Shown here in pieces: positions 1-64,000 of a stretch of 64,000 nucleotides of DNA (positions within the stretch are counted from its first letter, which is position 1; each line of letters opens with the position of its first letter). Below the pieces are notes generated by a model that was not told the origin of the DNA, did no database searches, and saw only the letters and a program-made list of their open reading frames with translations. The stretch comes from Paraflavitalea soli (GTDB lineage: Bacteria; Bacteroidota; Bacteroidia; Chitinophagales; Chitinophagaceae), in assembly GCF_003555545.1 (NCBI RefSeq), contig NZ_CP032157.1, forward strand, positions 6,204,546 to 6,268,545, written 5' to 3'. The translations under genes were made by a program, and so were the position numbers.

Positions 1-11
1 ATATATAAATC

Positions 12-158
12 ATGAAATCAATTATTAAACAGTTGTTCTTCGACAAAGAACTCGTTAGCAGCATCAAGAAAACAAAGACAAACAAAGCAGTCCTGTACAG
101 CGCCTTACTGGACGGCCGTATTACACTTTCTGAATATATGGCTGCTACAAAAGCCTAA
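12..158 (+). CDS. small uncharacterised protein (48 aa)
   Basis: An ATG-to-TAA frame of 48 codons begins 11 bases into the window. It encodes a lysine-rich N-terminal half (FFDKELVSSIKKTKTNK) and a short C-terminal half ending in a LSEYM-type helix. It has no signal peptide, membrane segment or recognisable domain. The only support is an intact frame with Bacteroidota-like composition and the same orientation as the next gene, so it may be a genuine small gene or chance. I do not recognise the family. Confidence 0.4.
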   Translation: MKSIIKQLFFDKELVSSIKKTKTNKAVLYSALLDGRITLSEYMAATKA

Positions 159-248
159 CCGGAAGCCTTGTTGCTTTAGGGCCATCTTGGAAATAGCCCA
201 TGAAAGCCGTATATTGGATTTATCGTAAACCCTTAAATAAACCAGTAT

Positions 249-1079
249 ATGTCTTTCTTAACCCGCTTATCCAACGGCTGGCAGATTTCCATGAACAGCT
301 TCAAGGTGCTGAAGGAAAATAAACAACTCATCATTTTTCCCCTTCTCTCCGGTATATCCATGATATTCGTCATGGGTTCTTTTTTTGCTGTCATGCTGGG
401 TATTTCCGGCTGGGATGTTGACAGAATAGAGGACCATAATGACTGGGTGTATATTGGCCTTACACTCCTCTACTACCTGGTAAACTATTTTGTGGTTGTA
501 TTCTTCAACGTGGCGCTTACACATTGTACACGATTGTATTTCCATGGCGAAGAAGTAACCATCAGTAAAGGAATAGAGTACAGCCTCAGCCGTATCGGGG
601 CCATCTTTTCCTGGGCCCTATTTGCGGCCACAGTAGGTACCCTTTTAAAATACCTGCAGGACAATGCCGGCTGGATCGGAAAAATTATCATTGGTATACT
701 CGGGATTGCCTGGAGCGTAACCACCTTCTTTGTAGTGCCCGTAATAGCTTATGAGAACCTGGGACCATTAGGCGCTTTCAAACGCTCTGCATCCCTCATG
801 AAAAACAAATGGGGCGAAAGTGCCGGAGCCACCTTCAGCTTTTCCATCATCCAGTTTTTAGCCATCATTATTATTTCCCTGCCCTTATTGGCATTAGGTG
901 CCGCCATACATATCTTAGTGGGTATTGCACTGGCATTATTAAGCGCGTTTTTGATAATGGCTGTGCTGAGTGCTGCACAAACCATCTTTATCAGTGCTAT
1001 TTACCACAACATCAATGGCGACCCCGTACAGCATTTCAATGACCAGTTTGTAGACAATCTCTTTGTACATAAATCGTAA
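249..1079 (+). CDS. DUF6159-type multi-pass membrane protein
   Basis: A 276-aa integral inner-membrane protein with about six hydrophobic helices: roughly residues 27-50, 65-90, 118-135, 142-165, 195-220 and 222-250. The N-terminal SFKVLKENKQLIIFPLLSG motif and the central GxFKRSxxLMKNKWGE motif resemble the DUF6159 family, whose function is unknown. The ATG gives a typical soluble N-terminal stretch before the first helix. The gene stands alone and is followed by a good intrinsic terminator. The family call is from memory of its motifs; membrane location is clear from the sequence. Confidence 0.75.
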   Translation: MSFLTRLSNGWQISMNSFKVLKENKQLIIFPLLSGISMIFVMGSFFAVMLGISGWDVDRIEDHNDWVYIGLTLLYYLVNYFVVVFFNVALTHCTRLYFHGEEVTISKGIEYSLSRIGAIFSWALFAATVGTLLKYLQDNAGWIGKIIIGILGIAWSVTTFFVVPVIAYENLGPLGAFKRSASLMKNKWGESAGATFSFSIIQFLAIIIISLPLLALGAAIHILVGIALALLSAFLIMAVLSAAQTIFISAIYHNINGDPVQHFNDQFVDNLFVHKS

Positions 1080-1100
1080 GACGTTTTATATACGACATCT

Positions 1101-1137
1101 AAGCCGGTCATCTATTGGCCGGCTTTATTTTTCTTAC
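1101..1137 (+). terminator. intrinsic terminator after the DUF6159 gene
   Basis: AAGCCGG (1101-1107) pairs with CCGGCTT (1119-1125). The stem can extend by three more pairs towards the loop, and TTTATTTTTCTT follows. It lies between convergent genes; the T-tract is on the plus side only. Confidence 0.8.
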
Positions 1138-1688
1138 TCCTTGAGGTGCCTCAGTCCGGCATCTACCGTGTCCAATGCCTTTTGATACAGGATCTTATTC
1201 CCTTTGTTCATTTTTGTCAGCAATGTCCGGCATTCCCGCAGGAATACCCGTGCAAAGTCAGTATCCTGCATGGCGATCTCAGCACTATTGTCGATGATAT
1301 CTGCATACTTGATCGTCTGTGCGTCTGCGCTGGTGCCCGACAGTCTTTCCACTTCCCTCGCTTTCCGCTTGCGCCTGTTCCAGTCTGGGTAATTTCGTTT
1401 GGTGTAAATATCTGTCAACTCTACTACCAGGTGCAATGTCCGCTGGGCGGTCGCATCATTCATCACCTCCAATAAAAATTCATTCAACGCCTCTTTGGAC
1501 ACTGGAGTATCCTCCAATACATCATGCAGCAATGCGGCAGCCAGCATCCCGGTATCATTCGTTTGCTCCCTGCAAAGCTCCATTACCCGTATAGGGTGAG
1601 CGATATACCGTTCGGGCGCAAACTTCCGCATTTGGTCTCCGTGGGCCCGGTCGGCAAAGTCCTGTATCTGCTGTAATACCTCTTTCAT
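1134..1688 (-). CDS. HD-domain phosphohydrolase, RelA/SpoT-hydrolase-like
   Basis: A 184-aa single-domain protein with the metal-binding HD pattern: an HPIRV His near residue 33, then LLHDVLEDTP with the HD pair about 25 residues later, and a distal Asp-containing helix (KYADIIDN). This order resembles stand-alone (p)ppGpp hydrolase-type HD proteins (SpoT HD domain, MESH1-like). The synthetase and TGS domains are absent, so synthesis is not expected. I chose the ATG at 1688 over the GTG at 1697 because it directly begins the conserved first helix. The substrate is not proven; other nucleotide phosphates are possible. Confidence 0.75.
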   Translation of the reverse strand: MKEVLQQIQDFADRAHGDQMRKFAPERYIAHPIRVMELCREQTNDTGMLAAALLHDVLEDTPVSKEALNEFLLEVMNDATAQRTLHLVVELTDIYTKRNYPDWNRRKRKAREVERLSGTSADAQTIKYADIIDNSAEIAMQDTDFARVFLRECRTLLTKMNKGNKILYQKALDTVDAGLRHLKE

Positions 1689-1788
1689 ATAAGACACAAA
1701 AATAGGCAGCGTTTGCCAGCGGTAAGCGCAGAAAATGACAGGGTTATAAAAGTGTATAACCCAAAGTAGATTTAATGGGCCATTTCCT

Positions 1789-1796
1789 TATTTTTG
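1789..1796 (+). promoter_or_regulatory. -7 promoter element TATTTTTG
   Basis: A perfect TAnnTTTG Bacteroidota -7 box 14 bases before the ATG at 1811. It lies downstream of the alternative ATG at 1775, which would leave that codon outside the transcript and so supports the shorter start. Confidence 0.65.
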
Positions 1797-1810
1797 CCCA
1801 AAATCGACTT

Positions 1811-2158
1811 ATGGATATCAGCGGAAAGATCTTTCAGATGCTGCCCCTGCAAACAGGACAGGGCAAAAACGGTCAGTGGAAAAAACAAGAGTTCATCCTG
1901 GAAACAGCCGACACCTACCCCAAGAAGGTGTGCATTGCTGTATGGGGCGATAAAATCGATATGAGTGGCGTTACTCCTGGCGCACAGGTTACCGTGTCCT
2001 TCGATGTAGAAAGCCGCGAGTACAATGGCCGCTGGTACACAGATGTAAAGGCCTGGAAGATTGTTGCAGGTAACAGAGCCGGTGGTGCTGCTGCATCAGA
2101 GCCAGCTCCGACTTTCCAAAACACCCCCGGTGGTGCAGATGATGACCTGCCTTTCTAA
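1811..2158 (+). CDS. DUF3127 OB-fold-like protein with SSB-type acidic tail
   Basis: A 115-aa protein. Residues 1-85 form a small all-beta domain (MDISGKIFQMLPLQTG..., WGDKIDMSG, FDVESREYNGRWYTDVKAWKI) of the DUF3127 type, which is OB-fold-like. A Gly/Ala/Pro linker follows and the protein ends in DDDLPF. This terminus matches the acidic tip by which single-stranded DNA-binding proteins recruit repair and replication partners. DNA binding is an inference from that resemblance. The start is set by the promoter at 1789-1796. The gene stands alone, closed by a terminator. Confidence 0.8.
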   Translation: MDISGKIFQMLPLQTGQGKNGQWKKQEFILETADTYPKKVCIAVWGDKIDMSGVTPGAQVTVSFDVESREYNGRWYTDVKAWKIVAGNRAGGAAASEPAPTFQNTPGGADDDLPF

Positions 2159-2190
2159 GCATTGACTCTTTCTGTAGAAAATGATATGTG

Positions 2191-2233
2191 CCGGCTGTAA
2201 CAGTAATATGTTATAGCCGGTATTTTTATTTTA
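2191..2233 (+). terminator. intrinsic terminator after the DUF3127 gene
   Basis: CCGGCTGTAACA (2191-2202) pairs over 12 bp, with one wobble, with TGTTATAGCCGG (2209-2220), followed by TATTTTTATTTTA. A strong plus-strand terminator 30 bases past the stop. Confidence 0.85.
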
Positions 2234-2246
2234 GATTCGCTCCATC

Positions 2247-2723
2247 ATGAAAGCAGCCACTGTACACGAACTCAAGGACGAACTACAGCAACTACCAGCC
2301 AAACAACTGGTGGAGCTTTGTCTGCGCCTCTCCAAATTCAAAAAAGAGAACAAGGAACTCCTTACCTACCTGCTGTTTGAAGCCCACGACCTGCCCGCCT
2401 ATATCACCAATGTGAAGTTGCAAATGGACGAGGCTTTTGAAGCCCTCAATACTTCCCAGATCTTCCTGGCCAAAAAGACCATTCGCAAAGCCTTGCGCAT
2501 CGCCAATAAGCACATCCGGTTTACCGGCAGCAAACTGGCCGAAGTGGAGTTGCTCATCCACTTTTGTACCCTCCTGAAAGAATGTGGTATTAACCTGGCC
2601 AAAAGTACCGTGATGACAAACCTCTACCAGGGCCAGCTCAAAAAAGTTCATGCCGCCCTGAAAGGCCTGCATGAGGATGAGCAATATGATTACAAGAGAA
2701 TGGTAGAGAAGTTAAAAGTATAA
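2247..2723 (+). CDS. uncharacterised helical cytosolic protein
   Basis: A 158-aa protein predicted to be entirely alpha-helical and rich in Lys, Leu and Glu, with no signal peptide or membrane segment. It starts with KAATVHELKDELQQLPAKQLVELCLRLSKFKKENKELLTYLLFEAHD, cut here into helix-like segments by Pro and Asp. The middle part (KKTIRKALRIANKHIRFTG) is strongly basic and could contact nucleic acid or a partner. I do not recognise a named domain. The ATG lies 14 bases after the T-tract of the preceding terminator, so it must have its own promoter or depend on read-through. Confidence 0.7.
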   Translation: MKAATVHELKDELQQLPAKQLVELCLRLSKFKKENKELLTYLLFEAHDLPAYITNVKLQMDEAFEALNTSQIFLAKKTIRKALRIANKHIRFTGSKLAEVELLIHFCTLLKECGINLAKSTVMTNLYQGQLKKVHAALKGLHEDEQYDYKRMVEKLKV

Positions 2724-3156
2724 GGCAGCGCACTACCAGCGTACAGGTTCTAACCTATAGCAAAAATTATTAATGGCAGTAAACAAAAGAGGGACAGCGT
2801 TTCCTGAACGCCGTCCCCTATATCGCCGCTTTCCTATAGCCTTGGCTTTATGCGCCAAAGATAATGGTTACAACAATATGGGGTTAGTGTTAATGATACA
2901 CTTCTATTAATTTTTCCAATCTTTTTAACCAGCAGCTACTACGCAATCTAACTGCGCACTTACATAGGACGCTATTTGTAGATCCTCCAATAAATTTAAA
3001 GTAATAGGCTTATAGCCAATAAGATAATAAGGAGTTTAAAAAATATTCTATGCTGCGTAGGTGGGCTGCGTTCATGTGCATGCACTTTTGTGTTATCGCA
3101 ACAGGTCGGGAATAATGTTATTCCAAACCTTATCATCATTTAAAGGAAATAATAAT
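2724..3156. other. 433-bp intergenic region, AT-rich
   Basis: No convincing protein-coding frame. It holds the hairpin and the possible minus-strand small RNA listed separately (2780-2850). The remainder (about 2870-3150) is AT-rich with no clear repeat. The only visible site before the next gene is a weak ribosome-binding AAAGGA at 3143-3148. Confidence 0.6.
2780..2850 (-). ncRNA. possible small RNA on the minus strand
   Basis: Read on the minus strand, a perfect -7 box TATCTTTG (2863 to 2856) is followed about 65 bases later by a strong hairpin. GGGACGGCGTT-type arms lie at 2817-2807 and 2801-2791, with one internal mismatch, and a CTCTTTTGTTT tract follows. Promoter plus intrinsic terminator around a non-coding stretch suggests a roughly 65-70-nt transcript. 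There is no good -33 TTTG, and the hairpin could simply be a bidirectional terminator for the upstream gene. I do not recognise the RNA. Confidence 0.3.
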
Positions 3157-3918
3157 ATGCAAGCAACTATAATAAACAAACTGCAGGCAATAGAAAATGA
3201 CCACAACATAAAATTGTTGTTTGCTTGTGAATCTGGCAGCCGCGGCTGGCAGTTTCCTTCTCCGGACAGTGACTACGATGTGCGCTTTATCTACGTGCGG
3301 CCTTACAATTATTACCTTTCTGTTCAAAACAGGAAGTATGATTGTAACTTTCCCATCAATGATGAATTGGACATCTACGGGTGGGATATCCGCAAAGTAT
3401 TGCAATTGATAGGTAAGTCAAACACTACTCCTTTCGAATGGTTGCAGTCTCCCATAATGTATAAGCAACAACCAGGGTTTAGGGATCAGTTGTGGGCCTT
3501 GTGCCAACACTTTTTTAGCAGGCGTTCCAATATTCACCATTACCTGGGCATCGCCAATGGCGCCCTTGAAAGTATGGGCCCGGGCAATGAGATTGGGATA
3601 AAAAAGCTCTTCTATGTATTGCGGCCTATGTTGGCGGCCAAATGGTGCCTGGAAAAGAATACCATCGCCCCCATGACCATCGGCCCGCTAATGGAACTAC
3701 TGCCATCCGATTTGCAGAAAGAAGTGAGCGACCTGATCTTGCTCAAGGCAGGTAGTGGGGAAAGCTTTGTGATCAGGATAAGCGATAGGCTCAGGTCTTA
3801 TATAACCCAGCAAATGTTTGGTATAGACCTTCATTCCAAAGAAATGGAAAAGGATCATTTCAAGGCCGGCAGGTTGGATGACTTTTTCATAAAAACCATC
3901 GAAGAAAATGACTATTAA
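3157..3918 (+). CDS. RlaP-type nucleotidyltransferase (DNA polymerase beta superfamily), copy 1
   Basis: A 253-aa protein with the nucleotidyltransferase signature early on: a G-S motif (CESGSRGW, near residue 23) followed by the metal-binding Asp pair SPDSDYDVRFIY. This matches the PF10127/RlaP family of predicted nucleotidyltransferases, first noted beside phage RNA ligases. Helical C-terminal two thirds. The ATG at 3157 is preferred because AAAGGA lies 8 bases upstream and the more distal start adds a non-conserved extension. It overlaps the next gene, a second RlaP-type protein, by 11 bp, so the two are co-translated. Substrate unknown; RNA or protein nucleotidylation are both possible. 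Confidence 0.8.
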   Translation: MQATIINKLQAIENDHNIKLLFACESGSRGWQFPSPDSDYDVRFIYVRPYNYYLSVQNRKYDCNFPINDELDIYGWDIRKVLQLIGKSNTTPFEWLQSPIMYKQQPGFRDQLWALCQHFFSRRSNIHHYLGIANGALESMGPGNEIGIKKLFYVLRPMLAAKWCLEKNTIAPMTIGPLMELLPSDLQKEVSDLILLKAGSGESFVIRISDRLRSYITQQMFGIDLHSKEMEKDHFKAGRLDDFFIKTIEENDY

Positions 3919-4966
3919 GGATATCAAAGATAGCGGCCTGTTGCTGCTGGAGTGTATCAGTGGCAGCAAGGCCTATGGGCTGGATACCCCCAAGTCGGAT
4001 ACAGACATTAAAGGCGTTTACTACCTGTCTAAGGAGCAGTTTTATGGCCTGGAGTACATTCCTCAGGTAAGCAACGAAACCAATGATGAAGTGTATTACG
4101 AGCTGGGACGTTTTGTCGAATTGCTTTTGCGCAACAATCCAAACATATTGGAATTGCTGGCTTCCCCTGCCCAATGTGTTTTGTACCGGCATGCCGTAAT
4201 GGATCAGCTAAGCCCAGACATGTTTTTGTCCCGGCTTTGTAAAGATACTTTCGCTGGCTATGCCCTCACCCAGGTACGCAAGGCCAGGGGGTATAAAAAG
4301 AAGTTTGTCAATCCCGTAGAGGAACAAAGGAAGTCTGTATTGGATTTTTGTTTTATACCCCAGGGAGCCGTTTCCCAGCCATTGAAGCAATGGTTGCAGC
4401 AACACAATTATGCGCAGGAGTATTGTGGTCTTAGTGCCATAGCCCATACAAAGGGATTGTATGCACTCTTTTATAATGCGGGTGGATCTCTGCATTACAA
4501 GGGTGTAATAGGTAGTGAGCTGGCCAATGAAGTGTCCTTGTCTTCCATTCCCAAAGGTGAAAAAGAACTGGCCTACCTTTTTTTCAACAGCGAGGGCTAT
4601 TCTGCTTATTGCAGGGAGTACCGGGAGTATTGGGATTGGATGCACAAGCGCAATGAGGGCCGTTACCTGGGCAATGTACACCATGGCAAGGGGTATGATG
4701 CCAAGAACATGATGCATACCATTCGTTTGTTGCAGGTAGCACAGGAAATATTGAACGAAGGCAGGCTGCAGGTGATGCGGCCCAACAGGGAAGAATTGTT
4801 GGCCATCAAAGCAGGCAACTACCAGTATGAGGAACTCCTGACCTTGGCTAATACCCTCATGCAACAGATAGAAAGTGCTGCCCTAACAAGCGCCCTGCCT
4901 GCTGAGCCCGATCGGGAGAAAATAGAAAAAGTGCTCATAGCAATTCGACATGAACTGTACGGATAG
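3908..4966 (+). CDS. RlaP-type nucleotidyltransferase, copy 2
   Basis: A 352-aa protein. Residues 8-40 carry LLECISGSKAYGLDTPKSDTDIKG in pieces: the GSxAYG loop and the SDTDIKG Asp pair of the nucleotidyltransferase fold, as in PF10127. It is about 100 residues longer than copy 1, with extra helices including a basic RKARGYKKK segment near residue 130 and an HHGKGYDAKNMMHTIRL segment near 260 typical of this family. It starts inside the end of copy 1 (11-bp overlap), so the two probably act together. No ligase or phage gene is adjacent. Catalytic residues look intact; the target is unknown. Confidence 0.8.
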   Translation: MTIKDIKDSGLLLLECISGSKAYGLDTPKSDTDIKGVYYLSKEQFYGLEYIPQVSNETNDEVYYELGRFVELLLRNNPNILELLASPAQCVLYRHAVMDQLSPDMFLSRLCKDTFAGYALTQVRKARGYKKKFVNPVEEQRKSVLDFCFIPQGAVSQPLKQWLQQHNYAQEYCGLSAIAHTKGLYALFYNAGGSLHYKGVIGSELANEVSLSSIPKGEKELAYLFFNSEGYSAYCREYREYWDWMHKRNEGRYLGNVHHGKGYDAKNMMHTIRLLQVAQEILNEGRLQVMRPNREELLAIKAGNYQYEELLTLANTLMQQIESAALTSALPAEPDREKIEKVLIAIRHELYG

Positions 4967-5063
4967 CAGGGTTTTGCATCAGGCATTATCCTGCTATTCC
5001 CTTTTTACCTGGAAAGTGCCTGCATATCGGGTGGCGGATGGCAAATTAACGAGTCGCGGCCTG

Positions 5064-5696
5064 TCAACTATTGATTGCCCCCAGGTATACACTATGCGAT
5101 TGCATGCTTCTATCGGCCGCTGTAAAAGCCAGGTACAGGTGCCAGGTCCTTCCTTTTGTTATAGGGATATTCAATACATCAGTGCCGGTACTTCTAAACT
5201 GCCCGGTAGTAATATAATAAGCAACTGTATGGTCAATATCATAGGCCAGCAGCATTACCTGGTCATAAGAACTGCCTCCTTCCACGGGGGCCGTATCCCA
5301 GGTAAACAATAACACGCCGGGTGCTGTTTTCTCCACCGCTATACCATCAGATAAAGGCAGATCACCATGGCTTAGTTTCACCAAAGCCGGATTGATTGTA
5401 ATAGCCGGGGCCACCCCTTCAAAAGCATGCAATAGCAACCAGGATTTAGCGGCCACAAAACCTTCCGATGTAGCGCTATAGCCTTTGAAACCTTCACGTA
5501 CAAAGGGCAACAAAGGTTTTAGCCAGAATTGCGCCATGGCAAATTTGCCACGGTTGGCTTTCTCTTTCTTGCTCACGTTGGTAGTGCGCTCTTTATAAGG
5601 CCCTTTTACGTAAGGAATTCCTTTCCAGTTTGACCCAATTACAGCACCTACTTTCCCCTGTATGGGGCCATTAATGCCATTAATAAGTCGTCCCAT
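5064..5696 (-). CDS. DUF6266 family protein
   Basis: A 210-aa protein beginning MGRLINGINGPIQGKVGAVIGSNWKGIPYVKG, here read as two Gly-rich segments. These are the hallmark of DUF6266, a Bacteroidota family of unknown function. It has no signal peptide or membrane helix. The N-terminal part is basic (KERTTNVSKKEKANRGK) and the C-terminal 110 residues look like a beta-sandwich (fibronectin-like strands ending YLYLAFTAADRSMQSHSVYLG). It is convergent with the nucleotidyltransferase pair and stands alone. The Gly-Lys-Val-Gly N-terminus resembles structural phage-tail or pseudopilus-like assemblies, but this is speculation. Confidence 0.75.
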   Translation of the reverse strand: MGRLINGINGPIQGKVGAVIGSNWKGIPYVKGPYKERTTNVSKKEKANRGKFAMAQFWLKPLLPFVREGFKGYSATSEGFVAAKSWLLLHAFEGVAPAITINPALVKLSHGDLPLSDGIAVEKTAPGVLLFTWDTAPVEGGSSYDQVMLLAYDIDHTVAYYITTGQFRSTGTDVLNIPITKGRTWHLYLAFTAADRSMQSHSVYLGAINS

Positions 5697-5766
5697 AGTG
5701 TGTATTTTTATAATAAATATACATACTATATTATATATAAAAAAGAATTAAAGACTGTTCAAATAG

Positions 5767-5832
5767 GGGCATTATCCGAGTTTGGTCCGAGTTTGGTCCC
5801 TGTTTGGTCCGGGTTTAGTCCCTGTTTTATTG
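5767..5832. repeat. degenerate 11-bp tandem repeat array (6 units)
   Basis: Exactly phased 11-bp units: GGGCATTATCC, GAGTTTGGTCC (twice), CTGTTTGGTCC, GGGTTTAGTCC, CTGTTTTATTG. The core is nnGTTTGGTCC. The array sits in the 345-bp gap (5697-6041) between the DUF6266 gene and the HNH gene. Outside the array the gap is AT-rich at its left end with nothing else recognisable. A second 11-bp array of different core occurs at 26558-26700. Confidence 0.85.
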
Positions 5833-6041
5833 GGTATAGAAGCGGGAGTAATAAAACCCTGAATTGACCTGAGTACAACGGGCCTGCAGAGCAGGGTTAC
5901 TGGCAATTTTTGAACGTGACTTAAAAGCAAATGCACGCACAAGCGGAATGGTTAATTTGTGGCCTAAAAGACACCACTTTATCCCTTTAACTTGTTTATT
6001 TTTATTGCAACCTAAACGATTTGAATAACTGCTAATTCAAT

Positions 6042-6818
6042 ATGAAAGAACCGATACGACTATGGACAAGGGATGAGTTGATTCTTGCACTCAATCTTTA
6101 CCTAAAGCTCCCTTTTGGTAAAATGGATTCCCATACACCAGAAGTCATGCACTTGGCAAGCCTTATAGGCCGCACAGCCAATGCCATAGCGATGCGTTTG
6201 GTAAACTTTGCCAGTGTTGATCCCTTCCATCAACAGCGAGGAATAAAAGGGTTGGATGGTGGAATAAAGCAAGTACAGCCCATTTGGGATGAATTTATCG
6301 ATAATAAGGCAGAGCTCCTTTTTGAAAGTGAACGAATATTGGCTGAAAAAGAACAAATAGCCATAGAAAGTAAATATGCTGAAGCATTGCAGGGTACCGA
6401 ATACCTCAAAGGCGAAGACAAAAGGCGAGAGGTTAAAACAAGAGTAAACCAAAATGTATTTCGCCAAATTGTGATGGTCAACTATGCTAGTAAATGTGCC
6501 ATTACTGGTATTGATATACCAGATCTATTGGTTGCCAGTCACATTGTTCCTTGGTCTAAAAATGAGCAAGAGCGATTGAATCCTGAAAACGGTATTTGCC
6601 TCTCCCCTTTATATGACCGGGCTTACGATAAAGGTTATATTGCCATCAATGAGCATTTTGAAATTATAATATCTACTGCGATAAAAGAAAAGCACTCGTT
6701 AGAATACCATGCAAAACACTTTGCAATATTGACTGGAACCAGGATCAATTTACCTCAGAAATATCATCCTAAAAAGGAATTCTTACAGTATCATATGGAT
6801 ACTATATTTCGTGGGTGA
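6042..6818 (+). CDS. HNH endonuclease of a restriction-modification-like cluster
   Basis: A 258-aa protein. The C-terminal third carries an HNH_2-type nuclease: CAITG (residues 152-156), ASHIVPWS with the catalytic His at 167, then LNPENGICLSPLYDRAYDKG (residues 179-198) giving the N and distal metal residues. The N-terminal 60 residues (RDELILALNLYLKLPFGKM..., SLIGRTANAIAMRLVNF) form a DNA-recognition-like helical domain often seen in such restriction enzymes. A helical linker joins the two. It lies 27 bp upstream of the C5-methyltransferase reading frame on the same strand, which fits a type II-like endonuclease/methylase pair. Recognition sequence unknown. Confidence 0.85.
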   Translation: MKEPIRLWTRDELILALNLYLKLPFGKMDSHTPEVMHLASLIGRTANAIAMRLVNFASVDPFHQQRGIKGLDGGIKQVQPIWDEFIDNKAELLFESERILAEKEQIAIESKYAEALQGTEYLKGEDKRREVKTRVNQNVFRQIVMVNYASKCAITGIDIPDLLVASHIVPWSKNEQERLNPENGICLSPLYDRAYDKGYIAINEHFEIIISTAIKEKHSLEYHAKHFAILTGTRINLPQKYHPKKEFLQYHMDTIFRG

Positions 6819-6845
6819 TTGGCAAAAACAAATAACGATTGCTAT

Positions 6846-7732
6846 ATGTACGTCCCAACAGCTAAAGGATATTTCTCCGGTTGCGGAGGTATGGAAATTG
6901 GTATCATGCAAGCAAGGGTAAGGGTGATCCAATCCTCGACCTTGATGTGGAGGCTACCCATTGTATGAAGCTTAATCCGCATTACTTTTCCCATGCCGTG
7001 CTTACGGCAGATATAAAAGACAAAACTGTATTGGAGCAGCCACCTACCGACATCATTGTTGGTACATATCCTTGTACCAAATATTCTACTATTGCTGATA
7101 TTCATGGCACCCGTACCGGGGATGATCTTTTCTTGCATTTCTTCCGCCATATTGCTATTGAAAAACCAGAAATGTATGTGGTAGAAAACGTACCCGGTAT
7201 GAAGAAGTTTAAGGTAGTAATGGAAGCTATGACCAAACTTCCAGACTATTATGTTCAGGTATTTTGTCCAGTGGATGCTGCCAATTGGTTGCCACAAAGA
7301 AGGAAAAGGCTTATTCTATTTGGTACAAAGAAGCCCTTTCCCATAAGTGCACCTAATGTCATCAACAACAAGCCATGGTTAAAAGATATTTTGGAAAAGA
7401 ACCCTGAAATAGAAATGCCGGAATATGTAATTAGCCGGATCAAAGGAAGGTACAGGGATAAACCAATAATTGTAGACCCAGAGCAGCCGGGTGCAATAGC
7501 GCCCACTTGCGTGGCTCATTATGCCAAGGATTTAGGCACGCGGCTGGTGAAAGATCGCAAGGCTCAATATGGGCTGCGTCCCTTTTCGATCCGGGAATAT
7601 GCCCGATTACAAGGATTTCCGGATGACTTTCATTTTGAAAACAAACGTAGCTCTTATAAGCTCATCGGTAATGCAGTGCCCGTACAAATGGGGAAATGGG
7701 TAGGAGATATTGTAATGTCATATTTCAATTGA
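6846..7732 (+). pseudogene. DNA C5-cytosine methyltransferase, frameshifted near the N-terminus
   Basis: Motifs of a C5-methyltransferase occur in order but in two frames. From ATG 6846 the first frame gives the SAM-binding motif I (GYFSGCGGMEIGIMQA) and stops at 6968. From about 6935 the neighbouring frame continues with LDLDVEATHC, the catalytic TYPCTKYS (motif IV), ENVPG (VI), QRRKR (VIII) and GNAVP (X), ending at 7732. One missing base near 6933-6937, within ATCCTC where a CCC run would restore the frame, explains the break. A TTG at 6881 could start the second frame but would lose motif I. It is either a true inactivating mutation, phase variation or a sequencing error. Joined, it would be about 295 aa, compact but complete. 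Confidence 0.8.
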
Positions 7733-7839
7733 TCAAGGATACCCCTTAAAGTTTACATATTGATCATTGATCCTTGGTGTGCTTCTTCGCTTCAATGATC
7801 CTTCCTTAATCCGTCTTCGCACTTCAGTGCAAGTTTTAC

Positions 7840-9432
7840 CTAAAGTATCTCATCAAGCACAATTACCTGATAATCTAATTTAGGGGTCTTGCTATTTTCA
7901 GTAGAATATTCCAACAACTTATAGTACCCTTTGGCTTTCTTTTCATGCTGTATTAGCTCCAGAAATCCCTTGGTAGTTTTTTTCTTTGACCCCGTACGCC
8001 ATTTGCCCAACGTATAGGTTATTATGAGTTGAATGGAATCGCGATTCTTATGTTGCAAAAACTCCATTAAAGTAGGCTCTAATTCTGTAAAAATAAACTC
8101 CCTTTTTGAGGTATCATAAATGATACAATCAAAACTAGCTTGGTCATTATAATCAATTAGCTTGTATGCCTTATTTATCTTGGCCATGATAGAAGGATTT
8201 GAAAGCAAAATAGCTAATTCAGAATCCGTTTCTGGTCGGAAATTGAAACCATCCTTAAGCGATTTTATTTTAACACCCGATTCGTTCTTGGCTCGTTTAT
8301 CGGCAAGCTCAAGTCTTTGCTTCAGCTTAATATCTGATTGTTTGGCTTTCTTTTTTTGAATGATATCTAGCCTGGGACGTATAAATTTTCCTATATTTCT
8401 GGCAACGATTAATTTAAAGTCCTTCTCCAATTTTTCATTCGAAAATTTAATATCATCACGCGATAAAGATATTTGATCCCTGAGCCAATTGATGGAAAAT
8501 TCAACTCTTAATCCTTGTTTAAACATCTGGTATTTACTGATGCCATATACGTATTTATCTTCTGAGAAATTATGTTTTAATAGCCGGCCATGTACTCTTA
8601 CATAAATACCCCTTAACTTTTCTTTTAACGACCTTATCTTATCCCCATTCATGCCCGTGAAGTAAAATTTTGCTTCAACGCTAGGATCATCTTTATCCTT
8701 GAAAACCTCTGTATCGCATTCTGAAAGCTCAAATTCAAGAGAATCGTTAGCGAAGTACAAATACTTTTTCTTATAAAGAGAATCAGCAATTTTTCTTAAG
8801 CCATTGAATGTTTGCAAAAAGGGCTTTATGTATTCATAGCAGTCTTCATAATGCCCATAATAACATTTAAATTGACCGTTGTCAAGTGGAAGATGATTTA
8901 ATACTTCTCCAAATGAGTCAAGATGCGATTTGGAGGTAGGATTTTTTAAGTGAAGTTGTATTATGGTGCCAGTTCCAGATTGAGCAGGCTTATTATTTTT
9001 CCCAAATTTATAGCCTTTGAATTCTTGCGTTAGGGCATGGTCTAAAATGGACCAATCAATTTCAGTCGAAAAAATGTTGCTGTGGGACGCAGTTTTGATG
9101 TGAACCTTATTGGAGATATTTAAGGTGCTTTTTAGTCCATAACCATAACTTCCAAGGTAAGCTCTTTTCCCCTTCGAATAAGGGGAAGAAGTTTTGTCTC
9201 CTCCTCCCAAGGTTGTCACTTCTTTTATAGAGGTATCGTCAAATCCATTTCCATCGTCGATAATGTAGAGCTGATTGTTTTTTTGATCGAGTAGGACAAT
9301 AACAGTTGAAGCATCTTCGTCGTAACTATTGGCAGCCAATTCTTCAATCACCGATTCTTCTGTATAATCTTTTACTGCAGTTCGAAATCCCTTTGCCGTT
9401 ATGGCTGGCTTAATAATCTCAAAATGTTCCAT
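7840..9432 (-). CDS. GHKL-family ATPase (MutL/MORC-like) of the restriction island
   Basis: A 530-aa protein with an N-terminal Bergerat (GHKL) ATP-binding fold: N box VIEELAANSYDEDA (Glu and Asn near 31-35), G1 box DDGNGFD (59-65) and G2 box GSYGYGLKS (94-102). The S5-like transducer region follows, including a conserved Lys-rich segment. The C-terminal 100 residues contain FDCIIYD...FIFTELEP, a strand pattern recalling PD-(D/E)xK nuclease cores, though the usual Lys is not evident. MutL/MORC-type ATPases encoded with restriction-modification genes are known. Here it is convergent with HNH and methyltransferase genes, and its ATG lies inside the end of a small upstream gene. Confidence 0.8.
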   Translation of the reverse strand: MEHFEIIKPAITAKGFRTAVKDYTEESVIEELAANSYDEDASTVIVLLDQKNNQLYIIDDGNGFDDTSIKEVTTLGGGDKTSSPYSKGKRAYLGSYGYGLKSTLNISNKVHIKTASHSNIFSTEIDWSILDHALTQEFKGYKFGKNNKPAQSGTGTIIQLHLKNPTSKSHLDSFGEVLNHLPLDNGQFKCYYGHYEDCYEYIKPFLQTFNGLRKIADSLYKKKYLYFANDSLEFELSECDTEVFKDKDDPSVEAKFYFTGMNGDKIRSLKEKLRGIYVRVHGRLLKHNFSEDKYVYGISKYQMFKQGLRVEFSINWLRDQISLSRDDIKFSNEKLEKDFKLIVARNIGKFIRPRLDIIQKKKAKQSDIKLKQRLELADKRAKNESGVKIKSLKDGFNFRPETDSELAILLSNPSIMAKINKAYKLIDYNDQASFDCIIYDTSKREFIFTELEPTLMEFLQHKNRDSIQLIITYTLGKWRTGSKKKTTKGFLELIQHEKKAKGYYKLLEYSTENSKTPKLDYQVIVLDEIL

Positions 9433-9640
9433 TCGTTAGGTTAGGGGTTATGAATGAGCCTTGGGGTAAAGGCTGTAAACGATAAATATACTGCCATTTA
9501 CCATTATTACTATGATTCTCGACCCAAAACCTTACCTCGGTCCCCTTACCCATCTGCTCTCCCTGATTATTGATATCTTCCTGGAATTTGCCATTTACTG
9601 GATAACCTAGAATATCTGCTAAGCCCTTTTCTACACCCAT
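9419..9640 (-). CDS. small unknown protein coupled to the GHKL ATPase
   Basis: A 73-aa protein overlapping the ATPase start by 14 bp, so translation is probably coupled. The sequence has a helical first half (EKGLADILGYPVNGKFQED) and a second half with aromatic strands (TEVRFWVENHSNNGKWQYIYRL), which could be a small beta-rich domain. I do not recognise it. Upstream in frame is a stop directly before the ATG, so it is not a fragment of a longer open frame here. A possible weak -7 box (TATTCTTG) lies about 35 bases upstream. It may be an accessory subunit of the restriction-like system. Confidence 0.55.
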   Translation of the reverse strand: MGVEKGLADILGYPVNGKFQEDINNQGEQMGKGTEVRFWVENHSNNGKWQYIYRLQPLPQGSFITPNLTNGTF

Positions 9641-10044
9641 TGGTTAGCGGTACCCCGCCGGACCAGCAAGAATATAGCACATTTGTAACACCTCAACTCC
9701 CTTGCAAAGGCCATCCGGCCCACACACGCCCCTGCCTGAGAGGTAATAATCAATAATTAGTATCAGTCATAAACCACCGGCCAAACCAGCCTTTTACAGC
9801 TATTTTTAAGCTGTTTATGAGGCAAAAATGACTGCTCACCGGTGAGGGAGCCTCCTCGCCACTAGGTAAAATATTGTATTGTGCGCACTTACAAATATTT
9901 ATTTCTCCTTTTCCATTCGTTTTTCACCGTATTTATACGCACCTTTGCAGTAGCTGCACTTTATCTTTGAAAATTCTTTCAGCGCCGAACCGCACCAAAA
10001 CGAGGCCTGCCAGGCAAACGAAACAAGTAAAAACAACGAAATAG
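9641..10044. other. 404-bp divergent intergenic region
   Basis: No coding frame. It carries a perfect plus-strand -7 box TATCTTTG at 9962-9969, giving the next gene a leader of roughly 70 nt. The left end holds weak minus-strand signals for the small gene at 9640. A short GC-rich dyad (CTCACCGGTGAG, 9836-9847) lies in the middle and could be an operator. Nothing else stands out. Confidence 0.5.
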
Positions 10045-10416
10045 ATGTACACACAAGTTTGGGCTAAATACCTGCCTATCATCAAAATCCTGCTCAAGAA
10101 GTCAATAAATGCAGATCAGGAACTGCCTTTGAACCGCATTGATTTTGAAAAGCTGGGCATCGCCCGCAAGGCTGGGTATAAGTTCACCATCATTTTTGAA
10201 GACGGAAAAGCCGCCAACACCATCGGCGGTATTCAACTGGCGCGCGACCTCGCCACCGTATTATTGGAAAACAATGATACCAAATACCTCTTCAAACACA
10301 ATACCTACGAGGTTACCCTTACCACCAAATTTGTATTGCTGATCACCAATAAGACCAAAAATCCCGTTCCCTTGCCCACAGCGGAACCGGAAGAAAATAC
10401 TTCTGTAGAAGATTAA
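10045..10416 (+). CDS. conserved-looking small protein of unknown function
   Basis: A 123-aa protein without signal peptide. Residues 1-100 look like an alpha/beta domain (WAKYLPIIKILLKKS, then NRIDFEKLGIARKAGYKFTI, FEDGKAANTIGG, LLENNDTKYLFKHNTYEVTLTTKFVLLI). The last 20 residues are a Pro/Glu-rich tail. It is preceded by a -7 box and a long leader and followed by an exceptionally stable terminator, which suggests a well-expressed monocistronic gene. I do not recognise the family. The spaced hydrophobic strands make cytosolic localisation likely. Confidence 0.7.
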   Translation: MYTQVWAKYLPIIKILLKKSINADQELPLNRIDFEKLGIARKAGYKFTIIFEDGKAANTIGGIQLARDLATVLLENNDTKYLFKHNTYEVTLTTKFVLLITNKTKNPVPLPTAEPEENTSVED

Positions 10417-10429
10417 TACCTTCGGAAAT

Positions 10430-10497
10430 CGGGGTCCGGAAAGCTGAAACTGCCTATTGTCTAGGGTTTTCAGGTTTCCGGACCCCGTTTTATTTCC
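10430..10497 (+). terminator. strong intrinsic terminator
   Basis: CGGGGTCCGGAAA (10430-10442) pairs perfectly over 13 bp with TTTCCGGACCCCG (10475-10487). An inner CTGAAA/TTTCAG stem shortens the loop, and TTTTATTTCC follows. Confidence 0.85.
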
Positions 10498-10543
10498 ATA
10501 CCCCTTACAGTACAACTGGCACAAGACCTGCCCGCCTTTTCAC

Positions 10544-11950
10544 TCAGAAAAGCATTTTATGGTAAGCCGCCGCCTCCCGTACATGCCCCAGCCCCCAATG
10601 TGATTTAAAAAGCAAATACCCCATCGCCGCCTCCTCCTTCCGCCCGTCTTTTTGCTGCAAAACCTGTATATCACCAATTGTAGAGATCACCCCCGAAAAG
10701 TCTTGCAGCCGGTACAGGATCGACAGCAACAACAACTTGTAATCTTCATTGGCAGGAGCCAGCGCCAGGGCTTTTTCAATGCTCTCTTTGGCTTGAGCGT
10801 ATTTGTTCAGCGACACATAACTAATGGCCAGCAAGGAATATAGACTATCATGTTGCGCTCCGCCAGCCGCCTGGTAATCCTGCAATACCTTCAGCGAATT
10901 GGTATAGTCCTGGATGGAAATGTAAAGCTTTCCCAACTGAAACAGGCTCGTTGTAGCATTGCTGCCCTGGATACCTTTATAAATACTATCCATGCCTGTT
11001 ACCGCTTCCTGGTAGCCCCTCAGCCATGCCTGGTAAGCCTCAATCCCTGCCGCTGCACCGGCTTCATAGACCATCACCAGTTGCTTATGCTGCCCCTGGG
11101 CCGCCAACACCTGCACCAGTTCGTCATAATACGTATTATTCACCTGCACACTAAAAGCAATGGCTTGCCGCAGGGCCGATAGCCCATTAGCCGTATCCCC
11201 CAGGTTCAGGTAGCACCGGGCCTGGTTGAAATAATCTACATCCCCCGCCAGGGTGTCGGCTATTTTCTGGTTGAGCAGTCCCAGCGCTTTCGAAAAAGCA
11301 TCAATCTCCAGGTAACCATATACCAGTGTGTTGCGGGCCCGCTGATCCTTTCCGTCAATGGCCACCGCTTTTTCCAGGTACGGTAAAGCTGCAGCCATAT
11401 CACCTCCCGCATAAGCTATTGCATACATCTTTTGGAGGTAAATCGTGTTGGTACTATCCTGGCGCCAGGCCTGGGTAAAATGATAGTTGGCAGAATCGAT
11501 CGCATGGCGCACCTCATGCAGCCCGCCCAGAAAATAATGCACATCAGCTTGCGCCTGGTTCAGCGAAAGTGAAGCATGCTCGTATTCGATAGCTTTTACA
11601 GTATCCATCCTTTTCAGCATCACCAGCCCCAGGTCCGAATACACTTTATAAAGATCATTGCCTGCTACCTCCACCGCCTTGTTGTAAGATTTATCCGCAT
11701 TGACCTTGTCATTACGCAGCTCGTAAACACTGCCCGTGAGCAGGTGATTGCCCGCACCAGGGTATTGCGCTACCAGCTTCTTACTGAAATAAAGGGCTGA
11801 ATCCAGTTTGCGGCCAGTTACATACGCAGCTGCCTTTTGCTTCAGCTCCACTTCTTCAGGAGAAATGCTTTGCGCCAGCACAACCATAAAAGGACTACCA
11901 ACCAATACTATTAACAGGCTGCTCCGCAGCAGCGTGAACATATGCTTCAT
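10544..11950 (-). CDS. secreted tetratricopeptide-repeat protein
   Basis: A 468-aa protein with an N-terminal signal peptide (hydrophobic SSLLIVLVGSPFMVVLAQS, cut near the AQ-S at about 27). About ten TPR-like helical pairs follow from residue 30 to the end, recognisable by the spaced Ala/Gly/Leu/Tyr pattern (for example DLGLVMLKRMDTVKAIEYE, YLEKAVAIDGKDQRARNTL). TPR arrays serve as protein-binding scaffolds, here in the periplasm. It starts 5 bp after the stop of a large lipoprotein gene, so the two form an operon and may interact. There is no catalytic domain. Confidence 0.85.
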   Translation of the reverse strand: MKHMFTLLRSSLLIVLVGSPFMVVLAQSISPEEVELKQKAAAYVTGRKLDSALYFSKKLVAQYPGAGNHLLTGSVYELRNDKVNADKSYNKAVEVAGNDLYKVYSDLGLVMLKRMDTVKAIEYEHASLSLNQAQADVHYFLGGLHEVRHAIDSANYHFTQAWRQDSTNTIYLQKMYAIAYAGGDMAAALPYLEKAVAIDGKDQRARNTLVYGYLEIDAFSKALGLLNQKIADTLAGDVDYFNQARCYLNLGDTANGLSALRQAIAFSVQVNNTYYDELVQVLAAQGQHKQLVMVYEAGAAAGIEAYQAWLRGYQEAVTGMDSIYKGIQGSNATTSLFQLGKLYISIQDYTNSLKVLQDYQAAGGAQHDSLYSLLAISYVSLNKYAQAKESIEKALALAPANEDYKLLLLSILYRLQDFSGVISTIGDIQVLQQKDGRKEEAAMGYLLFKSHWGLGHVREAAAYHKMLF

Positions 11951-11955
11951 ACAAT

Positions 11956-14031
11956 TTATTTTTTAGTAAATACCAGGCTTTTAGCGCCCCAGGAAGGGGC
12001 CAGCAATATTTGTTGATTAAGTACCTGCAAAGGGATGGAGGGGATCTTTACAGCAAAGTCTTTTTCAAAAGGCAACACATACCTTCCCTGCAAAGCCAGC
12101 CGCAGGTAATTCTTGAAATTGTCATTGCCTGCCAGCCCCAGCACAGATGTCACCGTAATCCCCAATCCAATACTGAACCCACAGCTTACCAATAATTGAG
12201 GATGCTTCAGGATCTCCAGCAGCAAAGGCTCCGACAGCTGGATGGGGATCGATATCTTCTGAAAGCCGATCTTCAGCGCACAATTATCGGCATCAATCAC
12301 CTGCCTTTCAATCGTCGACCTCAACTGGATAGCCTGATTCACCGTTATATTGTTCATGCGAAAGGTCTCATTGATAGGAAAAGAACAGATGATATGACCT
12401 AAGATGCCGGATGGACTGAACCGTAACCCCACCTCCGCATCCGCCCGGGCATTCAGCTGCCCGTCTAAACCAAGACTGCTGATGCCGCCCGGTATTACCT
12501 GGCTGATAGTACCCCGGATGGTTCCATTGGCCCTGGCAAAACCGCCAAACCTGCCCACATCCCTGATGAGGTTATCATAAATAAAGATGCCCGCTATCTC
12601 CGCAAAACAAAGCGTTTTGCGTACCGCCAGCTCACCCGCACACCAGGTAGCCTTGGCAGCATTCGAGGCCTGACAGGCAGCATACTTTACACCATTCAAG
12701 GCGTTACAAGCCGCCCACCGCACATGACACGGAGCATCATACCACTTGCAGCTGCCGCAGTTACTCAGCACATTCGAGCAATTATTAAAATTGCACTCAA
12801 AGCCAATCGCTCCGCAATCCGGCTTGGGGATTTCTCCCAGGTCAATATTCTTATCTTCAAAAGGAGTATTCACATCCAGGTTATACTGCAGGCCAAACTG
12901 CGCATCCCTGAACAGCTCATCGGTAATCCTCGAAAGCACATTATAGGAGAGCGATACCGAGCTACCACTATTCGTGTCCGATAAAGCATCCAGATTATTA
13001 TTCCAGGAAGTATAAAAGGCTTCATCCAGGCGGTTGAATAAGGCATTGAACTCATCTTTACTGATCTGCTTGTTATCAATCGCTGAAATACAAACCAGCC
13101 GGGCATCATTATTAATACTTTGCATGGCCTGTTCTTTGGAAATACCTATCCCCTGCACACCAACATTTGCCGCTCCACGGCCGGTCATAATATAATTGGG
13201 CTGTGGTACTTCCCGTAATACAGCCCTGGCCGCTCTGGCGCTATTGGTGGTAACCGTAGTTTCTTCTTTCTTTTCATCCACACCGGCCAATATCGAAAGA
13301 CTGCCAGGCTTGATCAGTATGACCGGGTGCAGCGTTTTCCGTGAAAGCTTGAAAGTATGGTCATTCGTCACCGTAATATTTTCATCCTGCCCTATCAACG
13401 CAGAAAGCGGCGCCTCAGGAAATGGCGGATAATTGATTTTGACCACCATTGTTTTCAGTTGCCCGTTAATATTGTCCATAAAGCTCTTGCACAGACTATT
13501 AACGGCATTCTTGGCCACACGCCCAAGGAACAGGAACTTTTTTAATTGTAGCTTCGAAATAAAGATCCTGCTGAAGGAAAGCTCCAGCTTTAAACTGTCA
13601 TTGTTTACCGAAGGCGATACCAGTCCGCTGAAGTCGATCAATATAGACCGTACGTACTTATTATTGGTAAGCGCAAATTGCACGGAGGCATTAATAATAA
13701 GCTCCTGCCTGTCGAGCGTAAAACGGGGAGACTGGACCAGTTCCATTTTCTCGATCTGCGGAATGCCCAGATCGGGCAGCTCAGAAAAACGGGTACGGAA
13801 ATAATTGTTCAATAACGAATCCAGGAACGCCTCATCCAGCCGCACACCTAAGTCAGCAGTGGGCACTTTCTCCAATTCCGCCATCGCATTTTTGACTGAG
13901 GCCGTGGCTTTTTCAACAGAAGAAACCGGCGGATATTTATTATTTACAAATTTCTTAATGGCCGGGCCACAGGCCGTTAACTGCAGCAGCAAGGCCAAAA
14001 ATAAAAGAAACGGAAGAGGCGTACATCTCAT
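11956..14031 (-). CDS. large Cys-rich lipoprotein of unknown function
   Basis: A 691-aa protein beginning with a lipoprotein signal (MRCTPLPFLLFLALLLQLTAC, shown here only for its lipobox LTAC with Cys 21). The ATG at 14031 puts that signal at the N-terminus. The body is beta-rich, with two similar-looking lipid-binding-type halves around a Cys-rich centre (about residues 411-480) containing ten Cys, including the tight NNCSNVLSNCGSC cluster. It is probably anchored in the outer membrane facing the periplasm, as an operon with the downstream TPR protein. No domain recognised. The Cys cluster could hold disulphides or a metal. Confidence 0.75.
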   Translation of the reverse strand: MRCTPLPFLLFLALLLQLTACGPAIKKFVNNKYPPVSSVEKATASVKNAMAELEKVPTADLGVRLDEAFLDSLLNNYFRTRFSELPDLGIPQIEKMELVQSPRFTLDRQELIINASVQFALTNNKYVRSILIDFSGLVSPSVNNDSLKLELSFSRIFISKLQLKKFLFLGRVAKNAVNSLCKSFMDNINGQLKTMVVKINYPPFPEAPLSALIGQDENITVTNDHTFKLSRKTLHPVILIKPGSLSILAGVDEKKEETTVTTNSARAARAVLREVPQPNYIMTGRGAANVGVQGIGISKEQAMQSINNDARLVCISAIDNKQISKDEFNALFNRLDEAFYTSWNNNLDALSDTNSGSSVSLSYNVLSRITDELFRDAQFGLQYNLDVNTPFEDKNIDLGEIPKPDCGAIGFECNFNNCSNVLSNCGSCKWYDAPCHVRWAACNALNGVKYAACQASNAAKATWCAGELAVRKTLCFAEIAGIFIYDNLIRDVGRFGGFARANGTIRGTISQVIPGGISSLGLDGQLNARADAEVGLRFSPSGILGHIICSFPINETFRMNNITVNQAIQLRSTIERQVIDADNCALKIGFQKISIPIQLSEPLLLEILKHPQLLVSCGFSIGLGITVTSVLGLAGNDNFKNYLRLALQGRYVLPFEKDFAVKIPSIPLQVLNQQILLAPSWGAKSLVFTKK

Positions 14032-14255
14032 GATTGGTTGATTTGGCTGAAAGAAATGAATAGGTGGCAACCTTAAGTGCCGCTACAAAGATTCTTCAGC
14101 CAGCAGCCTTGCGCAAGGTGGTTATAACGCTATATTGATGGGTGATTACACCTCACCCTTCCCACGTTATTCAACTCATGCCACGTTTCTGCCAACCTAT
14201 ACACCTCGTGCAACGAAGCCGGACTGTTTGGTTGTTAATTGCATAAAATATAGCC

Positions 14256-14843
14256 ATGAAACAAGTATATGCATTGGCCCTGGTCACCGCATTGATGACC
14301 TCGTGCAATAAAGACGAAACCCCTTTACCACCGGTAGATCAACAGCCGGAAATGATCTATACCGATCTTCAAAACCGGGAACTGAAATTTCAGCAGGCCC
14401 AATTGATTGATCTCAACCACGATGAGCTGGTTGATATAGGATTCTCCACCTGGTACATTGGAGATCCTATTGAAAAAAAAGATGAGGTGCTCTTCTTTGC
14501 AGGCTCCTATGTGCACAGTAATTTATTGGTCAATGAAGCCAACGGCTCTCCCGCCTTCAATGAAGGCGAGGTTATTCCCATCAGTAATTACCCCGGTCAC
14601 AACTGGTACCAGGTAGGGCAGGTGGAAATGGCACTAAAGAATATCCCGGCCACCGGCTTGCCTTATTGGGAAGGCAACTGGAAATCGGTGAGTCATAAAT
14701 ACCTCGCTGTGCAAGTAGTGGTAGCCGGTAAAAGATACAATGGCTGGATTGAAGTATCTTTTGATACAGTAGGCGAGAAGCTGATATTGCACAAAGCAGC
14801 CATTAGCAAGGAAGCAGAAAAACCAGTTGTCGCAGGGGAATAG
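14256..14843 (+). CDS. uncharacterised lipoprotein
   Basis: A 195-aa protein with a type II signal peptide (MKQVYALALVTALMTSC; lipobox MTSC, Cys 17) and a polar linker (NKDETPLPP). A beta-rich globular domain follows, containing DLNHDELVDIGFS, an Asp-rich turn that could bind calcium. The C-terminal strands (KSVSHKYLAVQVVVAGKRYNGWIEVSFD) resemble a small beta-sandwich. Single gene followed by a long stem-loop. Probably a surface or periplasmic lipoprotein; function unknown. Confidence 0.75.
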   Translation: MKQVYALALVTALMTSCNKDETPLPPVDQQPEMIYTDLQNRELKFQQAQLIDLNHDELVDIGFSTWYIGDPIEKKDEVLFFAGSYVHSNLLVNEANGSPAFNEGEVIPISNYPGHNWYQVGQVEMALKNIPATGLPYWEGNWKSVSHKYLAVQVVVAGKRYNGWIEVSFDTVGEKLILHKAAISKEAEKPVVAGE

Positions 14844-14860
14844 AAGAATGTAAGCAACAA

Positions 14861-14899
14861 TACCTGTCGGCTTTCCTTAATTAGGAAGACCGGCAGGTA
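14861..14899 (+). terminator. long stem-loop after the lipoprotein gene
   Basis: TACCTGTCGG (14861-14870) pairs with CCGGCAGGTA (14890-14899), with a further inner TTTCCT/AGGAA stem. No T-tract follows, so termination or mRNA 3'-end protection are both possible. Confidence 0.5.
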
Positions 14900-14964
14900 T
14901 AGGAACAATGGGTAAAAATTGTATATTTTGCAGCTACCATTGCCTTACCCAAACACATTAATAA

Positions 14965-15525
14965 ATGGCTGCCTCCTTAAAGATTGATTTCAACAACCTG
15001 TATGAAATAGACAATATCTCCCAGGACCTGAAGGTGAGCACCTTCAGTACCAAACTCAGCAACGGGCAGGCCCTCCCGTTAATTGTCAAGATCAGCAACC
15101 AGGCCCACGCCCTCCTGCCCAATGTTTATAACCTGGCCTTCGGGCCACAGAATGCCAAAGGCAAGATCGACGATAAGGCCGAGCTCACCCATGCCGATTA
15201 TTCCAAAGTATTCTCTACCATTCTCTTTTCGGCCCTGGCCTATTTAAAGAATAATCCCGACCATTATTTAGGTATCGACGGCTCCGATAATGCCCGTGCC
15301 TACTTTTATTACCGCGCCCTCCAAAGGAATTTTGCCTACCTCAACCAACACTTTCGCATGTTTGGCGTTAAATACTTTGTACGGATCACGCGTTTTGGGA
15401 AAACCCAATACGACAATCCGTTCGACTTTGAAGATATCATGCCTTACCCTTTCAGAATAGACAAAGGAGCCCTGATCTCCCAGGATCATATGTATAACTA
15501 TTTCATTTTCAATCTGAAGCAGTAA
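14965..15525 (+). CDS. DUF6934 family protein
   Basis: A 186-aa cytosolic protein resembling DUF6934: an N-terminal strand pair with Asn/Asp (IDFNNLYEIDNIS), a central segment KVFSTILFSALAYLKNNPDHYLGIDGSDNARAYFYYRALQRN read as helix, loop and helix, and a C-terminal Tyr/Phe-rich strand segment. It precedes, by 49 bp, a small basic gene of 53 aa on the same strand. Compact two-gene units of this form recall toxin-antitoxin organisation, but that is inference. A near-consensus -7 box (TATATTTTG) lies about 40 bases upstream. The conserved GIDGSDNAR motif could be functional. Confidence 0.7.
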   Translation: MAASLKIDFNNLYEIDNISQDLKVSTFSTKLSNGQALPLIVKISNQAHALLPNVYNLAFGPQNAKGKIDDKAELTHADYSKVFSTILFSALAYLKNNPDHYLGIDGSDNARAYFYYRALQRNFAYLNQHFRMFGVKYFVRITRFGKTQYDNPFDFEDIMPYPFRIDKGALISQDHMYNYFIFNLKQ

Positions 15526-15560
15526 GGCGTAGGAACCTGTAATAAATCAAAAAAACACCG

Positions 15561-15568
15561 TAAATTTG
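15561..15568 (+). promoter_or_regulatory. -7 element TAAATTTG directly ahead of a small gene
   Basis: A perfect TAnnTTTG box, 6 bases before the ATG at 15575. Transcription would begin at or next to the start codon, giving a nearly leaderless mRNA. Confidence 0.6.
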
Positions 15569-15574
15569 GGGAAC

Positions 15575-15736
15575 ATGAACAAGTCAATACAACGCAAGGT
15601 AGAGGCCCTTACTAAAAAGGCCAAAGGCACCGGCAAAAAGGCCGAAGTAAAGCTGGCCGTAAGTTCATCCCTGCACCAGGTCATCAAGACCAAAGAGCAG
15701 GCTGCCCTGTTCATGAAACTATTAAAAGAAGCTTAG
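15575..15736 (+). CDS. small basic protein next to DUF6934
   Basis: A 53-codon frame, ATG 15575 to TAG 15734-15736. The product is Lys-rich in its first half (RKVEALTKKAKGTGKKAEVK) and helical at the end (EQAALFMKLLKEA). It has its own -7 box only 6 bases before the ATG and a terminator 25 bases after the stop. That framing makes it a credible small gene despite its size. I do not recognise the family. Its position behind DUF6934 suggests a functional pair. The GTGKK segment could bind nucleic acid. Confidence 0.6.
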   Translation: MNKSIQRKVEALTKKAKGTGKKAEVKLAVSSSLHQVIKTKEQAALFMKLLKEA

Positions 15737-15760
15737 TTATCTCTTCCAACTAATTATAGT

Positions 15761-15788
15761 AGCCCGCTTGTAAAGGCGGGCTTTTTTT
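15761..15788 (+). terminator. intrinsic terminator abutting the rnhA start
   Basis: AGCCCGC (15761-15767) pairs with GCGGGCT (15776-15782), followed by seven T. The T-tract ends at the base before the RNase HI ATG. Confidence 0.85.
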
Positions 15789-16280
15789 ATGATCCGTGTC
15801 GCTGAAGTATATACCGATGGCAGTTGTCACACACAAGCCCACATAGGCGGCTGGGTAGCCATTGTATTGATAGGAACAAAAAAGCACCTGCTCAGCGGAA
15901 TAGCTACCGGTACTACCAACAATGCGATGGAACTAACCGCTGTCATCCAGGCCATCGAATACATCAATAACCGGCACACCGGCATCAACAATATCAGGAT
16001 CGTTTCAGATAGTCAGTATGTAGTAGGCTTAATAGCCCGCCGCGAAAAACTGGTGAGACTTGATTACTGCAGCCGGAAAGGAAAGCCATTGCCCAATGCT
16101 GCATTGGTAAAGCAGCTATTGCAGCAGGCTCTGTCTTTTGAGTTGGAATTTGTTAAGATAAAAGCACACCAGAAAGTAAACCAACACACCCAATACAATG
16201 TGCAGGCCGACACCTTATCCCGCAAACTGGTACGGGAGGCCGTAAAAGAGACAGGCAAGATTCCATCTAATCTATCCTGA
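15789..16280 (+). CDS. rnhA: ribonuclease HI
   Basis: A 163-aa RNase H-fold enzyme that cuts the RNA strand of RNA-DNA hybrids, removing Okazaki primers and R-loops. Catalytic residues are all present: Asp10 in YTDGSC, Glu48 in NAMELTAV, Asp74 in VSDSQYV, and Asp141 in VQADTLSRK, with His127 in the KIKAHQ loop. The length and spacing match bacterial RNase HI, with a slightly longer central part. The only in-frame start that keeps the first strand is the ATG at 15789, directly after a terminator T-tract. There is no room for a ribosome-binding site, so expression depends on read-through or a leaderless start. Confidence 0.93.
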   Translation: MIRVAEVYTDGSCHTQAHIGGWVAIVLIGTKKHLLSGIATGTTNNAMELTAVIQAIEYINNRHTGINNIRIVSDSQYVVGLIARREKLVRLDYCSRKGKPLPNAALVKQLLQQALSFELEFVKIKAHQKVNQHTQYNVQADTLSRKLVREAVKETGKIPSNLS

Positions 16281-16282
16281 CG

Positions 16283-16460
16283 TGTATTTGCTTCTTTAAG
16301 GGCAACCGCTTTGTAGCAAGGATCACCTCAAATGTATTCTTGCCCATCGGGGCAGAAGCTTTGTAGCAAGATTGGCCAATAAATGTATTTGCCCCTTTAA
16401 AGGCAACCGCTTTGTAGCAAGGATCACCTCAAATGTATTCTTGCCCCTTTAGAGGCAGCC
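16283..16460. repeat. 50-bp tandem repeat array next to the tRNA cluster
   Basis: Three full units and one partial: 16283-16332, 16333-16383, 16384-16433 and 16434 to about 16460. Units 1 and 3 differ at only 3 of 50 positions; unit 2 is a diverged version, and unit 4 starts like unit 2. Each contains a short dyad TTGCC...GGCAA and the motif GCTTTGTAGCAAG. There are no spacers, so this is not a CRISPR. Function unknown. It begins 2 bases after the rnhA stop and ends about 20 bases before the tRNA-Tyr gene. Confidence 0.85.
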
Positions 16461-16480
16461 CTCTCCCTGCAAAATATTAG

Positions 16481-16565
16481 TGGGGCGTGAGCGATTCGAA
16501 CGCTCTGTGTCTCACAGTGACAGATTTACAGTCTGCTGTAACTCCTCCATCGTTACCGACGCCCC
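16481..16565 (-). tRNA. tRNA-Tyr (GTA)
   Basis: A class II tRNA read on the minus strand. The acceptor stem GGGGCGT pairs with ACGCCCC, discriminator A. The anticodon loop contains CTGTAAA with anticodon GTA. The long variable arm is as expected for bacterial tRNA-Tyr, and the T arm carries GTTCGAATC. CCA is not encoded. Confidence 0.93.
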
Positions 16566-16661
16566 TTAGTATATACCATCATCTTTCCTGTGTATTGTGT
16601 GACTTCAGGGATGCGCGTTTGCACCTCCCCCCAATCCAAAAGATCCAGGTTCAGACATAGG

Positions 16662-16752
16662 CGGAGAACGAAGGGATCGAACCTTCACCACACCTTTCGG
16701 CATGGAACATCTTAGCAGGATGCCGCAACAAACCAATATCTGCCTGCTCTCC
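16662..16752 (-). tRNA. tRNA-Ser (GCT)
   Basis: A class II tRNA on the minus strand. The acceptor GGAGAGC pairs with GTTCTCC. The anticodon stem CATC/GATG encloses CTGCTAA, anticodon GCT (serine AGC/AGU). It has a long variable arm and T arm GAAGGTTCGATCCCTTC, discriminator G. CCA is not encoded. Confidence 0.92.
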
Positions 16753-16815
16753 ATTAATAAATCATACTTACTCCCTCACACACAACAATGCCTCACACAT
16801 CCACAAAGGCATAGG

Positions 16816-16901
16816 CGGAAGGTGCAGGACTCGAACCTGCAAACGCGTTACACGTACGGCAGTTTTCAAGACTGCTGCATTACCGATTATGCTAACCTTC
16901 C
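16816..16901 (-). tRNA. tRNA-Ser (TGA)
   Basis: A class II tRNA on the minus strand. The acceptor GGAAGGT pairs with ACCTTCC. The anticodon arm GCAGT-CTTGAAA-ACTGC has anticodon TGA (serine UCA/UCG). It has a long variable arm and T arm GCAGGTTCGAGTCCTGC, discriminator G. Confidence 0.93.
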
Positions 16902-16903
16902 AT

Positions 16904-16925
16904 CGGGAGCAAGACGGGAATCGAA
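16904..16925 (-). pseudogene. 3' fragment of a tRNA gene
   Basis: On the minus strand TTCGATTCCCGTCTTGCTCC resembles the T loop, T-stem 3' strand and acceptor 3' strand of a tRNA. The 5' three quarters are missing; instead a palindromic repeat and unrelated sequence follow. It lies 2 bases from the tRNA-Ser(TGA) 5' end. The original isotype cannot be told. Confidence 0.45.
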
Positions 16926-16935
16926 TCTCCTCTCC

Positions 16936-16974
16936 TGTCATTTCGAACGCAGCGAAGCGTAGTGAGAAATCTGC
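16936..16974. repeat. REP-like palindromic element
   Basis: TGTCATTTCGAACGC...GAGAAATCTGC: nested inverted repeats ATTTC/GAAAT and ACGC/GCGT around a short loop. It resembles the palindromic intergenic element (TCATTTCGA...GAGAAATC) common in Bacteroidota genomes. One clear copy in this window. Confidence 0.6.
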
Positions 16975-16988
16975 TATCGAAGCAAACG

Positions 16989-17023
16989 ACTCACCACTTA
17001 CCATTCACCACTTGCCGCTCACT
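16989..17023. repeat. 7-bp tandem repeat, consensus ACTYACC
   Basis: Five exactly phased heptamers: ACTCACC, ACTTACC, ATTCACC, ACTTGCC, GCTCACT. Related heptamers recur at 35338-35358. Confidence 0.7.
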
Positions 17024-17025
17024 CG

Positions 17026-17099
17026 TAGCCCCTGTGGGATTCGAACCCACACTGTGCTGTTTCTAAAACAGGCGCCTCCTTCCGTTGGGCTAAGGGGCT
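17026..17099 (-). tRNA. tRNA with UAG anticodon and short variable arm (isotype uncertain)
   Basis: A 74-nt cloverleaf on the minus strand. The acceptor AGCCCCT pairs with AGGGGCT, discriminator A. The T arm GTGGG-TTCGAAT-CCCAC is perfect. The anticodon arm CTGT-TTTAGAA-ACAG gives anticodon TAG. That would read the leucine codon CUA, but bacterial tRNA-Leu is class II and this gene has only a 5-nt variable region. The D stem has just three good pairs and the base of the anticodon stem is a C-C mismatch. It may be an unusual tRNA, a misread isotype or a decaying gene. Confidence 0.65.
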
Positions 17100-17184
17100 G
17101 ACTGGACATAGCATCTACATTTCGGTTATCCGGTACATTGAGTAGTGTTATGCTACAAGAACTGGATATCCCAAAGGATAAAAA

Positions 17185-17217
17185 CAAAAAACCCTTCAAG
17201 TGCTGGACCTGAAGGGC
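17185..17217 (-). terminator. intrinsic terminator of the leader/small RNA
   Basis: On the minus strand, GCCCTTCA (17217-17210) pairs with TGAAGGG (17198-17192), followed by TTTTTTGTTTTT. It lies about 85 bases before the UAG tRNA. Confidence 0.75.
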
Positions 17218-17343
17218 TTTTCATGCATTTATAGAGTGTATCTTATTGGCTAAGTCTTTGATACGCATACATGTAACTGCCCTTCAGCTTGCTACTATAG
17301 CAACTGAGTGATAAGGACAGTAGATATGTATTGTTGCGAATCA
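17185..17343 (-). ncRNA. candidate attenuator leader or structured small RNA upstream of the tRNA cluster
   Basis: Bounded by a strong promoter and an intrinsic terminator, about 155 nt, non-coding. Reading 5' to 3': ACTGTCCTT (17323-17315) pairs with AAGGGCAGT (17284-17276), enclosing a hairpin CAGTTGCTA-TAG-TAGCAAGCTG. The segment CTGAAGGGC (17287-17279) is also a perfect 9-bp complement of GCCCTTCAG (17217-17209), the 5' arm of the terminator. So first hairpin plus terminator, or antiterminator pairing, exclude each other, as in attenuators. Outer arms ATACAT/ATGTAT extend the first hairpin into a long bulged stem, which also recalls 6S-type RNAs. Downstream on the same strand are the tRNAs. 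The family is unknown to me. Confidence 0.55.
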
Positions 17344-17348
17344 TGATA

Positions 17349-17378
17349 CAAAAGTAATAAAACAAATCAATTAACAAA
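17349..17378 (-). promoter_or_regulatory. strong Bacteroidota promoter reading toward the tRNA cluster
   Basis: On the minus strand: TTTG (17378-17375), 18 bases, TACTTTTG (17356-17349). Both -33 and -7 elements match consensus with near-ideal spacing. The expected start is near 17343. The rest of the 533-bp gap (17100-17632) holds a TAGCAT/ATGCTA dyad at 17109-17155 and no coding frame; 17380-17632 shows nothing else recognisable. Confidence 0.75.
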
Positions 17379-17632
17379 GCAGTTAACCCAAAAGAATTTA
17401 AAAAACAGTTGCTCTATCCTGTTAGCAAGCTTTCCAAAAGCATGGTCATCTGTCAGCTACCCTTTTCAGATAATTCGTCGCCAGGCTACGGGAAACCGGA
17501 ATGGTTTTTGAATCCGGGCCAGTAATATTGCACCGGTATTATACGAGTTACGCACATCGCGGTTATAAAAATTTGATCCTCCTGCCGGCAAAAAAACGTA
17601 ATATCGTAGTACCCAATCTAAATTACTAACTC

Positions 17633-19039
17633 ATGACTATTCTGTATATGCTGCTGGCGGCAGTCCTCCTGCTGCTGCTTGTCGTAGTGGCGATCCTCGT
17701 GAAGATGGCTGGCAAAAATGAAAATAGTCAGCTGGCTGATATCCGTTTTAAAATGACCACCCTCGCTGGTGAGGTGGGCCGCATAGAAACGGCCGTCAAA
17801 ACCGAGATCAGCACCAATAGGGTAGAAGCCAGTACCTCCCACCGCGATGCCCGGGAGGAGCTCACCAATAGCTTGCAACGTTTTGGCGAACAATTGAGCA
17901 ACGCCATGAAAGATAGTGCCGCCCGGCAAAAAGAACAGCTGGAAGCCTTTGCCAGATCCCTCGGTGAATCTAACACCTCACAGAAAGAAAACTTCTTAGC
18001 ACTACTGAACAAGCAGACCGAACAAAATACAGCCACTTCCCAACGGTTAGACCAATTAAGAGAAACACTCGAGAAGAAACTGGCCGATCTTCAGGCAGGC
18101 AATGAAAAGAAGCTTGATGAAATGCGCTCCACCGTAGATGAGAAATTGCAGAAGACATTGGAGAGCCGCCTGGGCGAATCCTTCAAACTCGTAAGCGAAA
18201 GACTGGAAGCTGTGCACAAAGGTCTGGGAGATATGCAGCAACTGGCTACCGGTGTCGGCGACCTCAAGCGCGTATTGAGCAATGTAAAATCACGCGGTAT
18301 CCTCGGAGAGTACCAGCTCGAAAGCATCCTCGATCAGATCCTCACACCCGAACAGTATGCTAAAAATGTAAAGACCAAAGAAGGCTCCAATGCAGTAGTA
18401 GAATTTGCTGTTAAGTTACCCGGCAGGGAAAACAAAGAGAAAATTGTATGGCTGCCCATCGACTCCAAATTCCCCAAAGAAGATTTCGAACTCCTGCAGG
18501 AAGCTTACGACAAAGCCGCTCCTGAGTTGGTAGAAGAATTCCGCAAGAGCTTTATCAAGGGCATCCGCAAATGCGCCTTCGACATTTCTTCCAAATACAT
18601 CGACCCGCCTAATACCACCGATTTTGCCATCCTCTTCCTTCCCTTCGAAAGCCTCTACGCCGAAGTGCTCCGCACCCCCGGTTTGTTTGAAACCCTGCAA
18701 AGAGAATACAAGATCATCATTACCGGCCCCACTACCTTATCTGCTTTATTGAACTCCTTCCAGATGGGATTCCGTACACTCGCTATTGAAAAGCGGTCCA
18801 GTGAAGTATGGCAACTCCTGGGGGCTGTCAAAACAGAGTTTGGCAACTTTGGCGGCATACTCGAAAAGACCCAGAAGAAATTGCAGGAAGCCAGCAACGT
18901 AATAGAACAGGCGGGCGTCCGTTCCCGTGCTATCGAAAAGAAACTCCGCAATGTGCAGGAACTTCCCAAGGAGGAGACCACCGGCATGCTCGATGATATT
19001 ATGGATACATCCTTTGCCGACGAACATGGCGTTATTTAA
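17633..19039 (+). CDS. rmuC: DNA recombination protein RmuC
   Basis: A 468-aa protein with one N-terminal membrane helix (residues 2-25), a long coiled coil (about 35-190, Glu/Lys/Gln rich) and the RmuC domain (about 200-440; GDLKRVLSNVKSRGILGE, VWLPIDSKFPKEDFE, FLPFESLYAE, ITGPTTLSALLNSFQMGFRTLAI). RmuC proteins limit inversions at short repeats and carry a predicted nuclease fold; the conserved DSKFP and the ITGPTTL motif are present. The C-terminal tail is another coiled coil. Full length for the family. It converges on the Wadjet operon with only 6 bp between stops. Confidence 0.93.
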   Translation: MTILYMLLAAVLLLLLVVVAILVKMAGKNENSQLADIRFKMTTLAGEVGRIETAVKTEISTNRVEASTSHRDAREELTNSLQRFGEQLSNAMKDSAARQKEQLEAFARSLGESNTSQKENFLALLNKQTEQNTATSQRLDQLRETLEKKLADLQAGNEKKLDEMRSTVDEKLQKTLESRLGESFKLVSERLEAVHKGLGDMQQLATGVGDLKRVLSNVKSRGILGEYQLESILDQILTPEQYAKNVKTKEGSNAVVEFAVKLPGRENKEKIVWLPIDSKFPKEDFELLQEAYDKAAPELVEEFRKSFIKGIRKCAFDISSKYIDPPNTTDFAILFLPFESLYAEVLRTPGLFETLQREYKIIITGPTTLSALLNSFQMGFRTLAIEKRSSEVWQLLGAVKTEFGNFGGILEKTQKKLQEASNVIEQAGVRSRAIEKKLRNVQELPKEETTGMLDDIMDTSFADEHGVI

Positions 19040-19045
19040 GAAGGA

Positions 19046-20218
19046 TCATTCTGTACCGGTAGAGTTCGCCTCCGGCATCTTTGCAAGGCATTCCTGCATA
19101 TAGTGCTGATCCAGCTTCTCTTGCTCAATCCTGCCATTATTAGCCGATAATAGAGAGAAGGCTCTCTTTTCACTGCCTGTTAATACCGATAGATCATGCT
19201 CCCGGTATCGGTGCGGTTGAGTGTCCATTTCCAATTGGTGATGCATGACTACTGCTTCATCCATCAGTACACTAATAACATGCGGGTAATACAATCGTAC
19301 GTCCCGCAGCATGGTAAAACCCTTTTCGTCCAGGTCACCCCAGTAATACAGTTGTGTATTCCGAAACAACGGAATATCCTTTAACAAGTGCAGTGCCCCT
19401 CCGGCACTTACCAGCGCCATAGAACCTGCCATCTCTGGCAATAAATACAAATTCGTCTCATTCTCCACCAATATGATCTGCTTCACCGGCCAGGCCACTT
19501 GTTTTAAATAATCCACACTCACGCCAAAAACTTCCATACCTGCGCTGAATTGTTCGGCCATTGCCAGATCCAGCCACCGAAGCGCAAACAGGTGCGGCTT
19601 CTTTCGCAGGCCCAGCGCTTCTTCCAAAGTATGCCCTTCATTCCCAAACCTTGCTGGCTGCAAAAACTGTAGCAGCGAAAAAATAACAGCTTTGTATCGT
19701 TGGATAAATTTGGTATGTACAGGCACCTGTAATGTGCGGAGGTAAAGATTCCTTACATCATGTGTCAATAAATAATCCACTACCCCACAAATGCCTTTCC
19801 AGGCAGGCTGGTATTGCAACAGCGTATCCGGGGGTTGTTGCAACAGCCAATCTTTCAGGGTCGGTTGCCAGGCGAGTAATTGGCCAAGCCCATCTTTAAA
19901 TTCCGCAGCTTCGATCTCCTTATTAAGAAAGCGTAAGTAATCTTCTTCTGTGTTGAACCGGACCACCTCCACCTCATCTTGTTCACCATGCTGGCGGGTT
20001 ACCACTTTTCGATAGCCAAGACTGTATCCAAAGCCTGTTCTGTCCTTGGAATGGCTAATTAAAGCCTCCAGCGCCTTGTGGCGCAGCCCAAAATCGGCCG
20101 GAGCCTTTTTATCTGCACGAATATGTAGCGGGAAAAAAGAACTGCCCTGTATTAAACTACGCAGGTAGTCACCATACTTGCGCAATGCCTTGCCGCCTAT
20201 TTCCTGCGGCGTGATCAC
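19046..20218 (-). CDS. jetD: Wadjet system nuclease subunit JetD
   Basis: A 390-aa protein, last gene of the jetABCD operon. The N-terminal half corresponds to the DUF3322-type region and the C-terminal half to DUF2220, a TOPRIM/topoisomerase VI-like nuclease. Visible active-site motifs are ILVENETNLY (Glu) and YYWGDLDEKGF (Asp-x-Asp), then the basic LRDVRLYYP segment. In Wadjet, JetD cuts circular plasmid DNA after loop extrusion by JetABC. It starts with GTG, overlapping the jetC stop by 4 bp (GTGA), so it is translationally coupled. Confidence 0.92.
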   Translation of the reverse strand: MITPQEIGGKALRKYGDYLRSLIQGSSFFPLHIRADKKAPADFGLRHKALEALISHSKDRTGFGYSLGYRKVVTRQHGEQDEVEVVRFNTEEDYLRFLNKEIEAAEFKDGLGQLLAWQPTLKDWLLQQPPDTLLQYQPAWKGICGVVDYLLTHDVRNLYLRTLQVPVHTKFIQRYKAVIFSLLQFLQPARFGNEGHTLEEALGLRKKPHLFALRWLDLAMAEQFSAGMEVFGVSVDYLKQVAWPVKQIILVENETNLYLLPEMAGSMALVSAGGALHLLKDIPLFRNTQLYYWGDLDEKGFTMLRDVRLYYPHVISVLMDEAVVMHHQLEMDTQPHRYREHDLSVLTGSEKRAFSLLSANNGRIEQEKLDQHYMQECLAKMPEANSTGTE

Positions 20219-23200
20219 GCCTCCACCTGTTTCTTACCCATATACTTTGCCCTGTTTTCCTGAAACTGCATAATGCTCATATCATACACCACACTGTCCC
20301 GGTGATTCCGGCGATATACAAAGTGCACTTTCGAAATATAAGGCTCAACGATCTTTACCTCATCGGCTTTGGCAGGTGATACCACCATCAGTTGCAGGTG
20401 CAGCTGCCGGCAAAGGTCCATCAGGTAACGCGCTTTCTCTTCATCCTGCCGGCTGAACGCCTCATCCACACAAATGAACCGGAAAGAACGCGTTTCATAG
20501 CCATCACTGTGAATGCCAAACTGGTGCGCGATCGCCGATCCCAGGATCGTGTACGTAAGCTGCGCCTGCTCACCCCCACTTAATTTTTCTGTACCCGTAT
20601 AACTTCTGTGCACCGTTACCTTGTCTGCTGCTTTGATCTCCTTGGCCGTAAACTTCAGCCAGTTTCGTACATCCAATACCTCCCGGCGCCAGGTCTCCTG
20701 TTTCGTCAGGTCATCCAGCAAAGTTTTGATCTTCACAAAACTGTTCTCGAGGATACTGTCATCCTGCGTACGCTGGTATTCAGCCAGGTTGGGCTTCCAG
20801 TTGTTAAGCTGGTATTTGAAATCCTTGATCTGCTGGTTCAGGTCTTCCTTGCAGTCAAGTTGTATAAACGTTTGTGGGTTCTGACGGTAAGTAATGGCTT
20901 TCAAAGCCTGGTTCAGCTTACCAATATTATCCTTGATCTTGGCCGCCTCAGCATCCAGGTTTTCCTTGAAACTGCTCATCCGGTTGATCATCTCCTCATT
21001 GAGGTACTTCTTAAACCGCTGCTGTTGTTCTTTCAGCTCCTCCTGTTGCAACTTGTGCAGCAGTACAATATACTCTGCCACAAATTCTGCGCTGTCGCTC
21101 AGCGTAAAAGTGCTGTTCTTCCAGTCCGGGAATTGCTGATGCAAAGCAGCCTGATCCGGGTTCTTGAACTTCCGCATCGCCTGTTCCAGCTGACGTACAG
21201 TATTGTTTACATCACCACTATACACATCTACCTTCTTGCGAATGCCCGTGCGGACCTGGTTTTGTACCTTTTCCAGCACATCCAGGTCAATCGTATAGTC
21301 TATTTCTTCCTTTACATAACTTTCGATCAATGGCAGGTACTGTTGCACATCGGAGGCTCCATACCGCCGTTGGATATCTTCCGAGCGCTGGGCCGAAAGA
21401 TTCCAGGCCTCCACTTCCTTCTTCATCCCACCCATCCTTTCTGTCAGTGCTTCATTTTCCTGCTTCAGTTGCCGCAACTCTTCCCGAAGCACTTGCTGTT
21501 GTTTGCGCAAGGCATCAAGCGCCTTATTGCCCTTTTGCAGGTCCTGCAACTGCTTGGTCACTTGCTGTATCGTATTGCTGGTCGTCTTCCAATCGATCGC
21601 CTCAAAATCCTTCACCGCCAATACCTGGCCAATTACCTGTTGCTTTTGTTCCAGCTCCCTGATCGTTCCTTCCAGCTTCTTTACCTGCCGCTTGCTTTCA
21701 TCAATTTGCTTTTCTGTCTCCGCAAGATCCTTCACCAGCGATTTGATCTTGGCTGTATTATCCCAGCCCAATACATACTGCTGAGGACGTTTAACATCCG
21801 GGCTGTCATTCTTTTCATGCCGGTGCTTATTCTTCGTAAGCCCCTGCACCGTAATCGCCCGGTCGTATTGTTGTAATTGCTTTACATTCTGTACCGCAGC
21901 ATAATTATAAGACTGGAGCAATTGCTCATACACCCAGTTGCCATAGATCGAATCTTCTTTGATCTCCAGCTTATGCAAAATACTTTCCTTATCGGCCTTC
22001 ATCATCCGCCCCAGCCCCTCATCCTTATGATAGTGATGATATACAATACGCCCACGCAGGTTATTTTCATTGATAAAGCTGGTGGCCTGCTGGTAATACT
22101 TCGTAGGGATGATCATACGGAGCGCAAAACCACGCAGCAGGTTTTCCAGGGCAGGCTCCCATTTGCTTTCCTCCGGCAATACCTGGATCAGCTCCCCGAT
22201 AAAAGGGATCTCATCCGCCGAAGCGCCGCAATGCTCCAATACCTCAGCCCGTATCTGCGCTACCCGGCCCGTAATATTGTTCTTCTGCTGGCGCAACACC
22301 TCGATCTCCTTTTCAAGCTGATCATATTCCTGTTGCTGTACCAGCAATACATTCTCCATCTTAAACAGGTTGCGCCGGGCAATCGCCAGCTCGTTCTCCA
22401 GCACGCCCTGCTGTTGAACAGCCTTCTCCTGGTAGCGTTCCAGCTCCAGCTTGGAAGGATTTACACCATAACCGGCCGTCCGCAACCATTCATTCAGCTT
22501 ATCGCTTTGGTCCTGTTGCTGCCCTTTTTTTACTTCCAGTTGGCGAAGCTGGTTTTCCAGTTCCGCTATCTGCCGGCCAATATCACTGTTGCGGATATCA
22601 CTGTCTATCTTCCGTTCCCGTTCATCCGTATTGGCAATATGTTGCTCCAGTTCCTGCTTTTTCTTTTTGGCTGTGGCCAGCTGCCCGTTGGCTTCTTCGA
22701 TCACATCCGTCAGCAATTTGCTTTCCAATGTGGCGAAATAATAGGGTTGTATCTGTTGAAGGCTCTCGTAATAGTCAGCTTGCTTCCTCAACTCCTGCTC
22801 TTTCAGGTGCAACTCCTGCACCGGTTGCAGCAGCTCTATCTGCTTCACCGTTTTTTCGATAGCTGTATGCGTATCACTCAGCGTCTGAAATTGTTCCTTC
22901 AGGTTGATGAACTCCTGCTCCATATCATTCTCTTCCAGCATCTGGTTGCGGATGAAATCATCCAGGCTGCCCAATATCTTCAGACTGATTGTTTGGTTAA
23001 ACAACATCTGCGCCTTCTCACTACGCATCCCGAAATAATGCCGCACCTTCTGACTGTATTCCTTTGGCCCGTCAAAAAACTCGATCAGGTCCTTGCTGCC
23101 ACGTTTGGGAAACCGCTGCCGCAATACCTTCTTCCAGTTACCCTGCGCATCGAAATGCTTGAAATCTTCCTGTATATTCAATTCCGCATGTGCAATGATA

Positions 23201-23643
23201 AAGCTCTTCTTTAATTCAGTACCACTGAACCACCGGCACTGCACCAGCGTTACAAAACGATCTTCATTCTTGAAAGTGCCCAGTACAATCGAATACGTCT
23301 TCGTTTTATCATTCCGTAGCCGCTGCGCCGTTTGTATACCTGTATCACTGTCCGTTTCTTCTCCATATTCCCCCAGCACATAGCTTTCCTCGCTCCGTTC
23401 ATTTTTCGTCTTGCCCTCCGCACTCTGGTTAAAAGAGCGCATCCGGCGTTCTGCCGCCAATAGCGTCAGCATCGCATGCACCAGCGTCGTCTTACCACTG
23501 CCATTGGCCCCTGTGAGCAGACTGTTCTCACTTTCCGGACTGATCGTATAAATGGAGCCATCAAAAGTGCCCCAGTTGTACAACTGCATCTTATGCATCC
23601 GGAACCCCGCCTTACTGCTATCCGTACTAAACAGACTTAACAT
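20215..23643 (-). CDS. jetC: Wadjet system SMC/MukB-like ATPase JetC
   Basis: A 1142-aa SMC-like protein and motor of the Wadjet complex. The head domain is split: Walker A GANGSGKT at residues 45-52; signature LSGGEQAQ at 1021-1028; Walker B ICVDEAF around 1057-1063. Between them is a long coiled-coil arm (about 270-1000, Gln/Glu/Leu heptads) interrupted near residues 480-640 by a globular hinge-like domain. Dimers extrude DNA loops, letting the complex sense small circular DNA. Its start lies 17 bp inside jetB. All ATPase motifs are intact. Confidence 0.95.
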   Translation of the reverse strand: MLSLFSTDSSKAGFRMHKMQLYNWGTFDGSIYTISPESENSLLTGANGSGKTTLVHAMLTLLAAERRMRSFNQSAEGKTKNERSEESYVLGEYGEETDSDTGIQTAQRLRNDKTKTYSIVLGTFKNEDRFVTLVQCRWFSGTELKKSFIIAHAELNIQEDFKHFDAQGNWKKVLRQRFPKRGSKDLIEFFDGPKEYSQKVRHYFGMRSEKAQMLFNQTISLKILGSLDDFIRNQMLEENDMEQEFINLKEQFQTLSDTHTAIEKTVKQIELLQPVQELHLKEQELRKQADYYESLQQIQPYYFATLESKLLTDVIEEANGQLATAKKKKQELEQHIANTDERERKIDSDIRNSDIGRQIAELENQLRQLEVKKGQQQDQSDKLNEWLRTAGYGVNPSKLELERYQEKAVQQQGVLENELAIARRNLFKMENVLLVQQQEYDQLEKEIEVLRQQKNNITGRVAQIRAEVLEHCGASADEIPFIGELIQVLPEESKWEPALENLLRGFALRMIIPTKYYQQATSFINENNLRGRIVYHHYHKDEGLGRMMKADKESILHKLEIKEDSIYGNWVYEQLLQSYNYAAVQNVKQLQQYDRAITVQGLTKNKHRHEKNDSPDVKRPQQYVLGWDNTAKIKSLVKDLAETEKQIDESKRQVKKLEGTIRELEQKQQVIGQVLAVKDFEAIDWKTTSNTIQQVTKQLQDLQKGNKALDALRKQQQVLREELRQLKQENEALTERMGGMKKEVEAWNLSAQRSEDIQRRYGASDVQQYLPLIESYVKEEIDYTIDLDVLEKVQNQVRTGIRKKVDVYSGDVNNTVRQLEQAMRKFKNPDQAALHQQFPDWKNSTFTLSDSAEFVAEYIVLLHKLQQEELKEQQQRFKKYLNEEMINRMSSFKENLDAEAAKIKDNIGKLNQALKAITYRQNPQTFIQLDCKEDLNQQIKDFKYQLNNWKPNLAEYQRTQDDSILENSFVKIKTLLDDLTKQETWRREVLDVRNWLKFTAKEIKAADKVTVHRSYTGTEKLSGGEQAQLTYTILGSAIAHQFGIHSDGYETRSFRFICVDEAFSRQDEEKARYLMDLCRQLHLQLMVVSPAKADEVKIVEPYISKVHFVYRRNHRDSVVYDMSIMQFQENRAKYMGKKQVEA

Positions 23644-24208
23644 CTTCTTTCAGTTGATTTAAAAAATCCAGGCATACGTCATTGCTAAACCGCGCCTTGA
23701 TGATCGTGCGCACCTCAAACGTATCTTCGTCCCGGTATTGTTCATCACTATCCGTTACCTTGATATAACCCAGGTCAAGCACCTGGTTGATATAACTATC
23801 CAGGTCCTTCAGCAGCTTTACTTTATTGCTCTTTTCTTTGAAGAAAGTTTCCAGTTCCGCCCGCAATTGCTTCCGCTTCAGGTAAAAGCGCTTATTCTCC
23901 GTATTACTGATCTCAAAGTCATCCAGCAGCTTGCGCAGCAGCACACACAACAGGCTCACTTCATACGTCAATGGCCGCCGGCTCACCAGGCCAATCGTGC
24001 TTCCCCGGTCATCCAGTTCAATTTGCCGGATAAAAGCATAGCCATCCTCCTTCTGGATCACCGTATCCAGTCCCAGCCCGTTGAAATGTTGCGTGATCTC
24101 CAGCTGGTATTTCAACAGGAGACTCCAGTATTCCTGGTCCTCACTGTACACCGGACCGCGCAACAATTGCACGATCGCCTTGGCATAGGGCAACAATGTC
24201 ACACTCAT
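23627..24208 (-). CDS. jetB: Wadjet system subunit JetB (DUF4194)
   Basis: A 193-aa winged-helix protein of the DUF4194/MukE-like type. It begins with helical segments (LLPYAKAIVQLLRGPVYSEDQEYWSLLL), then DGYAFIRQIELDDRG and SLLCVLLRKLLDDFE, and ends with a winged-helix half (LDSYINQVLDLGYIKVTDSDEQY, TFEVRTIIKARF). In Wadjet it bridges JetA and the JetC heads, like MukE. Its ATG overlaps the jetA stop by 4 bp and its end overlaps jetC by 17 bp, so the operon is tightly coupled. Confidence 0.92.
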   Translation of the reverse strand: MSVTLLPYAKAIVQLLRGPVYSEDQEYWSLLLKYQLEITQHFNGLGLDTVIQKEDGYAFIRQIELDDRGSTIGLVSRRPLTYEVSLLCVLLRKLLDDFEISNTENKRFYLKRKQLRAELETFFKEKSNKVKLLKDLDSYINQVLDLGYIKVTDSDEQYRDEDTFEVRTIIKARFSNDVCLDFLNQLKEDVKSV

Positions 24209-25680
24209 TTATTGAATATAATTTGCGGTAAGCGTAAATGTTTTTTCTGTAATGCATCAAACAGGATGTCCTCCGTGGCCTCTTCACTCACAGCATGTTT
24301 GTCATACTGCTGTATCAACGTAATATACGCCAGCAATTCAGCCAATCCCTTTTTCAGCGGGTAGGCTTCCACTACCTGCTTCAGACTCACCTGCGATTGC
24401 TTCTTCAACATCGACTGTATATTTTTCAGCAACACCCCTTTGTCGATCATTTCATCACTATACAATCCCGTCAGTGCGCTGGCCGCGTCCAATTGCATCA
24501 CTGCTTCCTTGGGCGCCGTGCCAAACTTGCTCTCCACCGGTTTCTCTCCAGGCTTTCTTTCCAGCGGCATTTTGATCTCAGGCCGGTCATCAACCGTAAT
24601 ATAAAAAGCCCTTTCAGCTACCGGTTTTTCAATACGCTGAATAGCCATCTGGAACACCTGTTGCAGGGTTTCTTTTAAAGCCCGCCTGTCCGCCTGTTCC
24701 TTCTCCGCTACGATCCGGCTCAGTTTATAGCCCAGCAGTTCATTTGTGTCCAATACCTTTTTGGCCGCATAATGCAGCCTCGTCTTCAGCTTGCGCAGGC
24801 TCTGGTGCTCAGTGGTTACCTGGTGCGTTTCCAATACCCGGTACACCGCATCCGTTAGCAGGTTCAGTTCCTCCTGCTTTTCATCATTCATCAGGAACAT
24901 CCAGAAAGCATAAAAACTCTTCCCCTGATCATTATTCCGTAGTTCATCCAGTGCATCAAAGGTCAGCTTCAGCAGTTGCCCCTTCGTCAGCTTCGCATCC
25001 GCATGTTCCAGGCTGATCTGCCGGTATATATTCTTGAAATTATCTTCTACTTCTTTGAAGTCCCCCGTCAATTCATTGCTCAACCGCACGATCTCTTCCC
25101 ACCGGCTCTTCACCTGGTAGCCTTCAAAAGTGGTGGCCGTATTGCTTCGTTTTATTTCATTGATCTGTTGTTGCAGCTCCTTCTTTTCTTTCTCCAATAC
25201 CAATATGCGCTCATCAGGATTGCTATTGCTATTCGTCACCAGTGCCTCCAGCTTTTGGAACAGGTCTTCAAACTTGCTTTCCGTCCCCACAAATTCCCGC
25301 TCCTGCAAGAGGTCATATACCTGGAAGGCTTTGGCCGTATGCCGGCTCAATTGATACATCACTTGCTTGCTGCCATCGTCAATAAAATTGTGCAGGTAAG
25401 CCTCATCTGTCCAGCGGTTGATATAACTGCGCGCCCTGTCTTCGTAAGAATAACCCAGCTCCCGGACCGCTGTTTCCTGGTCCGCATCTGTATAATCGAT
25501 TTCCTGCAGGTAATTGGCCAGGTGACCCATCAGGTCCCCGCTGCTGATGTAGATTTTGTCGGCGTCTCTGAAGGCAGTATGTAAGAAGCTGAGGATCAAT
25601 GAAGCATTGCCCGTTCGCAACAATTTCAGCGTCACAGTATCCTTAATAAACTTCTGGTAAGTAAAAAACGGATGCGTCAT
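24205..25680 (-). CDS. jetA: Wadjet system subunit JetA (DUF3375)
   Basis: A 491-aa kleisin-like subunit and first gene of the operon. The N-terminal region is winged-helix-like (KLLRTGNASLILSFLHTAFR, ISSGDLMGHLANYLQEIDYTDAD), with RSYINRWTDEAYLHNF and QVMYQLSRHTAKAFQVYDLLQEREFVGTESKFEDLFQKL typical of DUF3375. A central coiled coil spans residues 165-190 and a C-terminal winged-helix lies at about 405-491. JetA links the two JetC heads. A -7 box TAGATTTG lies 18 bases ahead of the ATG. Confidence 0.93.
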   Translation of the reverse strand: MTHPFFTYQKFIKDTVTLKLLRTGNASLILSFLHTAFRDADKIYISSGDLMGHLANYLQEIDYTDADQETAVRELGYSYEDRARSYINRWTDEAYLHNFIDDGSKQVMYQLSRHTAKAFQVYDLLQEREFVGTESKFEDLFQKLEALVTNSNSNPDERILVLEKEKKELQQQINEIKRSNTATTFEGYQVKSRWEEIVRLSNELTGDFKEVEDNFKNIYRQISLEHADAKLTKGQLLKLTFDALDELRNNDQGKSFYAFWMFLMNDEKQEELNLLTDAVYRVLETHQVTTEHQSLRKLKTRLHYAAKKVLDTNELLGYKLSRIVAEKEQADRRALKETLQQVFQMAIQRIEKPVAERAFYITVDDRPEIKMPLERKPGEKPVESKFGTAPKEAVMQLDAASALTGLYSDEMIDKGVLLKNIQSMLKKQSQVSLKQVVEAYPLKKGLAELLAYITLIQQYDKHAVSEEATEDILFDALQKKHLRLPQIIFNK

Positions 25681-25698
25681 TCACAATTGGTGTAGTGG

Positions 25699-25706
25699 CA
25701 AATCTA
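25699..25706 (-). promoter_or_regulatory. -7 element of the Wadjet operon
   Basis: TAGATTTG read on the minus strand, a perfect TAnnTTTG, 18 bases before the jetA ATG; predicted leader about 12 nt. No clear -33 TTTG at the right spacing. Confidence 0.55.
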
Positions 25707-25787
25707 AGCATGTATTCGGCTCAGCGATCACCCCTCCCCAAATGTGGATTTTATGCTGTTCCCGGTGGGGAAAGAAAAAATAATTGG

Positions 25788-25828
25788 GTAACCAACCGGT
25801 TTCCCTATATTTGTAACCGAAAGGTTTC
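25788..25828 (+). promoter_or_regulatory. two operator-like dyads around a -7 box
   Basis: GTAACCAACCGGTTTC (25788-25803) and GTAACCGAAAGGTTTC (25813-25828) share 12 of 16 bases and contain inverted halves AACC/GGTT. The perfect -7 box TATATTTG (25806-25813) sits between them. A repressor bound to both would block the promoter of the AHSA1-type gene. Confidence 0.55.
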
Positions 25829-25951
25829 GGGAGCCAGTGGCTAGCATCCGGCTGGTGACGCTCATTGACAAGCCTCAGGTTTGCCCAAAACAATAACATT
25901 TCCAGCCTTACAGGTCTGGTTTTTTATGTAAAATCTTTAAATACCATCCTT

Positions 25952-26458
25952 ATGACCGATCCTGCAATAATCATCGCCGAGCCAGCTGCCAAAGCCTCCA
26001 TGCTCATCCGCAAACCAGCAGCAGCAGTGTTTGAGGCTTTTATTGATCCCAACATTACTTCACAGTTCTGGTACAGCCGTGGCTCCGGCCGGCTTGAGAC
26101 CGGAAAGCCTGTTACCTGGTATTGGGATGATTACGATGCAAGTTCCGAGGTCACCGCACACGCTATCATCCAAGACAAACTGATCTTTTTCACCTGGCCA
26201 GGCCCCGATGGTTTGCCCACTACCGTCAATATTAGTTTTACCGCCTGGGGTAGTAATGCCACCTATGTGCAGGTCGAAGAGAAAGGATGGGACCCCGGCA
26301 CCAAAGAACTCATAAAAATTATCGTGGGACAAACAGAAGGCTGGACCCTTGTACTGGCCGGGTTGAAAGCCTTCCTGGAACATGGTATCCAATTACAGCT
26401 CGTACCCGACCAAAATCCCAACGTATCGGCTACCCACAAGAAAGGTATTACCGCATGA
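25952..26458 (+). CDS. SRPBCC/AHSA1-type START-like protein
   Basis: A 168-aa protein with the helix-grip fold of activator-of-Hsp90-like (AHSA1) proteins: the opening strand-helix (ASMLIRKPAAAVFEAFIDPNITSQFWYSRGSGRLETG), a central WYWDDYDASSEVTAHAIIQ, the strand KLIFFTWPG and the C-terminal helix EGWTLVLAGLKAFLEHG that lines the hydrophobic cavity. Such proteins bind small lipophilic ligands; the ligand is unknown here. I chose the ATG at 25952, because upstream residues in the longer frame are not conserved-looking and the transcript starts near 25820. Likely controlled by the operator pair upstream; no ArsR-type regulator is adjacent. Confidence 0.85.
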   Translation: MTDPAIIIAEPAAKASMLIRKPAAAVFEAFIDPNITSQFWYSRGSGRLETGKPVTWYWDDYDASSEVTAHAIIQDKLIFFTWPGPDGLPTTVNISFTAWGSNATYVQVEEKGWDPGTKELIKIIVGQTEGWTLVLAGLKAFLEHGIQLQLVPDQNPNVSATHKKGITA

Positions 26459-26557
26459 TCCGTACCTACAAATGTTTGCCTTAACCCCACTTTTGGGGAG
26501 ATCCAGATCAATAAAATACGCTGCCAGTTTGGCGGAAATCTCCTCCGCTCAAGCCCG

Positions 26558-26700
26558 GCATACCAGCAGCAGCTACAGTCCCGATCAGCCGGGGATCAGC
26601 CGTGTATCAACCGTATACCAGCCGCGGATCAGCCCACTGTCGGGTAAACCGGAAGTAAACTTGAAGCAAACTTGAAGTAAACTGAAAGTAAAGTGAAAAG
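26558..26700. repeat. 13-unit 11-bp tandem repeat array with two cores
   Basis: Exactly phased 11-mers for 143 bp. Early units follow gnngATCAGCC (CCCGATCAGCC, GGGGATCAGCC, GTGTATCAACC, GTATACCAGCC, GCGGATCAGCC). After one transition unit (CACTGTCGGGT) five units follow AAACTTGAAGT (AAACCGGAAGT, AAACTTGAAGC, AAACTTGAAGT, AAACTGAAAGT, AAAGTGAAAAG). It lies in the 384-bp gap (26459-26842) between convergent genes. An 11-bp period places each unit on nearly the same face of the helix. Confidence 0.85.
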
Positions 26701-26745
26701 CTCAGAAGGCTCTTGCAGAGCGATAGAAGGCGTCGCAATGACCCA
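26701..26745. repeat. REP-like fragment
   Basis: CTCTTGCAGAG palindrome followed by GGCGTCGCAATGACC, which resembles the end of palindromic intergenic elements frequent in Bacteroidota. It adjoins the 11-bp array. The following 26746-26842 is AT-rich with nothing recognisable. Confidence 0.35.
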
Positions 26746-26842
26746 ATCCAGGGAAGCCGTAATAGGTGAGATGATGAGCCATATAATTAAAAGAAAAGAA
26801 TACTTTTTATTGATATAAATATACTGCTATTATGGCATAAGA

Positions 26843-27532
26843 TCAAAGCAATCCCTTCAAAACTTTCCACACATTTTCTGCTACGATCACCGCCCCCTTG
26901 GCCGTAGGGTGAATGCCATCAGCCTGGTTCAGTTCCGGCACACCGCCCACCCCTTCCAGCAGGAAAGGCACCAGCGGAACATTGTTCTTATCTGCCAGCA
27001 TTTTGAATACCGCCCTGAACTCACCTGCATATTTGCTGCCCATATTCGGCGGCACCTGCATGCCCGCCAGCAGGATCTTCGCCTGCGGGTATTTTGCTTT
27101 CACCCGATCGATGATTTCCTGGAGGTTCTTTCCTGTCTCACTTACCGGTATCCCACGCAGCCCGTCATTACCACCCAGCTCCAGCACAAATACATCTACC
27201 GGCTGCTGCAACAACCAATCGATCCGGCCCTTGCCCCCGGCAGTTGTTTCACCACTCAGTCCCGCATTGACTACTTTATAAGGTAAATGCAAAGAGTCTA
27301 TCTTGGCCTGTATTACTGCCGGGAATGCTTCTGTAGGGTCCAGTCCATAACCGGCCGTCAGACTATTGCCAAAGAATACAATATGTTTGGCAGAATCCGT
27401 CACCGCAGCAGCACCTGCCTCCGGTGTTTTGGCTGTAGTAGCATCAGTAGATTTTTCCGCAGCGGGTTTGTCCTTACACGCACTTAAGGCCAGCATACAC
27501 GTAAGACCGCTTATCAGCAATAATTTCAACAT
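26843..27532 (-). CDS. GDSL-type arylesterase/lysophospholipase lipoprotein, TesA-like
   Basis: A 229-aa lipoprotein: signal MLKLLLISGLTCMLALSAC (lipobox LSAC, Cys 19), an Ala/Thr-rich linker, then an SGNH hydrolase. Its blocks are I FFGNSLTAGYG (Ser nucleophile), II NAGLSGETT, III ELGGNDGLRG, and V DGIHPTAKG (catalytic Asp and His). This matches the TesA/arylesterase subfamily, which hydrolyses acyl esters in the periplasm. It is divergent from a YbbA/YbbP-type ABC transporter, mirroring the tesA-ybbA-ybbP neighbourhood of other bacteria. The ATG at 27532 gives the proper lipoprotein signal. Confidence 0.9.
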   Translation of the reverse strand: MLKLLLISGLTCMLALSACKDKPAAEKSTDATTAKTPEAGAAAVTDSAKHIVFFGNSLTAGYGLDPTEAFPAVIQAKIDSLHLPYKVVNAGLSGETTAGGKGRIDWLLQQPVDVFVLELGGNDGLRGIPVSETGKNLQEIIDRVKAKYPQAKILLAGMQVPPNMGSKYAGEFRAVFKMLADKNNVPLVPFLLEGVGGVPELNQADGIHPTAKGAVIVAENVWKVLKGLL

Positions 27533-27713
27533 ATAATAATTTGTTGTCCGAATTAGGATTCTCTTAAACATGTACCCTTCTCGTATGTTCGTTTATTGGT
27601 GTATTTTCAGAATCGGAAACTGTCTGTACATGTCACTCAATAACGATGCCTGTAATTTACTCAACCGGCAACAGTAATATAAATCCTGTTGATACGACTA
27701 TATAAACAAACTT

Positions 27714-28394
27714 ATGGAGACTATTCTGAATATACGGAATTTAAGCAAAACTTACCAGGGTGGCGGTCACACCCTACATGTGCTCAATGACATTAACTTT
27801 TCAGTCGAAGCAGGTTCCACCATGTCTATCGTCGGCCCTTCCGGCAGCGGAAAGACAACCCTGCTGGGCCTTTGCGCCGGCCTCGACCGCGCCAGCGATG
27901 GCGCTGTTGAGCTCAACAACATTCGCCTCAACGAATTGAGCGAGGACGAACGTGCGCAGGTGCGCAACCGCTATGTGGGATTCATATTCCAAAACTTCCA
28001 GTTACTGCCCACCCTTACCGCCCTGGAAAATGTGATGGTGCCCCTCGAATTAAGAGGCGAAAAGAACATCCGCCCCCGCGCCATCGAGCTCCTGGACAAA
28101 GTAGGCCTGGCCGATAGGGTACACCATTACCCCATGCAATTGTCCGGTGGCGAACAACAGCGTGTTTCCCTGGCCCGCGCTTTTTCCAATAATCCCCGCA
28201 TATTGTTTGCCGATGAGCCTACCGGCAACCTCGATGCCGAAACCAGCGATAAGGTCATTAAACTCCTGTTTGAATTGAACAAGGAGGCAGGTACCACCCT
28301 CGTCATCGTTACCCACAACCTCGAACTGGCCGCCCAAACAAAACGCATCATTAAGATCAAAGGCGGTCACCTCGTGAGCGATGACAGCAATTAA
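27714..28394 (+). CDS. ABC transporter ATP-binding protein, YbbA/LolD-like
   Basis: A 226-aa ATPase with a full set of motifs: Walker A GPSGSGKTT, Q-loop FIFQNFQLLPTLTALENV, signature LSGGEQQRVSLARAF, Walker B ILFADEPTGNLD and the H-loop IVTHNLEL. The NLD after the Walker B and the GTTLVIVTHN ending place it in the MacB/LolD/YbbA group. It pairs with the large permease that starts 93 bp downstream. Substrate unknown; a lysophospholipid or lipoprotein-related role fits its esterase neighbour. Confidence 0.93.
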   Translation: METILNIRNLSKTYQGGGHTLHVLNDINFSVEAGSTMSIVGPSGSGKTTLLGLCAGLDRASDGAVELNNIRLNELSEDERAQVRNRYVGFIFQNFQLLPTLTALENVMVPLELRGEKNIRPRAIELLDKVGLADRVHHYPMQLSGGEQQRVSLARAFSNNPRILFADEPTGNLDAETSDKVIKLLFELNKEAGTTLVIVTHNLELAAQTKRIIKIKGGHLVSDDSN

Positions 28395-28487
28395 GAAGCA
28401 CACAGCAAAGAAATCGGTAGCCTGCAGCTGATGTTAACGCAGGCGGATATCAACACAAGCAATCGTCAAAATCCTGAAACATAATTA

Positions 28488-31049
28488 ATGGACAGAGAAA
28501 GGTTCGTCTACAAAAAGAAACTCAACCTCCGGTGGCTCTTCCTCATGGCCTGGCGCGATAGTCGCCGCAACCGTTCCCGTCTCTTTCTCTTTGTATCATC
28601 CATCGTATTGGGCATCGCTGCCCTCGTCGCCACTTTTTCATTGGGCGATAATGTACGTAAGGACATCGACGCCCAGGCGCAGACCCTCGTAGGCGCCGAT
28701 CTTGTAATAGCAAGCAATAAACCCGTAGGCCCTAAGATCAGGACCTTATTGGATTCATTGGGCGATCAGCGCTCCGAAGAACGCACGTTCGCCTCCATGA
28801 TCTATTTTGTCAAAAGCCAGGGTACCCGTCTCGTACAGGTCCGTGCCCTGCAAGGCGATTTCCCCTATTATGGCGCCCTGGAAACTACGCCCGCGGCCGC
28901 AGGCAAAGGATTCCGTTTACAGCAACAAGCCCTGGTCGATAAAACCCTCATGCTGCAATTCAATGCCCAGGTGGGAGATTCCATCCAGATAGGAGAAGTG
29001 TCTTTTGCCATTGCAGGCGTGCTCAACAAAGCCCCCGGCCGCACAGGGCTGTCCACCACCGTGGCGCCACCTGTGTACATTCCCCTCAAATACCTGGAAC
29101 AAACAGGCCTCGTACAAAAAGGCAGCCGTGTAGGCGTCAACTTCTATTATAAATACAAACAACCGGCAGAGGTCGCCAAAGTAGTGACCGCCATAGAACC
29201 ACGACTGGAAAAAGCCGGCCTCGATTATGATACCGTGGAAGAGCGTAAAAGTAATACCGGCCGCTCCTTTGAAGATGTCAATGAATTTCTGACCCTCATT
29301 AGTTTTATCGCCCTCCTGCTGGGCTGTATTGGTGTGGCCAGTGCTATTCATATTTATATACGCGAAAAGATCAGTTCCATCGCCATACTCCGGTGCCTGG
29401 GAGTAAACTCCGGACAGGCATTCCTGATCTACCTTATCCAGATCGTTGGTATCGGTATCATTGGTTCTATATTGGGCGCTGTAGTGGGTACCCTCATCCA
29501 ACAGGTACTTCCTGCTGTGTTGAAAGATTTCCTGCCCATTGAGATCACAGCCGGCATCTCCTGGCCTTCTATAGGCAAAGGGATTGCCCTGGGCGCCATC
29601 ATTGCTGCACTCTTTGGTTTATTGCCCCTGCTTTCCGTGCGCAATGTATCCCCCCTTTATACCTTGCGTTTATCCTTTGAACCTGTTAAGTTCTTCCGCG
29701 ATCCCCTCAAATGGCTCGTCTACCTGCTCATCCTCGCTTTCATTATCGTATTTACCTGGTGGCAGGTGCACAGTTGGGTACAGGCCATCGTGTTTACCGT
29801 CAGTATCCTTACCGCCTTCCTCGTGCTGGCCGGTATCGCAAGATTACTGATGTGGCTGGTACGCCGCTTTTTCCCTACCTCCTGGAGTTACCTCTGGCGA
29901 CAAGGCTTTGCCAACCTCTATCGCCCCAACAACCAAACCCTCATACTCATTACCACCATTGGATTGGGCGCCCTGTTCATAAGCACCTTGTATTTCATTC
30001 AAAGCATGCTTATCAACCGCGTTACCCTCACCGGTAGTGGTGGCCAGCCCAATATGGTATTGTTCGATATCCAAAGCAGCCAGAAAGATTCCGTAGCAGC
30101 CCTGGCAAAGAATTACCAGTTGCCCATCATTCAGCAGGTGCCCATCGTTACCATGCGCATTGAGGCCATCAATGGCAAGACCGCAGCCGATGTAAAAAAA
30201 GATACCACTTCCAAAATATCCGAAAGGGCCTTCGAATGGGAGTTCCGCGTCACCTACCGCGATTCATTGACCGACTCCGAAAAACTGACCAGCGGCAAAC
30301 TCTCCGGCCCCGTTAAATATCCCGGTGTGGTAGTGCCCATTTCTATGGAAGAGCAATATGCAAAGCGCATCAATGTAAAAATGGGCGATAGCATCCTCTT
30401 CAATGTGCAGGGCGCCTTGGTGCCCACCGTGGTGGGAAGTATGCGCACCGTAGATTGGCAGCGTGTGCAAACCAATTTCCGCGTAGTCTTTCCGCCCGGC
30501 GTGTTGGAGCCCGCCCCCCAGTTCCATGTGCTTATTACCCGCGTGCCTTCTCCGGAGGTATCCGCCCGTTTTCAGCAGGCCGTGGTGCGCAGCTATCCCA
30601 ATATTTCCATCATCGACCTTCACCTCATCTTGAAAGTACTCGATGATGTGCTTAGCCAGATTGGTTTTGTGATCCGATTCATGGCAGGCTTCAGCATTAT
30701 TACCGGTCTCATCGTGCTCATTGCTTCCGTGCTCATCAGTAAATACCAGCGCATGCAGGAAAGTGTGCTGCTGCGCACCCTCGGCGCCAGCCGGCGGCAA
30801 ATACTCGTCATCACCGCCCTCGAATATTTCTTTTTGGGCGCCCTCGCAGCTGCTACCGGCATTTTATTGTCTTTAGTAGGTAGCTGGGCATTGGCGCGCT
30901 ACAGTTTTAAAACACCCTTTTCGCCCGACTGGTGGCCCATTGTCATCCTGTTCTTTGCTATATCAGCACTCACCATCCTGATTGGCATTTTCAACAGCCG
31001 CAGCGTGGTCAACAGGCCACCCCTGGAAGTATTGCGAAGAGAGGTGTAA
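28488..31049 (+). CDS. ABC transporter permease, YbbP-like (FtsX family)
   Basis: An 853-aa protein with the duplicated FtsX/MacB-like layout: TM1 (residues 25-50), a large periplasmic domain (about 55-260), three helices near 268-290, 315-345 and 365-385, then a second copy with TM near 408-455 and 480-505, a second periplasmic domain (510-705), and three C-terminal helices (725-750, 780-800, 815-835). The cytoplasmic motifs SSIAILRCLGVNSGQ and ESVLLRTLGASRRQI are FtsX coupling helices. With the ATPase upstream it forms a YbbAP-type complex. Confidence 0.9.
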   Translation: MDRERFVYKKKLNLRWLFLMAWRDSRRNRSRLFLFVSSIVLGIAALVATFSLGDNVRKDIDAQAQTLVGADLVIASNKPVGPKIRTLLDSLGDQRSEERTFASMIYFVKSQGTRLVQVRALQGDFPYYGALETTPAAAGKGFRLQQQALVDKTLMLQFNAQVGDSIQIGEVSFAIAGVLNKAPGRTGLSTTVAPPVYIPLKYLEQTGLVQKGSRVGVNFYYKYKQPAEVAKVVTAIEPRLEKAGLDYDTVEERKSNTGRSFEDVNEFLTLISFIALLLGCIGVASAIHIYIREKISSIAILRCLGVNSGQAFLIYLIQIVGIGIIGSILGAVVGTLIQQVLPAVLKDFLPIEITAGISWPSIGKGIALGAIIAALFGLLPLLSVRNVSPLYTLRLSFEPVKFFRDPLKWLVYLLILAFIIVFTWWQVHSWVQAIVFTVSILTAFLVLAGIARLLMWLVRRFFPTSWSYLWRQGFANLYRPNNQTLILITTIGLGALFISTLYFIQSMLINRVTLTGSGGQPNMVLFDIQSSQKDSVAALAKNYQLPIIQQVPIVTMRIEAINGKTAADVKKDTTSKISERAFEWEFRVTYRDSLTDSEKLTSGKLSGPVKYPGVVVPISMEEQYAKRINVKMGDSILFNVQGALVPTVVGSMRTVDWQRVQTNFRVVFPPGVLEPAPQFHVLITRVPSPEVSARFQQAVVRSYPNISIIDLHLILKVLDDVLSQIGFVIRFMAGFSIITGLIVLIASVLISKYQRMQESVLLRTLGASRRQILVITALEYFFLGALAAATGILLSLVGSWALARYSFKTPFSPDWWPIVILFFAISALTILIGIFNSRSVVNRPPLEVLRREV

Positions 31050-31138
31050 CTGGTTAATGGCCAATTGGCTTTGAGCAATCGCAGCGGCCTGCGCGAACAA
31101 AAAAGCCGCTATTACGTTAATTATATAAAGGCAGCAAT

Positions 31139-31528
31139 ATGATCAGCCGTAATGAAGAAATATTTCAAAACTACCTCACCCTCATCGATGAACATTTAAA
31201 AGACATCATCGAAGGCAGGGCAGATACCATGTGGGAACTGAGGGATTTTGCCAAACAACTCTTCATTCATCCCGGTCACTTTAGCAATGTGATCAAAGAA
31301 CATACCGGCAAACATCCTTGTTATTACTATGAACAAAAGCTGCTCACCATAGCCAAACACTTCCTGCAGGATGCCAACTATTCCGTAGCAGAGGTGGCCC
31401 GCTTGCTCACCTACGATCCTTCCAACTTTACCAAATGGTTCAGGGCTTTTGAAGGCGTTACCCCATCCCAATACAGGGCACAACTAATAAAACAACACGA
31501 GCAACTAAGAACACCTGTATTGCAATAA
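31139..31528 (+). CDS. AraC-type HTH protein lacking a sensor domain
   Basis: A 129-aa protein whose C-terminal 95 residues form a double AraC helix-turn-helix: first HTH WELRDFAKQLFIHPGHFSNVIKEHTGKHP, second SVAEVARLLTYDPSNFTKWFRAFEGVTPSQYR. The N-terminal 25 residues are only a short helix, so there is no ligand-binding domain. Stand-alone HTH proteins of this kind may be regulated by amount only. It lies 245 bp upstream of the helical protein at 31774, which it might control. Confidence 0.85.
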   Translation: MISRNEEIFQNYLTLIDEHLKDIIEGRADTMWELRDFAKQLFIHPGHFSNVIKEHTGKHPCYYYEQKLLTIAKHFLQDANYSVAEVARLLTYDPSNFTKWFRAFEGVTPSQYRAQLIKQHEQLRTPVLQ

Positions 31529-31554
31529 ACTTGTTATCGTCGGCTTTCAATAAA

Positions 31555-31583
31555 ACAAGTGGAGTCTATCTGACTCCATTTGT
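31555..31583 (+). terminator. stem-loop after the AraC-type gene
   Basis: ACAAGTGGAGTC (31555-31566) pairs over 12 bp, with wobble, with GACTCCATTTGT (31572-31583), followed by TGTTT only. Possibly a weak terminator. Confidence 0.5.
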
Positions 31584-31773
31584 TGTTTAGCGATCATGCT
31601 GAAAAGTGGGGCCTGCGCGACTTTTATTTAACTATGATCCCTGCCATATCAGCTATCGTTATGGCCCTTTCAGTCACTGGGGCCATTGGCTACGCAGGTG
31701 GATGTTGTAGTTTGTTTGCGATAAGCTGTGCAACTACCCCGCAGCACCATTAATCCATACAAACTTAACAGCC

Positions 31774-32508
31774 ATGTTACAAATTATCCAGACACTGGAG
31801 ATCCGTAAACAGCAACTGCGCCAGTCACCCCTTTGCGTCATGATCGGAAATACCTCCCTTCCCCAGGAATCCCGGTTGAGCTTCACCCCGGCCATGCTAT
31901 TTTTCGTCATGGGGTTCAAGGATATCCTCAACAAACTGAAAGACGAGAAAAGTGCCGACCCCATGCAGCAAAGCGTCAACGTACATTGCGAAGAAGATTC
32001 CTATCACTGGCAATGGTATTTAAAAGACCTCGAACGCATCAGCTATGGAAGGCAGTTCCTGGAACAATCGGGCCTCAGTATGTTCCAACAAACCTGGTCC
32101 GACAATTACAGCAGCGTACGGGACGTAGTATACGAAACCATCCATATAGCCCGGCAATTTCCATTGCCATTCTATAAACTCATCATTATTGAAGCGTTGG
32201 AAGCCACTTTCGAATGTTTTAATGAACCTGTATTTGAATTGGTGCACACCATGGGCCGGCAGGATGAGTTGGAGTACTTTGGCCAGCTTCATGCCCATTC
32301 AGAAGCCAATCATGCGATGGATAAGACCGATGCCGGTCACGAGAGCGCGGCCTATAATAATTATGTGCCCAGCAAACATGAGACAGAAAATGCACTCCAC
32401 ATTATTAATAAGATATTCGACCTCTTTGAAAAAGCTTTTAACTGCTGGTACCAGGAAAGCCAGATGGCCCAAAGCCTGCAGCAGGAAGCTCCGCTGTTAA
32501 TAAAATAG
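31774..32508 (+). CDS. uncharacterised helical protein, possibly haem-oxygenase/TenA-like
   Basis: A 244-aa cytosolic protein predicted to be mostly alpha-helical, with His/Glu-rich helices: HCEEDSYHWQWYLKDLE (about 70-86), ALEATFECFNEPVFELVHTMGRQ (about 142-165) and HAHSEANHAMDK (about 173-184). The spacing of His and Glu on helices suggests a haem-oxygenase-like or TenA/diiron fold, but I cannot confirm it. A length of about 240 aa fits that group. It is followed by a small terminator and precedes a convergent GlxA-type regulator. Confidence 0.65.
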   Translation: MLQIIQTLEIRKQQLRQSPLCVMIGNTSLPQESRLSFTPAMLFFVMGFKDILNKLKDEKSADPMQQSVNVHCEEDSYHWQWYLKDLERISYGRQFLEQSGLSMFQQTWSDNYSSVRDVVYETIHIARQFPLPFYKLIIIEALEATFECFNEPVFELVHTMGRQDELEYFGQLHAHSEANHAMDKTDAGHESAAYNNYVPSKHETENALHIINKIFDLFEKAFNCWYQESQMAQSLQQEAPLLIK

Positions 32509-32519
32509 CGATGGTATGC

Positions 32520-32543
32520 AGAGGGGCACCCTCCCTCTTTTTC
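32520..32543 (+). terminator. intrinsic terminator
   Basis: AGAGGG (32520-32525) pairs with CCCTCT (32533-32538) and a T-tract follows. It lies just past the stop of the helical protein. Confidence 0.65.
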
Positions 32544-32548
32544 ATGCT

Positions 32549-33529
32549 TTACACCGTTACATCCCGCGTATACTTATGCCGGTATTCTCCGGGCGACATG
32601 CCCACTACTTTTTTAAATACATCCCTGAAGGCTTTCACGTCCGTATATCCCGTTTCATACATCACCTCATTCACCGTTTTACTGCCTGCTTCCAATTGCT
32701 TCTTGGCCGCCTCTACCTTTACCCGTTGCATATATTCAAAAACAGAATTGGAAGTGGCCGTTTTAAACCGGCGTTCGAAATTCCTCCTGCCCAGCGATAC
32801 ATGTGTGGCCAACTCATCTACACTGATCTTTTGCTGGTAATTACTTTCTATGTATTCCTGTGCCTTCAATACACTTTCATCATTGTGGTGCTTGTATCCC
32901 TGGAATATGATGAACTGCGATTGACTCGTACGTCCGATATCCAGTGCAAATATTTTGGCGATCAGGATCGCAATATCCCTGTTCGCATATTTTTCAATAT
33001 AGTACAGGATGAGGTTGAGATACGAGTAGGCAGCCCCGCTGGTATAAATACCGCTCTCATCCGTCATGATCTTATCATCTACCACCACCACTTCGGGAAA
33101 CATTTCCCTGAACTCATTCACATGTATCCAATGCGTGGCACAACTCCGCCCCGATAACAATCCCGTTGCTCCCAGTAAAAAGGCTCCTGTGCAAAGGCTC
33201 ATCACCTCAGCCCCTCTGTTATACTGGTCCACGATCCAGGGGATCAGCTCCTTGTTCCTTTCCACACTTTTAAAAATATCCCCGTGCAGCGCCGGTATGA
33301 TCAACAGGTCTGTCTTGAAATCTTCAGTTATCAAAAAGTTGGGATGGATGCTGAAGAAGTTTTCTTTCATAAAGTGGCTCCGCTGCCTGCCCACCAATTG
33401 AAAATAGAACAGAGGCCCCTTTCCTGCTCTTACATAAGCTTTATTCACTTCCGAGAAGATGTGATGTACCCCCTCCACATTGCTCAGGCTAATATCTCCC
33501 TCAGGGATCAGAACAGAAATGTGTTTCAT
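32549..33529 (-). CDS. GlxA-family regulator (DJ-1/PfpI domain plus AraC HTH)
   Basis: A 326-aa transcription factor. Residues 1-190 form a DJ-1/PfpI-like class I glutamine amidotransferase fold with the nucleophile-elbow Cys113 in MSLCTGAFLL. Residues 225-326 are an AraC double HTH (DELATHVSLGRRNFERRFKTATSNSVFEYMQRVKVEAAK, NEVMYETGYTDVKAFRDVFKKVVGMSPGEYR). Such proteins (GlxA, ArgR-type, CdhR) sense metabolites through the N-terminal fold, often non-enzymatically. It is convergent with the helical protein at 31774, a possible target. Confidence 0.93.
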   Translation of the reverse strand: MKHISVLIPEGDISLSNVEGVHHIFSEVNKAYVRAGKGPLFYFQLVGRQRSHFMKENFFSIHPNFLITEDFKTDLLIIPALHGDIFKSVERNKELIPWIVDQYNRGAEVMSLCTGAFLLGATGLLSGRSCATHWIHVNEFREMFPEVVVVDDKIMTDESGIYTSGAAYSYLNLILYYIEKYANRDIAILIAKIFALDIGRTSQSQFIIFQGYKHHNDESVLKAQEYIESNYQQKISVDELATHVSLGRRNFERRFKTATSNSVFEYMQRVKVEAAKKQLEAGSKTVNEVMYETGYTDVKAFRDVFKKVVGMSPGEYRHKYTRDVTV

Positions 33530-33614
33530 CCTTTAAAAATAAGATTTCAGGAGTAGGCTCGCATCATCCTTCCGTCACAAAGTCGCTTTCAGCCCTTTTT
33601 TTGAATATATTAAA

Positions 33615-33622
33615 TAGATTTG
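33615..33622 (+). promoter_or_regulatory. -7 element TAGATTTG
   Basis: A perfect TAnnTTTG, 33 bases before the ATG of the DUF6377 regulator. Confidence 0.6.
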
Positions 33623-33655
33623 CTGCAATAGGGTAATGAAGTAAGCTTCACCATT

Positions 33656-35296
33656 ATGAAAAAACTGCTGTTCATTTTTATATTGCTGGCCGCCTGCGCA
33701 CAGGGGGCATGGGCCAACAACGATAGCTTATTAACCGAGCTCAGCAAAGCCATCCGGCAAACCGCCAGTTATGATGAGGCCCGGCTCAAAGAGATTGACC
33801 AGTTGAGACAATCCCTGCATGCACCCGGTCAGCCATTGGCCGTGCTCTTCGACCGGCATGAGAAAATTTATGAGGCTTATAAAATATTCAATTACGACTC
33901 TGCCTACGGATATGCCATCCGCCTGGTTAAAATAGCCAGGGAGATGAATAACGCCTCCTACAGGGTAGCTGCCCAAATAAAATTGAGCTTCATTCTCCTG
34001 TCCACCGGCTTGTACAAAGAAACCGGCGATTCCCTCGCCTCCCTGGCCAGCCAGCCCATACCCGATTCCCTGAAAGGAGAATATTACACCTTATGGGGGA
34101 GGTATTACTATGACCTCGCCGGCTATGCCAACGATCATTACCATTCCGTAGACTATGATATCAAAGGCAACAAATACCTCGACTCCGCCCTGGCTTTTTA
34201 CATCCCCGGCTCCTTCGAACACATTTATTACAGTGGACTGAAATATTTCAAGAAAGGAAACAAGAAAGAGGCCGCCACCTTTTTCGATCAGCTCATGGTT
34301 AAGCCCGACCTGGGCTATCACCAGCTGGCTCTCACTGCTTCCACCCTAAGCGCCATTTACCTGCAGAATGGCGATATCGACAAAGCCATCGACCTCCTGG
34401 TGCAAGCCACCGTGGCCGATATCAAAACATGCACCAAAGAGACCGTCGCCATCTTTCACCTGGCTGAACTTCTCTACAAAAAAGGCGATCTCAGGCATGC
34501 AGCCATGTGTATCGAAAGCGCCATCGCCAATGCCGAATTTTACGGCGCCCGTCAACGCAAGGTGCAGGCCAGTTCCATCCTGCCCCTGATAGAAAGTGAG
34601 CGCATCAACGGCATCGAAGCCCAGAAAAGCCTCCTGGCCAAATATGCCATCGTCGTCACCATCCTCGTGCTGGCCCTCGTAGTCCTTACCTGGATCATCC
34701 TGCGGCAGGTGAAAAAACTAAAACTTACCCAACAGGCCTTGACCGCCGCCAACGCCGCCCAGCACGTCATCAACCAGCAGCTGCAGGAATCCAATAGCCG
34801 TCTGGAAGAAGTAAATGAAAAACTCCAGGAAGCCAACAAGATCAAAGAAGAATACATTGGCTACTTCTTTAATATGGACTCCGAATTTTACAACAAACTC
34901 GATAAAATAAAGACCACCATCGAACAGAAGCTACAGGAGCGCAGATACGAAGACATCAAATTCTTCCTGAATAAAATAGACGCCCGCAAAGAAAAAGAAG
35001 AGCTACTCCTTAGTTTCGACAAGATCTTCCTCAAACTCTTTCCCAATTTTGTGCAGGAGGTCAACGCCCTCCTGCGCCAGGAAGAAAAAATCGGCCTTCG
35101 GGATGGCGAACTCCTCAATACCGATCTCCGCATCTTTGCCCTCATGCGGATGGGCGTGGCCGATCCCGAAAAGATCGCCCGCATCCTCGAATACTCCGTT
35201 AAGACCATCTATTCCTACAAATCCCGGATCAAGAACAAAGCCCTCATCCCCGGCGACGAATTCGAAGACCGGATCATGCAGATAAAGACATTATAA
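33656..35296 (+). CDS. DUF6377 membrane regulator of the sus-like locus
   Basis: A 546-aa protein: signal peptide (MKKLLFIFILLAACAQGAWA), a periplasmic TPR-like helical domain (about 25-325), one membrane helix (AIVVTILVLALVVLTWIIL, about 328-347), a coiled coil (350-400) and a cytoplasmic C-terminus. The last 60 residues (DLRIFALMRMGVADPEKIARILEYSVKTIYSYKSRIKNKA) resemble a LuxR-like HTH. This architecture is the DUF6377 type often encoded beside SusC/SusD pairs. It probably senses a periplasmic sugar and activates the downstream operon. Confidence 0.85.
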   Translation: MKKLLFIFILLAACAQGAWANNDSLLTELSKAIRQTASYDEARLKEIDQLRQSLHAPGQPLAVLFDRHEKIYEAYKIFNYDSAYGYAIRLVKIAREMNNASYRVAAQIKLSFILLSTGLYKETGDSLASLASQPIPDSLKGEYYTLWGRYYYDLAGYANDHYHSVDYDIKGNKYLDSALAFYIPGSFEHIYYSGLKYFKKGNKKEAATFFDQLMVKPDLGYHQLALTASTLSAIYLQNGDIDKAIDLLVQATVADIKTCTKETVAIFHLAELLYKKGDLRHAAMCIESAIANAEFYGARQRKVQASSILPLIESERINGIEAQKSLLAKYAIVVTILVLALVVLTWIILRQVKKLKLTQQALTAANAAQHVINQQLQESNSRLEEVNEKLQEANKIKEEYIGYFFNMDSEFYNKLDKIKTTIEQKLQERRYEDIKFFLNKIDARKEKEELLLSFDKIFLKLFPNFVQEVNALLRQEEKIGLRDGELLNTDLRIFALMRMGVADPEKIARILEYSVKTIYSYKSRIKNKALIPGDEFEDRIMQIKTL

Positions 35297-35337
35297 CCTG
35301 TCAGGCATCATATCATTCTGCCCCTTGGGGATAACCC

Positions 35338-35358
35338 ACTCGCCACTTACCACTTGCC
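35338..35358. repeat. three ACTYRCC heptamers
   Basis: ACTCGCC, ACTTACC, ACTTGCC in exact 7-bp phase, matching the units at 16989-17023. They lie in the 293-bp gap before the SusC gene, which otherwise shows nothing strong. Confidence 0.5.
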
Positions 35359-35589
35359 TCTGGTAGCCATTTCCCCTTCCCAAATCATTCTATATAAAAT
35401 AACTTTAATGCTTTGTAAGCCGCTGTCCCTCAATGCCTCCCTCCCTTCCAATCCCGTCATTTCCTGATTTTTATTTCCATTGCCCTTATAAAACTTGGTG
35501 TTGCTTTCCTCCCATTGTTCCTTTATCATCTCAATTGTCTCCTTGCTCATTTTAACTGATTGCTTAAACGCTCAATTCAACTTGTCATT

Positions 35590-38553
35590 ATGAATCTATC
35601 CAGCCTCCCCAAAATGCTATTGCTTCTTTGCATCGGCAGTTTGGCCCTGTTCCAGGCAAAAGCACAGCAACCCTCCGTACAGGTATCCGGCTCCGTAAAA
35701 AACGAAAAAGGAGAGCCCCTCCCTTCCGTCTCCATTAAAATTGCCGGCTCAGAAAAAGGGACCGTCACCGATCCTAAGGGCAATTTTACCCTCGCCGTAG
35801 CCGACAATGCCCTCCTGGTATTCTCCTACGTAGGGTACGATACCTTACAGGTAAAAGCCAGGGCCAACCTGGCCATCACCCTCACCCCCTCAGCCGGGGC
35901 CCTCAATGATGTAGTGGTCATCGGTTATGGTACCCAGCGCCGCAAAGAGCTCACCGGCTCCGTGGCTACCGTCACCGCCAAAGATTTTCAGCAGGGCAGC
36001 ATTACTACCCCCGAGCAACTGATTGCCGGCAAAGTGGCCGGTGTGTCCGTTACCTCCAACAGCGGTGCTCCCGGGGCAGGCAGTGTGATCCGCATTCGCG
36101 GCGGCGCCTCCCTCAATGCCAGCAACGATCCTCTCATCGTGATCGATGGCGTACCCCTTAGTGGCAACAATATATATGGTGCTTCCAATTCCCTTAGCCT
36201 CATCAATCCCAATGATATTGCCTCTTTTACCGTGCTGAAAGATGCCGCCGCCACCGCCATCTATGGGTCCCGGGCTTCCAATGGCGTCATCATCATCACC
36301 ACCAAAAAGGGCACCAGCGGGGCGCCCGTATTTAACTTCACCACACAGGTTTCTGCTGCCACCCGCGCTAAGAAGATGGACGTGCAATCCGCCGCCGCCT
36401 TCCGCAAATATGTAGACTCTCTGGGCGGAGGCACCTACGACAATGTCCATACCTATAAGTCTTTGCTCGGCACCGCCAATACCAACTGGCAGGATGAGAT
36501 ATTTCAAACAGCCATCAGTACCGACAACAACCTCAGCATGGCCGGTGCCTACAAAAACACGCCATACCGTGTGTCTGTAGGTTACCTCGACCAGCAGGGT
36601 CTGTTGAGGACCGATCACCTCCAGCGTTTTTCAGGAGGCATCGCCATCAGCCCACGTTTGTTGGATGATCACCTCAAAATAGACATCAACATCAAAGGCG
36701 CTTACAACAAAGCCCGCTTTGCCAATGGCGCCGCCATCAGTTCAGCCGTCTACTTCGATCCTACACAACCCGTTCACGCCACTTCTCCCTACGGCAACTA
36801 CTTTGAATGGGCTTCTGTAGATCCCGGTTCCGGCGCCATCACCTTAAATAAACTGGCCCCCCGCAATCCCGTGGCCCTGCTGGAGCTGTATAACAATACC
36901 AGCAACGTGTACCGGAGTTACGGCAACGTCCAGTTCGATTACAAATTCCATTTCCTGCCCGAGCTACATGCCAACCTCAACCTTGGTTATGATATAGCGA
37001 AAGGAGAAGGGCAAACAGATGTGCCCGCCTTTGCCGCCCAGAACTTCCTCGATGGCGGACAGCGCAACAAATACTCCAATAAGATCAACAATAAAGTAGG
37101 AGAGTTCTACCTCAACTACACCAAAGACCTGAAGCAGATCAAAAGCAATATCAATGCAACAGCAGGGTATGGCTATTACAATAATTTGTCCACCAACGAC
37201 AATTATCCTGCCCTGCGGGCCAACGGAGATACCATTCCCGGCACTAAACCATTGTTCCTACTCGACAAACCCGAGAATACCCTCATCTCTTATTATGGCC
37301 GTTTGATCTATACCTACAACAACAAGTACATCCTGGCAGCCTCCATTCGTACAGATGGCTCCTCCCGCTTTTCGCCCGACACACGCTGGGGTACCTTCCC
37401 TTCCGTGGCCCTCACCTGGCAAATGAGCAGAGAACCCTTCCTGCAAAATGTACAGGCCCTGTCCGATCTGAAACTGCGCCTGAGTTATGGCGTTACCGGC
37501 AACCAGGATGGTATTTATAACTATCCTTACCAGTCCATTTATTCTTTAAGTGGCAATGGCTCCCTGGTACAGTTTGGCAACGAGTGGTACAGCATGGGCA
37601 CTCCCGCCGCTTACGATGCCAGCATCAAATGGGAACAAACAGCCAGTTACAATGCAGGCATCGACTATGGCATTCTCAACAACCGCATCAACGGTAGTAT
37701 CGATGTCTACTTCAAGAAGACAAAAGACCTGCTCAATACCATACCCATTCCTGCAGGCTCCAATTTCAGCAGCACCATTTTGACCAATGTGGGTAATGTA
37801 GAGAATAAAGGAATAGAACTCGCTATCAATGCCACCGTGATCAAAAACAGCCGGTACAGTTGGGATGTGAGCTTCAATGCTGCTTACAATGAGAATGAGA
37901 TCACCAACCTCACCGCCACCAAAGATTCTACTTATCCCGGCACCTTAACCGGCAATGGCTTTATACAGATCAACTCCGTAGGATACCAGGCCAACGCCTT
38001 CTACGTGTATCACCAGCAATACCTGAAAGGCCGGCCCGTGGAAGGTGTTTATGCCGACCTCAACGACGATGGCATCATCAACCAAAAAGACCTGTACCGG
38101 TATAAATCCCCCTTCCCCAAATTCATACTGGGCTTTTCCAGCCAGTTTACCTATGGCAAATGGGCATTGAGTACCGTACTGCGTGCCAATATCGGCAACT
38201 ACATGTACAATGGTATTACTACCGGCGCCGTCAAATCAAATGTCCTGAATCCCCTGGGATACCTGGCCAACAGCCTCAATGATATTTACAATACCGGATT
38301 CACCAACGGTCAGAATCAGTCTGATTATTACATTCAGAATGCTTCCTTCCTCAAAATGGACAATCTGGGCCTGGCCTATAACCTGGGAAGAATTATGAAT
38401 GACAAAGTGGGCCTGCGCATCACCGCCAATTGTCAGAACGTATTCACCATCACCAAATACAAAGGCCTCGATCCCGAGATATATGGCGGTATAGACAATA
38501 CCATCTATCCGCGGCCACGCACTTTCGTACTCGGAGCCAGCCTTCAATTTTAG
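35590..38553 (+). CDS. SusC/RagA-type TonB-linked outer-membrane transporter
   Basis: A 987-aa outer-membrane receptor: signal peptide (LLLLCIGSLALFQAKAQ), carboxypeptidase-regulatory-like domain (about 30-105; SGSVKNEKGEPLPSVSIKI, GTVTDPKGNF), TonB plug (about 115-225; VVVIGYGTQRRKELTGSV, IRIRGGASLN, DAAATAIYGSRASNGVI) and a 22-strand barrel to the C-terminal FVLGASLQF. It imports oligosaccharides with SusD as lid. The ATG at 35590 is chosen because it directly starts the signal peptide; 35560 would add ten residues. First transport gene of the glucan locus. Confidence 0.94.
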   Translation: MNLSSLPKMLLLLCIGSLALFQAKAQQPSVQVSGSVKNEKGEPLPSVSIKIAGSEKGTVTDPKGNFTLAVADNALLVFSYVGYDTLQVKARANLAITLTPSAGALNDVVVIGYGTQRRKELTGSVATVTAKDFQQGSITTPEQLIAGKVAGVSVTSNSGAPGAGSVIRIRGGASLNASNDPLIVIDGVPLSGNNIYGASNSLSLINPNDIASFTVLKDAAATAIYGSRASNGVIIITTKKGTSGAPVFNFTTQVSAATRAKKMDVQSAAAFRKYVDSLGGGTYDNVHTYKSLLGTANTNWQDEIFQTAISTDNNLSMAGAYKNTPYRVSVGYLDQQGLLRTDHLQRFSGGIAISPRLLDDHLKIDINIKGAYNKARFANGAAISSAVYFDPTQPVHATSPYGNYFEWASVDPGSGAITLNKLAPRNPVALLELYNNTSNVYRSYGNVQFDYKFHFLPELHANLNLGYDIAKGEGQTDVPAFAAQNFLDGGQRNKYSNKINNKVGEFYLNYTKDLKQIKSNINATAGYGYYNNLSTNDNYPALRANGDTIPGTKPLFLLDKPENTLISYYGRLIYTYNNKYILAASIRTDGSSRFSPDTRWGTFPSVALTWQMSREPFLQNVQALSDLKLRLSYGVTGNQDGIYNYPYQSIYSLSGNGSLVQFGNEWYSMGTPAAYDASIKWEQTASYNAGIDYGILNNRINGSIDVYFKKTKDLLNTIPIPAGSNFSSTILTNVGNVENKGIELAINATVIKNSRYSWDVSFNAAYNENEITNLTATKDSTYPGTLTGNGFIQINSVGYQANAFYVYHQQYLKGRPVEGVYADLNDDGIINQKDLYRYKSPFPKFILGFSSQFTYGKWALSTVLRANIGNYMYNGITTGAVKSNVLNPLGYLANSLNDIYNTGFTNGQNQSDYYIQNASFLKMDNLGLAYNLGRIMNDKVGLRITANCQNVFTITKYKGLDPEIYGGIDNTIYPRPRTFVLGASLQF

Positions 38554-38574
38554 TGATCATTAAACATTGCGATT

Positions 38575-40170
38575 ATGAAAAAACATGTCAATCTATATAC
38601 CGCAGCACTGTTCATGGCAGTCAGCCTGCTCACAGCCTGCCACAAGGACCTCAACCTGCAGCCTTTAAATGCCAACACCTCCGAAAAACAATACAGCAAC
38701 TTCACCGGCTACAAGCAGGTGCTTGCCAAAGTATATGGTTCTTATTCCCTCGTGAGCAGCAGTGGCGTGGGCGTATCTGATGTAAACATTGCCGGTATCA
38801 GCGACGCCGGTACTACCGACTTCATTCGTGCCTGGTGGAACCTGCAGGAACTTACCACCGATGAAGCCCTCTGCGCCTGGAACGATCCACTCCTGCTCTC
38901 CTTTCACAACATCAACTGGACCTCCTCCAACGTGTTCATCAATGCCGCATATGCCAGAAGCCTTTACCAGATCACCGTGTGCAATGAATTCATTCGTGAG
39001 TCCACCGACGAGAAATTAACAGCAAGAGGATTCAAAGAAAATGAAGCCGCCGAAATACGTCACTTCCGTGCCGAAGCACGTTTCCTCAGGGCCTTTCAAT
39101 ACTGGGTATTGATGGACCTCTTTGGCAATCCTCCCTTCGTTACAGAAGCCGACCCTATTGGCAAATACATACCCAAACAGATCACCCGGGCCAATCTCTT
39201 CACCTATATAGAATCAGAGCTGAAGGCCATTGATCCCGATCTCGTGGCGCCTCGTCAAAACGAATATGCCCGCGCAGATAGGGGAGCAGCCTGGGCCCTC
39301 CTGGCCCGTCTCTACCTCAATGCAAAAGTGTATACAGGAACCGATCGTAACACAGAAGCCATTACCTGGGCGAGCAAAGTAATAGAAGCTGGCTACACCC
39401 TCAAGCCTGGCTACAAGACCCTCTTCATGAGCGACAATGACAAGAACAATCCCGAAGTCATTTTGCCCATCGCCTTTGATGCTACCAACTCACAGAATTA
39501 CGGAGGCACCACTTTCCTCACCTGTTCTGCTCATGGCACCAATCCTGCCGATAACCAGGCCCATGGCATTCCTGGAGGTGGCTGGCTCGGCAACCGCAGC
39601 ACTAAAAACCTGCCCACTGTTTTTGGCGACTACAGTGGCAATGCAGATAAGCGCGCCCTATTTGGTCCCGGCAACCTGGAGGTGAATGACGTCATCGTCT
39701 TCAATGATGGCCTGAGCGTGTATAAATTCAACAACATCACTTCCGGGGGAGCCATCCCTCCTTCTCCCAATGGTGTATTGTGCAGCATCGACTTTCCTTT
39801 ATTTCGCCTGGGAGAAATGTACCTTATCTACGCCGAAGCCGTACTGCGTGGCGGCAGCGGCGGCACTAACGCAAGGGCATTGGAATACTTCAACCTCCTG
39901 CGCACAAGAGCTTATGGAAATACAAGCGGAAATGTAGGCGCCATCACCGTAAATGATATTTTGAATGAACGCATGCGCGAATTGTATTGGGAAGGGTCCC
40001 GAAGGACCGACCTGATCCGCTATGGACAATTTACCGGCAACACCTACCTGTGGCCCTGGAAAGGAGGTGTGAAAAATGGTGCCGGCGTCGATGCACATTT
40101 TGCTTTATTCCCGATCCCCGCCGCCGAAACCATTGCCAACCCCAACCTGAAACAAAATACCGGATACTGA
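38575..40170 (+). CDS. SusD/RagB-type surface glycan-binding lipoprotein
   Basis: A 531-aa lipoprotein (lipobox LTAC, Cys 22). The SusD fold is shown by the N-terminal TPR-like helices (EIRHFRAEARFLRAFQYWVLMDLFGNPPFVTEADPIG), the RAAAWALLARLYLNA-like segment (GAAWALLARLYLN) and the C-terminal ILNERMRELYWEGSRRTDLIRYGQF and LFPIPAAETIANPNLKQNTGY. It caps the SusC barrel and binds the polysaccharide at the cell surface. It starts 21 bp after susC; a stem-loop separates it from the SusE gene. Confidence 0.94.
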   Translation: MKKHVNLYTAALFMAVSLLTACHKDLNLQPLNANTSEKQYSNFTGYKQVLAKVYGSYSLVSSSGVGVSDVNIAGISDAGTTDFIRAWWNLQELTTDEALCAWNDPLLLSFHNINWTSSNVFINAAYARSLYQITVCNEFIRESTDEKLTARGFKENEAAEIRHFRAEARFLRAFQYWVLMDLFGNPPFVTEADPIGKYIPKQITRANLFTYIESELKAIDPDLVAPRQNEYARADRGAAWALLARLYLNAKVYTGTDRNTEAITWASKVIEAGYTLKPGYKTLFMSDNDKNNPEVILPIAFDATNSQNYGGTTFLTCSAHGTNPADNQAHGIPGGGWLGNRSTKNLPTVFGDYSGNADKRALFGPGNLEVNDVIVFNDGLSVYKFNNITSGGAIPPSPNGVLCSIDFPLFRLGEMYLIYAEAVLRGGSGGTNARALEYFNLLRTRAYGNTSGNVGAITVNDILNERMRELYWEGSRRTDLIRYGQFTGNTYLWPWKGGVKNGAGVDAHFALFPIPAAETIANPNLKQNTGY

Positions 40171-40174
40171 GTAA

Positions 40175-40207
40175 AAGGTGGGTCGCCCTTCAAGGGCGGC
40201 TCACCTT
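40175..40207 (+). promoter_or_regulatory. intercistronic stem-loop between susD and susE
   Basis: AAGGTG (40175-40180) pairs with CACCTT (40202-40207) and CGCCCTT (40184-40190) with AAGGGCG (40192-40198). No T-tract follows, so it more likely protects or tunes the mRNA than ends it. Confidence 0.6.
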
Positions 40208-40256
40208 GGTCGAAGCCTGTCTTTCTTCCGGACTCATAATTCAAAAACACGATTGT

Positions 40257-41351
40257 ATGCGCACAATAACCAATTATATTCTCATCCTCGCAGCAGCCTT
40301 TTCCCTGTTCTCCTGCAAAAAAGATGGAGAGCAGTTCAACCTGCAGCCAGGTACCTTTACCACAAATGCCTTAAAGGCTTCTGCCACCACTGTGGTATTG
40401 ACACCCGCCAAAGAAAATGATACCGCTATCACCTTTCAGTGGTCTGTTGCTGCCTTTGGCAAACAAGCTGCCGTTAGCTATATCCTGCAATTAGCCACGC
40501 CTGCAGATACCGCCAACAACTGGGCTAAAGCAAAAACCTTCACCATCGATACCAAATCACTGAAGTATGCTTTTATAGTGAAAGACCTCAACAACCTCTT
40601 GAATGGAATGGGCCTTACACCCGGCATGGCCAACAGTATCGCCGTAAGGATCAAAGCCAGCGTAAACCAATACAACGGCGCCGAATCCACCGTACCTCCT
40701 GTGTATTCCAACACCCGCACACTGCAGATCACCTCCTACGGCCTTAGCTTGTATGTGCCCGGAGATTACCAGGGATGGAATCCCGGCGCTGCGCCACAAC
40801 TGGCGCCCGTAGCAGGCCGGGCCGGTCTCTATGAAGGATATGTAAATATTACAGGCAGCGGTGTACAATATTTCAAATACACCAATGCTCCTGATTGGAA
40901 CCACACCAATTATGGCGATGGTGGCAGTGGCACCTTCAATACTGATGGCGCAGCAGCTGGCTTATCCGTGCCAGGTCCCGGCTATTATTACTTAACCGCC
41001 AACCTCAACAACAATACCTGGACCGCCACTAAAACCACCTGGGGCATCTTAGGTGATGCCTCTCCCGGCGGATGGGATACCGACACCCAACTTAGTTACG
41101 ACCCCACCGCACAGGTATGGAAAGTAACCGCTATTATGAAACAGAATGGCTCCTTTAAGTTCAGGGCCAACAATGCCTGGGCCCTCGATTTTGGTATTGA
41201 TGCCGCTGGCAAGCTGCAATATGCCGATAACCCCTTCCTGGGTTATACCGCTGGCCTCAACAACCTGTCCGTTCCGGCAGATGGCAATTACACCATCACC
41301 CTCGACCTGCATACCGCCGGCAACTATACCTACATACTACATAAGAATTAA
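40257..41351 (+). CDS. SusE-type outer-membrane starch-binding lipoprotein
   Basis: A 364-aa lipoprotein (MRTITNYILILAAAFSLFSC; Cys 20). An N-terminal SusE domain (about 25-160: FNLQPGTFTTNALKASATTVVLTPAKENDTAITFQWS in pieces, an Ig-like fold) is followed by two starch-binding-like beta domains (about 165-260, LSLYVPGDYQGWNPGAAPQLAP; and 265-364, WGILGDASPGGWDTDTQLSYDP), each with exposed Trp residues. It helps hold alpha-glucan at the cell surface. The ATG at 40257 restores the lipoprotein signal; the longer open frame overlaps susD. It ends TAATG with the next gene. Confidence 0.92.
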   Translation: MRTITNYILILAAAFSLFSCKKDGEQFNLQPGTFTTNALKASATTVVLTPAKENDTAITFQWSVAAFGKQAAVSYILQLATPADTANNWAKAKTFTIDTKSLKYAFIVKDLNNLLNGMGLTPGMANSIAVRIKASVNQYNGAESTVPPVYSNTRTLQITSYGLSLYVPGDYQGWNPGAAPQLAPVAGRAGLYEGYVNITGSGVQYFKYTNAPDWNHTNYGDGGSGTFNTDGAAAGLSVPGPGYYYLTANLNNNTWTATKTTWGILGDASPGGWDTDTQLSYDPTAQVWKVTAIMKQNGSFKFRANNAWALDFGIDAAGKLQYADNPFLGYTAGLNNLSVPADGNYTITLDLHTAGNYTYILHKN

Positions 41352-42748
41352 TGAGATCAGATAACCCAATTATGAAAATGACTATGTTCACCATATTACT
41401 CTCCTGGCTGCTCATTGCCTGCAGCAAAAAAGAGGATGCACCTGTAGCACCACCCGTACCACCACCCGATGATACTCCCGTTCAATACGGAACACCCTTT
41501 GCCCAGGTGCCTGCTCCCGCAGATGCTGTTATTTACCAGGTCAACATGCGGGCCTTTAGCCAGCAGGGGAATTTCCAGGGCGTAATAGCCCGGCTCGATT
41601 CTATCAAAGCCCTCGGCGTGAATGTCCTCTACCTGATGCCCATTTACCCCATAGGCAGCGTCAAAGCCGTTAACTCGCCTTATTGTATCAAAGATTACGC
41701 CGCCGTCAATAGTGAGTTTGGCACCCTCGCCGATCTCCGTGCCCTCGTCGATGGCGCCCACAACAGAAACATGTGCGTAATACTCGATTGGGTGGCCAAC
41801 CATACCGCCTGGGACAATCCCTGGATCACCACCCATAAGGAATGGTACCTGCAGGATGGCGGTGGCAATGTAATAAGCCCACCCAATATGGGATGGAATG
41901 ATGTAGCCCAACTCAATTTTTCTAATGTCGCCATGCGCCTGGAAATGATCAAAGCCATGAAATCATGGGTATACACCGCCAACGTAGATGGATTCCGCTG
42001 CGACTATACCGATGGCCCGCCCCTCGACTTCTGGAAACAGACCATCGATACCCTCCGTAATATCAAAACCCACAAGCTGCTCCTGATGGCAGAAGGATCG
42101 CGCAATACCAATTATACCGTGGGCTTTGATTACAACTTTGGTTTCGGCTTCTTCGGCCAGCTCAAAGCCATCTATAACAACAACCGGTCGGCCCTCACCA
42201 TCGACAGCCTCAACCAGGCCGAATATATCAACGCTTCCAGTGGCCAGCAGATCATCCGGTACATTTCCAACCATGATGTGAATGGAGCAGAAGGTACCCC
42301 CCTCGAACTATTTGGCGGAGCAAGAGGTTCCATGGCTGCCTTCACCATCGCCACCTGCATGAAGAGTGTGCCCATGATCTACAACGGTCAGGAAGTAGGC
42401 ATGGCCGATAGGATACCCTTCCCCTTCACCAGCGTAAAGATCGACTGGACAAAGAACCCCGACATCACCGCAGAGCACAAGAGACTCATCGCTTTCAGGA
42501 ACAGCAGCCCAGCTACCCGGCGTGGCCAGTTGACCCCTTACAGCAATGCAGATGTATGTGCATTCACCAAAGAGCTCAGCGGTGAAAAAATATTGGTCAT
42601 AGTGAACCTTAGAAATACAACCATGAACTACAGCGTACCTGCGGCCATTGCGGGCAATTGGAAGAATGCTTTCGGCGGAACCAGTGTTAATATCACCGGC
42701 CAGCTATCCCTGCAGCCTTATGAATACAGGATATTGCAAAACCTATAA
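41351..42748 (+). CDS. GH13 alpha-amylase-family lipoprotein
   Basis: A 465-aa lipoprotein enzyme (lipobox LIAC, Cys 24; a second start at 41372 would also give a good signal). The GH13 barrel motifs are: region I DWVANH (146-151), region II GFRCDYT with nucleophile Asp218, region III LLMAEGS with acid/base Glu248, region IV ISNHD with Asp309. A C-terminal beta domain with SVPAAIAGNWKNAFGG follows. It cuts alpha-1,4-glucans at the cell surface, like SusG. The start overlaps the susE stop by one base (TAATG), so it is translationally coupled. Confidence 0.93.
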   Translation: MRSDNPIMKMTMFTILLSWLLIACSKKEDAPVAPPVPPPDDTPVQYGTPFAQVPAPADAVIYQVNMRAFSQQGNFQGVIARLDSIKALGVNVLYLMPIYPIGSVKAVNSPYCIKDYAAVNSEFGTLADLRALVDGAHNRNMCVILDWVANHTAWDNPWITTHKEWYLQDGGGNVISPPNMGWNDVAQLNFSNVAMRLEMIKAMKSWVYTANVDGFRCDYTDGPPLDFWKQTIDTLRNIKTHKLLLMAEGSRNTNYTVGFDYNFGFGFFGQLKAIYNNNRSALTIDSLNQAEYINASSGQQIIRYISNHDVNGAEGTPLELFGGARGSMAAFTIATCMKSVPMIYNGQEVGMADRIPFPFTSVKIDWTKNPDITAEHKRLIAFRNSSPATRRGQLTPYSNADVCAFTKELSGEKILVIVNLRNTTMNYSVPAAIAGNWKNAFGGTSVNITGQLSLQPYEYRILQNL

Positions 42749-42796
42749 CCGTAGGAGGCGACCATAGAAGATGCTCACGATTTAAACTTTACACAT

Positions 42797-45445
42797 ATGA
42801 AAAGAACACTAACATTGCTTGCTCCTGCCTGGAGCAAAAAGACCTTCTATTGCATCTATGTCACCATTTCTCTCTTATGCTTACTCCAGTTGCAGGGAAA
42901 TCCTGTCCGCGCCCAGGACCCACCACAATACGGTACACCCTATGCTGCCGTGCCCGATCCCAGTGATGTGAACATGTACCAGGTCCACATCCGCCCCTAT
43001 AGTGCCGCAGGTAATTTAGCCGGTGTTACTGCCCGGCTCGATGCCATCAAGGCACTTGGCACCAACGTCATTTATTTAATGCCCCATTACCCCAATGGCA
43101 CCGATTCCCGCAGTTCCATCTCTCCCTATTGTATCAAAGACTTCAAAGGAGTGGGTGCAGAATACGGTAACCTTACCAACCTGCGTGCCCTCGTAGATGG
43201 CGCCCACAGCAGGGGCATGGCCGTTATCCTCGATTGGGTTGCCAATCAAACCTCCTGGGACCATCCCTGGATCACCCAGCACCCTGATTGGTATGTGCGC
43301 GATGGCAATGGCGTCATCCAACCCCTCAATCCCTTTCCCGATGTAGCAGCACTCAACTTCGGCAGCAGCGCCATGCGCACCGAAATGATCAACTCCATGC
43401 GCTATTGGATATTCGCCGCCAATGTCGATGGCTTCCGTTGCGATTATGCCAACTATGCTCCACTCGATTTCTGGACACAGGCCATCAACAACCTGCGTGG
43501 TATTACTTCCCATAAACTATTGATGTTTGCCGAAGGCGACCGCCTGGAGAATTTTAATGCCGGCTTCGATATGAACTTTGGCGATAAATGGTACTACGAT
43601 GCCATCAGGCAAATTGCCGGCGGCGCTTCTGTGGCGCAAATACAAACCACCACCAATACAGAATATACATTCGCAGGCGCAAGTCAGCAAGTGGTAAGAT
43701 ATACCGCCAACCACGATACCGAAGGCGAAGCCACACCCTTCAGTGTTTTCCAGAATCATGCAGGTGTGGTGGTCAACTTCCTCGTATCAGCTTATATGCG
43801 GGGTGTGCCCTTCTTAACCAGTGGACAGGAAGTAGACCACAACCAAACCATTCCCTGGCCGTACACCTCCGTAAAAATAAACTGGAGCGCTAACCCCGGT
43901 GCTGCTGCCGATTTTACCAGGGTCCTCAACTTCCGGACCAGCAGCACAGCCATCCGTCGCGGTACCATGACCAACTATTCCAATACCAACGTATGCGCCT
44001 TCACCAAAATATCGGGAAGCGAAAAAGTGGTCGTCATCGCCAACCTGCGCAACAGCACGCAGACCTTTACAATCCCCGCTGCCCTCGCAGGGAGCTATGT
44101 AGATGCTTATACCGGTACCGCCGTAACATTAACTTCAGGCGCTACCCAGTCTCTCACCAATTTTCAATACCGCGTACTGACCAATGCCAATGTACCCACC
44201 GTACCCGTTACAAGTGTAAGCGTATCACCCGCCGGCATCAGCATCAAAGCAGCCACCAACACACAGCTCACCGCTACCGTGGCGCCGGCCAATGCTACCA
44301 ATCAATCCGTCAACTGGTCATCCGGTAATACCGCAGTCGCTACCGTAAATGCCAGCGGACTGGTAACCGCCATAGCTGCCGGTACCGCTGTGATCACCGC
44401 CACCACCGTGGATCAGGGTAAAACAGCCACCTCAACCATCACAGTCACACCGGCTACCACCTTCACCGTTAATTTCTATAAGCCCACCACCTGGGGTACC
44501 GGCATAAAAATATACTGGTGGGATGCCCAGCCCACAGGCACATTGCCCAATGGCACCTGGCCGGGTGTCAGCATGACCTCCTCCGGCAATGGTTGGTACA
44601 CTTACACATTTACCAACATTACCTCCACCAACCTCATCTTTAATGATGGCACCAACCAGACTACAGACCTCACCAGGAATAAAACCGGCTGGTACCTCAA
44701 CGGTGTCTGGTACGACAACGATCCCGGCACCCCCGGACCCACTTATTACCAGATCCAAAACCGTTGGCAGCCTACCTGGTATTTGTATGATGGAGGTAAT
44801 GGCCAGTTGAGGTATGGTACCAATCCCGGCACCAACCAGGCTTACCAGTGGTTGCAGGAAGATGCCGGTAGTGGGTACGTATTATTAAAGAACCGCAGCA
44901 GCGGCAAATACATCCACGTAGAAAATCAGAATGGAGCAGTGCAATGCAGCACCATCACTCCGGGCTGGTACAGCGCCATGTGGGCCATCGCAGCTGCGAC
45001 CGATGGCTGGTCCTATATTCAGAACAGGTGGCAAACCGGGCAATGGATCAATGTAGAAGGGCAACTGGGTTATGCCCAATACAGCGGCGCACAGGCAGGC
45101 TGGCACAGCGCCATGTGGAAATTCGTGAATCCCACCACCGGCCTCACCGCAGGCAGTAGTTCAACTATACAAACAGCCACCGCCGTTGAAGATAATATAA
45201 CACAACCAGGCGACATCCGCTTATACCCCAATCCATCAACAGGCGGACATTTCTTTATTAATATACCTGCCCTGCAGGAAAACAAATTGGTAACAGTGAG
45301 CATCCGCGATATCAGCGGTAAACTACTCTTCCAAAAGAATATCACAGGAGCTGCTAGGATTGAGCATGGCCTTCCCGCCGGTTTGTACTTCGTAAGCATC
45401 CAATCCGGTCAGCTCAAGGAGAGCAGGAAGCTGATCGTAAAATAA
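42797..45445 (+). CDS. type IX-secreted GH13 enzyme with Big-2, CBM26 and C-terminal sorting domain
   Basis: An 882-aa secreted enzyme: signal peptide to about residue 40, GH13 barrel (about 45-400), amylase C-domain, Big-2 Ig-like domain (about 470-555; SVSPAGISIKAATNTQLTATV), CBM26-type starch module (about 560-635; YKPTTWGTGIKIYWWDAQPTG), a beta-trefoil-like repeat region (about 645-780; NRWQ/GWHSAMW repeats), and a type IX sorting domain (IRLYPNPSTGG..., GLPAGLYFVSIQSG). Nucleophile Asp216 and acid/base Glu246 are present, but region I reads DWVANQ, Gln replacing the usual His. It is paralogous to the preceding enzyme over the barrel. Confidence 0.93.
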   Translation: MKRTLTLLAPAWSKKTFYCIYVTISLLCLLQLQGNPVRAQDPPQYGTPYAAVPDPSDVNMYQVHIRPYSAAGNLAGVTARLDAIKALGTNVIYLMPHYPNGTDSRSSISPYCIKDFKGVGAEYGNLTNLRALVDGAHSRGMAVILDWVANQTSWDHPWITQHPDWYVRDGNGVIQPLNPFPDVAALNFGSSAMRTEMINSMRYWIFAANVDGFRCDYANYAPLDFWTQAINNLRGITSHKLLMFAEGDRLENFNAGFDMNFGDKWYYDAIRQIAGGASVAQIQTTTNTEYTFAGASQQVVRYTANHDTEGEATPFSVFQNHAGVVVNFLVSAYMRGVPFLTSGQEVDHNQTIPWPYTSVKINWSANPGAAADFTRVLNFRTSSTAIRRGTMTNYSNTNVCAFTKISGSEKVVVIANLRNSTQTFTIPAALAGSYVDAYTGTAVTLTSGATQSLTNFQYRVLTNANVPTVPVTSVSVSPAGISIKAATNTQLTATVAPANATNQSVNWSSGNTAVATVNASGLVTAIAAGTAVITATTVDQGKTATSTITVTPATTFTVNFYKPTTWGTGIKIYWWDAQPTGTLPNGTWPGVSMTSSGNGWYTYTFTNITSTNLIFNDGTNQTTDLTRNKTGWYLNGVWYDNDPGTPGPTYYQIQNRWQPTWYLYDGGNGQLRYGTNPGTNQAYQWLQEDAGSGYVLLKNRSSGKYIHVENQNGAVQCSTITPGWYSAMWAIAAATDGWSYIQNRWQTGQWINVEGQLGYAQYSGAQAGWHSAMWKFVNPTTGLTAGSSSTIQTATAVEDNITQPGDIRLYPNPSTGGHFFINIPALQENKLVTVSIRDISGKLLFQKNITGAARIEHGLPAGLYFVSIQSGQLKESRKLIVK

Positions 45446-45484
45446 TAGGTAATAATGGGTATCTGCAAAACATCCGATTACCTT

Positions 45485-45522
45485 GATGGCTGCCGGTTTG
45501 CCGGTGGCCATCTTCTTTTTTA
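45485..45522 (+). terminator. strong terminator of the glucan operon
   Basis: GATGGCTGCCGG (45485-45496) pairs fully, with two wobbles, with CCGGTGGCCATC (45501-45512) around a TTTG loop; TTCTTTTTTAT follows. It overlaps the 3' end of the convergent oxidoreductase gene by three bases. Confidence 0.88.
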
Positions 45523-46536
45523 TGGCAACAGGATGGTGGCCCCCGTCGTCTCTCTTGCTTCTAGCCGCCGATGTGCTTCGGCCGCCTCACTGAGCGGCAG
45601 CCGCGTGTGGATCGGGATCTTCACCGCGCCACTTGAAACCACAGCAAAGAGTTCTTCACTCATAGCGAGCATGTTCTCCCGCTTTTCCAGGTGCGTGAAC
45701 AGCAGCTGCCAGGTAGCGAAAAGCGATCCCTTTTTCATCAGCAGCATAATATCAAATGCCTCAATGGCCCCTGATGCCGAACCGAAGCTCACAAAATAAC
45801 CCAATGGCCGCAAACTATCCAGTGAGCCCTCGAAGGTCGCTTTGCCAATGCCGTCATACACCACATCGCAGCCCCTGCCATCCGTGATCTCCCGCACACG
45901 CGCAGCAAAATCTTCCAGGTGGTAATTGATCACATAGTCGCAGCCATTCTTACGCGCCAGTGCTGCCTTCTCCGGCGAGCCGACTGTGCCGATCACCGTG
46001 GCGCCAAGGTGCTTTGCCCATTGCGTGAGAATAAGCCCCACACCACCCGCTGCTGCATGTATAAGCACCGTATGACCTGCCTCCACACGAAAGGCGCGGC
46101 GCAGCAGCGATTGCGCCGTCAGCCCCTTCAACATCATGGCTGCGCCCGTCTCGAAATCTATGCCATCAGGCAGGTGCACGAGAAACCGGGCTGGTACAAT
46201 ACTCTCTTCCGCATATGCCCCAAGCGTCATCACATAAGCCACCCGGTCTCCGGGTGCAAAATCTTCCACTCCCGCTCCAACTGCCATCACTTCACCCGCC
46301 CCTTCATTGCCGGGTAGGAACGGTAGCGCGGGCGGCGTATATGCTCCCGTACGGAAATAGGTATCTACAAAGTTGAGGCCGATCGCCCGGTTGCGCACAA
46401 GCACCTCACCCCGTCCGGGTTGGTTGATACTTACCTCTTCATAACTTAAAACCTCCGGCCCGCCGTGCTGGTGAACACGGATTCCTTTCACCCGTCTGGC
46501 CCCTTCCGGCTGTATTGATTTTCCCGTAATACTCAT
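45520..46536 (-). CDS. quinone oxidoreductase (zinc-free MDR family, QorA-like)
   Basis: A 338-aa NADPH-dependent oxidoreductase of the medium-chain dehydrogenase family. Motifs: GroES-like N-terminal domain (VRNRAIGLNFVDTYFRTGAY, LPGNEGAGEVMAVGAGV, GDRVAY), Rossmann motif HAAAGGVGLILTQWAKHLGA, NGCDYVINY, and GCDVVYDGIGKATFEGSL. The structural zinc Cys cluster is absent, as in quinone oxidoreductases. The ATG at 46536 is chosen over a TTG at 46545. It is divergent from an AraC-type regulator, which may control it. Confidence 0.92.
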   Translation of the reverse strand: MSITGKSIQPEGARRVKGIRVHQHGGPEVLSYEEVSINQPGRGEVLVRNRAIGLNFVDTYFRTGAYTPPALPFLPGNEGAGEVMAVGAGVEDFAPGDRVAYVMTLGAYAEESIVPARFLVHLPDGIDFETGAAMMLKGLTAQSLLRRAFRVEAGHTVLIHAAAGGVGLILTQWAKHLGATVIGTVGSPEKAALARKNGCDYVINYHLEDFAARVREITDGRGCDVVYDGIGKATFEGSLDSLRPLGYFVSFGSASGAIEAFDIMLLMKKGSLFATWQLLFTHLEKRENMLAMSEELFAVVSSGAVKIPIHTRLPLSEAAEAHRRLEARETTGATILLP

Positions 46537-46610
46537 GGTGATCAATTATTTGCCGGCAAAATTAGCAGCCCCGGCAACCGCCGAACAGTGCCAAAAACAG
46601 GTTTGTACTG

Positions 46611-46618
46611 TAATTTTG
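46611..46618 (+). promoter_or_regulatory. -7 element TAATTTTG
   Basis: A perfect TAnnTTTG 6 bases before the ATG at 46625: the mRNA would be leaderless or nearly so. This also supports that start over the frame opening at 46535. Confidence 0.6.
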
Positions 46619-46624
46619 CAGGTT

Positions 46625-47488
46625 ATGAAGCAGAAAGCGCTACACCGGCCCTTTGAGTTGTACGTGGCTGATATGGAGGATTGGCAGGCAAGGCCCCTGG
46701 TCTACCATTTCTTCGAGATCGTGCTGATCCTCGAAGGAGAGGGCGTACGGTATGTAAACCTCAACCGCTTTCCTTATGAGAAAGGCAGCATATTCCTGTT
46801 TACCCCCCTTGACTGCCGGGGCTTTAAAATGGACAAAGCTACCCGCTTTTGCTCCATCCGTTTTTCTGAGGTCTTCCTGGCCAAATGCAAGAATGGCCAG
46901 GAGCGCGAACGCATCACCCAATGGTTGCGCCAACTGGAGCATATCTTCTATCACCACAACCGGTTTGAGCAGGTACTCATCAGGCAGCCCGGCGACTACC
47001 AGATGATCTTTACACTCATCAACAATATGGTGCAGGAATACGAGGGAAAGCAACCTTATTACGAAGAGAACCTGCAGCATTTTATAACCCTCGTCCTCAA
47101 CATGCTCGCCCGCAATGTGGCCGATAGCATACTCTCCACCGCTGCCAGTCCTGAACCGGAGCCCCTGATCAACCGCATGTTGCTCCATGTGCATGAAAAC
47201 ATCCACAGCTCCGATAAGCTGCGCATCAGCTACCTGGCCAAACACTTCAATCTATCGGCCAATTATGTAGGCGAATATTTCAGAAAGCTCACCGGCGAAA
47301 GCCTTCAGCACTACATCACCCAATACAAAATACAACTGGTACAACACCGCCTGGCCAATAGTCCCCTCACCGTGAGCCAGATTGCCACCGAACTCGGCTT
47401 CAGCGATGAAAGCCACCTGAGCAGGCAATTCAGGAAACATACCGGTGGCATTAGCCCCGTCGAATACCGGAAGAAAAATTCTTACTAA
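46625..47488 (+). CDS. AraC-family transcriptional regulator
   Basis: A 287-aa regulator. Residues 1-170 form a cupin-like sensor (FELYVADMEDWQARPLVYHFFEIVLILEGEG, KGSIFLFTPLDCRGF). Residues 190-287 are the double HTH (KLRISYLAKHFNLSANYVGEYFRKLTGESLQHYI, TVSQIATELGFSDESHLSRQFRKHTGGISPVEYR). Probably a small-molecule-responsive activator. The ATG at 46625 follows a perfect -7 box. Divergent from the quinone oxidoreductase, a typical regulator-target layout. Confidence 0.92.
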   Translation: MKQKALHRPFELYVADMEDWQARPLVYHFFEIVLILEGEGVRYVNLNRFPYEKGSIFLFTPLDCRGFKMDKATRFCSIRFSEVFLAKCKNGQERERITQWLRQLEHIFYHHNRFEQVLIRQPGDYQMIFTLINNMVQEYEGKQPYYEENLQHFITLVLNMLARNVADSILSTAASPEPEPLINRMLLHVHENIHSSDKLRISYLAKHFNLSANYVGEYFRKLTGESLQHYITQYKIQLVQHRLANSPLTVSQIATELGFSDESHLSRQFRKHTGGISPVEYRKKNSY

Positions 47489-47550
47489 AAACCTTCCCTT
47501 TATTGTAACATATTTCCTTTCCCGGCCACAGATACTTAAAACCTGTCCCA

Positions 47551-48060
47551 TTGGCCCCCCAACAACGAAAGGAAGCCTTTACCGAACAAATCGCCGGAAA
47601 TGAAGCCCTGATCTGGAAAATATGCCGGTTGTACGGTCACACCGCCGAAGACAGGCAGGACCTTTTTCAGGAGATCATGGTGCAGACCTGGCAGTCCTTC
47701 GACCAGTTCCGGGGCGAAGCCAAATTCAGTACCTGGCTCTACCAGGTGGCCCTCAACACAGCCATTGCGGGTATCCGTAAAAAGAAAAGAACAATACCCA
47801 TCGTGCAGCGCGAAGCTATACCCGAGATGGCAGACCACTCCCCACCGGCCGACGATGAACAATTGCAACAACTCTATACAGCCATTACAAAGTTGAATGG
47901 GATCGAAAAAGCACTCACCTTACTGTACCTCGAAGACAAGTCCTACAAAGAAATGGAAACCATCTTAGGGATCAACGAAAGTACCCTGCGCGTAAAGATG
48001 ACCAGAGTAAAAGAAAAATTAAGGCAACTTCTAAACGCATACACTTATGGAACTAGATGA
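47551..48060 (+). CDS. ECF-type RNA polymerase sigma factor
   Basis: A 169-aa sigma-70 of the ECF group: region 2 (EAFTEQIAGNEALIWKICRLYGHTAEDRQDLFQEIMVQTWQSFDQFRGEAKFSTWLYQVALNTAI in pieces) and region 4 (LEDKSYKEMETILGINESTLRVKMTRVKEKLRQLL). The start appears to be TTG (47551); no upstream ATG is in frame. It overlaps by 14 bp a small membrane protein, a classical sigma/anti-sigma arrangement. Target promoters unknown. Confidence 0.9.
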   Translation: MAPQQRKEAFTEQIAGNEALIWKICRLYGHTAEDRQDLFQEIMVQTWQSFDQFRGEAKFSTWLYQVALNTAIAGIRKKKRTIPIVQREAIPEMADHSPPADDEQLQQLYTAITKLNGIEKALTLLYLEDKSYKEMETILGINESTLRVKMTRVKEKLRQLLNAYTYGTR

Positions 48061-48643
48061 CCTGAAAGATAAATGGCGAAATAGTGATCCAATCAATACA
48101 TCTACATCAAAACAAAAGATCATGGAACTTATCCAACAAAAAAGCCATGGCCCTGCAGCCGCTTTAAAAAAAGCGTTTAAAAAACAACTCCTGATCATTC
48201 CCACCCTCGTAATACTGGTAGGTGATGCAGTGATCAACCCATCCCGGCAAACTGATCCCTTTTTCAGCCTCTTCTTTGGTATTACTGTCCTGACTATGGT
48301 CTTTTTTGCGGTTGCCTATTTTACGCTCCGCAATATGGGTAAGACAGATGCACCCGTGGTGGATCAATTGAAGCGCCAGCTACGTTCCCTGCAGGACATG
48401 ATGTTGTTTTATCGCATTATCTCATTGGCTGGTGTGCTCATGTTGGTGATCTTTCTGGAAGTATTTAAAGACCTGTGGACCGGAACGGCAGTAGCAAATT
48501 GGTATGAGGTAGGCCTCTGGCTGCGTATTCCCGCTTATGGCGGACTGCTGTTTTCGGCTTATGTTGTGTTTAATAGGATATATCAAAAAGACTATGGGCA
48601 GCACCTGGACGAGTTGAAGAAAAGCCTGTCAGAGACAGAATGA
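48047..48643 (+). CDS. probable membrane anti-sigma factor
   Basis: A 198-aa protein. The cytoplasmic N-terminal 50 residues are charged (ELDDLKDKWRNSDPINTSTSKQKIMELIQ) and could bind the sigma factor. Four hydrophobic helices follow (about 47-65, 72-95, 120-142 and 160-180), and the C-terminus is again charged. There is no zinc-binding anti-sigma motif. The overlap with the ECF sigma gene is the main reason for the proposed role; the family is not recognised by name. Confidence 0.7.
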   Translation: MELDDLKDKWRNSDPINTSTSKQKIMELIQQKSHGPAAALKKAFKKQLLIIPTLVILVGDAVINPSRQTDPFFSLFFGITVLTMVFFAVAYFTLRNMGKTDAPVVDQLKRQLRSLQDMMLFYRIISLAGVLMLVIFLEVFKDLWTGTAVANWYEVGLWLRIPAYGGLLFSAYVVFNRIYQKDYGQHLDELKKSLSETE

Positions 48644-48662
48644 TCATAACCGATTCGAGTAA

Positions 48663-49700
48663 TTAAACTGGCTGTTCAATAAAGACCTCGTCCTTCGGAA
48701 ACTTATCAATGATCTCAGCAGAGACACCGAAATTTCCTGCCAACAGATCTTTAGGGTTCGTAGCCAGCCATCGGCTCAGGTCAATAGATTCGTATTCCCC
48801 ACTATTAAACCCAATGAGTATCTTACAGACTTCAGTTCCTGTATTCTTAATATAATGACCTGCGCCCATCGGTACATAACCTACGTCTCCCGCTTCAAAC
48901 TGCTCCGTTACCGCATGGCCTTCTGCCAGAAAAACAGTGATCTCCGCCTGCCCCGAAATAAAATACTGCCACTCATCCGCATTGGGATGCCAGTGCAGAT
49001 CGCGCAAAGCCCCTGGTTGTAATTCCAGGATAGATCCTGATATTGTTTTACTGATCGGGAATTCCTTAGCAGTAACCAGCTTTAAGGTGCCGCCGCCGGA
49101 GATCAGCCGGGGCTGCTGCGCCTCCAACGGGTAGCGGTGCATGCTCATTAATGCCGGCTCCTCTTTAGGTGTAGCCAATATTGATCCTACATTAGGGATA
49201 GCACTTTTAGCAAAGTAAACTTCTCCTTTGGGCAACTGATCTACCTCTTCAAGCGTAAGTCCTAAGCTCTGTGCTGCGATCTCTTTGGGCACATGCGCCA
49301 GAAAGTCTGTAATACTGAAAGTATGATCCTCCGAAAAATCACCATTGTCAAAGATCAGGATGAAATGCGCGGCCGTATCTCCTATGTTCTGAATGGCATG
49401 TCCATACCCTTTGGGGAAATACCATACATCACCCGGGTAAAACAGGTCTGTATACCCATTCCCGCCGGGATGTATAATAGTGGTTCTTAAGGAACCTTCA
49501 ATAACGTACGCCCATTCCGCTGCATTGGCATGCCAGTGCAGTTCACGCATCGCGCCCGGCTCCAGCCGCATAGAAACACCTGCAATGCCTATCGACGCAG
49601 GAAACTCAGATACCGAAGCGCCACGGGTAATGCCACCCGGCCCCACCCTGGGTGTTTTCTTTTCCAGGGCATACTTAAAACTTACTGGCTGATTATTCAT
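48663..49700 (-). CDS. bicupin, oxalate decarboxylase-like
   Basis: A 345-aa protein with two cupin domains. Metal sites: domain 1 ELHWHANAAEW plus the His of GYGHAIQN; domain 2 DLHWHPNADEW plus the His of GAGHYIKN, the Mn ligands of oxalate decarboxylase. Between them DFSEDHTFSITDFLAHVPKEI aligns with the lid region of Bacillus OxdC, in which a Glu of the SENS loop gives decarboxylase rather than oxidase activity; here SED keeps the Glu. The reaction would be oxalate to formate and CO2, consuming a proton. No signal peptide. Convergent with the anti-sigma gene. Confidence 0.9.
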   Translation of the reverse strand: MNNQPVSFKYALEKKTPRVGPGGITRGASVSEFPASIGIAGVSMRLEPGAMRELHWHANAAEWAYVIEGSLRTTIIHPGGNGYTDLFYPGDVWYFPKGYGHAIQNIGDTAAHFILIFDNGDFSEDHTFSITDFLAHVPKEIAAQSLGLTLEEVDQLPKGEVYFAKSAIPNVGSILATPKEEPALMSMHRYPLEAQQPRLISGGGTLKLVTAKEFPISKTISGSILELQPGALRDLHWHPNADEWQYFISGQAEITVFLAEGHAVTEQFEAGDVGYVPMGAGHYIKNTGTEVCKILIGFNSGEYESIDLSRWLATNPKDLLAGNFGVSAEIIDKFPKDEVFIEQPV

Positions 49701-49900
49701 TGCAATTGCTTTTTGATGGTTCCAACTTCCAACATGCCCGGATCAGGTCAGGCAAAAGCTAGGCTTTGCCTCTAAAGCAAAGTAGGGTAATTGTTGCGCA
49801 TGTTTTGATAGTGTTGAACCCTTTCCAAAGAAGGATGATGAAAGCAAATGACTCCGGCCCTTTGCTTTCATCGGATGGCTTCCATAGGTCAATGTCTTAC

Positions 49901-50887
49901 CTATTTGAATAAAGAACCCTTTATTACAGCAGCGGCTTCCAGCATAGCTGTTTTCACCGCAGGGATATGCGCCAGCGGATTCAACAGCCCATAGTCATGG
50001 ATCAATCCACCATAGCGGGTCAAGGTAACCGGCACACCTGCCTCATCCATTTTCCGGGCATAGGCTTCACCCTCGTCACGCAACACATCATTCTCTGCTG
50101 TTTGTACCAGGGCAGGTGGTAACCCTTTCAGCTCTTCTAAAGAAGCCAGCAGTGGAGAGGTATAGATCTCTTTCCGTGCAGCCGGATCAGTCGTGTAGTT
50201 ATCCCAAAACCAGATCATCATATTCCTGGTCAGGAAGCGGCCGTCCGCAAACGCATGGTAAGACCCTGTTTCGAAATTGGCATTTGTTACAGGCCACAGC
50301 AGCACCTGCAGTTTAATAGCCGGCCCTTTTTTGTCTTTCGCCATCAGCGATACCACCGCAGCCATATTGCCGCCAACACTGTTGCCAACCACTGCCAGGT
50401 CTTTGCCATTTACGCCTATTTCATGTCCATGCAGCGACACCCATTCCGTAGCAGCATAGGCCTGGTTGATAGCCACCGGATATTTCGCCTCAGGAGAAGG
50501 CGTGTAGTCGGGAAAAACTGCCGCCGCACCACTCTCAACAACAAGATCGCGAACGATCCTGCGGTGCGTGGGATAATCACCCAGTACCCAACCGCCGCCA
50601 TGAAAGAACATGAACACCGGAATATTACCCTTGGCGCCCTGCGGTTTCACAATATGGATCGTAACAGTCAGACCGTTCTGCGTAATTGTCTTTTCCGTTT
50701 CTTCAATACCTGAATAATCCACAGGAACAGATTGCTGCGCGCCGACCAACACCTGCCGCGCATCAGCCGGGCTCAGTTGCTCCATGGGCTTTCCGTCACC
50801 CGAGTTTAGCCCTTTAAGGAATTGACGGACTTTCAGTAAAATTTGTGGATCATTTTCTGCTTTTACAGCATTGGTAGATGGTGCCAT
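49901..50887 (-). CDS. alpha/beta hydrolase of the HSL (acetyl esterase) family
   Basis: A 328-aa esterase: oxyanion motif FFHGGGWVLGD, nucleophile GNSVGGNMAAV, catalytic Asp in the NDVLRDEGEAYA region (about 270) and His in LIHDYGLL. The HGGGW block and the GxSxGG elbow define the hormone-sensitive-lipase-like group acting on short acyl esters. No signal peptide. It lies 51 bp after the next hydrolase gene on the same strand, so the two may be co-transcribed. Confidence 0.9.
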   Translation of the reverse strand: MAPSTNAVKAENDPQILLKVRQFLKGLNSGDGKPMEQLSPADARQVLVGAQQSVPVDYSGIEETEKTITQNGLTVTIHIVKPQGAKGNIPVFMFFHGGGWVLGDYPTHRRIVRDLVVESGAAAVFPDYTPSPEAKYPVAINQAYAATEWVSLHGHEIGVNGKDLAVVGNSVGGNMAAVVSLMAKDKKGPAIKLQVLLWPVTNANFETGSYHAFADGRFLTRNMMIWFWDNYTTDPAARKEIYTSPLLASLEELKGLPPALVQTAENDVLRDEGEAYARKMDEAGVPVTLTRYGGLIHDYGLLNPLAHIPAVKTAMLEAAAVIKGSLFK

Positions 50888-50938
50888 GATAATTAATGTG
50901 TTTAAAAAATGGATAATAAGATTGATATAACCGGAGGA

Positions 50939-51733
50939 TTATTTTGAAGGAGTGCTTGCTGCCTCTGTAGCAGCCGCAACAATTAACGTGGCCACTTCCC
51001 GGGGGTGGGATGCAAAGACAGCGTGACTGGCGCCTGCTATTTCTATCACCTTGCTGCCGGCACGTTTTGCATACAGCCGTTCAAGATCTGGATTGATAAT
51101 ACGGTCGGCTTTCGCCACCATATACCAGGATGGCTTCTTCTTCCAGGCAGGATTATGAATGATCGCATGGAAAGCCTGATCTGCCACCGGCATTTGTGAC
51201 ATGGCCATAAAACCGGCTTTAGCTGCAGGCAGATCGCCGGCGAAATCGGCAGCAAACCGCTGGGGATCGATCATGTCCAGGCCGTCGGCACCCTTTATAA
51301 GAGAGGTGTAGGCCGAAGGATGCTTTTTCCCGTTGTCCGCTTCTGATTCTCCTTCATCCGGTGCATGAGCGGCGATATAGACCAGTCCTGCCACTTTGGG
51401 ATTATTCCCCGCAATCGTGATCACGGCGCCGCCATAACTATGTCCTACCAGTATACAGGGGCCGTCCTGTTGATTGATAATCCTGGTTACAGCCGCTACA
51501 TCCGCCTCAAACGAGGTCAATGGTTGTTGCGTAACAGTTACGTGATATCCTTTCTTAGTAAGGATGTCATATACACCCTGCCAGCCCGATCCGTCCACAA
51601 ATGCCCCATGTACAAGTACTACATTTTTGATGCCGCCCGCATTTTGTGCATAAATGCTTTTCATATTGCCCAGTAAAAAACAAAGTAAAACAAAGGCATA
51701 AAAGCCGATCCTGTTGTTTTGAATTGTCTTCAT
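50939..51733 (-). CDS. secreted alpha/beta hydrolase, EstC-like
   Basis: A 264-aa hydrolase with a signal peptide (IGFYAFVLLCFLLGNMKSIYAQ, cut near residue 30). Motifs: LVHGAFVDGSGW (oxyanion), VGHSYGGAV (Ser nucleophile), and GASHAVFASHP (His). This HGAFVDGS pattern is typical of EstC/hydroxynitrile-lyase-like esterases. Probably periplasmic or surface exposed. It sits between a Dps gene and an HSL-type esterase on the same strand; 40 bp from the Dps stop. Confidence 0.88.
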   Translation of the reverse strand: MKTIQNNRIGFYAFVLLCFLLGNMKSIYAQNAGGIKNVVLVHGAFVDGSGWQGVYDILTKKGYHVTVTQQPLTSFEADVAAVTRIINQQDGPCILVGHSYGGAVITIAGNNPKVAGLVYIAAHAPDEGESEADNGKKHPSAYTSLIKGADGLDMIDPQRFAADFAGDLPAAKAGFMAMSQMPVADQAFHAIIHNPAWKKKPSWYMVAKADRIINPDLERLYAKRAGSKVIEIAGASHAVFASHPREVATLIVAAATEAASTPSK

Positions 51734-51773
51734 CGTTGTAATATTATGAGTGAGGAATAATGTTATGAGGCTC

Positions 51774-52247
51774 TTATTGCAAATGTGCCCTTAGCATCCA
51801 GGCCATCTTTTCATGCGTTTCCAGCAATCCTGTTAAATAGTCACTGGTGCCCGCATCCTTGTATTCATTGGCAACAGGGTTTATTTGCTCTCTCAGGTGA
51901 ATAATGATACTTTCATGGTCTCCCAACAATTCTTTGATAAAGCCTGCGCCATCATTTGTTGCCCTTGATTGTTCCGTGAGGTGCGTAAGTTGCAGGTAAG
52001 CTGCCAGCGTTGCAGGCGCGTAATGGCCCAGCTTGCGGATGCGTTCCGCCACATCATCCATGATCTCATCCAGCTGCTCATACTGTTCTTCAAAGAATTT
52101 ATGTTTGTTGTAAAAGTCAGGGCCTTCTACATTCCAATGAGCATTGCGTGTTTTTAGATAAAGCAGGAACTCATCAGAAAGGATACCGTTCAAAATTTGT
52201 GCAACTTTTAAAAGATTGTCCGGTGTGATGCCAATGGAAGGTGTCAT
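51774..52247 (-). CDS. dps: Dps-family ferritin-like DNA-protection protein
   Basis: A 157-aa ferritin-like protein that stores iron and protects DNA under starvation or peroxide stress. The intersubunit ferroxidase ligands are visible: His in KTRNAHWNVEG, and Asp/Glu in FFEEQYEQLDEIMDDVAERIR. The four-helix bundle length is typical. The N-terminal tail is short, with few Lys, so DNA binding may be weak. I chose the ATG at 52247 because MTPSIGITPDNLLKV begins the first conserved helix; an upstream start adds nine residues. Confidence 0.93.
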   Translation of the reverse strand: MTPSIGITPDNLLKVAQILNGILSDEFLLYLKTRNAHWNVEGPDFYNKHKFFEEQYEQLDEIMDDVAERIRKLGHYAPATLAAYLQLTHLTEQSRATNDGAGFIKELLGDHESIIIHLREQINPVANEYKDAGTSDYLTGLLETHEKMAWMLRAHLQ

Positions 52248-52414
52248 ATGTTTTGATTTTTGGTAGGTGATCATTGTTTACTGGTGCAACTTACTTTCAT
52301 AAGCAGCGCAACGCTCAGGCTAAACGACCGGGAGGCAAAACCCGTCGACAGGGAAGGAACTACAGAATACGACAGGGGCCATAGACTGCATCACTGAAAC
52401 TTCCGTCAAATCAT

Positions 52415-52422
52415 TATATTTG
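52415..52422 (+). promoter_or_regulatory. -7 element TATATTTG
   Basis: A perfect TAnnTTTG only 4 bases before the LytTR regulator ATG, suggesting a leaderless transcript. Confidence 0.55.
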
Positions 52423-52426
52423 ACCA

Positions 52427-53119
52427 ATGAACGTCCTGATAGTTGACGATAATGAAATAGCAAGAGATGCCCTTAGCCAGATAGCCGGCCGGATAAAAGA
52501 TGTAAAGATCACCGGCGAATGTGCTGATGCGCTGCAGGCTTATAACCTGCTACAGGAAAAGCAGGTAGACGTTATTTTGTTAGACATCGAAATGCCCGGA
52601 ATGACCGGGTTGGAGCTTACCAGGAATCTCGAAAAAGGCCCCGTCATTGTCTTTACTACCTCCAAAAGGGAGTATGCCGTAGAGGCGTTTGAGTTGAATG
52701 TGGCCGACTACATCATCAAACCAGTTACCCCCGCCCGCCTGATCCAGGCCATCGACAAAGCCCGGGAATTGATTGAAAGCAAAGCCGAGGAATTGAACGT
52801 CAGTGAGGAGGAATTTATCTTTATCCGCGATTCCAATATCATCAGGCGCATCAGGCTGGAGGATATCCTTTTTGTAGAATCCATGCGTGATTATGTAAAG
52901 TTGCACACCCCTCAAAAGTTCTATGCCATTCACACTACCCTGAAAGCTGTGGAGGATCGTTTGCCCGCCAATAAGTTCCTCCGGGTACACCGGTCTTATA
53001 TTGTGGCCATTGAAAAGATCGATACCATACGGGAAGGGGTCATTATTGTGCAGGAAAAGACCGTGCCGGTTGCCGATGCCTACCGTGCCACCCTCAACAA
53101 GCGGATGAATGTGCTATGA
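52427..53119 (+). CDS. LytTR-family response regulator
   Basis: A 230-aa regulator: receiver domain (1-120) with phospho-acceptor Asp53 in LLDIEMPGMTG, TTSKREYAVEAF and the Lys of DYIIKPVTPARL; LytTR DNA-binding domain (about 130-230; EEFIFIRDSNIIRRIRLEDILFVESMRDYVKLHT, KFLRVHRSYIVAIEKID). It precedes a hybrid histidine kinase by 105 bp, but each gene has its own -7 box. The kinase may or may not be its partner, since LytTR regulators usually pair with LytS-type kinases. Confidence 0.93.
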   Translation: MNVLIVDDNEIARDALSQIAGRIKDVKITGECADALQAYNLLQEKQVDVILLDIEMPGMTGLELTRNLEKGPVIVFTTSKREYAVEAFELNVADYIIKPVTPARLIQAIDKARELIESKAEELNVSEEEFIFIRDSNIIRRIRLEDILFVESMRDYVKLHTPQKFYAIHTTLKAVEDRLPANKFLRVHRSYIVAIEKIDTIREGVIIVQEKTVPVADAYRATLNKRMNVL

Positions 53120-53199
53120 TATGTCGACCCGAAATTCCTGGTTGTCGATACTATTTTCCCACCCGTAGCTTACTTCTCCTCCCCGGCATAGCGGCTGGA

Positions 53200-53207
53200 T
53201 ATATTTG
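53200..53207 (+). promoter_or_regulatory. -7 element TATATTTG of the kinase gene
   Basis: A perfect TAnnTTTG 17 bases before the ATG at 53225. Confidence 0.6.
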
Positions 53208-53224
53208 TAAAAACAGGTTACCCC

Positions 53225-55402
53225 ATGTCAGGCAAACGGATCATATTCTACATCATTGGGCCTTTTATCGCCGGAACCCTTATCCTGGCTTATCTACAGT
53301 ACAATTCAACAAGGCAGGTCAATGCCCTCGTTACCAACAATAAGAAACTCCTGGATGAATTCCAGATCACCAAAAACCTGCTGGATGCCGCTAAAAGCAA
53401 AGTGGTTATCGAAAGAAAGATCCGCGGATTTATTGAAACCGGCGATACCACCTATCTATCAGGCCTGCAAAGCGAGTTTAATGAGATACAGGCAGCCCAG
53501 GATTTCCTGCGTACCATCTCCGATGACTCCGTGAGCGTAGCCCTGATCAGTGAGCTGAACAAATCCATCCAGCTAAAGGTCGATCTGTTCCGGAATATCC
53601 TGCACGCTTACCGGCTGCATGGCATAAAAGCCGCAGAAGATACCATCAATGCCAACCTGCCCGAATGGGTATCCTACGACATCGAGAAAAATGAAAGGAA
53701 GATCAGCGACGCACGCGGGCGCCAGCTGGCTGCCATAACCGGCGGCGTACAAAGGAGCGGACAAAAGGCCATCCAATTCAGCTATATAGTCATGGCCTTG
53801 GTATTACTGGCAGCTGCCCTCGTATTCCTCTACATCATATACATTATCAGGAAGCTCATCCGCTCAGAAAAGATGCTGCGCGATACTGCCAGGATAAAGG
53901 AGAATTTCCTCGCCAATATGAGCCATGAGATCCGTACACCCATGAATGCTATTGTCGGCTTTACCCAATTGCTGGGGCAAAAGAACCTCGACAGCGATGC
54001 AAAGCACTATGTGCAAACCATCGAACGGTCGGGAGAAAACCTGCTCGCCATTGTCAACGATATCCTCGATATATCAAAGATTGAAGCTGGCATGATGCGC
54101 ATCGAACATGTTCCATTCAGCCTCAGAGGCCTGATAGATTCTATTGAAACGATGGTGCAGCCAAGGGCCGCCAGTAAGGGAATACAGCTGCAGGTTGAGA
54201 TCGACAATACCATACCCGATATTCTGGAAGGCGATCCTGTTCGCCTTACCCAGATACTAAACAATTTATTGGGCAATGCCCTAAAGTTCACAGAAGCCGG
54301 AACAGTATCATTGAAAGTAGCTGTTGAAGAACACCATGATAATACCGTAAAGATCAGGTTAGCCGTCAGCGATACCGGCATCGGCATTGAACCACAGAAA
54401 TTGAAACATATATTCGGCCGTTTTGAACAGGCCGATGATACCATTACAAGACAATACGGAGGTACCGGCCTGGGCTTATCTATCGTTAGAGACCTGGTAG
54501 AATTGCAGGGTGGAACCATTGAGGTAGAAAGCAACCCGGGCAGCGGTACAGTGTTTTACGCGGTGATTCCTTATATTATTTCCACCAGCCAGATAGTGGA
54601 CAACCTGGCTGCTGCCAGGTCGCCCTTGCCGGGTACCCCTGCTTCAAATGTAGTGGTATTGATAACCGAGGACAATGAGTTCAACCAAAGCCTGCTCATG
54701 CATATTTTCAGGAACTGGAACCTCCCGTTTGAAATTGCCAACAACGGGTTCGAAGCAATCGAAAAGCTAAAAACAAAGAAATACGACCTGGTATTGATGG
54801 ATATCCAAATGCCCGTAATGGATGGCTACACAGCTGCCCGCAAGATCCGGAATGAATTGAAGTTGGATGTGCCCATCATTGCCATGACCGCTCATGCAAT
54901 GCCCGGGGAAAAAGAGAAATGCCTGAGTTATGGCATGAACGATTATTTAGCCAAGCCTGTAAAGCAGGAGTTGTTGAGCGCACTGATCAGCAAATTCACC
55001 TCATTTGTACCGTCAGAGGTGAAGGAAGAAGCCCCGGAGAGTGAGACCACTTCAAACGCCTATCAGTACATTAGCCTTCAATACCTGCAGGACGTGAGTG
55101 CTGGTAATAAAGTCTACGAAAAAGAGGCCACCCGCAAATTTCTTCATGCCATCCCTCTCGAGATGGAAGCCCTGGAACTTGCTGTGTCAGCGCAAAATGA
55201 GCCCAAAGCAAAAGCGATAGCCCATAATTTAAGAACAACCATCTCTGTAATGGGCCTGAATGAATTGCTCAACCCCCTTCTCGATGAAGTGGAATATTGT
55301 AAGGGCGATTGGCAGCGCTTAAAGCACATTGTGGAGGCTATACAAGAGATCTGTTACAAAGCCTTGGCAGAAGCCAAACAATTCCATACTTCTTTATCCT
55401 GA
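53225..55402 (+). CDS. hybrid histidine kinase with CHASE3, REC and HPt domains
   Basis: A 725-aa inner-membrane kinase: TM1 (7-24), CHASE3-like periplasmic sensor (about 35-180), TM2 (185-208), HisKA with phospho-His234 in NMSHEIRTPMN, HATPase (N box LNNLLGNALKF, G1 SDTGIGIE, G2 YGGTGLGLSI), a receiver with Asp526 in LVLMDIQMPVMDG and Lys in YLAKPVK, and an HPt domain with His667 in AIAHNLRTT. The complete internal phosphorelay (His-Asp-His) would hand phosphate to a separate regulator, possibly the LytTR protein upstream. Confidence 0.94.
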   Translation: MSGKRIIFYIIGPFIAGTLILAYLQYNSTRQVNALVTNNKKLLDEFQITKNLLDAAKSKVVIERKIRGFIETGDTTYLSGLQSEFNEIQAAQDFLRTISDDSVSVALISELNKSIQLKVDLFRNILHAYRLHGIKAAEDTINANLPEWVSYDIEKNERKISDARGRQLAAITGGVQRSGQKAIQFSYIVMALVLLAAALVFLYIIYIIRKLIRSEKMLRDTARIKENFLANMSHEIRTPMNAIVGFTQLLGQKNLDSDAKHYVQTIERSGENLLAIVNDILDISKIEAGMMRIEHVPFSLRGLIDSIETMVQPRAASKGIQLQVEIDNTIPDILEGDPVRLTQILNNLLGNALKFTEAGTVSLKVAVEEHHDNTVKIRLAVSDTGIGIEPQKLKHIFGRFEQADDTITRQYGGTGLGLSIVRDLVELQGGTIEVESNPGSGTVFYAVIPYIISTSQIVDNLAAARSPLPGTPASNVVVLITEDNEFNQSLLMHIFRNWNLPFEIANNGFEAIEKLKTKKYDLVLMDIQMPVMDGYTAARKIRNELKLDVPIIAMTAHAMPGEKEKCLSYGMNDYLAKPVKQELLSALISKFTSFVPSEVKEEAPESETTSNAYQYISLQYLQDVSAGNKVYEKEATRKFLHAIPLEMEALELAVSAQNEPKAKAIAHNLRTTISVMGLNELLNPLLDEVEYCKGDWQRLKHIVEAIQEICYKALAEAKQFHTSLS

Positions 55403-55429
55403 AGTGACAGCTGTAGGATCTCCTGATGC

Positions 55430-57100
55430 TTACGGAGTATTGTTTTTCTCCCACACCGGTGCCGTAAAGACTACGCCAAACTTCTTCCCATGCTCCCGGC
55501 TGTTGCAGGGATAAGGCAACACCTGGTTATTCGAATTTTGTAATCCAATTACTGAGGTAAGCACGATGGCCGGATAGGGAGATTTCTGGACCGTATTGTG
55601 GTGGACATTGATCTGACTAAAGGAACCGGCTATAGGCACTTGCGCTGATCCATTGGCACAAAATACCGAAAGCACGCCCGGAGGCATACCCTGGTTGGTT
55701 TTTTCAAACATGCATTCAAAGAAGCGATTGTAGCTGATCTCCACATGATCCGCAAAACCTCCTCCCATCCAATGAAGCTCCGGCGCCACCAGAAGACCGT
55801 TCATGGCAGTTCCCGTAATCTCATTGTTGTACACTACGCCATTGCTGCTTTTAATAAGGATACCACGCGAACGGTTATACCCTACCTTGTTATTGCGGAT
55901 AACAAATCCCTTCCCTGTATGACTTTCATTGTAAATAACATCCCCAATCCCCATGGCAGGCAGCGTATCTACTATTATCCGCACACCCCTGGTATAATTT
56001 GGTTTGAACAAAAGGTCCGGATACATGGCTATTACAGCCTGCTGCTCCGCTGCCGTTGGAACGTAGTTTGCAAAAGATTGAACTTTCATCTTGCTGCTCT
56101 TTACGCCGGCATACAGCACCTGTTGCAAGGTGTCGCCAATATAAAAGATGGGATTGGCCTCCCTGCTCAAAACATAGATGCTTTTTGTTGCGCTGTCAAT
56201 CTTACATACGGGGAACGACCGTCCGCATACAATGATACAATCATCTCCATTATGCTTTACCTCGCAATTCTCCACCAGCGGACCAACACTGGCATAACTA
56301 CTATGAATGCCATCTGCATTGCTTGAACGCAGCCGCGCATTGATACCCGGTAATACAGGACCCCTGCCTACTTTGCAGCGATTGTAGTGCGTGCCACGGC
56401 AATCCCTTTCAAAGAATGAGAAGCTGTTCGATCCGTAAATGGTGACATCCTCCACCGTGGCGCCTTGGCATTTCTCAAGCTGGAAAGCATGTGCCGCAGG
56501 ATTAGCCTTGCTGGATACTACGTCAAGCACCACCAGGTCGCCCACTTTTTCAAACGCTACCCAGGCCGCATTCTTGGTTAATCTAAACCTCCGGGGACCA
56601 ACCGAGTCGAATGCCGTATAATGCCCTTCCCCCGTTGTGATACTGTTTCTCTTTAATTGCCTGGTGGCCGGATCATAAAACTGTACCCGCGTATTCCTTA
56701 CATTCTTAACAGGGTATCCGGGGTCGATCTCTACCTCAAACCATAAATTGGCTGCGTCTTTCGCAACAATTGTTCCCTGTGTGAAACAAAGCGGGTCGTA
56801 ATCAATGGTCAACCCCGATACAGTTATGTTTGTGCAATTGTAGAACCTGAATGCCAGCTCCTGCGAATTGCAAATGATAGAGGACCCATTACCGTTGATC
56901 TGTACATTGTTCAAATTCGTAAACTGGTAAGCGCCATTGGTGAAATTATTGAGCAAATAGGTCCCTTGCGGTATATTGATGACCGGATTGCCCGCCTGCG
57001 CATCAAGGATCGGCTTTAACTCCGGTAATTGCCGGGCCTGCACTGAAATGCCACACACTACGAATGCACAAAGATTGAGTAACCTGTGTAGGAGCTTCAT
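55430..57100 (-). CDS. secreted right-handed beta-helix protein
   Basis: A 556-aa protein with a signal peptide (LLNLCAFVVCGISVQA). The body is a parallel beta-helix: repeated N/V/I turns such as QFTNLNNVQINGNGSSIICNSQ, VEDVTIYGSNSFSFFERDCRG, LVENCEVKHNGDDCIIVCG, VIRNNKVGYNRSRGILIKSSNG and VYNNEITGTAMNGLLV. This is the pectate-lyase/Glycosyl hydrolase family 28-like superfamily; the substrate is not evident. The paired Asp in NGDDC resembles a polysaccharide-hydrolase active site. It lies 60 bp downstream of the type IX-secreted protein gene on the same strand. Confidence 0.85.
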   Translation of the reverse strand: MKLLHRLLNLCAFVVCGISVQARQLPELKPILDAQAGNPVINIPQGTYLLNNFTNGAYQFTNLNNVQINGNGSSIICNSQELAFRFYNCTNITVSGLTIDYDPLCFTQGTIVAKDAANLWFEVEIDPGYPVKNVRNTRVQFYDPATRQLKRNSITTGEGHYTAFDSVGPRRFRLTKNAAWVAFEKVGDLVVLDVVSSKANPAAHAFQLEKCQGATVEDVTIYGSNSFSFFERDCRGTHYNRCKVGRGPVLPGINARLRSSNADGIHSSYASVGPLVENCEVKHNGDDCIIVCGRSFPVCKIDSATKSIYVLSREANPIFYIGDTLQQVLYAGVKSSKMKVQSFANYVPTAAEQQAVIAMYPDLLFKPNYTRGVRIIVDTLPAMGIGDVIYNESHTGKGFVIRNNKVGYNRSRGILIKSSNGVVYNNEITGTAMNGLLVAPELHWMGGGFADHVEISYNRFFECMFEKTNQGMPPGVLSVFCANGSAQVPIAGSFSQINVHHNTVQKSPYPAIVLTSVIGLQNSNNQVLPYPCNSREHGKKFGVVFTAPVWEKNNTP

Positions 57101-57160
57101 ATAGTAATTGTTTTGCCTGTTATTTGGTTGAGTACTTTAGAACCGTATTGTCCGCTACGG

Positions 57161-58516
57161 CTACAATACCAGTAGCCGCTTCGTTGTTTGCTTTTTGCCA
57201 TTATGGAGCGTTACATAATAAACACCCTTGGTCAACCCATTCACATCGATCGTAACCTGCCCTGTTTGTGTGGCGCCCGTTTCGACCTGCCTTACAATTT
57301 GCCCTGCAGCATTGGTCACCACAATGCGTGAGTGAGGCATTTGTTCTTTGTTGAAAGTGACAAGTACTTTTTCTTTTGCCGCATTGGGCGTTAATTGCAG
57401 GTTGAGCGAGTCTGCTTCTTTTTGTAGGGTCTCTTTATTAATTACAGTAGCGGAGTTAGATAGGACCGATGTACCTGGCGTGATCATTATTGACCTGAAA
57501 ACATTATTGTCATTCGACTGCACAATTACCGTGGGCAGTAAGGAGGAGAAGTCCGAATTGTACCCTGTACTGTCAAGGAGCGTGACTATTTCTCCACTTG
57601 CAGCAGTCGTATTGTCATTCTTTCTGATAGCATACAGGCGTACATTTCCGCTGGTAGTGACCTGGCCGGTAACAGCCCGGTACTTGTCTGAGGCTACACC
57701 AATGGTGCCATTACTCACCCAGCTCCCGCCCGATAAAGAATACTTTCTCAACAAATTCTCATGGGCTACATACAGCACGTCCGAACCGCTGTTGCCATTG
57801 ACTACAAAGAATTGATAAGGATTGCCGGTAGTAGGAAGACCGGGGAGGTTCACCATGGTTTGCCCTGCTGTAACAGGAAGCCCGGTGCCAACGGTTGTTA
57901 TCCTCAATGCACCCGAGGTGGAGGAAGCATATAGTTGCCCATTCAGTACCACCAGCGAGCGGGCTGTAGTAGTTGTTAGCTGTACATGCGTTGTACTGCC
58001 CAAAGTAGTATACATGATGCCGCCTGATCCACCACTTACCCAGATATCCGCACCATTGATCACTGCCGCACGAATAGCCTGGCTGCTGAATGCGCTCAGC
58101 GCCGTAGTGGTATTCACAACGCCATTTTGATCAATGATGGCCACCACTCTTTTCACAGCCGTGGCAGCTGCAGAAGATACAGCAGCTGTTCCCGGATCAG
58201 CATCGTAGCCGGCGAGTGCTAGTTTGGTCCCGTCCTGCGATAAGCTGATATAACCTTCCGTATAATCACTCGTAGAGATCGGCAGCGTAAGCCTTTTGTT
58301 GTTTCCCGATACAGCTACCGGCATAGGAATGCTTCTTACCAGGTCGCCGCAGGGATTGTATTCATCTAAAAAAACAGGTTGCGCTTCTCCAGGTGTCAGG
58401 ACATTAGCTCCTGAACCTATTCTTACGACAACAAAATTTCCAGGCGTAAAAGTCTGCGCGAAGCAGTTGGGGGCACATAATAATGCGAGAAAGACAAAGT
58501 GTATTGCTTTTTTCAT
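57161..58516 (-). CDS. secreted beta-propeller-like protein with type IX sorting domain
   Basis: A 451-aa protein: signal peptide (KKAIHFVFLALLCAPNCFAQ), a central Ser/Thr/Gly-rich beta-domain with repeating strands (about 35-350), and a C-terminal type IX secretion sorting domain (LQLTPNAAKEKVLVTFNKE, TGQVTIDVNGLTKGVYYVTLHNG, KRLLVL). No catalytic motif is evident. The ATG at 58516 is chosen because it begins the signal peptide. Two tandem dyad operators lie about 75-105 bases upstream. Confidence 0.85.
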   Translation of the reverse strand: MKKAIHFVFLALLCAPNCFAQTFTPGNFVVVRIGSGANVLTPGEAQPVFLDEYNPCGDLVRSIPMPVAVSGNNKRLTLPISTSDYTEGYISLSQDGTKLALAGYDADPGTAAVSSAAATAVKRVVAIIDQNGVVNTTTALSAFSSQAIRAAVINGADIWVSGGSGGIMYTTLGSTTHVQLTTTTARSLVVLNGQLYASSTSGALRITTVGTGLPVTAGQTMVNLPGLPTTGNPYQFFVVNGNSGSDVLYVAHENLLRKYSLSGGSWVSNGTIGVASDKYRAVTGQVTTSGNVRLYAIRKNDNTTAASGEIVTLLDSTGYNSDFSSLLPTVIVQSNDNNVFRSIMITPGTSVLSNSATVINKETLQKEADSLNLQLTPNAAKEKVLVTFNKEQMPHSRIVVTNAAGQIVRQVETGATQTGQVTIDVNGLTKGVYYVTLHNGKKQTTKRLLVL

Positions 58517-58589
58517 TTGACAGGCGTTAGAATACCAAGTAACAGGAAAAGCCATTTGCACACAATGAAAAGCCCAACTAATTTTTAGT

Positions 58590-58621
58590 GGGAATGTTCC
58601 CAGCCTGAGGGAATGTTCCCA
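58590..58621 (-). promoter_or_regulatory. tandem operator-like dyads GGGAATGTTCCCA
   Basis: Two identical 13-mers at 58590-58602 and 58609-58621, each an inverted repeat GGGAA-TG-TTCCC, centres 19 bp apart (about two helical turns). They lie in the 308-bp divergent gap (58517-58824), closer to the minus-strand type IX gene. Confidence 0.6.
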
Positions 58622-58684
58622 TTATAAAGTATTAATGCCCGCGTTGCTGTATCTCCTAAGCAGTCCACCATATTTAGTGTAACC

Positions 58685-58770
58685 TTTCGTCAATTCACGA
58701 AATATAGTGAAACAATTTCCGCCGCTTTCGGGTATCTGACTCACAATTAATGCATTGCCAAATGGCATGC
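58685..58770. promoter_or_regulatory. two further inverted repeats in the divergent region
   Basis: TTTCGT-caattc-ACGAAA at 58685-58702, flanked by direct copies of ATATWTAGTGWAAC-like sequence, and GCAT-t-GCCA-aa-TGGC-ATGC at 58752-58770. They are nearer the plus-strand stress operon. No TAnnTTTG box is visible before 58825, so another sigma factor may be used. Confidence 0.4.
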
Positions 58771-58824
58771 CGCTTGTCTTTATTAGCACGGTACCAATTT
58801 CTCTAACAATAAAATGACCGCAAT

Positions 58825-59013
58825 ATGAATACCATTCACCACCCTCAGGAAGGCGATCCCCGCAATCCTCAGGAGTTGCCGGAAGAAATCCAGGAAAACA
58901 TATCCCATTACCATCACGAAGAAAACTCCATGGAAGGAAGTGAATTCATGGATGATGCCATTCGAATGCATGAACAACCGCTCGGTGAGCAACCAGCAAC
59001 TGAAAATGAATAA
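58825..59013 (+). CDS. small acidic hydrophilic protein
   Basis: A 62-aa protein rich in Glu, His and Pro (ELPEEIQENISHYHHEENSMEGSEFMDDA) with no hydrophobic core, so probably disordered. It is the first gene of a unit with a peroxiredoxin starting 20 bp downstream. Its His/Glu content could bind metal. The family is not recognised; the intact frame and operon position support it as real. Confidence 0.65.
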   Translation: MNTIHHPQEGDPRNPQELPEEIQENISHYHHEENSMEGSEFMDDAIRMHEQPLGEQPATENE

Positions 59014-59033
59014 TAGATAAAAAAACAATACAC

Positions 59034-59510
59034 ATGTTACCAATAGGAATCAATGCACCGGATTTCGAGCTATATGCCACCCCTCAACAAAAATTAAGGT
59101 TAAGCGAATTCAGGGGAAAGAAAGTCGTCCTGGCTTTTTATCCCGCCGACTGGAGCCCTGTATGCGGCGACCAGATGAGCCTCTACAATGAATTGCAGAA
59201 GTTCTTTGAAATGGAAAATGCACAGCTGATAGGCATTTCAGTTGACAGCCGATGGTGCCATGCAGCTTATGGTGAGCAGCACAGTTTTTACTTTCCGTTG
59301 CTGGCCGATTTTGAGCCCAAGGCTGCCGTGGCCAAAATCTATGAAGCATATGATGAAAATACCGGCGAATGCAGGCGTGCGCTGTATGTAATTGACGAAA
59401 GCGGCATCATTCGCTGGAACTACCTGTCCCCCATTGGTGTTAATCCCGGCGCTGATGGTATACTGAATGCATTGGAAGAGATCGATAACTTAAAAACTAT
59501 ACAACAATGA
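59034..59510 (+). CDS. peroxiredoxin (AhpC/TSA family)
   Basis: A 158-aa thioredoxin-fold peroxidase that reduces peroxides. The peroxidatic Cys44 lies in FYPADWSPVCGDQ (usual P-x3-T/S-x2-C with Ser). Further Cys at 75 (DSRWCHAAYG) and 113 (TGECRRA) may act as resolving Cys. The strand pattern and length match the family. It overlaps the downstream DsbA-like gene by 4 bp (ATGA), so the two are co-translated, which suggests that the DsbA-type protein is a redox partner. Confidence 0.92.
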   Translation: MLPIGINAPDFELYATPQQKLRLSEFRGKKVVLAFYPADWSPVCGDQMSLYNELQKFFEMENAQLIGISVDSRWCHAAYGEQHSFYFPLLADFEPKAAVAKIYEAYDENTGECRRALYVIDESGIIRWNYLSPIGVNPGADGILNALEEIDNLKTIQQ

Positions 59511-60052
59511 CACAGTTAAAGCCTGCCGTGAACAGCAATGACCACATCGATGGCGATATTAATTCACCGCTCGAACTGGTAGAATATGGAGATTACGAAT
59601 GCCCTTATTGTGGTCGTGCTTATCCCATCATAAAAGGGATACAGGAAAAGCTGGGTCCGCGGTTGAAATTCGTTTTCAGAAATTTCCCCTTGTCTAAGGT
59701 CCATCCCCATGCATTTACTGCTGCCGTTGCAGCCGAAGCTGCCGGGCAACAAGGGAAGTTTTGGGAAATGCACGATATCATTTTTGAGCACCAGCGTTCA
59801 TTGGACGATGCCAGTATTATCCGGTACGCAGAATCAATCGGTCTCGATATGAAGCGTTTTGAGCACGATATTCAACAAAAGATACACATTGATAAAGTGC
59901 ACAATGATTTTGAAAGCGGCATGAGAAGCGGAGTCAACAGAACACCCAGCTTTTTTATTAATGGCAAAAAGTATGAAGGTGAGTGGGAAGGAGAAGCCCT
60001 GCTCCAGCACCTGAAATCCTTATTGATGGATACCTCAATAAAACCAGGATAA
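59507..60052 (+). CDS. DsbA-family thiol oxidoreductase, cytosolic
   Basis: A 181-aa thioredoxin-fold protein with the CPYC active site (Cys32, Cys35 in YGDYECPYCGRAYP), an inserted helical domain (about 65-135) and the cis-Pro loop RTPSFFINGKKYEGEW. It lacks a signal peptide, so it probably works in the cytosol, as in the group of DsbA-like proteins paired with antiporters or peroxidases. It starts 4 bp inside the peroxiredoxin gene and abuts the next gene (TAA-ATG). Confidence 0.92.
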   Translation: MTQLKPAVNSNDHIDGDINSPLELVEYGDYECPYCGRAYPIIKGIQEKLGPRLKFVFRNFPLSKVHPHAFTAAVAAEAAGQQGKFWEMHDIIFEHQRSLDDASIIRYAESIGLDMKRFEHDIQQKIHIDKVHNDFESGMRSGVNRTPSFFINGKKYEGEWEGEALLQHLKSLLMDTSIKPG

Positions 60053-61060
60053 ATGCACACAGGAAAATCATACAAGCTGGCTGAATTCCTTCTTTGGACG
60101 CGAAGAAGCATCTGCTGGCTCCTATTGTATGGCACCATTCCAACCGTATTATACCAGGTATTCGATATTAAATGGCTGGCCATTCCCTGGCCCGTGGTTG
60201 CGATGCTGGGTACTGCCGCGGCGTTCATCGTCGGGTTTAAAAACGTACAAACCTACAATCGTACCTGGGAAGCCCGGCAGATATGGGGAGGGGCGATGGG
60301 CGCCAGCAGGGCCTGGGCCATGATGTGCCGCGACTATATTGGCGATGCCGACAGGGCCAGAAAGATCATATACCGCCATTTGGCCTGGCTTACAGCCCTG
60401 CGATACCAGCTAAGGGCCTACAGGAGTTGGGAAGCGGCTGAAAAGTCCTATAACAGAGAATATAGAAAATTGTATACAATACCCGAAAGGGAGGTGGCGC
60501 TGGAAGATGAGCTATTAAAGTATATAACAAAGGAGGAACTGGAAAGCATCTCGTCCAAAAATAATAAAGCAACCCAGTTGCTGAGCCTGCAAAGCCTGGC
60601 ACTGAAAGAACTGAATACAGAAGGGCTGCTGGAACATTTCAGGTTTCTCGATATGCATGCCATGTTAAGGGAGTTTACCAGCCACCAGGGCAAAAGCGAG
60701 CGGATCAAGAACTTTCCCTATCCCAGGCAATACGCAACAATAAATACCTTTTTCGTCAGACTTTTCTGCGTACTGCTCCCATTCGCCCTGTTAGGAGAGT
60801 TCAATGATTTCAATGAGCATATTTCAGGGGCATTAAAAGGGTATATGGTTTGGTTGGTGATCCCATTCAGCGTATTGATCTCATGGGTATATACCTCCCT
60901 GGAGCAGGTGGGGGAAAGTACCGAGAATCCATTTGAAGGGAATGCCAATGATGTGCCCATATCGCAAATGAGCCGGGCTGTGGAAATAGATATCCGGGAA
61001 ATGCTGGGCGAAACCGACTTGCCCCCGGCCTTGCAGCCGCAAAACGATATCGTATTATAA
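60053..61060 (+). CDS. bestrophin/RFP-TM family anion channel
   Basis: A 335-aa membrane protein: helices near 17-35, 40-60, 235-255 and 260-285, with FKNVQTYNRTWEARQIWGGAMGASRAWAMM (the bestrophin N-terminal motif), ALRYQLRAYRSWE and, late, LGEFNDFNEHISGALKGYMVWLVIPFSVLISWVYTSLEQVGESTENPFEG (the conserved second half, here divided). Bacterial homologues are pentameric channels. Its ATG directly follows the DsbA stop, so peroxiredoxin, DsbA and channel form one operon. Confidence 0.92.
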   Translation: MHTGKSYKLAEFLLWTRRSICWLLLYGTIPTVLYQVFDIKWLAIPWPVVAMLGTAAAFIVGFKNVQTYNRTWEARQIWGGAMGASRAWAMMCRDYIGDADRARKIIYRHLAWLTALRYQLRAYRSWEAAEKSYNREYRKLYTIPEREVALEDELLKYITKEELESISSKNNKATQLLSLQSLALKELNTEGLLEHFRFLDMHAMLREFTSHQGKSERIKNFPYPRQYATINTFFVRLFCVLLPFALLGEFNDFNEHISGALKGYMVWLVIPFSVLISWVYTSLEQVGESTENPFEGNANDVPISQMSRAVEIDIREMLGETDLPPALQPQNDIVL

Positions 61061-61109
61061 AATTGGTTGAGTTGGACGGTTGGTTCCCGGCAGGTGGCCG
61101 GTAAAAAGT

Positions 61110-61146
61110 GGGTGTCTCTTAAAAGAAGAGGCGCCCTTTTTCTTTT
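61110..61146 (+). terminator. strong intrinsic terminator
   Basis: GGGTGTCTCTT (61110-61120) pairs over 11 bp, with wobbles, with AAGAGGCGCCC (61126-61136), followed by TTTTTCTTTTC. It ends the peroxiredoxin-DsbA-bestrophin operon. Confidence 0.88.
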
Positions 61147-61154
61147 CGATCATT

Positions 61155-61922
61155 TTACTCTGCAATAATCACCTTGACGCCGGATTTTTCAATCTTATTG
61201 ACTGTCTCCCTGCTTACCTCTCCATCCGTAATGATATAGTCTATTTGATCCAGGTTGCAGATCTTACCCAATCCCCGGCGATCAAATTTTGAACTGTCCG
61301 CCAGCACTACCACCGTTTGTGCCAGTCTGATCATCTTTTGGTTCAGGCTGGCTTCTACAATATTGGTAATGGTAAGGCCGTGCTCGAGGTCAATCCCGTC
61401 CACGCCAATAAAAAGAACCCCGCAGGACAATTCGTCCAGTACTTTTTCAGCGAAGGAGCCTGCCGTGGAAGAAGAGCTTTGGTGCACCAGCCCTCCCAGT
61501 TGAAGTATTTCAACATTCGGGCGGTTGATCAACTCCAATGCCACTTTCAAAGCCGGGGTAATAACTATTATTCTTTTACTGGGATACAGTTGCCGGGCCA
61601 GCTCAAATACCGTGGTGCCCGACGCAATAATGATGGAATCATTCTGGCCTATGAGACTGAGGGCAGCTTTTGCTATTTTCTTCTTCTCCTCCGATTTAAT
61701 AAACTCCTTTTCATCTATCGGACGCTCTATTGCGTATGGATTATTGATGGAGCCTCCGCCACGCGTACGGAAAAGCAGCTTTTTCTCCTCCAGCAGTTTC
61801 AGGTCTTTCCGGATAGTAACGCCGCTCACTTTCATCTCATCCATCAGCTGCGGAATGGTGACCTGGCCCTTCTCAGAGAGCTTTTTAAGTATAAACTGGT
61901 GCCTGTCGGTGATCGTATTCAT
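61155..61922 (-). CDS. DeoR/GlpR-family transcriptional regulator
   Basis: A 255-aa sugar-phosphate-responsive repressor: N-terminal HTH (RHQFILKKLSEKGQVTIPQLMDEMKVSGVTIRKDLKLLEEKKLLFRTRGGG, here in parts) and the DeoR C-terminal sensor with IIIASGTTVFELARQL, IVITPALKVALELINRPNVEILQLGG, FIGVDGIDLEHGLT and the VLADSSKFDRRGLG motif. It is divergent from the SusC gene at 62333, so it probably controls that locus. Confidence 0.93.
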   Translation of the reverse strand: MNTITDRHQFILKKLSEKGQVTIPQLMDEMKVSGVTIRKDLKLLEEKKLLFRTRGGGSINNPYAIERPIDEKEFIKSEEKKKIAKAALSLIGQNDSIIIASGTTVFELARQLYPSKRIIVITPALKVALELINRPNVEILQLGGLVHQSSSSTAGSFAEKVLDELSCGVLFIGVDGIDLEHGLTITNIVEASLNQKMIRLAQTVVVLADSSKFDRRGLGKICNLDQIDYIITDGEVSRETVNKIEKSGVKVIIAE

Positions 61923-62332
61923 ACAATAAAGTTTATGGGTTTCACAAAGTTGCCATTAATTCTCTAATATCTTCAAAGACTTGCAAAGAGTTTACGATTT
62001 GGTAAAATATATGCCCGGCTTCCTCCGCTCTTTAACTTTCAAATGCTTTCTTTTTATTTAATTTGCTTTATTTTAGTTTAAGTTCATTACATTTGGTTTA
62101 TGTAATTGACCTAAATGAAAGCAAAGATCGGCTTTTATAGGTTAATTTGGTTAACGATTGCTCTTTCCAAAGCCTTTAATTCATAATAATTTGTTTACAA
62201 ACGGGTAATGTTTTGTTTAATTAGGGATCATTCTTTTGCAAAACATTAATTCTTTTTAACAAAATGAAACAAAATTAAAGGAGTTGATGGCTTTGGAAAA
62301 ATTAGTATGTATTCTAAAAACACTAAGCTGTT
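61923..62332. other. 410-bp divergent promoter region
   Basis: AT-rich, no coding frame. It contains direct repeats GGTTAA-ttt-GGTTAA (62141-62155), a TTTGT-tt-ACAAA dyad (62190-62201) and, toward the SusC gene, TTTG-N19-TTTG resembling a -33/-7 pair (62213 to 62239). These are candidate DeoR operators and the SusC promoter. Confidence 0.45.
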
Positions 62333-64000
62333 ATGAAAAAAAATCCCCGCTTTGCCTCCGTAAGGCAGCAAAGCAACTCCCGGAAACTAACCGGCAGCTG
62401 GCTACTCAGCCTGTTATGGCTCCTGATCTTCTCTGTGCCTGCCGTAGCGCAGACAAAAAGGGTTACCGGAAAAATTACTGACGAACAAAACAAACCCCTG
62501 GAAGGCGTAAGCGTCAGCGTTAAATCTGCCGGTTCTGGCACCGCCAGCAACGCAGAAGGTAATTTTGCGCTCGATGTACCCAATACCCCAGGTGTATTGG
62601 TTTTCTCGATGGTAGGCTATGCAGGGAAAGAAATGGCCATCGGCAGCTCCACCGTTATCAATGTTACACTTCAAAAAGATGTAGCGGGTTTAAATGAAGT
62701 AGTAGTGGTTGGCTATGGTACACAGAAGAAGGGCAACCTCACAGGCTCCGTTTCTGTGATCGGTAGCAGCCAGATCGAGAGACGCCCCAACACTTCCACC
62801 TCTAATGCCCTGCAGGGCCTTGCTCCCGGTGTAACCGTTACCTCTCAAACCGGTTCTCCCGGCGGAGATGGCGGGCAGATCCGCATCAGGGGTATCAACT
62901 CCTTTGGAGGGTCCAGCAGTAATCCATTGGTGATCATCGATGGGGTGGCTGGGTCAATGGACGATGTGGATGTCAATCTTATAGAATCCATCTCTGTATT
63001 AAAAGATGCTGCTTCTTCCGCTATTTACGGTTCCCGGGCTGCAAACGGAGTTATATTGATCACCACCAAAAGAGCCAAGGACAAATTGTCTGTCAACTAT
63101 AAGGGATTTGTTGGCAAACAAACAGCCACAGCCATTCCCAAAGTAACAGACGGATTAACCTACATGCGTGTGTTTAACGACGCCAGCATGAATGATAATG
63201 GTATCAAGATCTACAGCGACCAGAATATTGAAGATTTCAGAAAGAAATATGAGGCCAATCCCAAAAACTACGATTGGCAGGACGCCATATTGGATGGCAG
63301 CGGTTTAATGCAGAATCATTTTATTTCATTATCAGCCAACAGCGGTATTGTTCGCGTAACTCCCTCCCTGAGTTTTACAGACCAGGAGGGGATCATTAAG
63401 AACACTAATTTCAAGCGCTATATATTCCGCAATAACCTCGATATAACCCCCAGTAAAAAGTTCAACATCAGGGCTGATATTGCCGTGACCAATAGAGACA
63501 GGCGTCAGATTGCTGATGAAGGAACCATCTGGAATTACCTGGGAAGAATGCCCACCAATATTCCCATCCGCAATGGTGATAAGTGGTCCGACGGCTGGGT
63601 AAAGATCAATCCTGTTGGCTATATTCAGGACGGCGGAAACCGTAAAGCCAATAACCTCGAGTTTTATGGTAATCTTAGCCTCAACTACAAACCTGTAGAA
63701 TGGTTGTCCCTCACAGGCCTGTTTGCTCCCCGTTACTTAACCAGCAACGTTCACACATTCAGAAAAAGTGTACCTACTTATTATGAAGATGGATCAGAAG
63801 CCGGCGCGGGCAACACATTTACTGAATTGACAGAGTCCGCGATCAGGTACTTCTATGGCACCTATCAATTCCAGGCCACTGCCCAAAAAAGTTTCGGCGA
63901 TCATAATTTCAGTTTAATGGGCGGAACCTCCAGGGAAACCTATGATGAGAAACTCTTATCTGGCTACAGGAGGGATTTTGTGTATAATAATTATGAACAA
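62333..64000 (+). CDS. SusC/RagA-type transporter, 3' end outside the window
   Basis: The frame is open from ATG 62333 to the window edge (556 codons). Signal peptide ending VPAVAQ, carboxypeptidase-regulatory-like domain (TKRVTGKITDEQNKPLEGVSVSVKSAG read in parts), then the plug motifs NEVVVVGYGTQKKGNLTGSV, IRIRGINSFGGSS and SVLKDAASSAIYGSRAANGVILITTK. The barrel begins after about residue 240. It is expected to pair with a SusD gene just outside. Divergent from the DeoR-type regulator. Divergent in sequence from the SusC at 35590. Confidence 0.93.
   Translation, partial: MKKNPRFASVRQQSNSRKLTGSWLLSLLWLLIFSVPAVAQTKRVTGKITDEQNKPLEGVSVSVKSAGSGTASNAEGNFALDVPNTPGVLVFSMVGYAGKEMAIGSSTVINVTLQKDVAGLNEVVVVGYGTQKKGNLTGSVSVIGSSQIERRPNTSTSNALQGLAPGVTVTSQTGSPGGDGGQIRIRGINSFGGSSSNPLVIIDGVAGSMDDVDVNLIESISVLKDAASSAIYGSRAANGVILITTKRAKDKLSVNYKGFVGKQTATAIPKVTDGLTYMRVFNDASMNDNGIKIYSDQNIEDFRKKYEANPKNYDWQDAILDGSGLMQNHFISLSANSGIVRVTPSLSFTDQEGIIKNTNFKRYIFRNNLDITPSKKFNIRADIAVTNRDRRQIADEGTIWNYLGRMPTNIPIRNGDKWSDGWVKINPVGYIQDGGNRKANNLEFYGNLSLNYKPVEWLSLTGLFAPRYLTSNVHTFRKSVPTYYEDGSEAGAGNTFTELTESAIRYFYGTYQFQATAQKSFGDHNFSLMGGTSRETYDEKLLSGYRRDFVYNNYEQ

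Follow-up and report, generated by a model that had tools for sequence, protein, structure and literature searches.

A putative leader-peptide attenuator in front of a supernumerary tRNA array in the Chitinophagaceae

How might a bacterium govern tRNA genes that duplicate, in divergent form, those it already carries elsewhere? The question is raised by a locus of Paraflavitalea soli, located within a stretch of 64,000 nucleotides (hereafter the window; G000:C1:6204546-6268545) of an 8.44 Mb genome, in which a short leader and an intrinsic terminator precede a cluster of tRNA genes on the minus strand. Leader-peptide attenuation is a textbook mechanism, represented by the amino-acid operons (trp, his, leu, thr and ilv) and by pheST, and the targets of attenuation known to us are genes that make or load amino acids. 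Here it is argued, on the basis of comparative sequence analysis and with an estimated probability of about 0.88, that the element in the window attenuates the transcription of a supernumerary tRNA array by means of a leader peptide and the ribosome translating it.

The promoter proposed in the initial annotation was found in full on the minus strand (17349-17378), with TTTG at 17378-17375, a spacer of 18 nt and TACTTTTG at 17356-17349; its sequence is that of a promoter of the Bacteroidota type. The same annotation described the leader as non-coding, which proved to be wrong: an ATG at 17344 opens a 33-codon ORF ending at 17243 (minus strand, 17243-17344; MIRNNTYLLSLSLSCYSSKLKGSYMYAYQRLSQ*) that is found, and remains open, in ten of ten leaders from as many genomes. 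In all ten, a TAnnTTTG box ends 4 nt upstream of the ATG, and the ORF is probably leaderless or nearly so. The intrinsic terminator, with its T tract, is indeed located at 17185-17221 of the minus strand, a terminator lies no further than 110 nt from the leader stop in each of the ten leaders, and the downstream genes were confirmed as tRNA-Leu (TAG), Ser (TGA), Ser (GCT) and Tyr. Over 22 codons in 10 sequences, pN/pS equals 0.41 in the ORF frame vs 0.81 and 0.84 in the other frames, which contain stops within these codons in 10/10 and 8/10 sequences; a short ORF apparently conserved for coding thus lies upstream of the terminator, as would be expected of an attenuator. Codons 7-18 (17291-17326, minus strand) read Tyr-Leu-Leu-Ser-Leu-Ser-Leu-Ser-Cys-Tyr-Ser-Ser and form the longest L/S/C/Y run, 12 codons, in the six frames of the window; the run comprises 11-15 codons in 8 of the 9 homologues and 6 in G303. 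In total, 19 of the 32 residues of the window leader are L/S/C/Y (P 4.4e-6), and 14 of 32 are W/F/Q/Y/S (P 3.5e-3), the latter enrichment arising because S and Y are common to both sets.

The leader RNA folds at -53.7 kcal/mol, whereas its shuffled versions average -32.1 (z -5.9; 0/200 shuffles as good). The pairing elements occupy the minus-strand places first assigned to them: region 1 (ACTGTCCTT, 17313-17321) would pair with region 2 unless covered by a ribosome; region 2 (CTGAAGGGC, 17279-17287), the 5' strand of the antiterminator, coincides with codons 20-22; region 3 (GCCCTTCAG, 17209-17217) is common to the antiterminator and the 5' arm of the terminator; and region 4 (CTTGAAGGG, 17192-17200) completes the 3:4 terminator hairpin. 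Stems 1:2, 2:3 and 3:4 are mutually exclusive, with region 2 beside the control codons. Across the 10 sequences, 94.4% of the cells of the 2:3 helix (9 bp) are paired, vs 12-64% when the helix is slid by 1-3 columns, and the 1:2 helix proper is 90% paired with no two-sided change. Covariance analysis, proposed earlier as a check, found the pairing of CTGAAGGGC with GCCCTTCAG kept in the 10 sequences and no covariation in this 2:3 helix. Two-sided changes were seen only in the inner stems of the 1:2 hairpin (100% paired, 3 such changes), and covariation there was dismissed, as 47 of 500 shuffles reach the same. In G303, the antiterminator is interrupted by a mismatch, and its longest remaining run of 5 bp is equalled in 96 of 100 shuffles. 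The conserved stems and the terminator placed before the tRNAs support the original suggestion of an attenuator with three mutually exclusive stems over the tRNA cluster.

The effect of ribosome position was modelled by folding the transcript, ending at region 3, with a masked footprint that was assumed to reach, from the first base of the P-site codon, 14 nt in the upstream and 15 nt in the downstream direction. In ten of ten leaders, the predicted probability of the 2:3 helix lies between 0.76 and 1.00 for an A site anywhere in codons 7-15 and is 0.00 for codons 19-25; a ribosome stalled on the matching codons would therefore favour the antiterminator. Many leaders allow 2:3 again near the stop codon (1.00 in G002, G168, G379 and G331), and without a ribosome the prediction is 0.00 in G226 and G303, 0.06 in the window and 1.00 in G002 and G331, so that termination would have to depend on timing.

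The array behind the window leader has the order Leu-(Cys remnant)-Ser-Ser-Tyr, all on the minus strand: tRNA-Leu(TAG) at 17025-17099 (75 nt, with a short variable arm), the 3' remnant of a tRNA-Cys at 16907-16927, tRNA-Ser(TGA) at 16814-16901 (62.3 bits in Rfam), tRNA-Ser(GCT) at 16660-16752 and tRNA-Tyr(GTA) at 16480-16565, the last two, of the four array tRNAs, falling below the Rfam gathering score. The Cys remnant was matched by eye; the gene is whole in relatives, namely in the arrays of G002 and G003. In the window (16907-17024) it has been cut to its 3' end, and its 5' part is replaced by a stretch that presumably resembles a dispersed repeat. Housekeeping Leu, Cys, Ser, Ser and Tyr tRNA genes are also found elsewhere in this genome, and the array genes of the ten genomes are only 0.57-0.73 identical to their best-scoring matches among its housekeeping tRNAs; the array thus consists of divergent second copies of tRNAs present elsewhere. 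The array Leu tRNAs measure 74-76 nt and lack the long variable arm, compared with 83-87 nt for housekeeping Leu tRNAs (for Leu(TAG), 75 nt in the window array vs 83 nt), they match best to tRNAs that carry other amino acids, and the three best-scoring matches of the window gene include no housekeeping tRNA-Leu. The array Leu(TAA) tRNAs of the g87 genomes likewise lack the long variable arm. Elsewhere in the window, 19046-23643 encodes a JetD-type protein (JetD_C, DUF3322) together with an SMC-like ATPase, a combination reminiscent of the Wadjet loci for plasmid defence.

Searches with the leader protein against 294 genomes of the family and with a profile against 394 yielded ten leaders, including that of the window, in two genera (3/5 genomes of g1 and 7/10 of g87), and a tRNA array, in some form, accompanies the leader in ten of ten genomes. 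When all 15 genomes were searched with the leader and array DNA of G356, no array was found in the five sister genomes that lack the leader: G004 gave no matches, and G001, G269, G090 and G409 (the last 61% complete) gave nothing beyond short matches (32-56 nt; E 7.6e-9 or weaker). Leader and array, present or absent together in the 15 genomes, therefore appear to have been gained or lost jointly. In 7 of the 10 genomes, the seven of g87, the GC core of the terminator (3' arm) lies 8-11 nt from the first tRNA, too close for a promoter to fit in between; in the window (86-91 nt) and in G003 the two are 91 nt apart and in G002 63 nt, which does leave room for a second promoter. Inspection of rmuC neighbours (12 of 80 loci tRNA-scanned) revealed the cluster only in L033 and L035, apparently the same records as G003 and G002. 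Beyond the two genera, the search for an L/S/C/Y leader gave weak matches in the family and four in the order, and no such array was present at the tRNA-scanned loci among them (L184-L207, L217-L225, L227 and L274-L277; L226, L228-L236 and matches without a locus were left out), L196 containing one stray tRNA-Asn. A phage origin was considered and rejected, the leader alignment and two array-tRNA patterns having no match in viral_contigs.

These data bear on the possibility, also contained in the initial annotation, that the element is an independent structured small RNA, 6S-like or other, which carries its own terminator and is unrelated to the tRNAs. The very stable fold, the presence of its own promoter and terminator and the 86-91 nt separating the terminator from the tRNA in the window would all suit such an RNA, which is nevertheless very unlikely given that the ORF is conserved with synonymous bias, that the tRNA starts at the T tract in 7/10 genomes and that leader and array are present or absent jointly in 15 genomes. 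The 6S-type alternative fails in Rfam as well: in the window, nothing but tRNA reaches the gathering score, and the search, 6S-Flavo included, returned no 6S match at the gathering score or at E up to 10. A riboswitch or other known RNA was rejected on similar grounds, as Rfam reports tRNA only, also at the 10 array loci scanned; in the search for a T-box or known riboswitch, the best matches were SpF01 with 25.8 bits (cut-off 55) and trpB with 22.8 bits (cut-off 59), both below threshold.

What the attenuator reading of the initial annotation lacked was a sensor, and the codons of the leader peptide, which match the array tRNAs, appear to provide it: the sensor would be the translating ribosome and not a ligand-binding RNA. 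In ten of ten leaders, each of the tRNAs Leu(UAG), Ser(UGA), Ser(GCU), Cys and Tyr is called for by one or more of codons 2-18. The regulatory codons thus seem to match the product, with an exact correspondence of codon classes and array, judged by detected tRNAs, in just 4 of the 10 arrays (G003, G226, G331 and G356). The array lacks tRNA-Cys in the window, Leu in G002, Cys and Ser(TGA) in G168, and Tyr in G379, and in G303 Leu is degenerate and Tyr is absent; TTA/TTG codons occur in the absence of a Leu(TAA) tRNA in the window, G168, G303 and G400.

From the conserved ORF, the codons fitting the array, the exclusive stems, the terminator before the tRNAs and the fact that leader and array co-occur, we infer translation of the leader, stalling, read-through and a benefit to the cell, and the following course may be proposed. 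RNA polymerase would start at about 17344, and a ribosome would translate the 33-codon leader. With charged Leu, Ser, Cys and Tyr tRNAs plentiful, the ribosome would move past codons 7-18 and cover region 2 while regions 3 and 4 are being made, so that the terminator would form and transcription would stop at about 17185. If any of those tRNAs were scarce, the ribosome would stall on codons 7-16, where it covers region 1 but not region 2, so that the latter could pair with region 3; the terminator would then fail and the spare Leu, Ser, (Cys) and Tyr tRNAs would be transcribed.

The same logic appears to recur with other amino acids. A search of the 394 family genomes with array tRNA DNA led to G202, of genus g16, whose array reads Trp-Phe-Gln-Tyr-Ser(GCT) with Phe-Gln-Tyr-Ser repeated. 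Upstream lie a TACTTTTG box, a leader, MKQQQTYFSPFSWYQSGIRWAIV (opening with MKQQQTYFSPFSWYQSG), and a terminator adjoining tRNA-Trp, its stem interrupted and its hairpin visible in the fold. In this leader, 13 of 22 residues are W/F/Q/Y/S (P 1.2e-4) and 5 of 22 are L/S/C/Y (P 0.54). The related genome G132 has a leader with no Phe codon, MKQQQSYYSSNSWSQYSDVRRAIV, and an array of Trp, Gln and Tyr, with a Ser(GCT)-like gene between Trp and Gln that was recognised by eye and missed by ARAGORN and Rfam; a Phe tRNA was not detected in it. Stall folding predicts an equal on/off pattern in G202 and G132, which represent one genome pair.

In other genomes, larger arrays are preceded by a different leader of about 30 residues, termed leader A. 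A profile of five sequences (E up to 0.001) matched 66 of 394 family genomes in 25 of 101 genera; 65 of the 70 matches were extracted (those of G062, G166, G389, G393 and G396 were left out). At least one same-strand tRNA lies downstream within the fetched stretch in 50 of the 65 loci (median 6). In the other 15, no tRNA was detected behind the leader by ARAGORN, and an Rfam rescan produced weak matches only, two in L389 and one in L348; at L346 and L352 the contig ends within 1.1 kb downstream. Leaving aside the initial residue, the first 25 contain 17.3 distinct amino acids on average (at least 17 in 51/65 leaders, 13-15 in 6), compared with 13.4 (sd 1.45; 1.35% reach 17) in random peptides of the same background and 13.0 in windows of real proteins from the window, and all 20 amino acids occur in MLRIQLHIETVNWFSPKGDYTVCGACYAAE, the consensus of the 49 leaders that are exactly 30 residues long. 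Because the sequences are related, the columns of the alignment of these 49 were shuffled: the shuffles average 16.14 (sd 0.12), and none of the 5000 attains the observed 17.33. When each of the 20 genera is represented by one leader, 0/5000 shuffles reach the observed value, and over 20 random draws z averages 5.0 with a minimum of 3.8. Single peptides therefore span more of the alphabet than would be expected from their own profile. The presence of particular amino acids is weakly related to array content, the P = 0.010 for Trp being one of 16 tests and uncorrected for kinship.

A terminator is found within 110 nt of the stop in 65/65 extracted leader A ORFs, and the duplex between the ORF and the terminator 5' arm averages 7.58 bp vs 5.26 after codon shuffling, with 11 of the 65 duplexes equalled by a quarter or more of their own shuffles. 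The commonest pair, TTGCGGGGC with GCCCCGCAA, occurs in 20/65; in the leader A of G004b both strands have changed together (TTGCAGGGC/GCCCTGCAA), and G380 is similar. Stall folding of 59 of the 65 leaders (six had no recognised region 2) predicts a mean antiterminator probability of 0.91-0.97 as long as the A site is within codons 2-19, which drops to 0.51 at codon 20, to 0.06 at codon 21 and to 0.00 further on; the antiterminator is predicted to form in the ribosome-free transcript as well.

Given such predictions, it might be supposed that the nascent peptide of the leader serves to sense an antibiotic or an arrest of translation in general, independently of any codon-specific tRNA shortage. 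The predicted formation of 2:3 with no ribosome or an early stall, in several of the ten leaders and in leader A on average, fits this explanation, as does the reported induction of the Anabaena tRNA array by translation-targeting antibiotics (PMC10272220). A nascent-peptide sensor would, however, be expected to keep its sequence; here composition is kept and order varies, the run ending in SSCYY in G400 vs SCYSN in most leaders with the residues staying in the L/S/C/Y set, and Lys and Ile exchanging between positions 4 and 17 of leader A. As the codons, moreover, fit more than one tRNA set, this explanation is regarded as improbable, if the least so of the three alternatives weighed.

It is more doubtful still, and the least probable of all, that the short ORFs have functional products, such as a toxin or a signal peptide, and that the terminator is merely their own. 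The conservation of the ORF would be compatible with such a function, and none of the five leader types tested gave a convincing Pfam match; on the other side, composition follows the array, leader A holds more distinct amino acids than its column profile predicts, and a strand within the ORF pairs with the terminator arm.

Leader A is followed in 58 of 65 loci by leader B, a second ORF and terminator in series. All 20 amino acids, Met1 included, are present in 26 of the 58 leaders B, and about 1-2% of random peptides of 50-54 residues hold all 20 without Met1; leader B was defined as the longest ATG ORF near the terminator, which gave the wrong frame in G332 and may be imprecise in others. 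Between leader B and the array, a further conserved ORF of 45-46 codons was observed (leader C, MKLLxxVLxIRF...HPAEFxLR), located at 1090-1227 of L294 in minus-strand orientation, with counterparts in L295, L297, L299 and L300; a hairpin follows the ORF in several loci, and one tested copy had no Pfam match. Leader C was rejected as a sensor, the two tested having 15 distinct amino acids against a chance mean of 16.4-16.5. In two large g87 arrays (L237 and L238), a hairpin GTAGCGG...CCGCTAC stands directly before the first tRNA, a tRNA-Pro.

Among 35 tRNA loci examined as a control, the layout of ORF, terminator and tRNA was recovered at three: the window array (duplex 9), L145 (duplex 6), which is leader B of a second leader A locus, and L149 (duplex 6), where it is probably due to chance; at the other housekeeping tRNA loci of the window genome it is absent. 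The L145 locus (G000:C1:222250-222729, also L337) comprises leaders A and B with a tRNA-Lys(TTT) 316 nt past the stop of leader A. Leaders A, B and C also precede another tRNA array of this genome, which is larger than that of the window and degenerate in part (G000:C1:6575700-6578400, L300). This big array (L170/L300) fails the layout test because a gene that we take to be DinB-like sits between the leaders and the tRNAs, after leader C.

The putative attenuator in the window resembles those of trp, his, leu, thr, ilv and pheST in its short codon-rich leader ORF, in its regions 1-4 and in the terminator before the structural genes, and differs from them in that it would target tRNA genes and respond to several amino acids at once; leader A departs further from the classic systems in covering nearly all twenty and in usually being followed by a second leader in series. 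T-box riboswitches sense tRNA charging and control a terminator. The element proposed here would share both properties with them, whereas its sensing would be performed by a translating ribosome and it has no T-box match in Rfam. In E. coli, an upstream ORF of topAI is reported to serve as a sensor of ribosome-targeting antibiotics (PMC12121999). A short upstream ORF reporting ribosome stalling is what is proposed for the window leader too, with the difference that the E. coli ORF controls a toxin-antitoxin gene pair and that, in the part of the abstract consulted, a codon match to downstream tRNAs is not mentioned (PMC12121999). Among the matches listed in open-access PMC, no report of leader-peptide control of tRNA genes or of alphabet-spanning leaders was found, and the nearest described system among them is the trn operon of Anabaena PCC 7120, a long tRNA array under the TrcR repressor that is silent until translation is impaired (PMC10272220). 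Both are supernumerary tRNA arrays, of which that of Anabaena is inducible; the regulator in Anabaena is a DNA-binding repressor, TrcR, in contrast to the cis-acting leader peptide and terminator suggested here, and the main text contains no words beginning with attenuat, leader or terminator (PMC10272220).

While the class of mechanism is old, we know of no precedent for its target, for an input of several amino acids or for leaders that span the alphabet. The logic seems to extend from the L/S/C/Y leader to a Trp/Phe/Gln/Tyr/Ser leader before an array of those tRNAs and to near-complete alphabets before larger arrays. Taken jointly, these cases suggest a picture that we put forward tentatively, at somewhat less than even odds: the Chitinophagaceae would hold a reserve of divergent tRNAs under near-pangram leaders, with two attenuators in series, that the loss of any tRNA switches on, the leaders of the smaller arrays having been narrowed to the tRNAs behind them. 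The benefit would lie in resistance to tRNA-cutting toxins or anticodon nucleases rather than to amino-acid starvation, because new tRNA synthesis is the direct remedy for such damage. As the output consists of the tRNAs themselves, the loop would sense and repair the tRNA supply directly. Leader A may be, to our knowledge, the first instance of selection for a peptide that holds the amino-acid alphabet and not a particular sequence. The proposal offers a testable answer to the question of how silent tRNA arrays are switched on, and the leaders may constitute a ready-made sensor of tRNA depletion.
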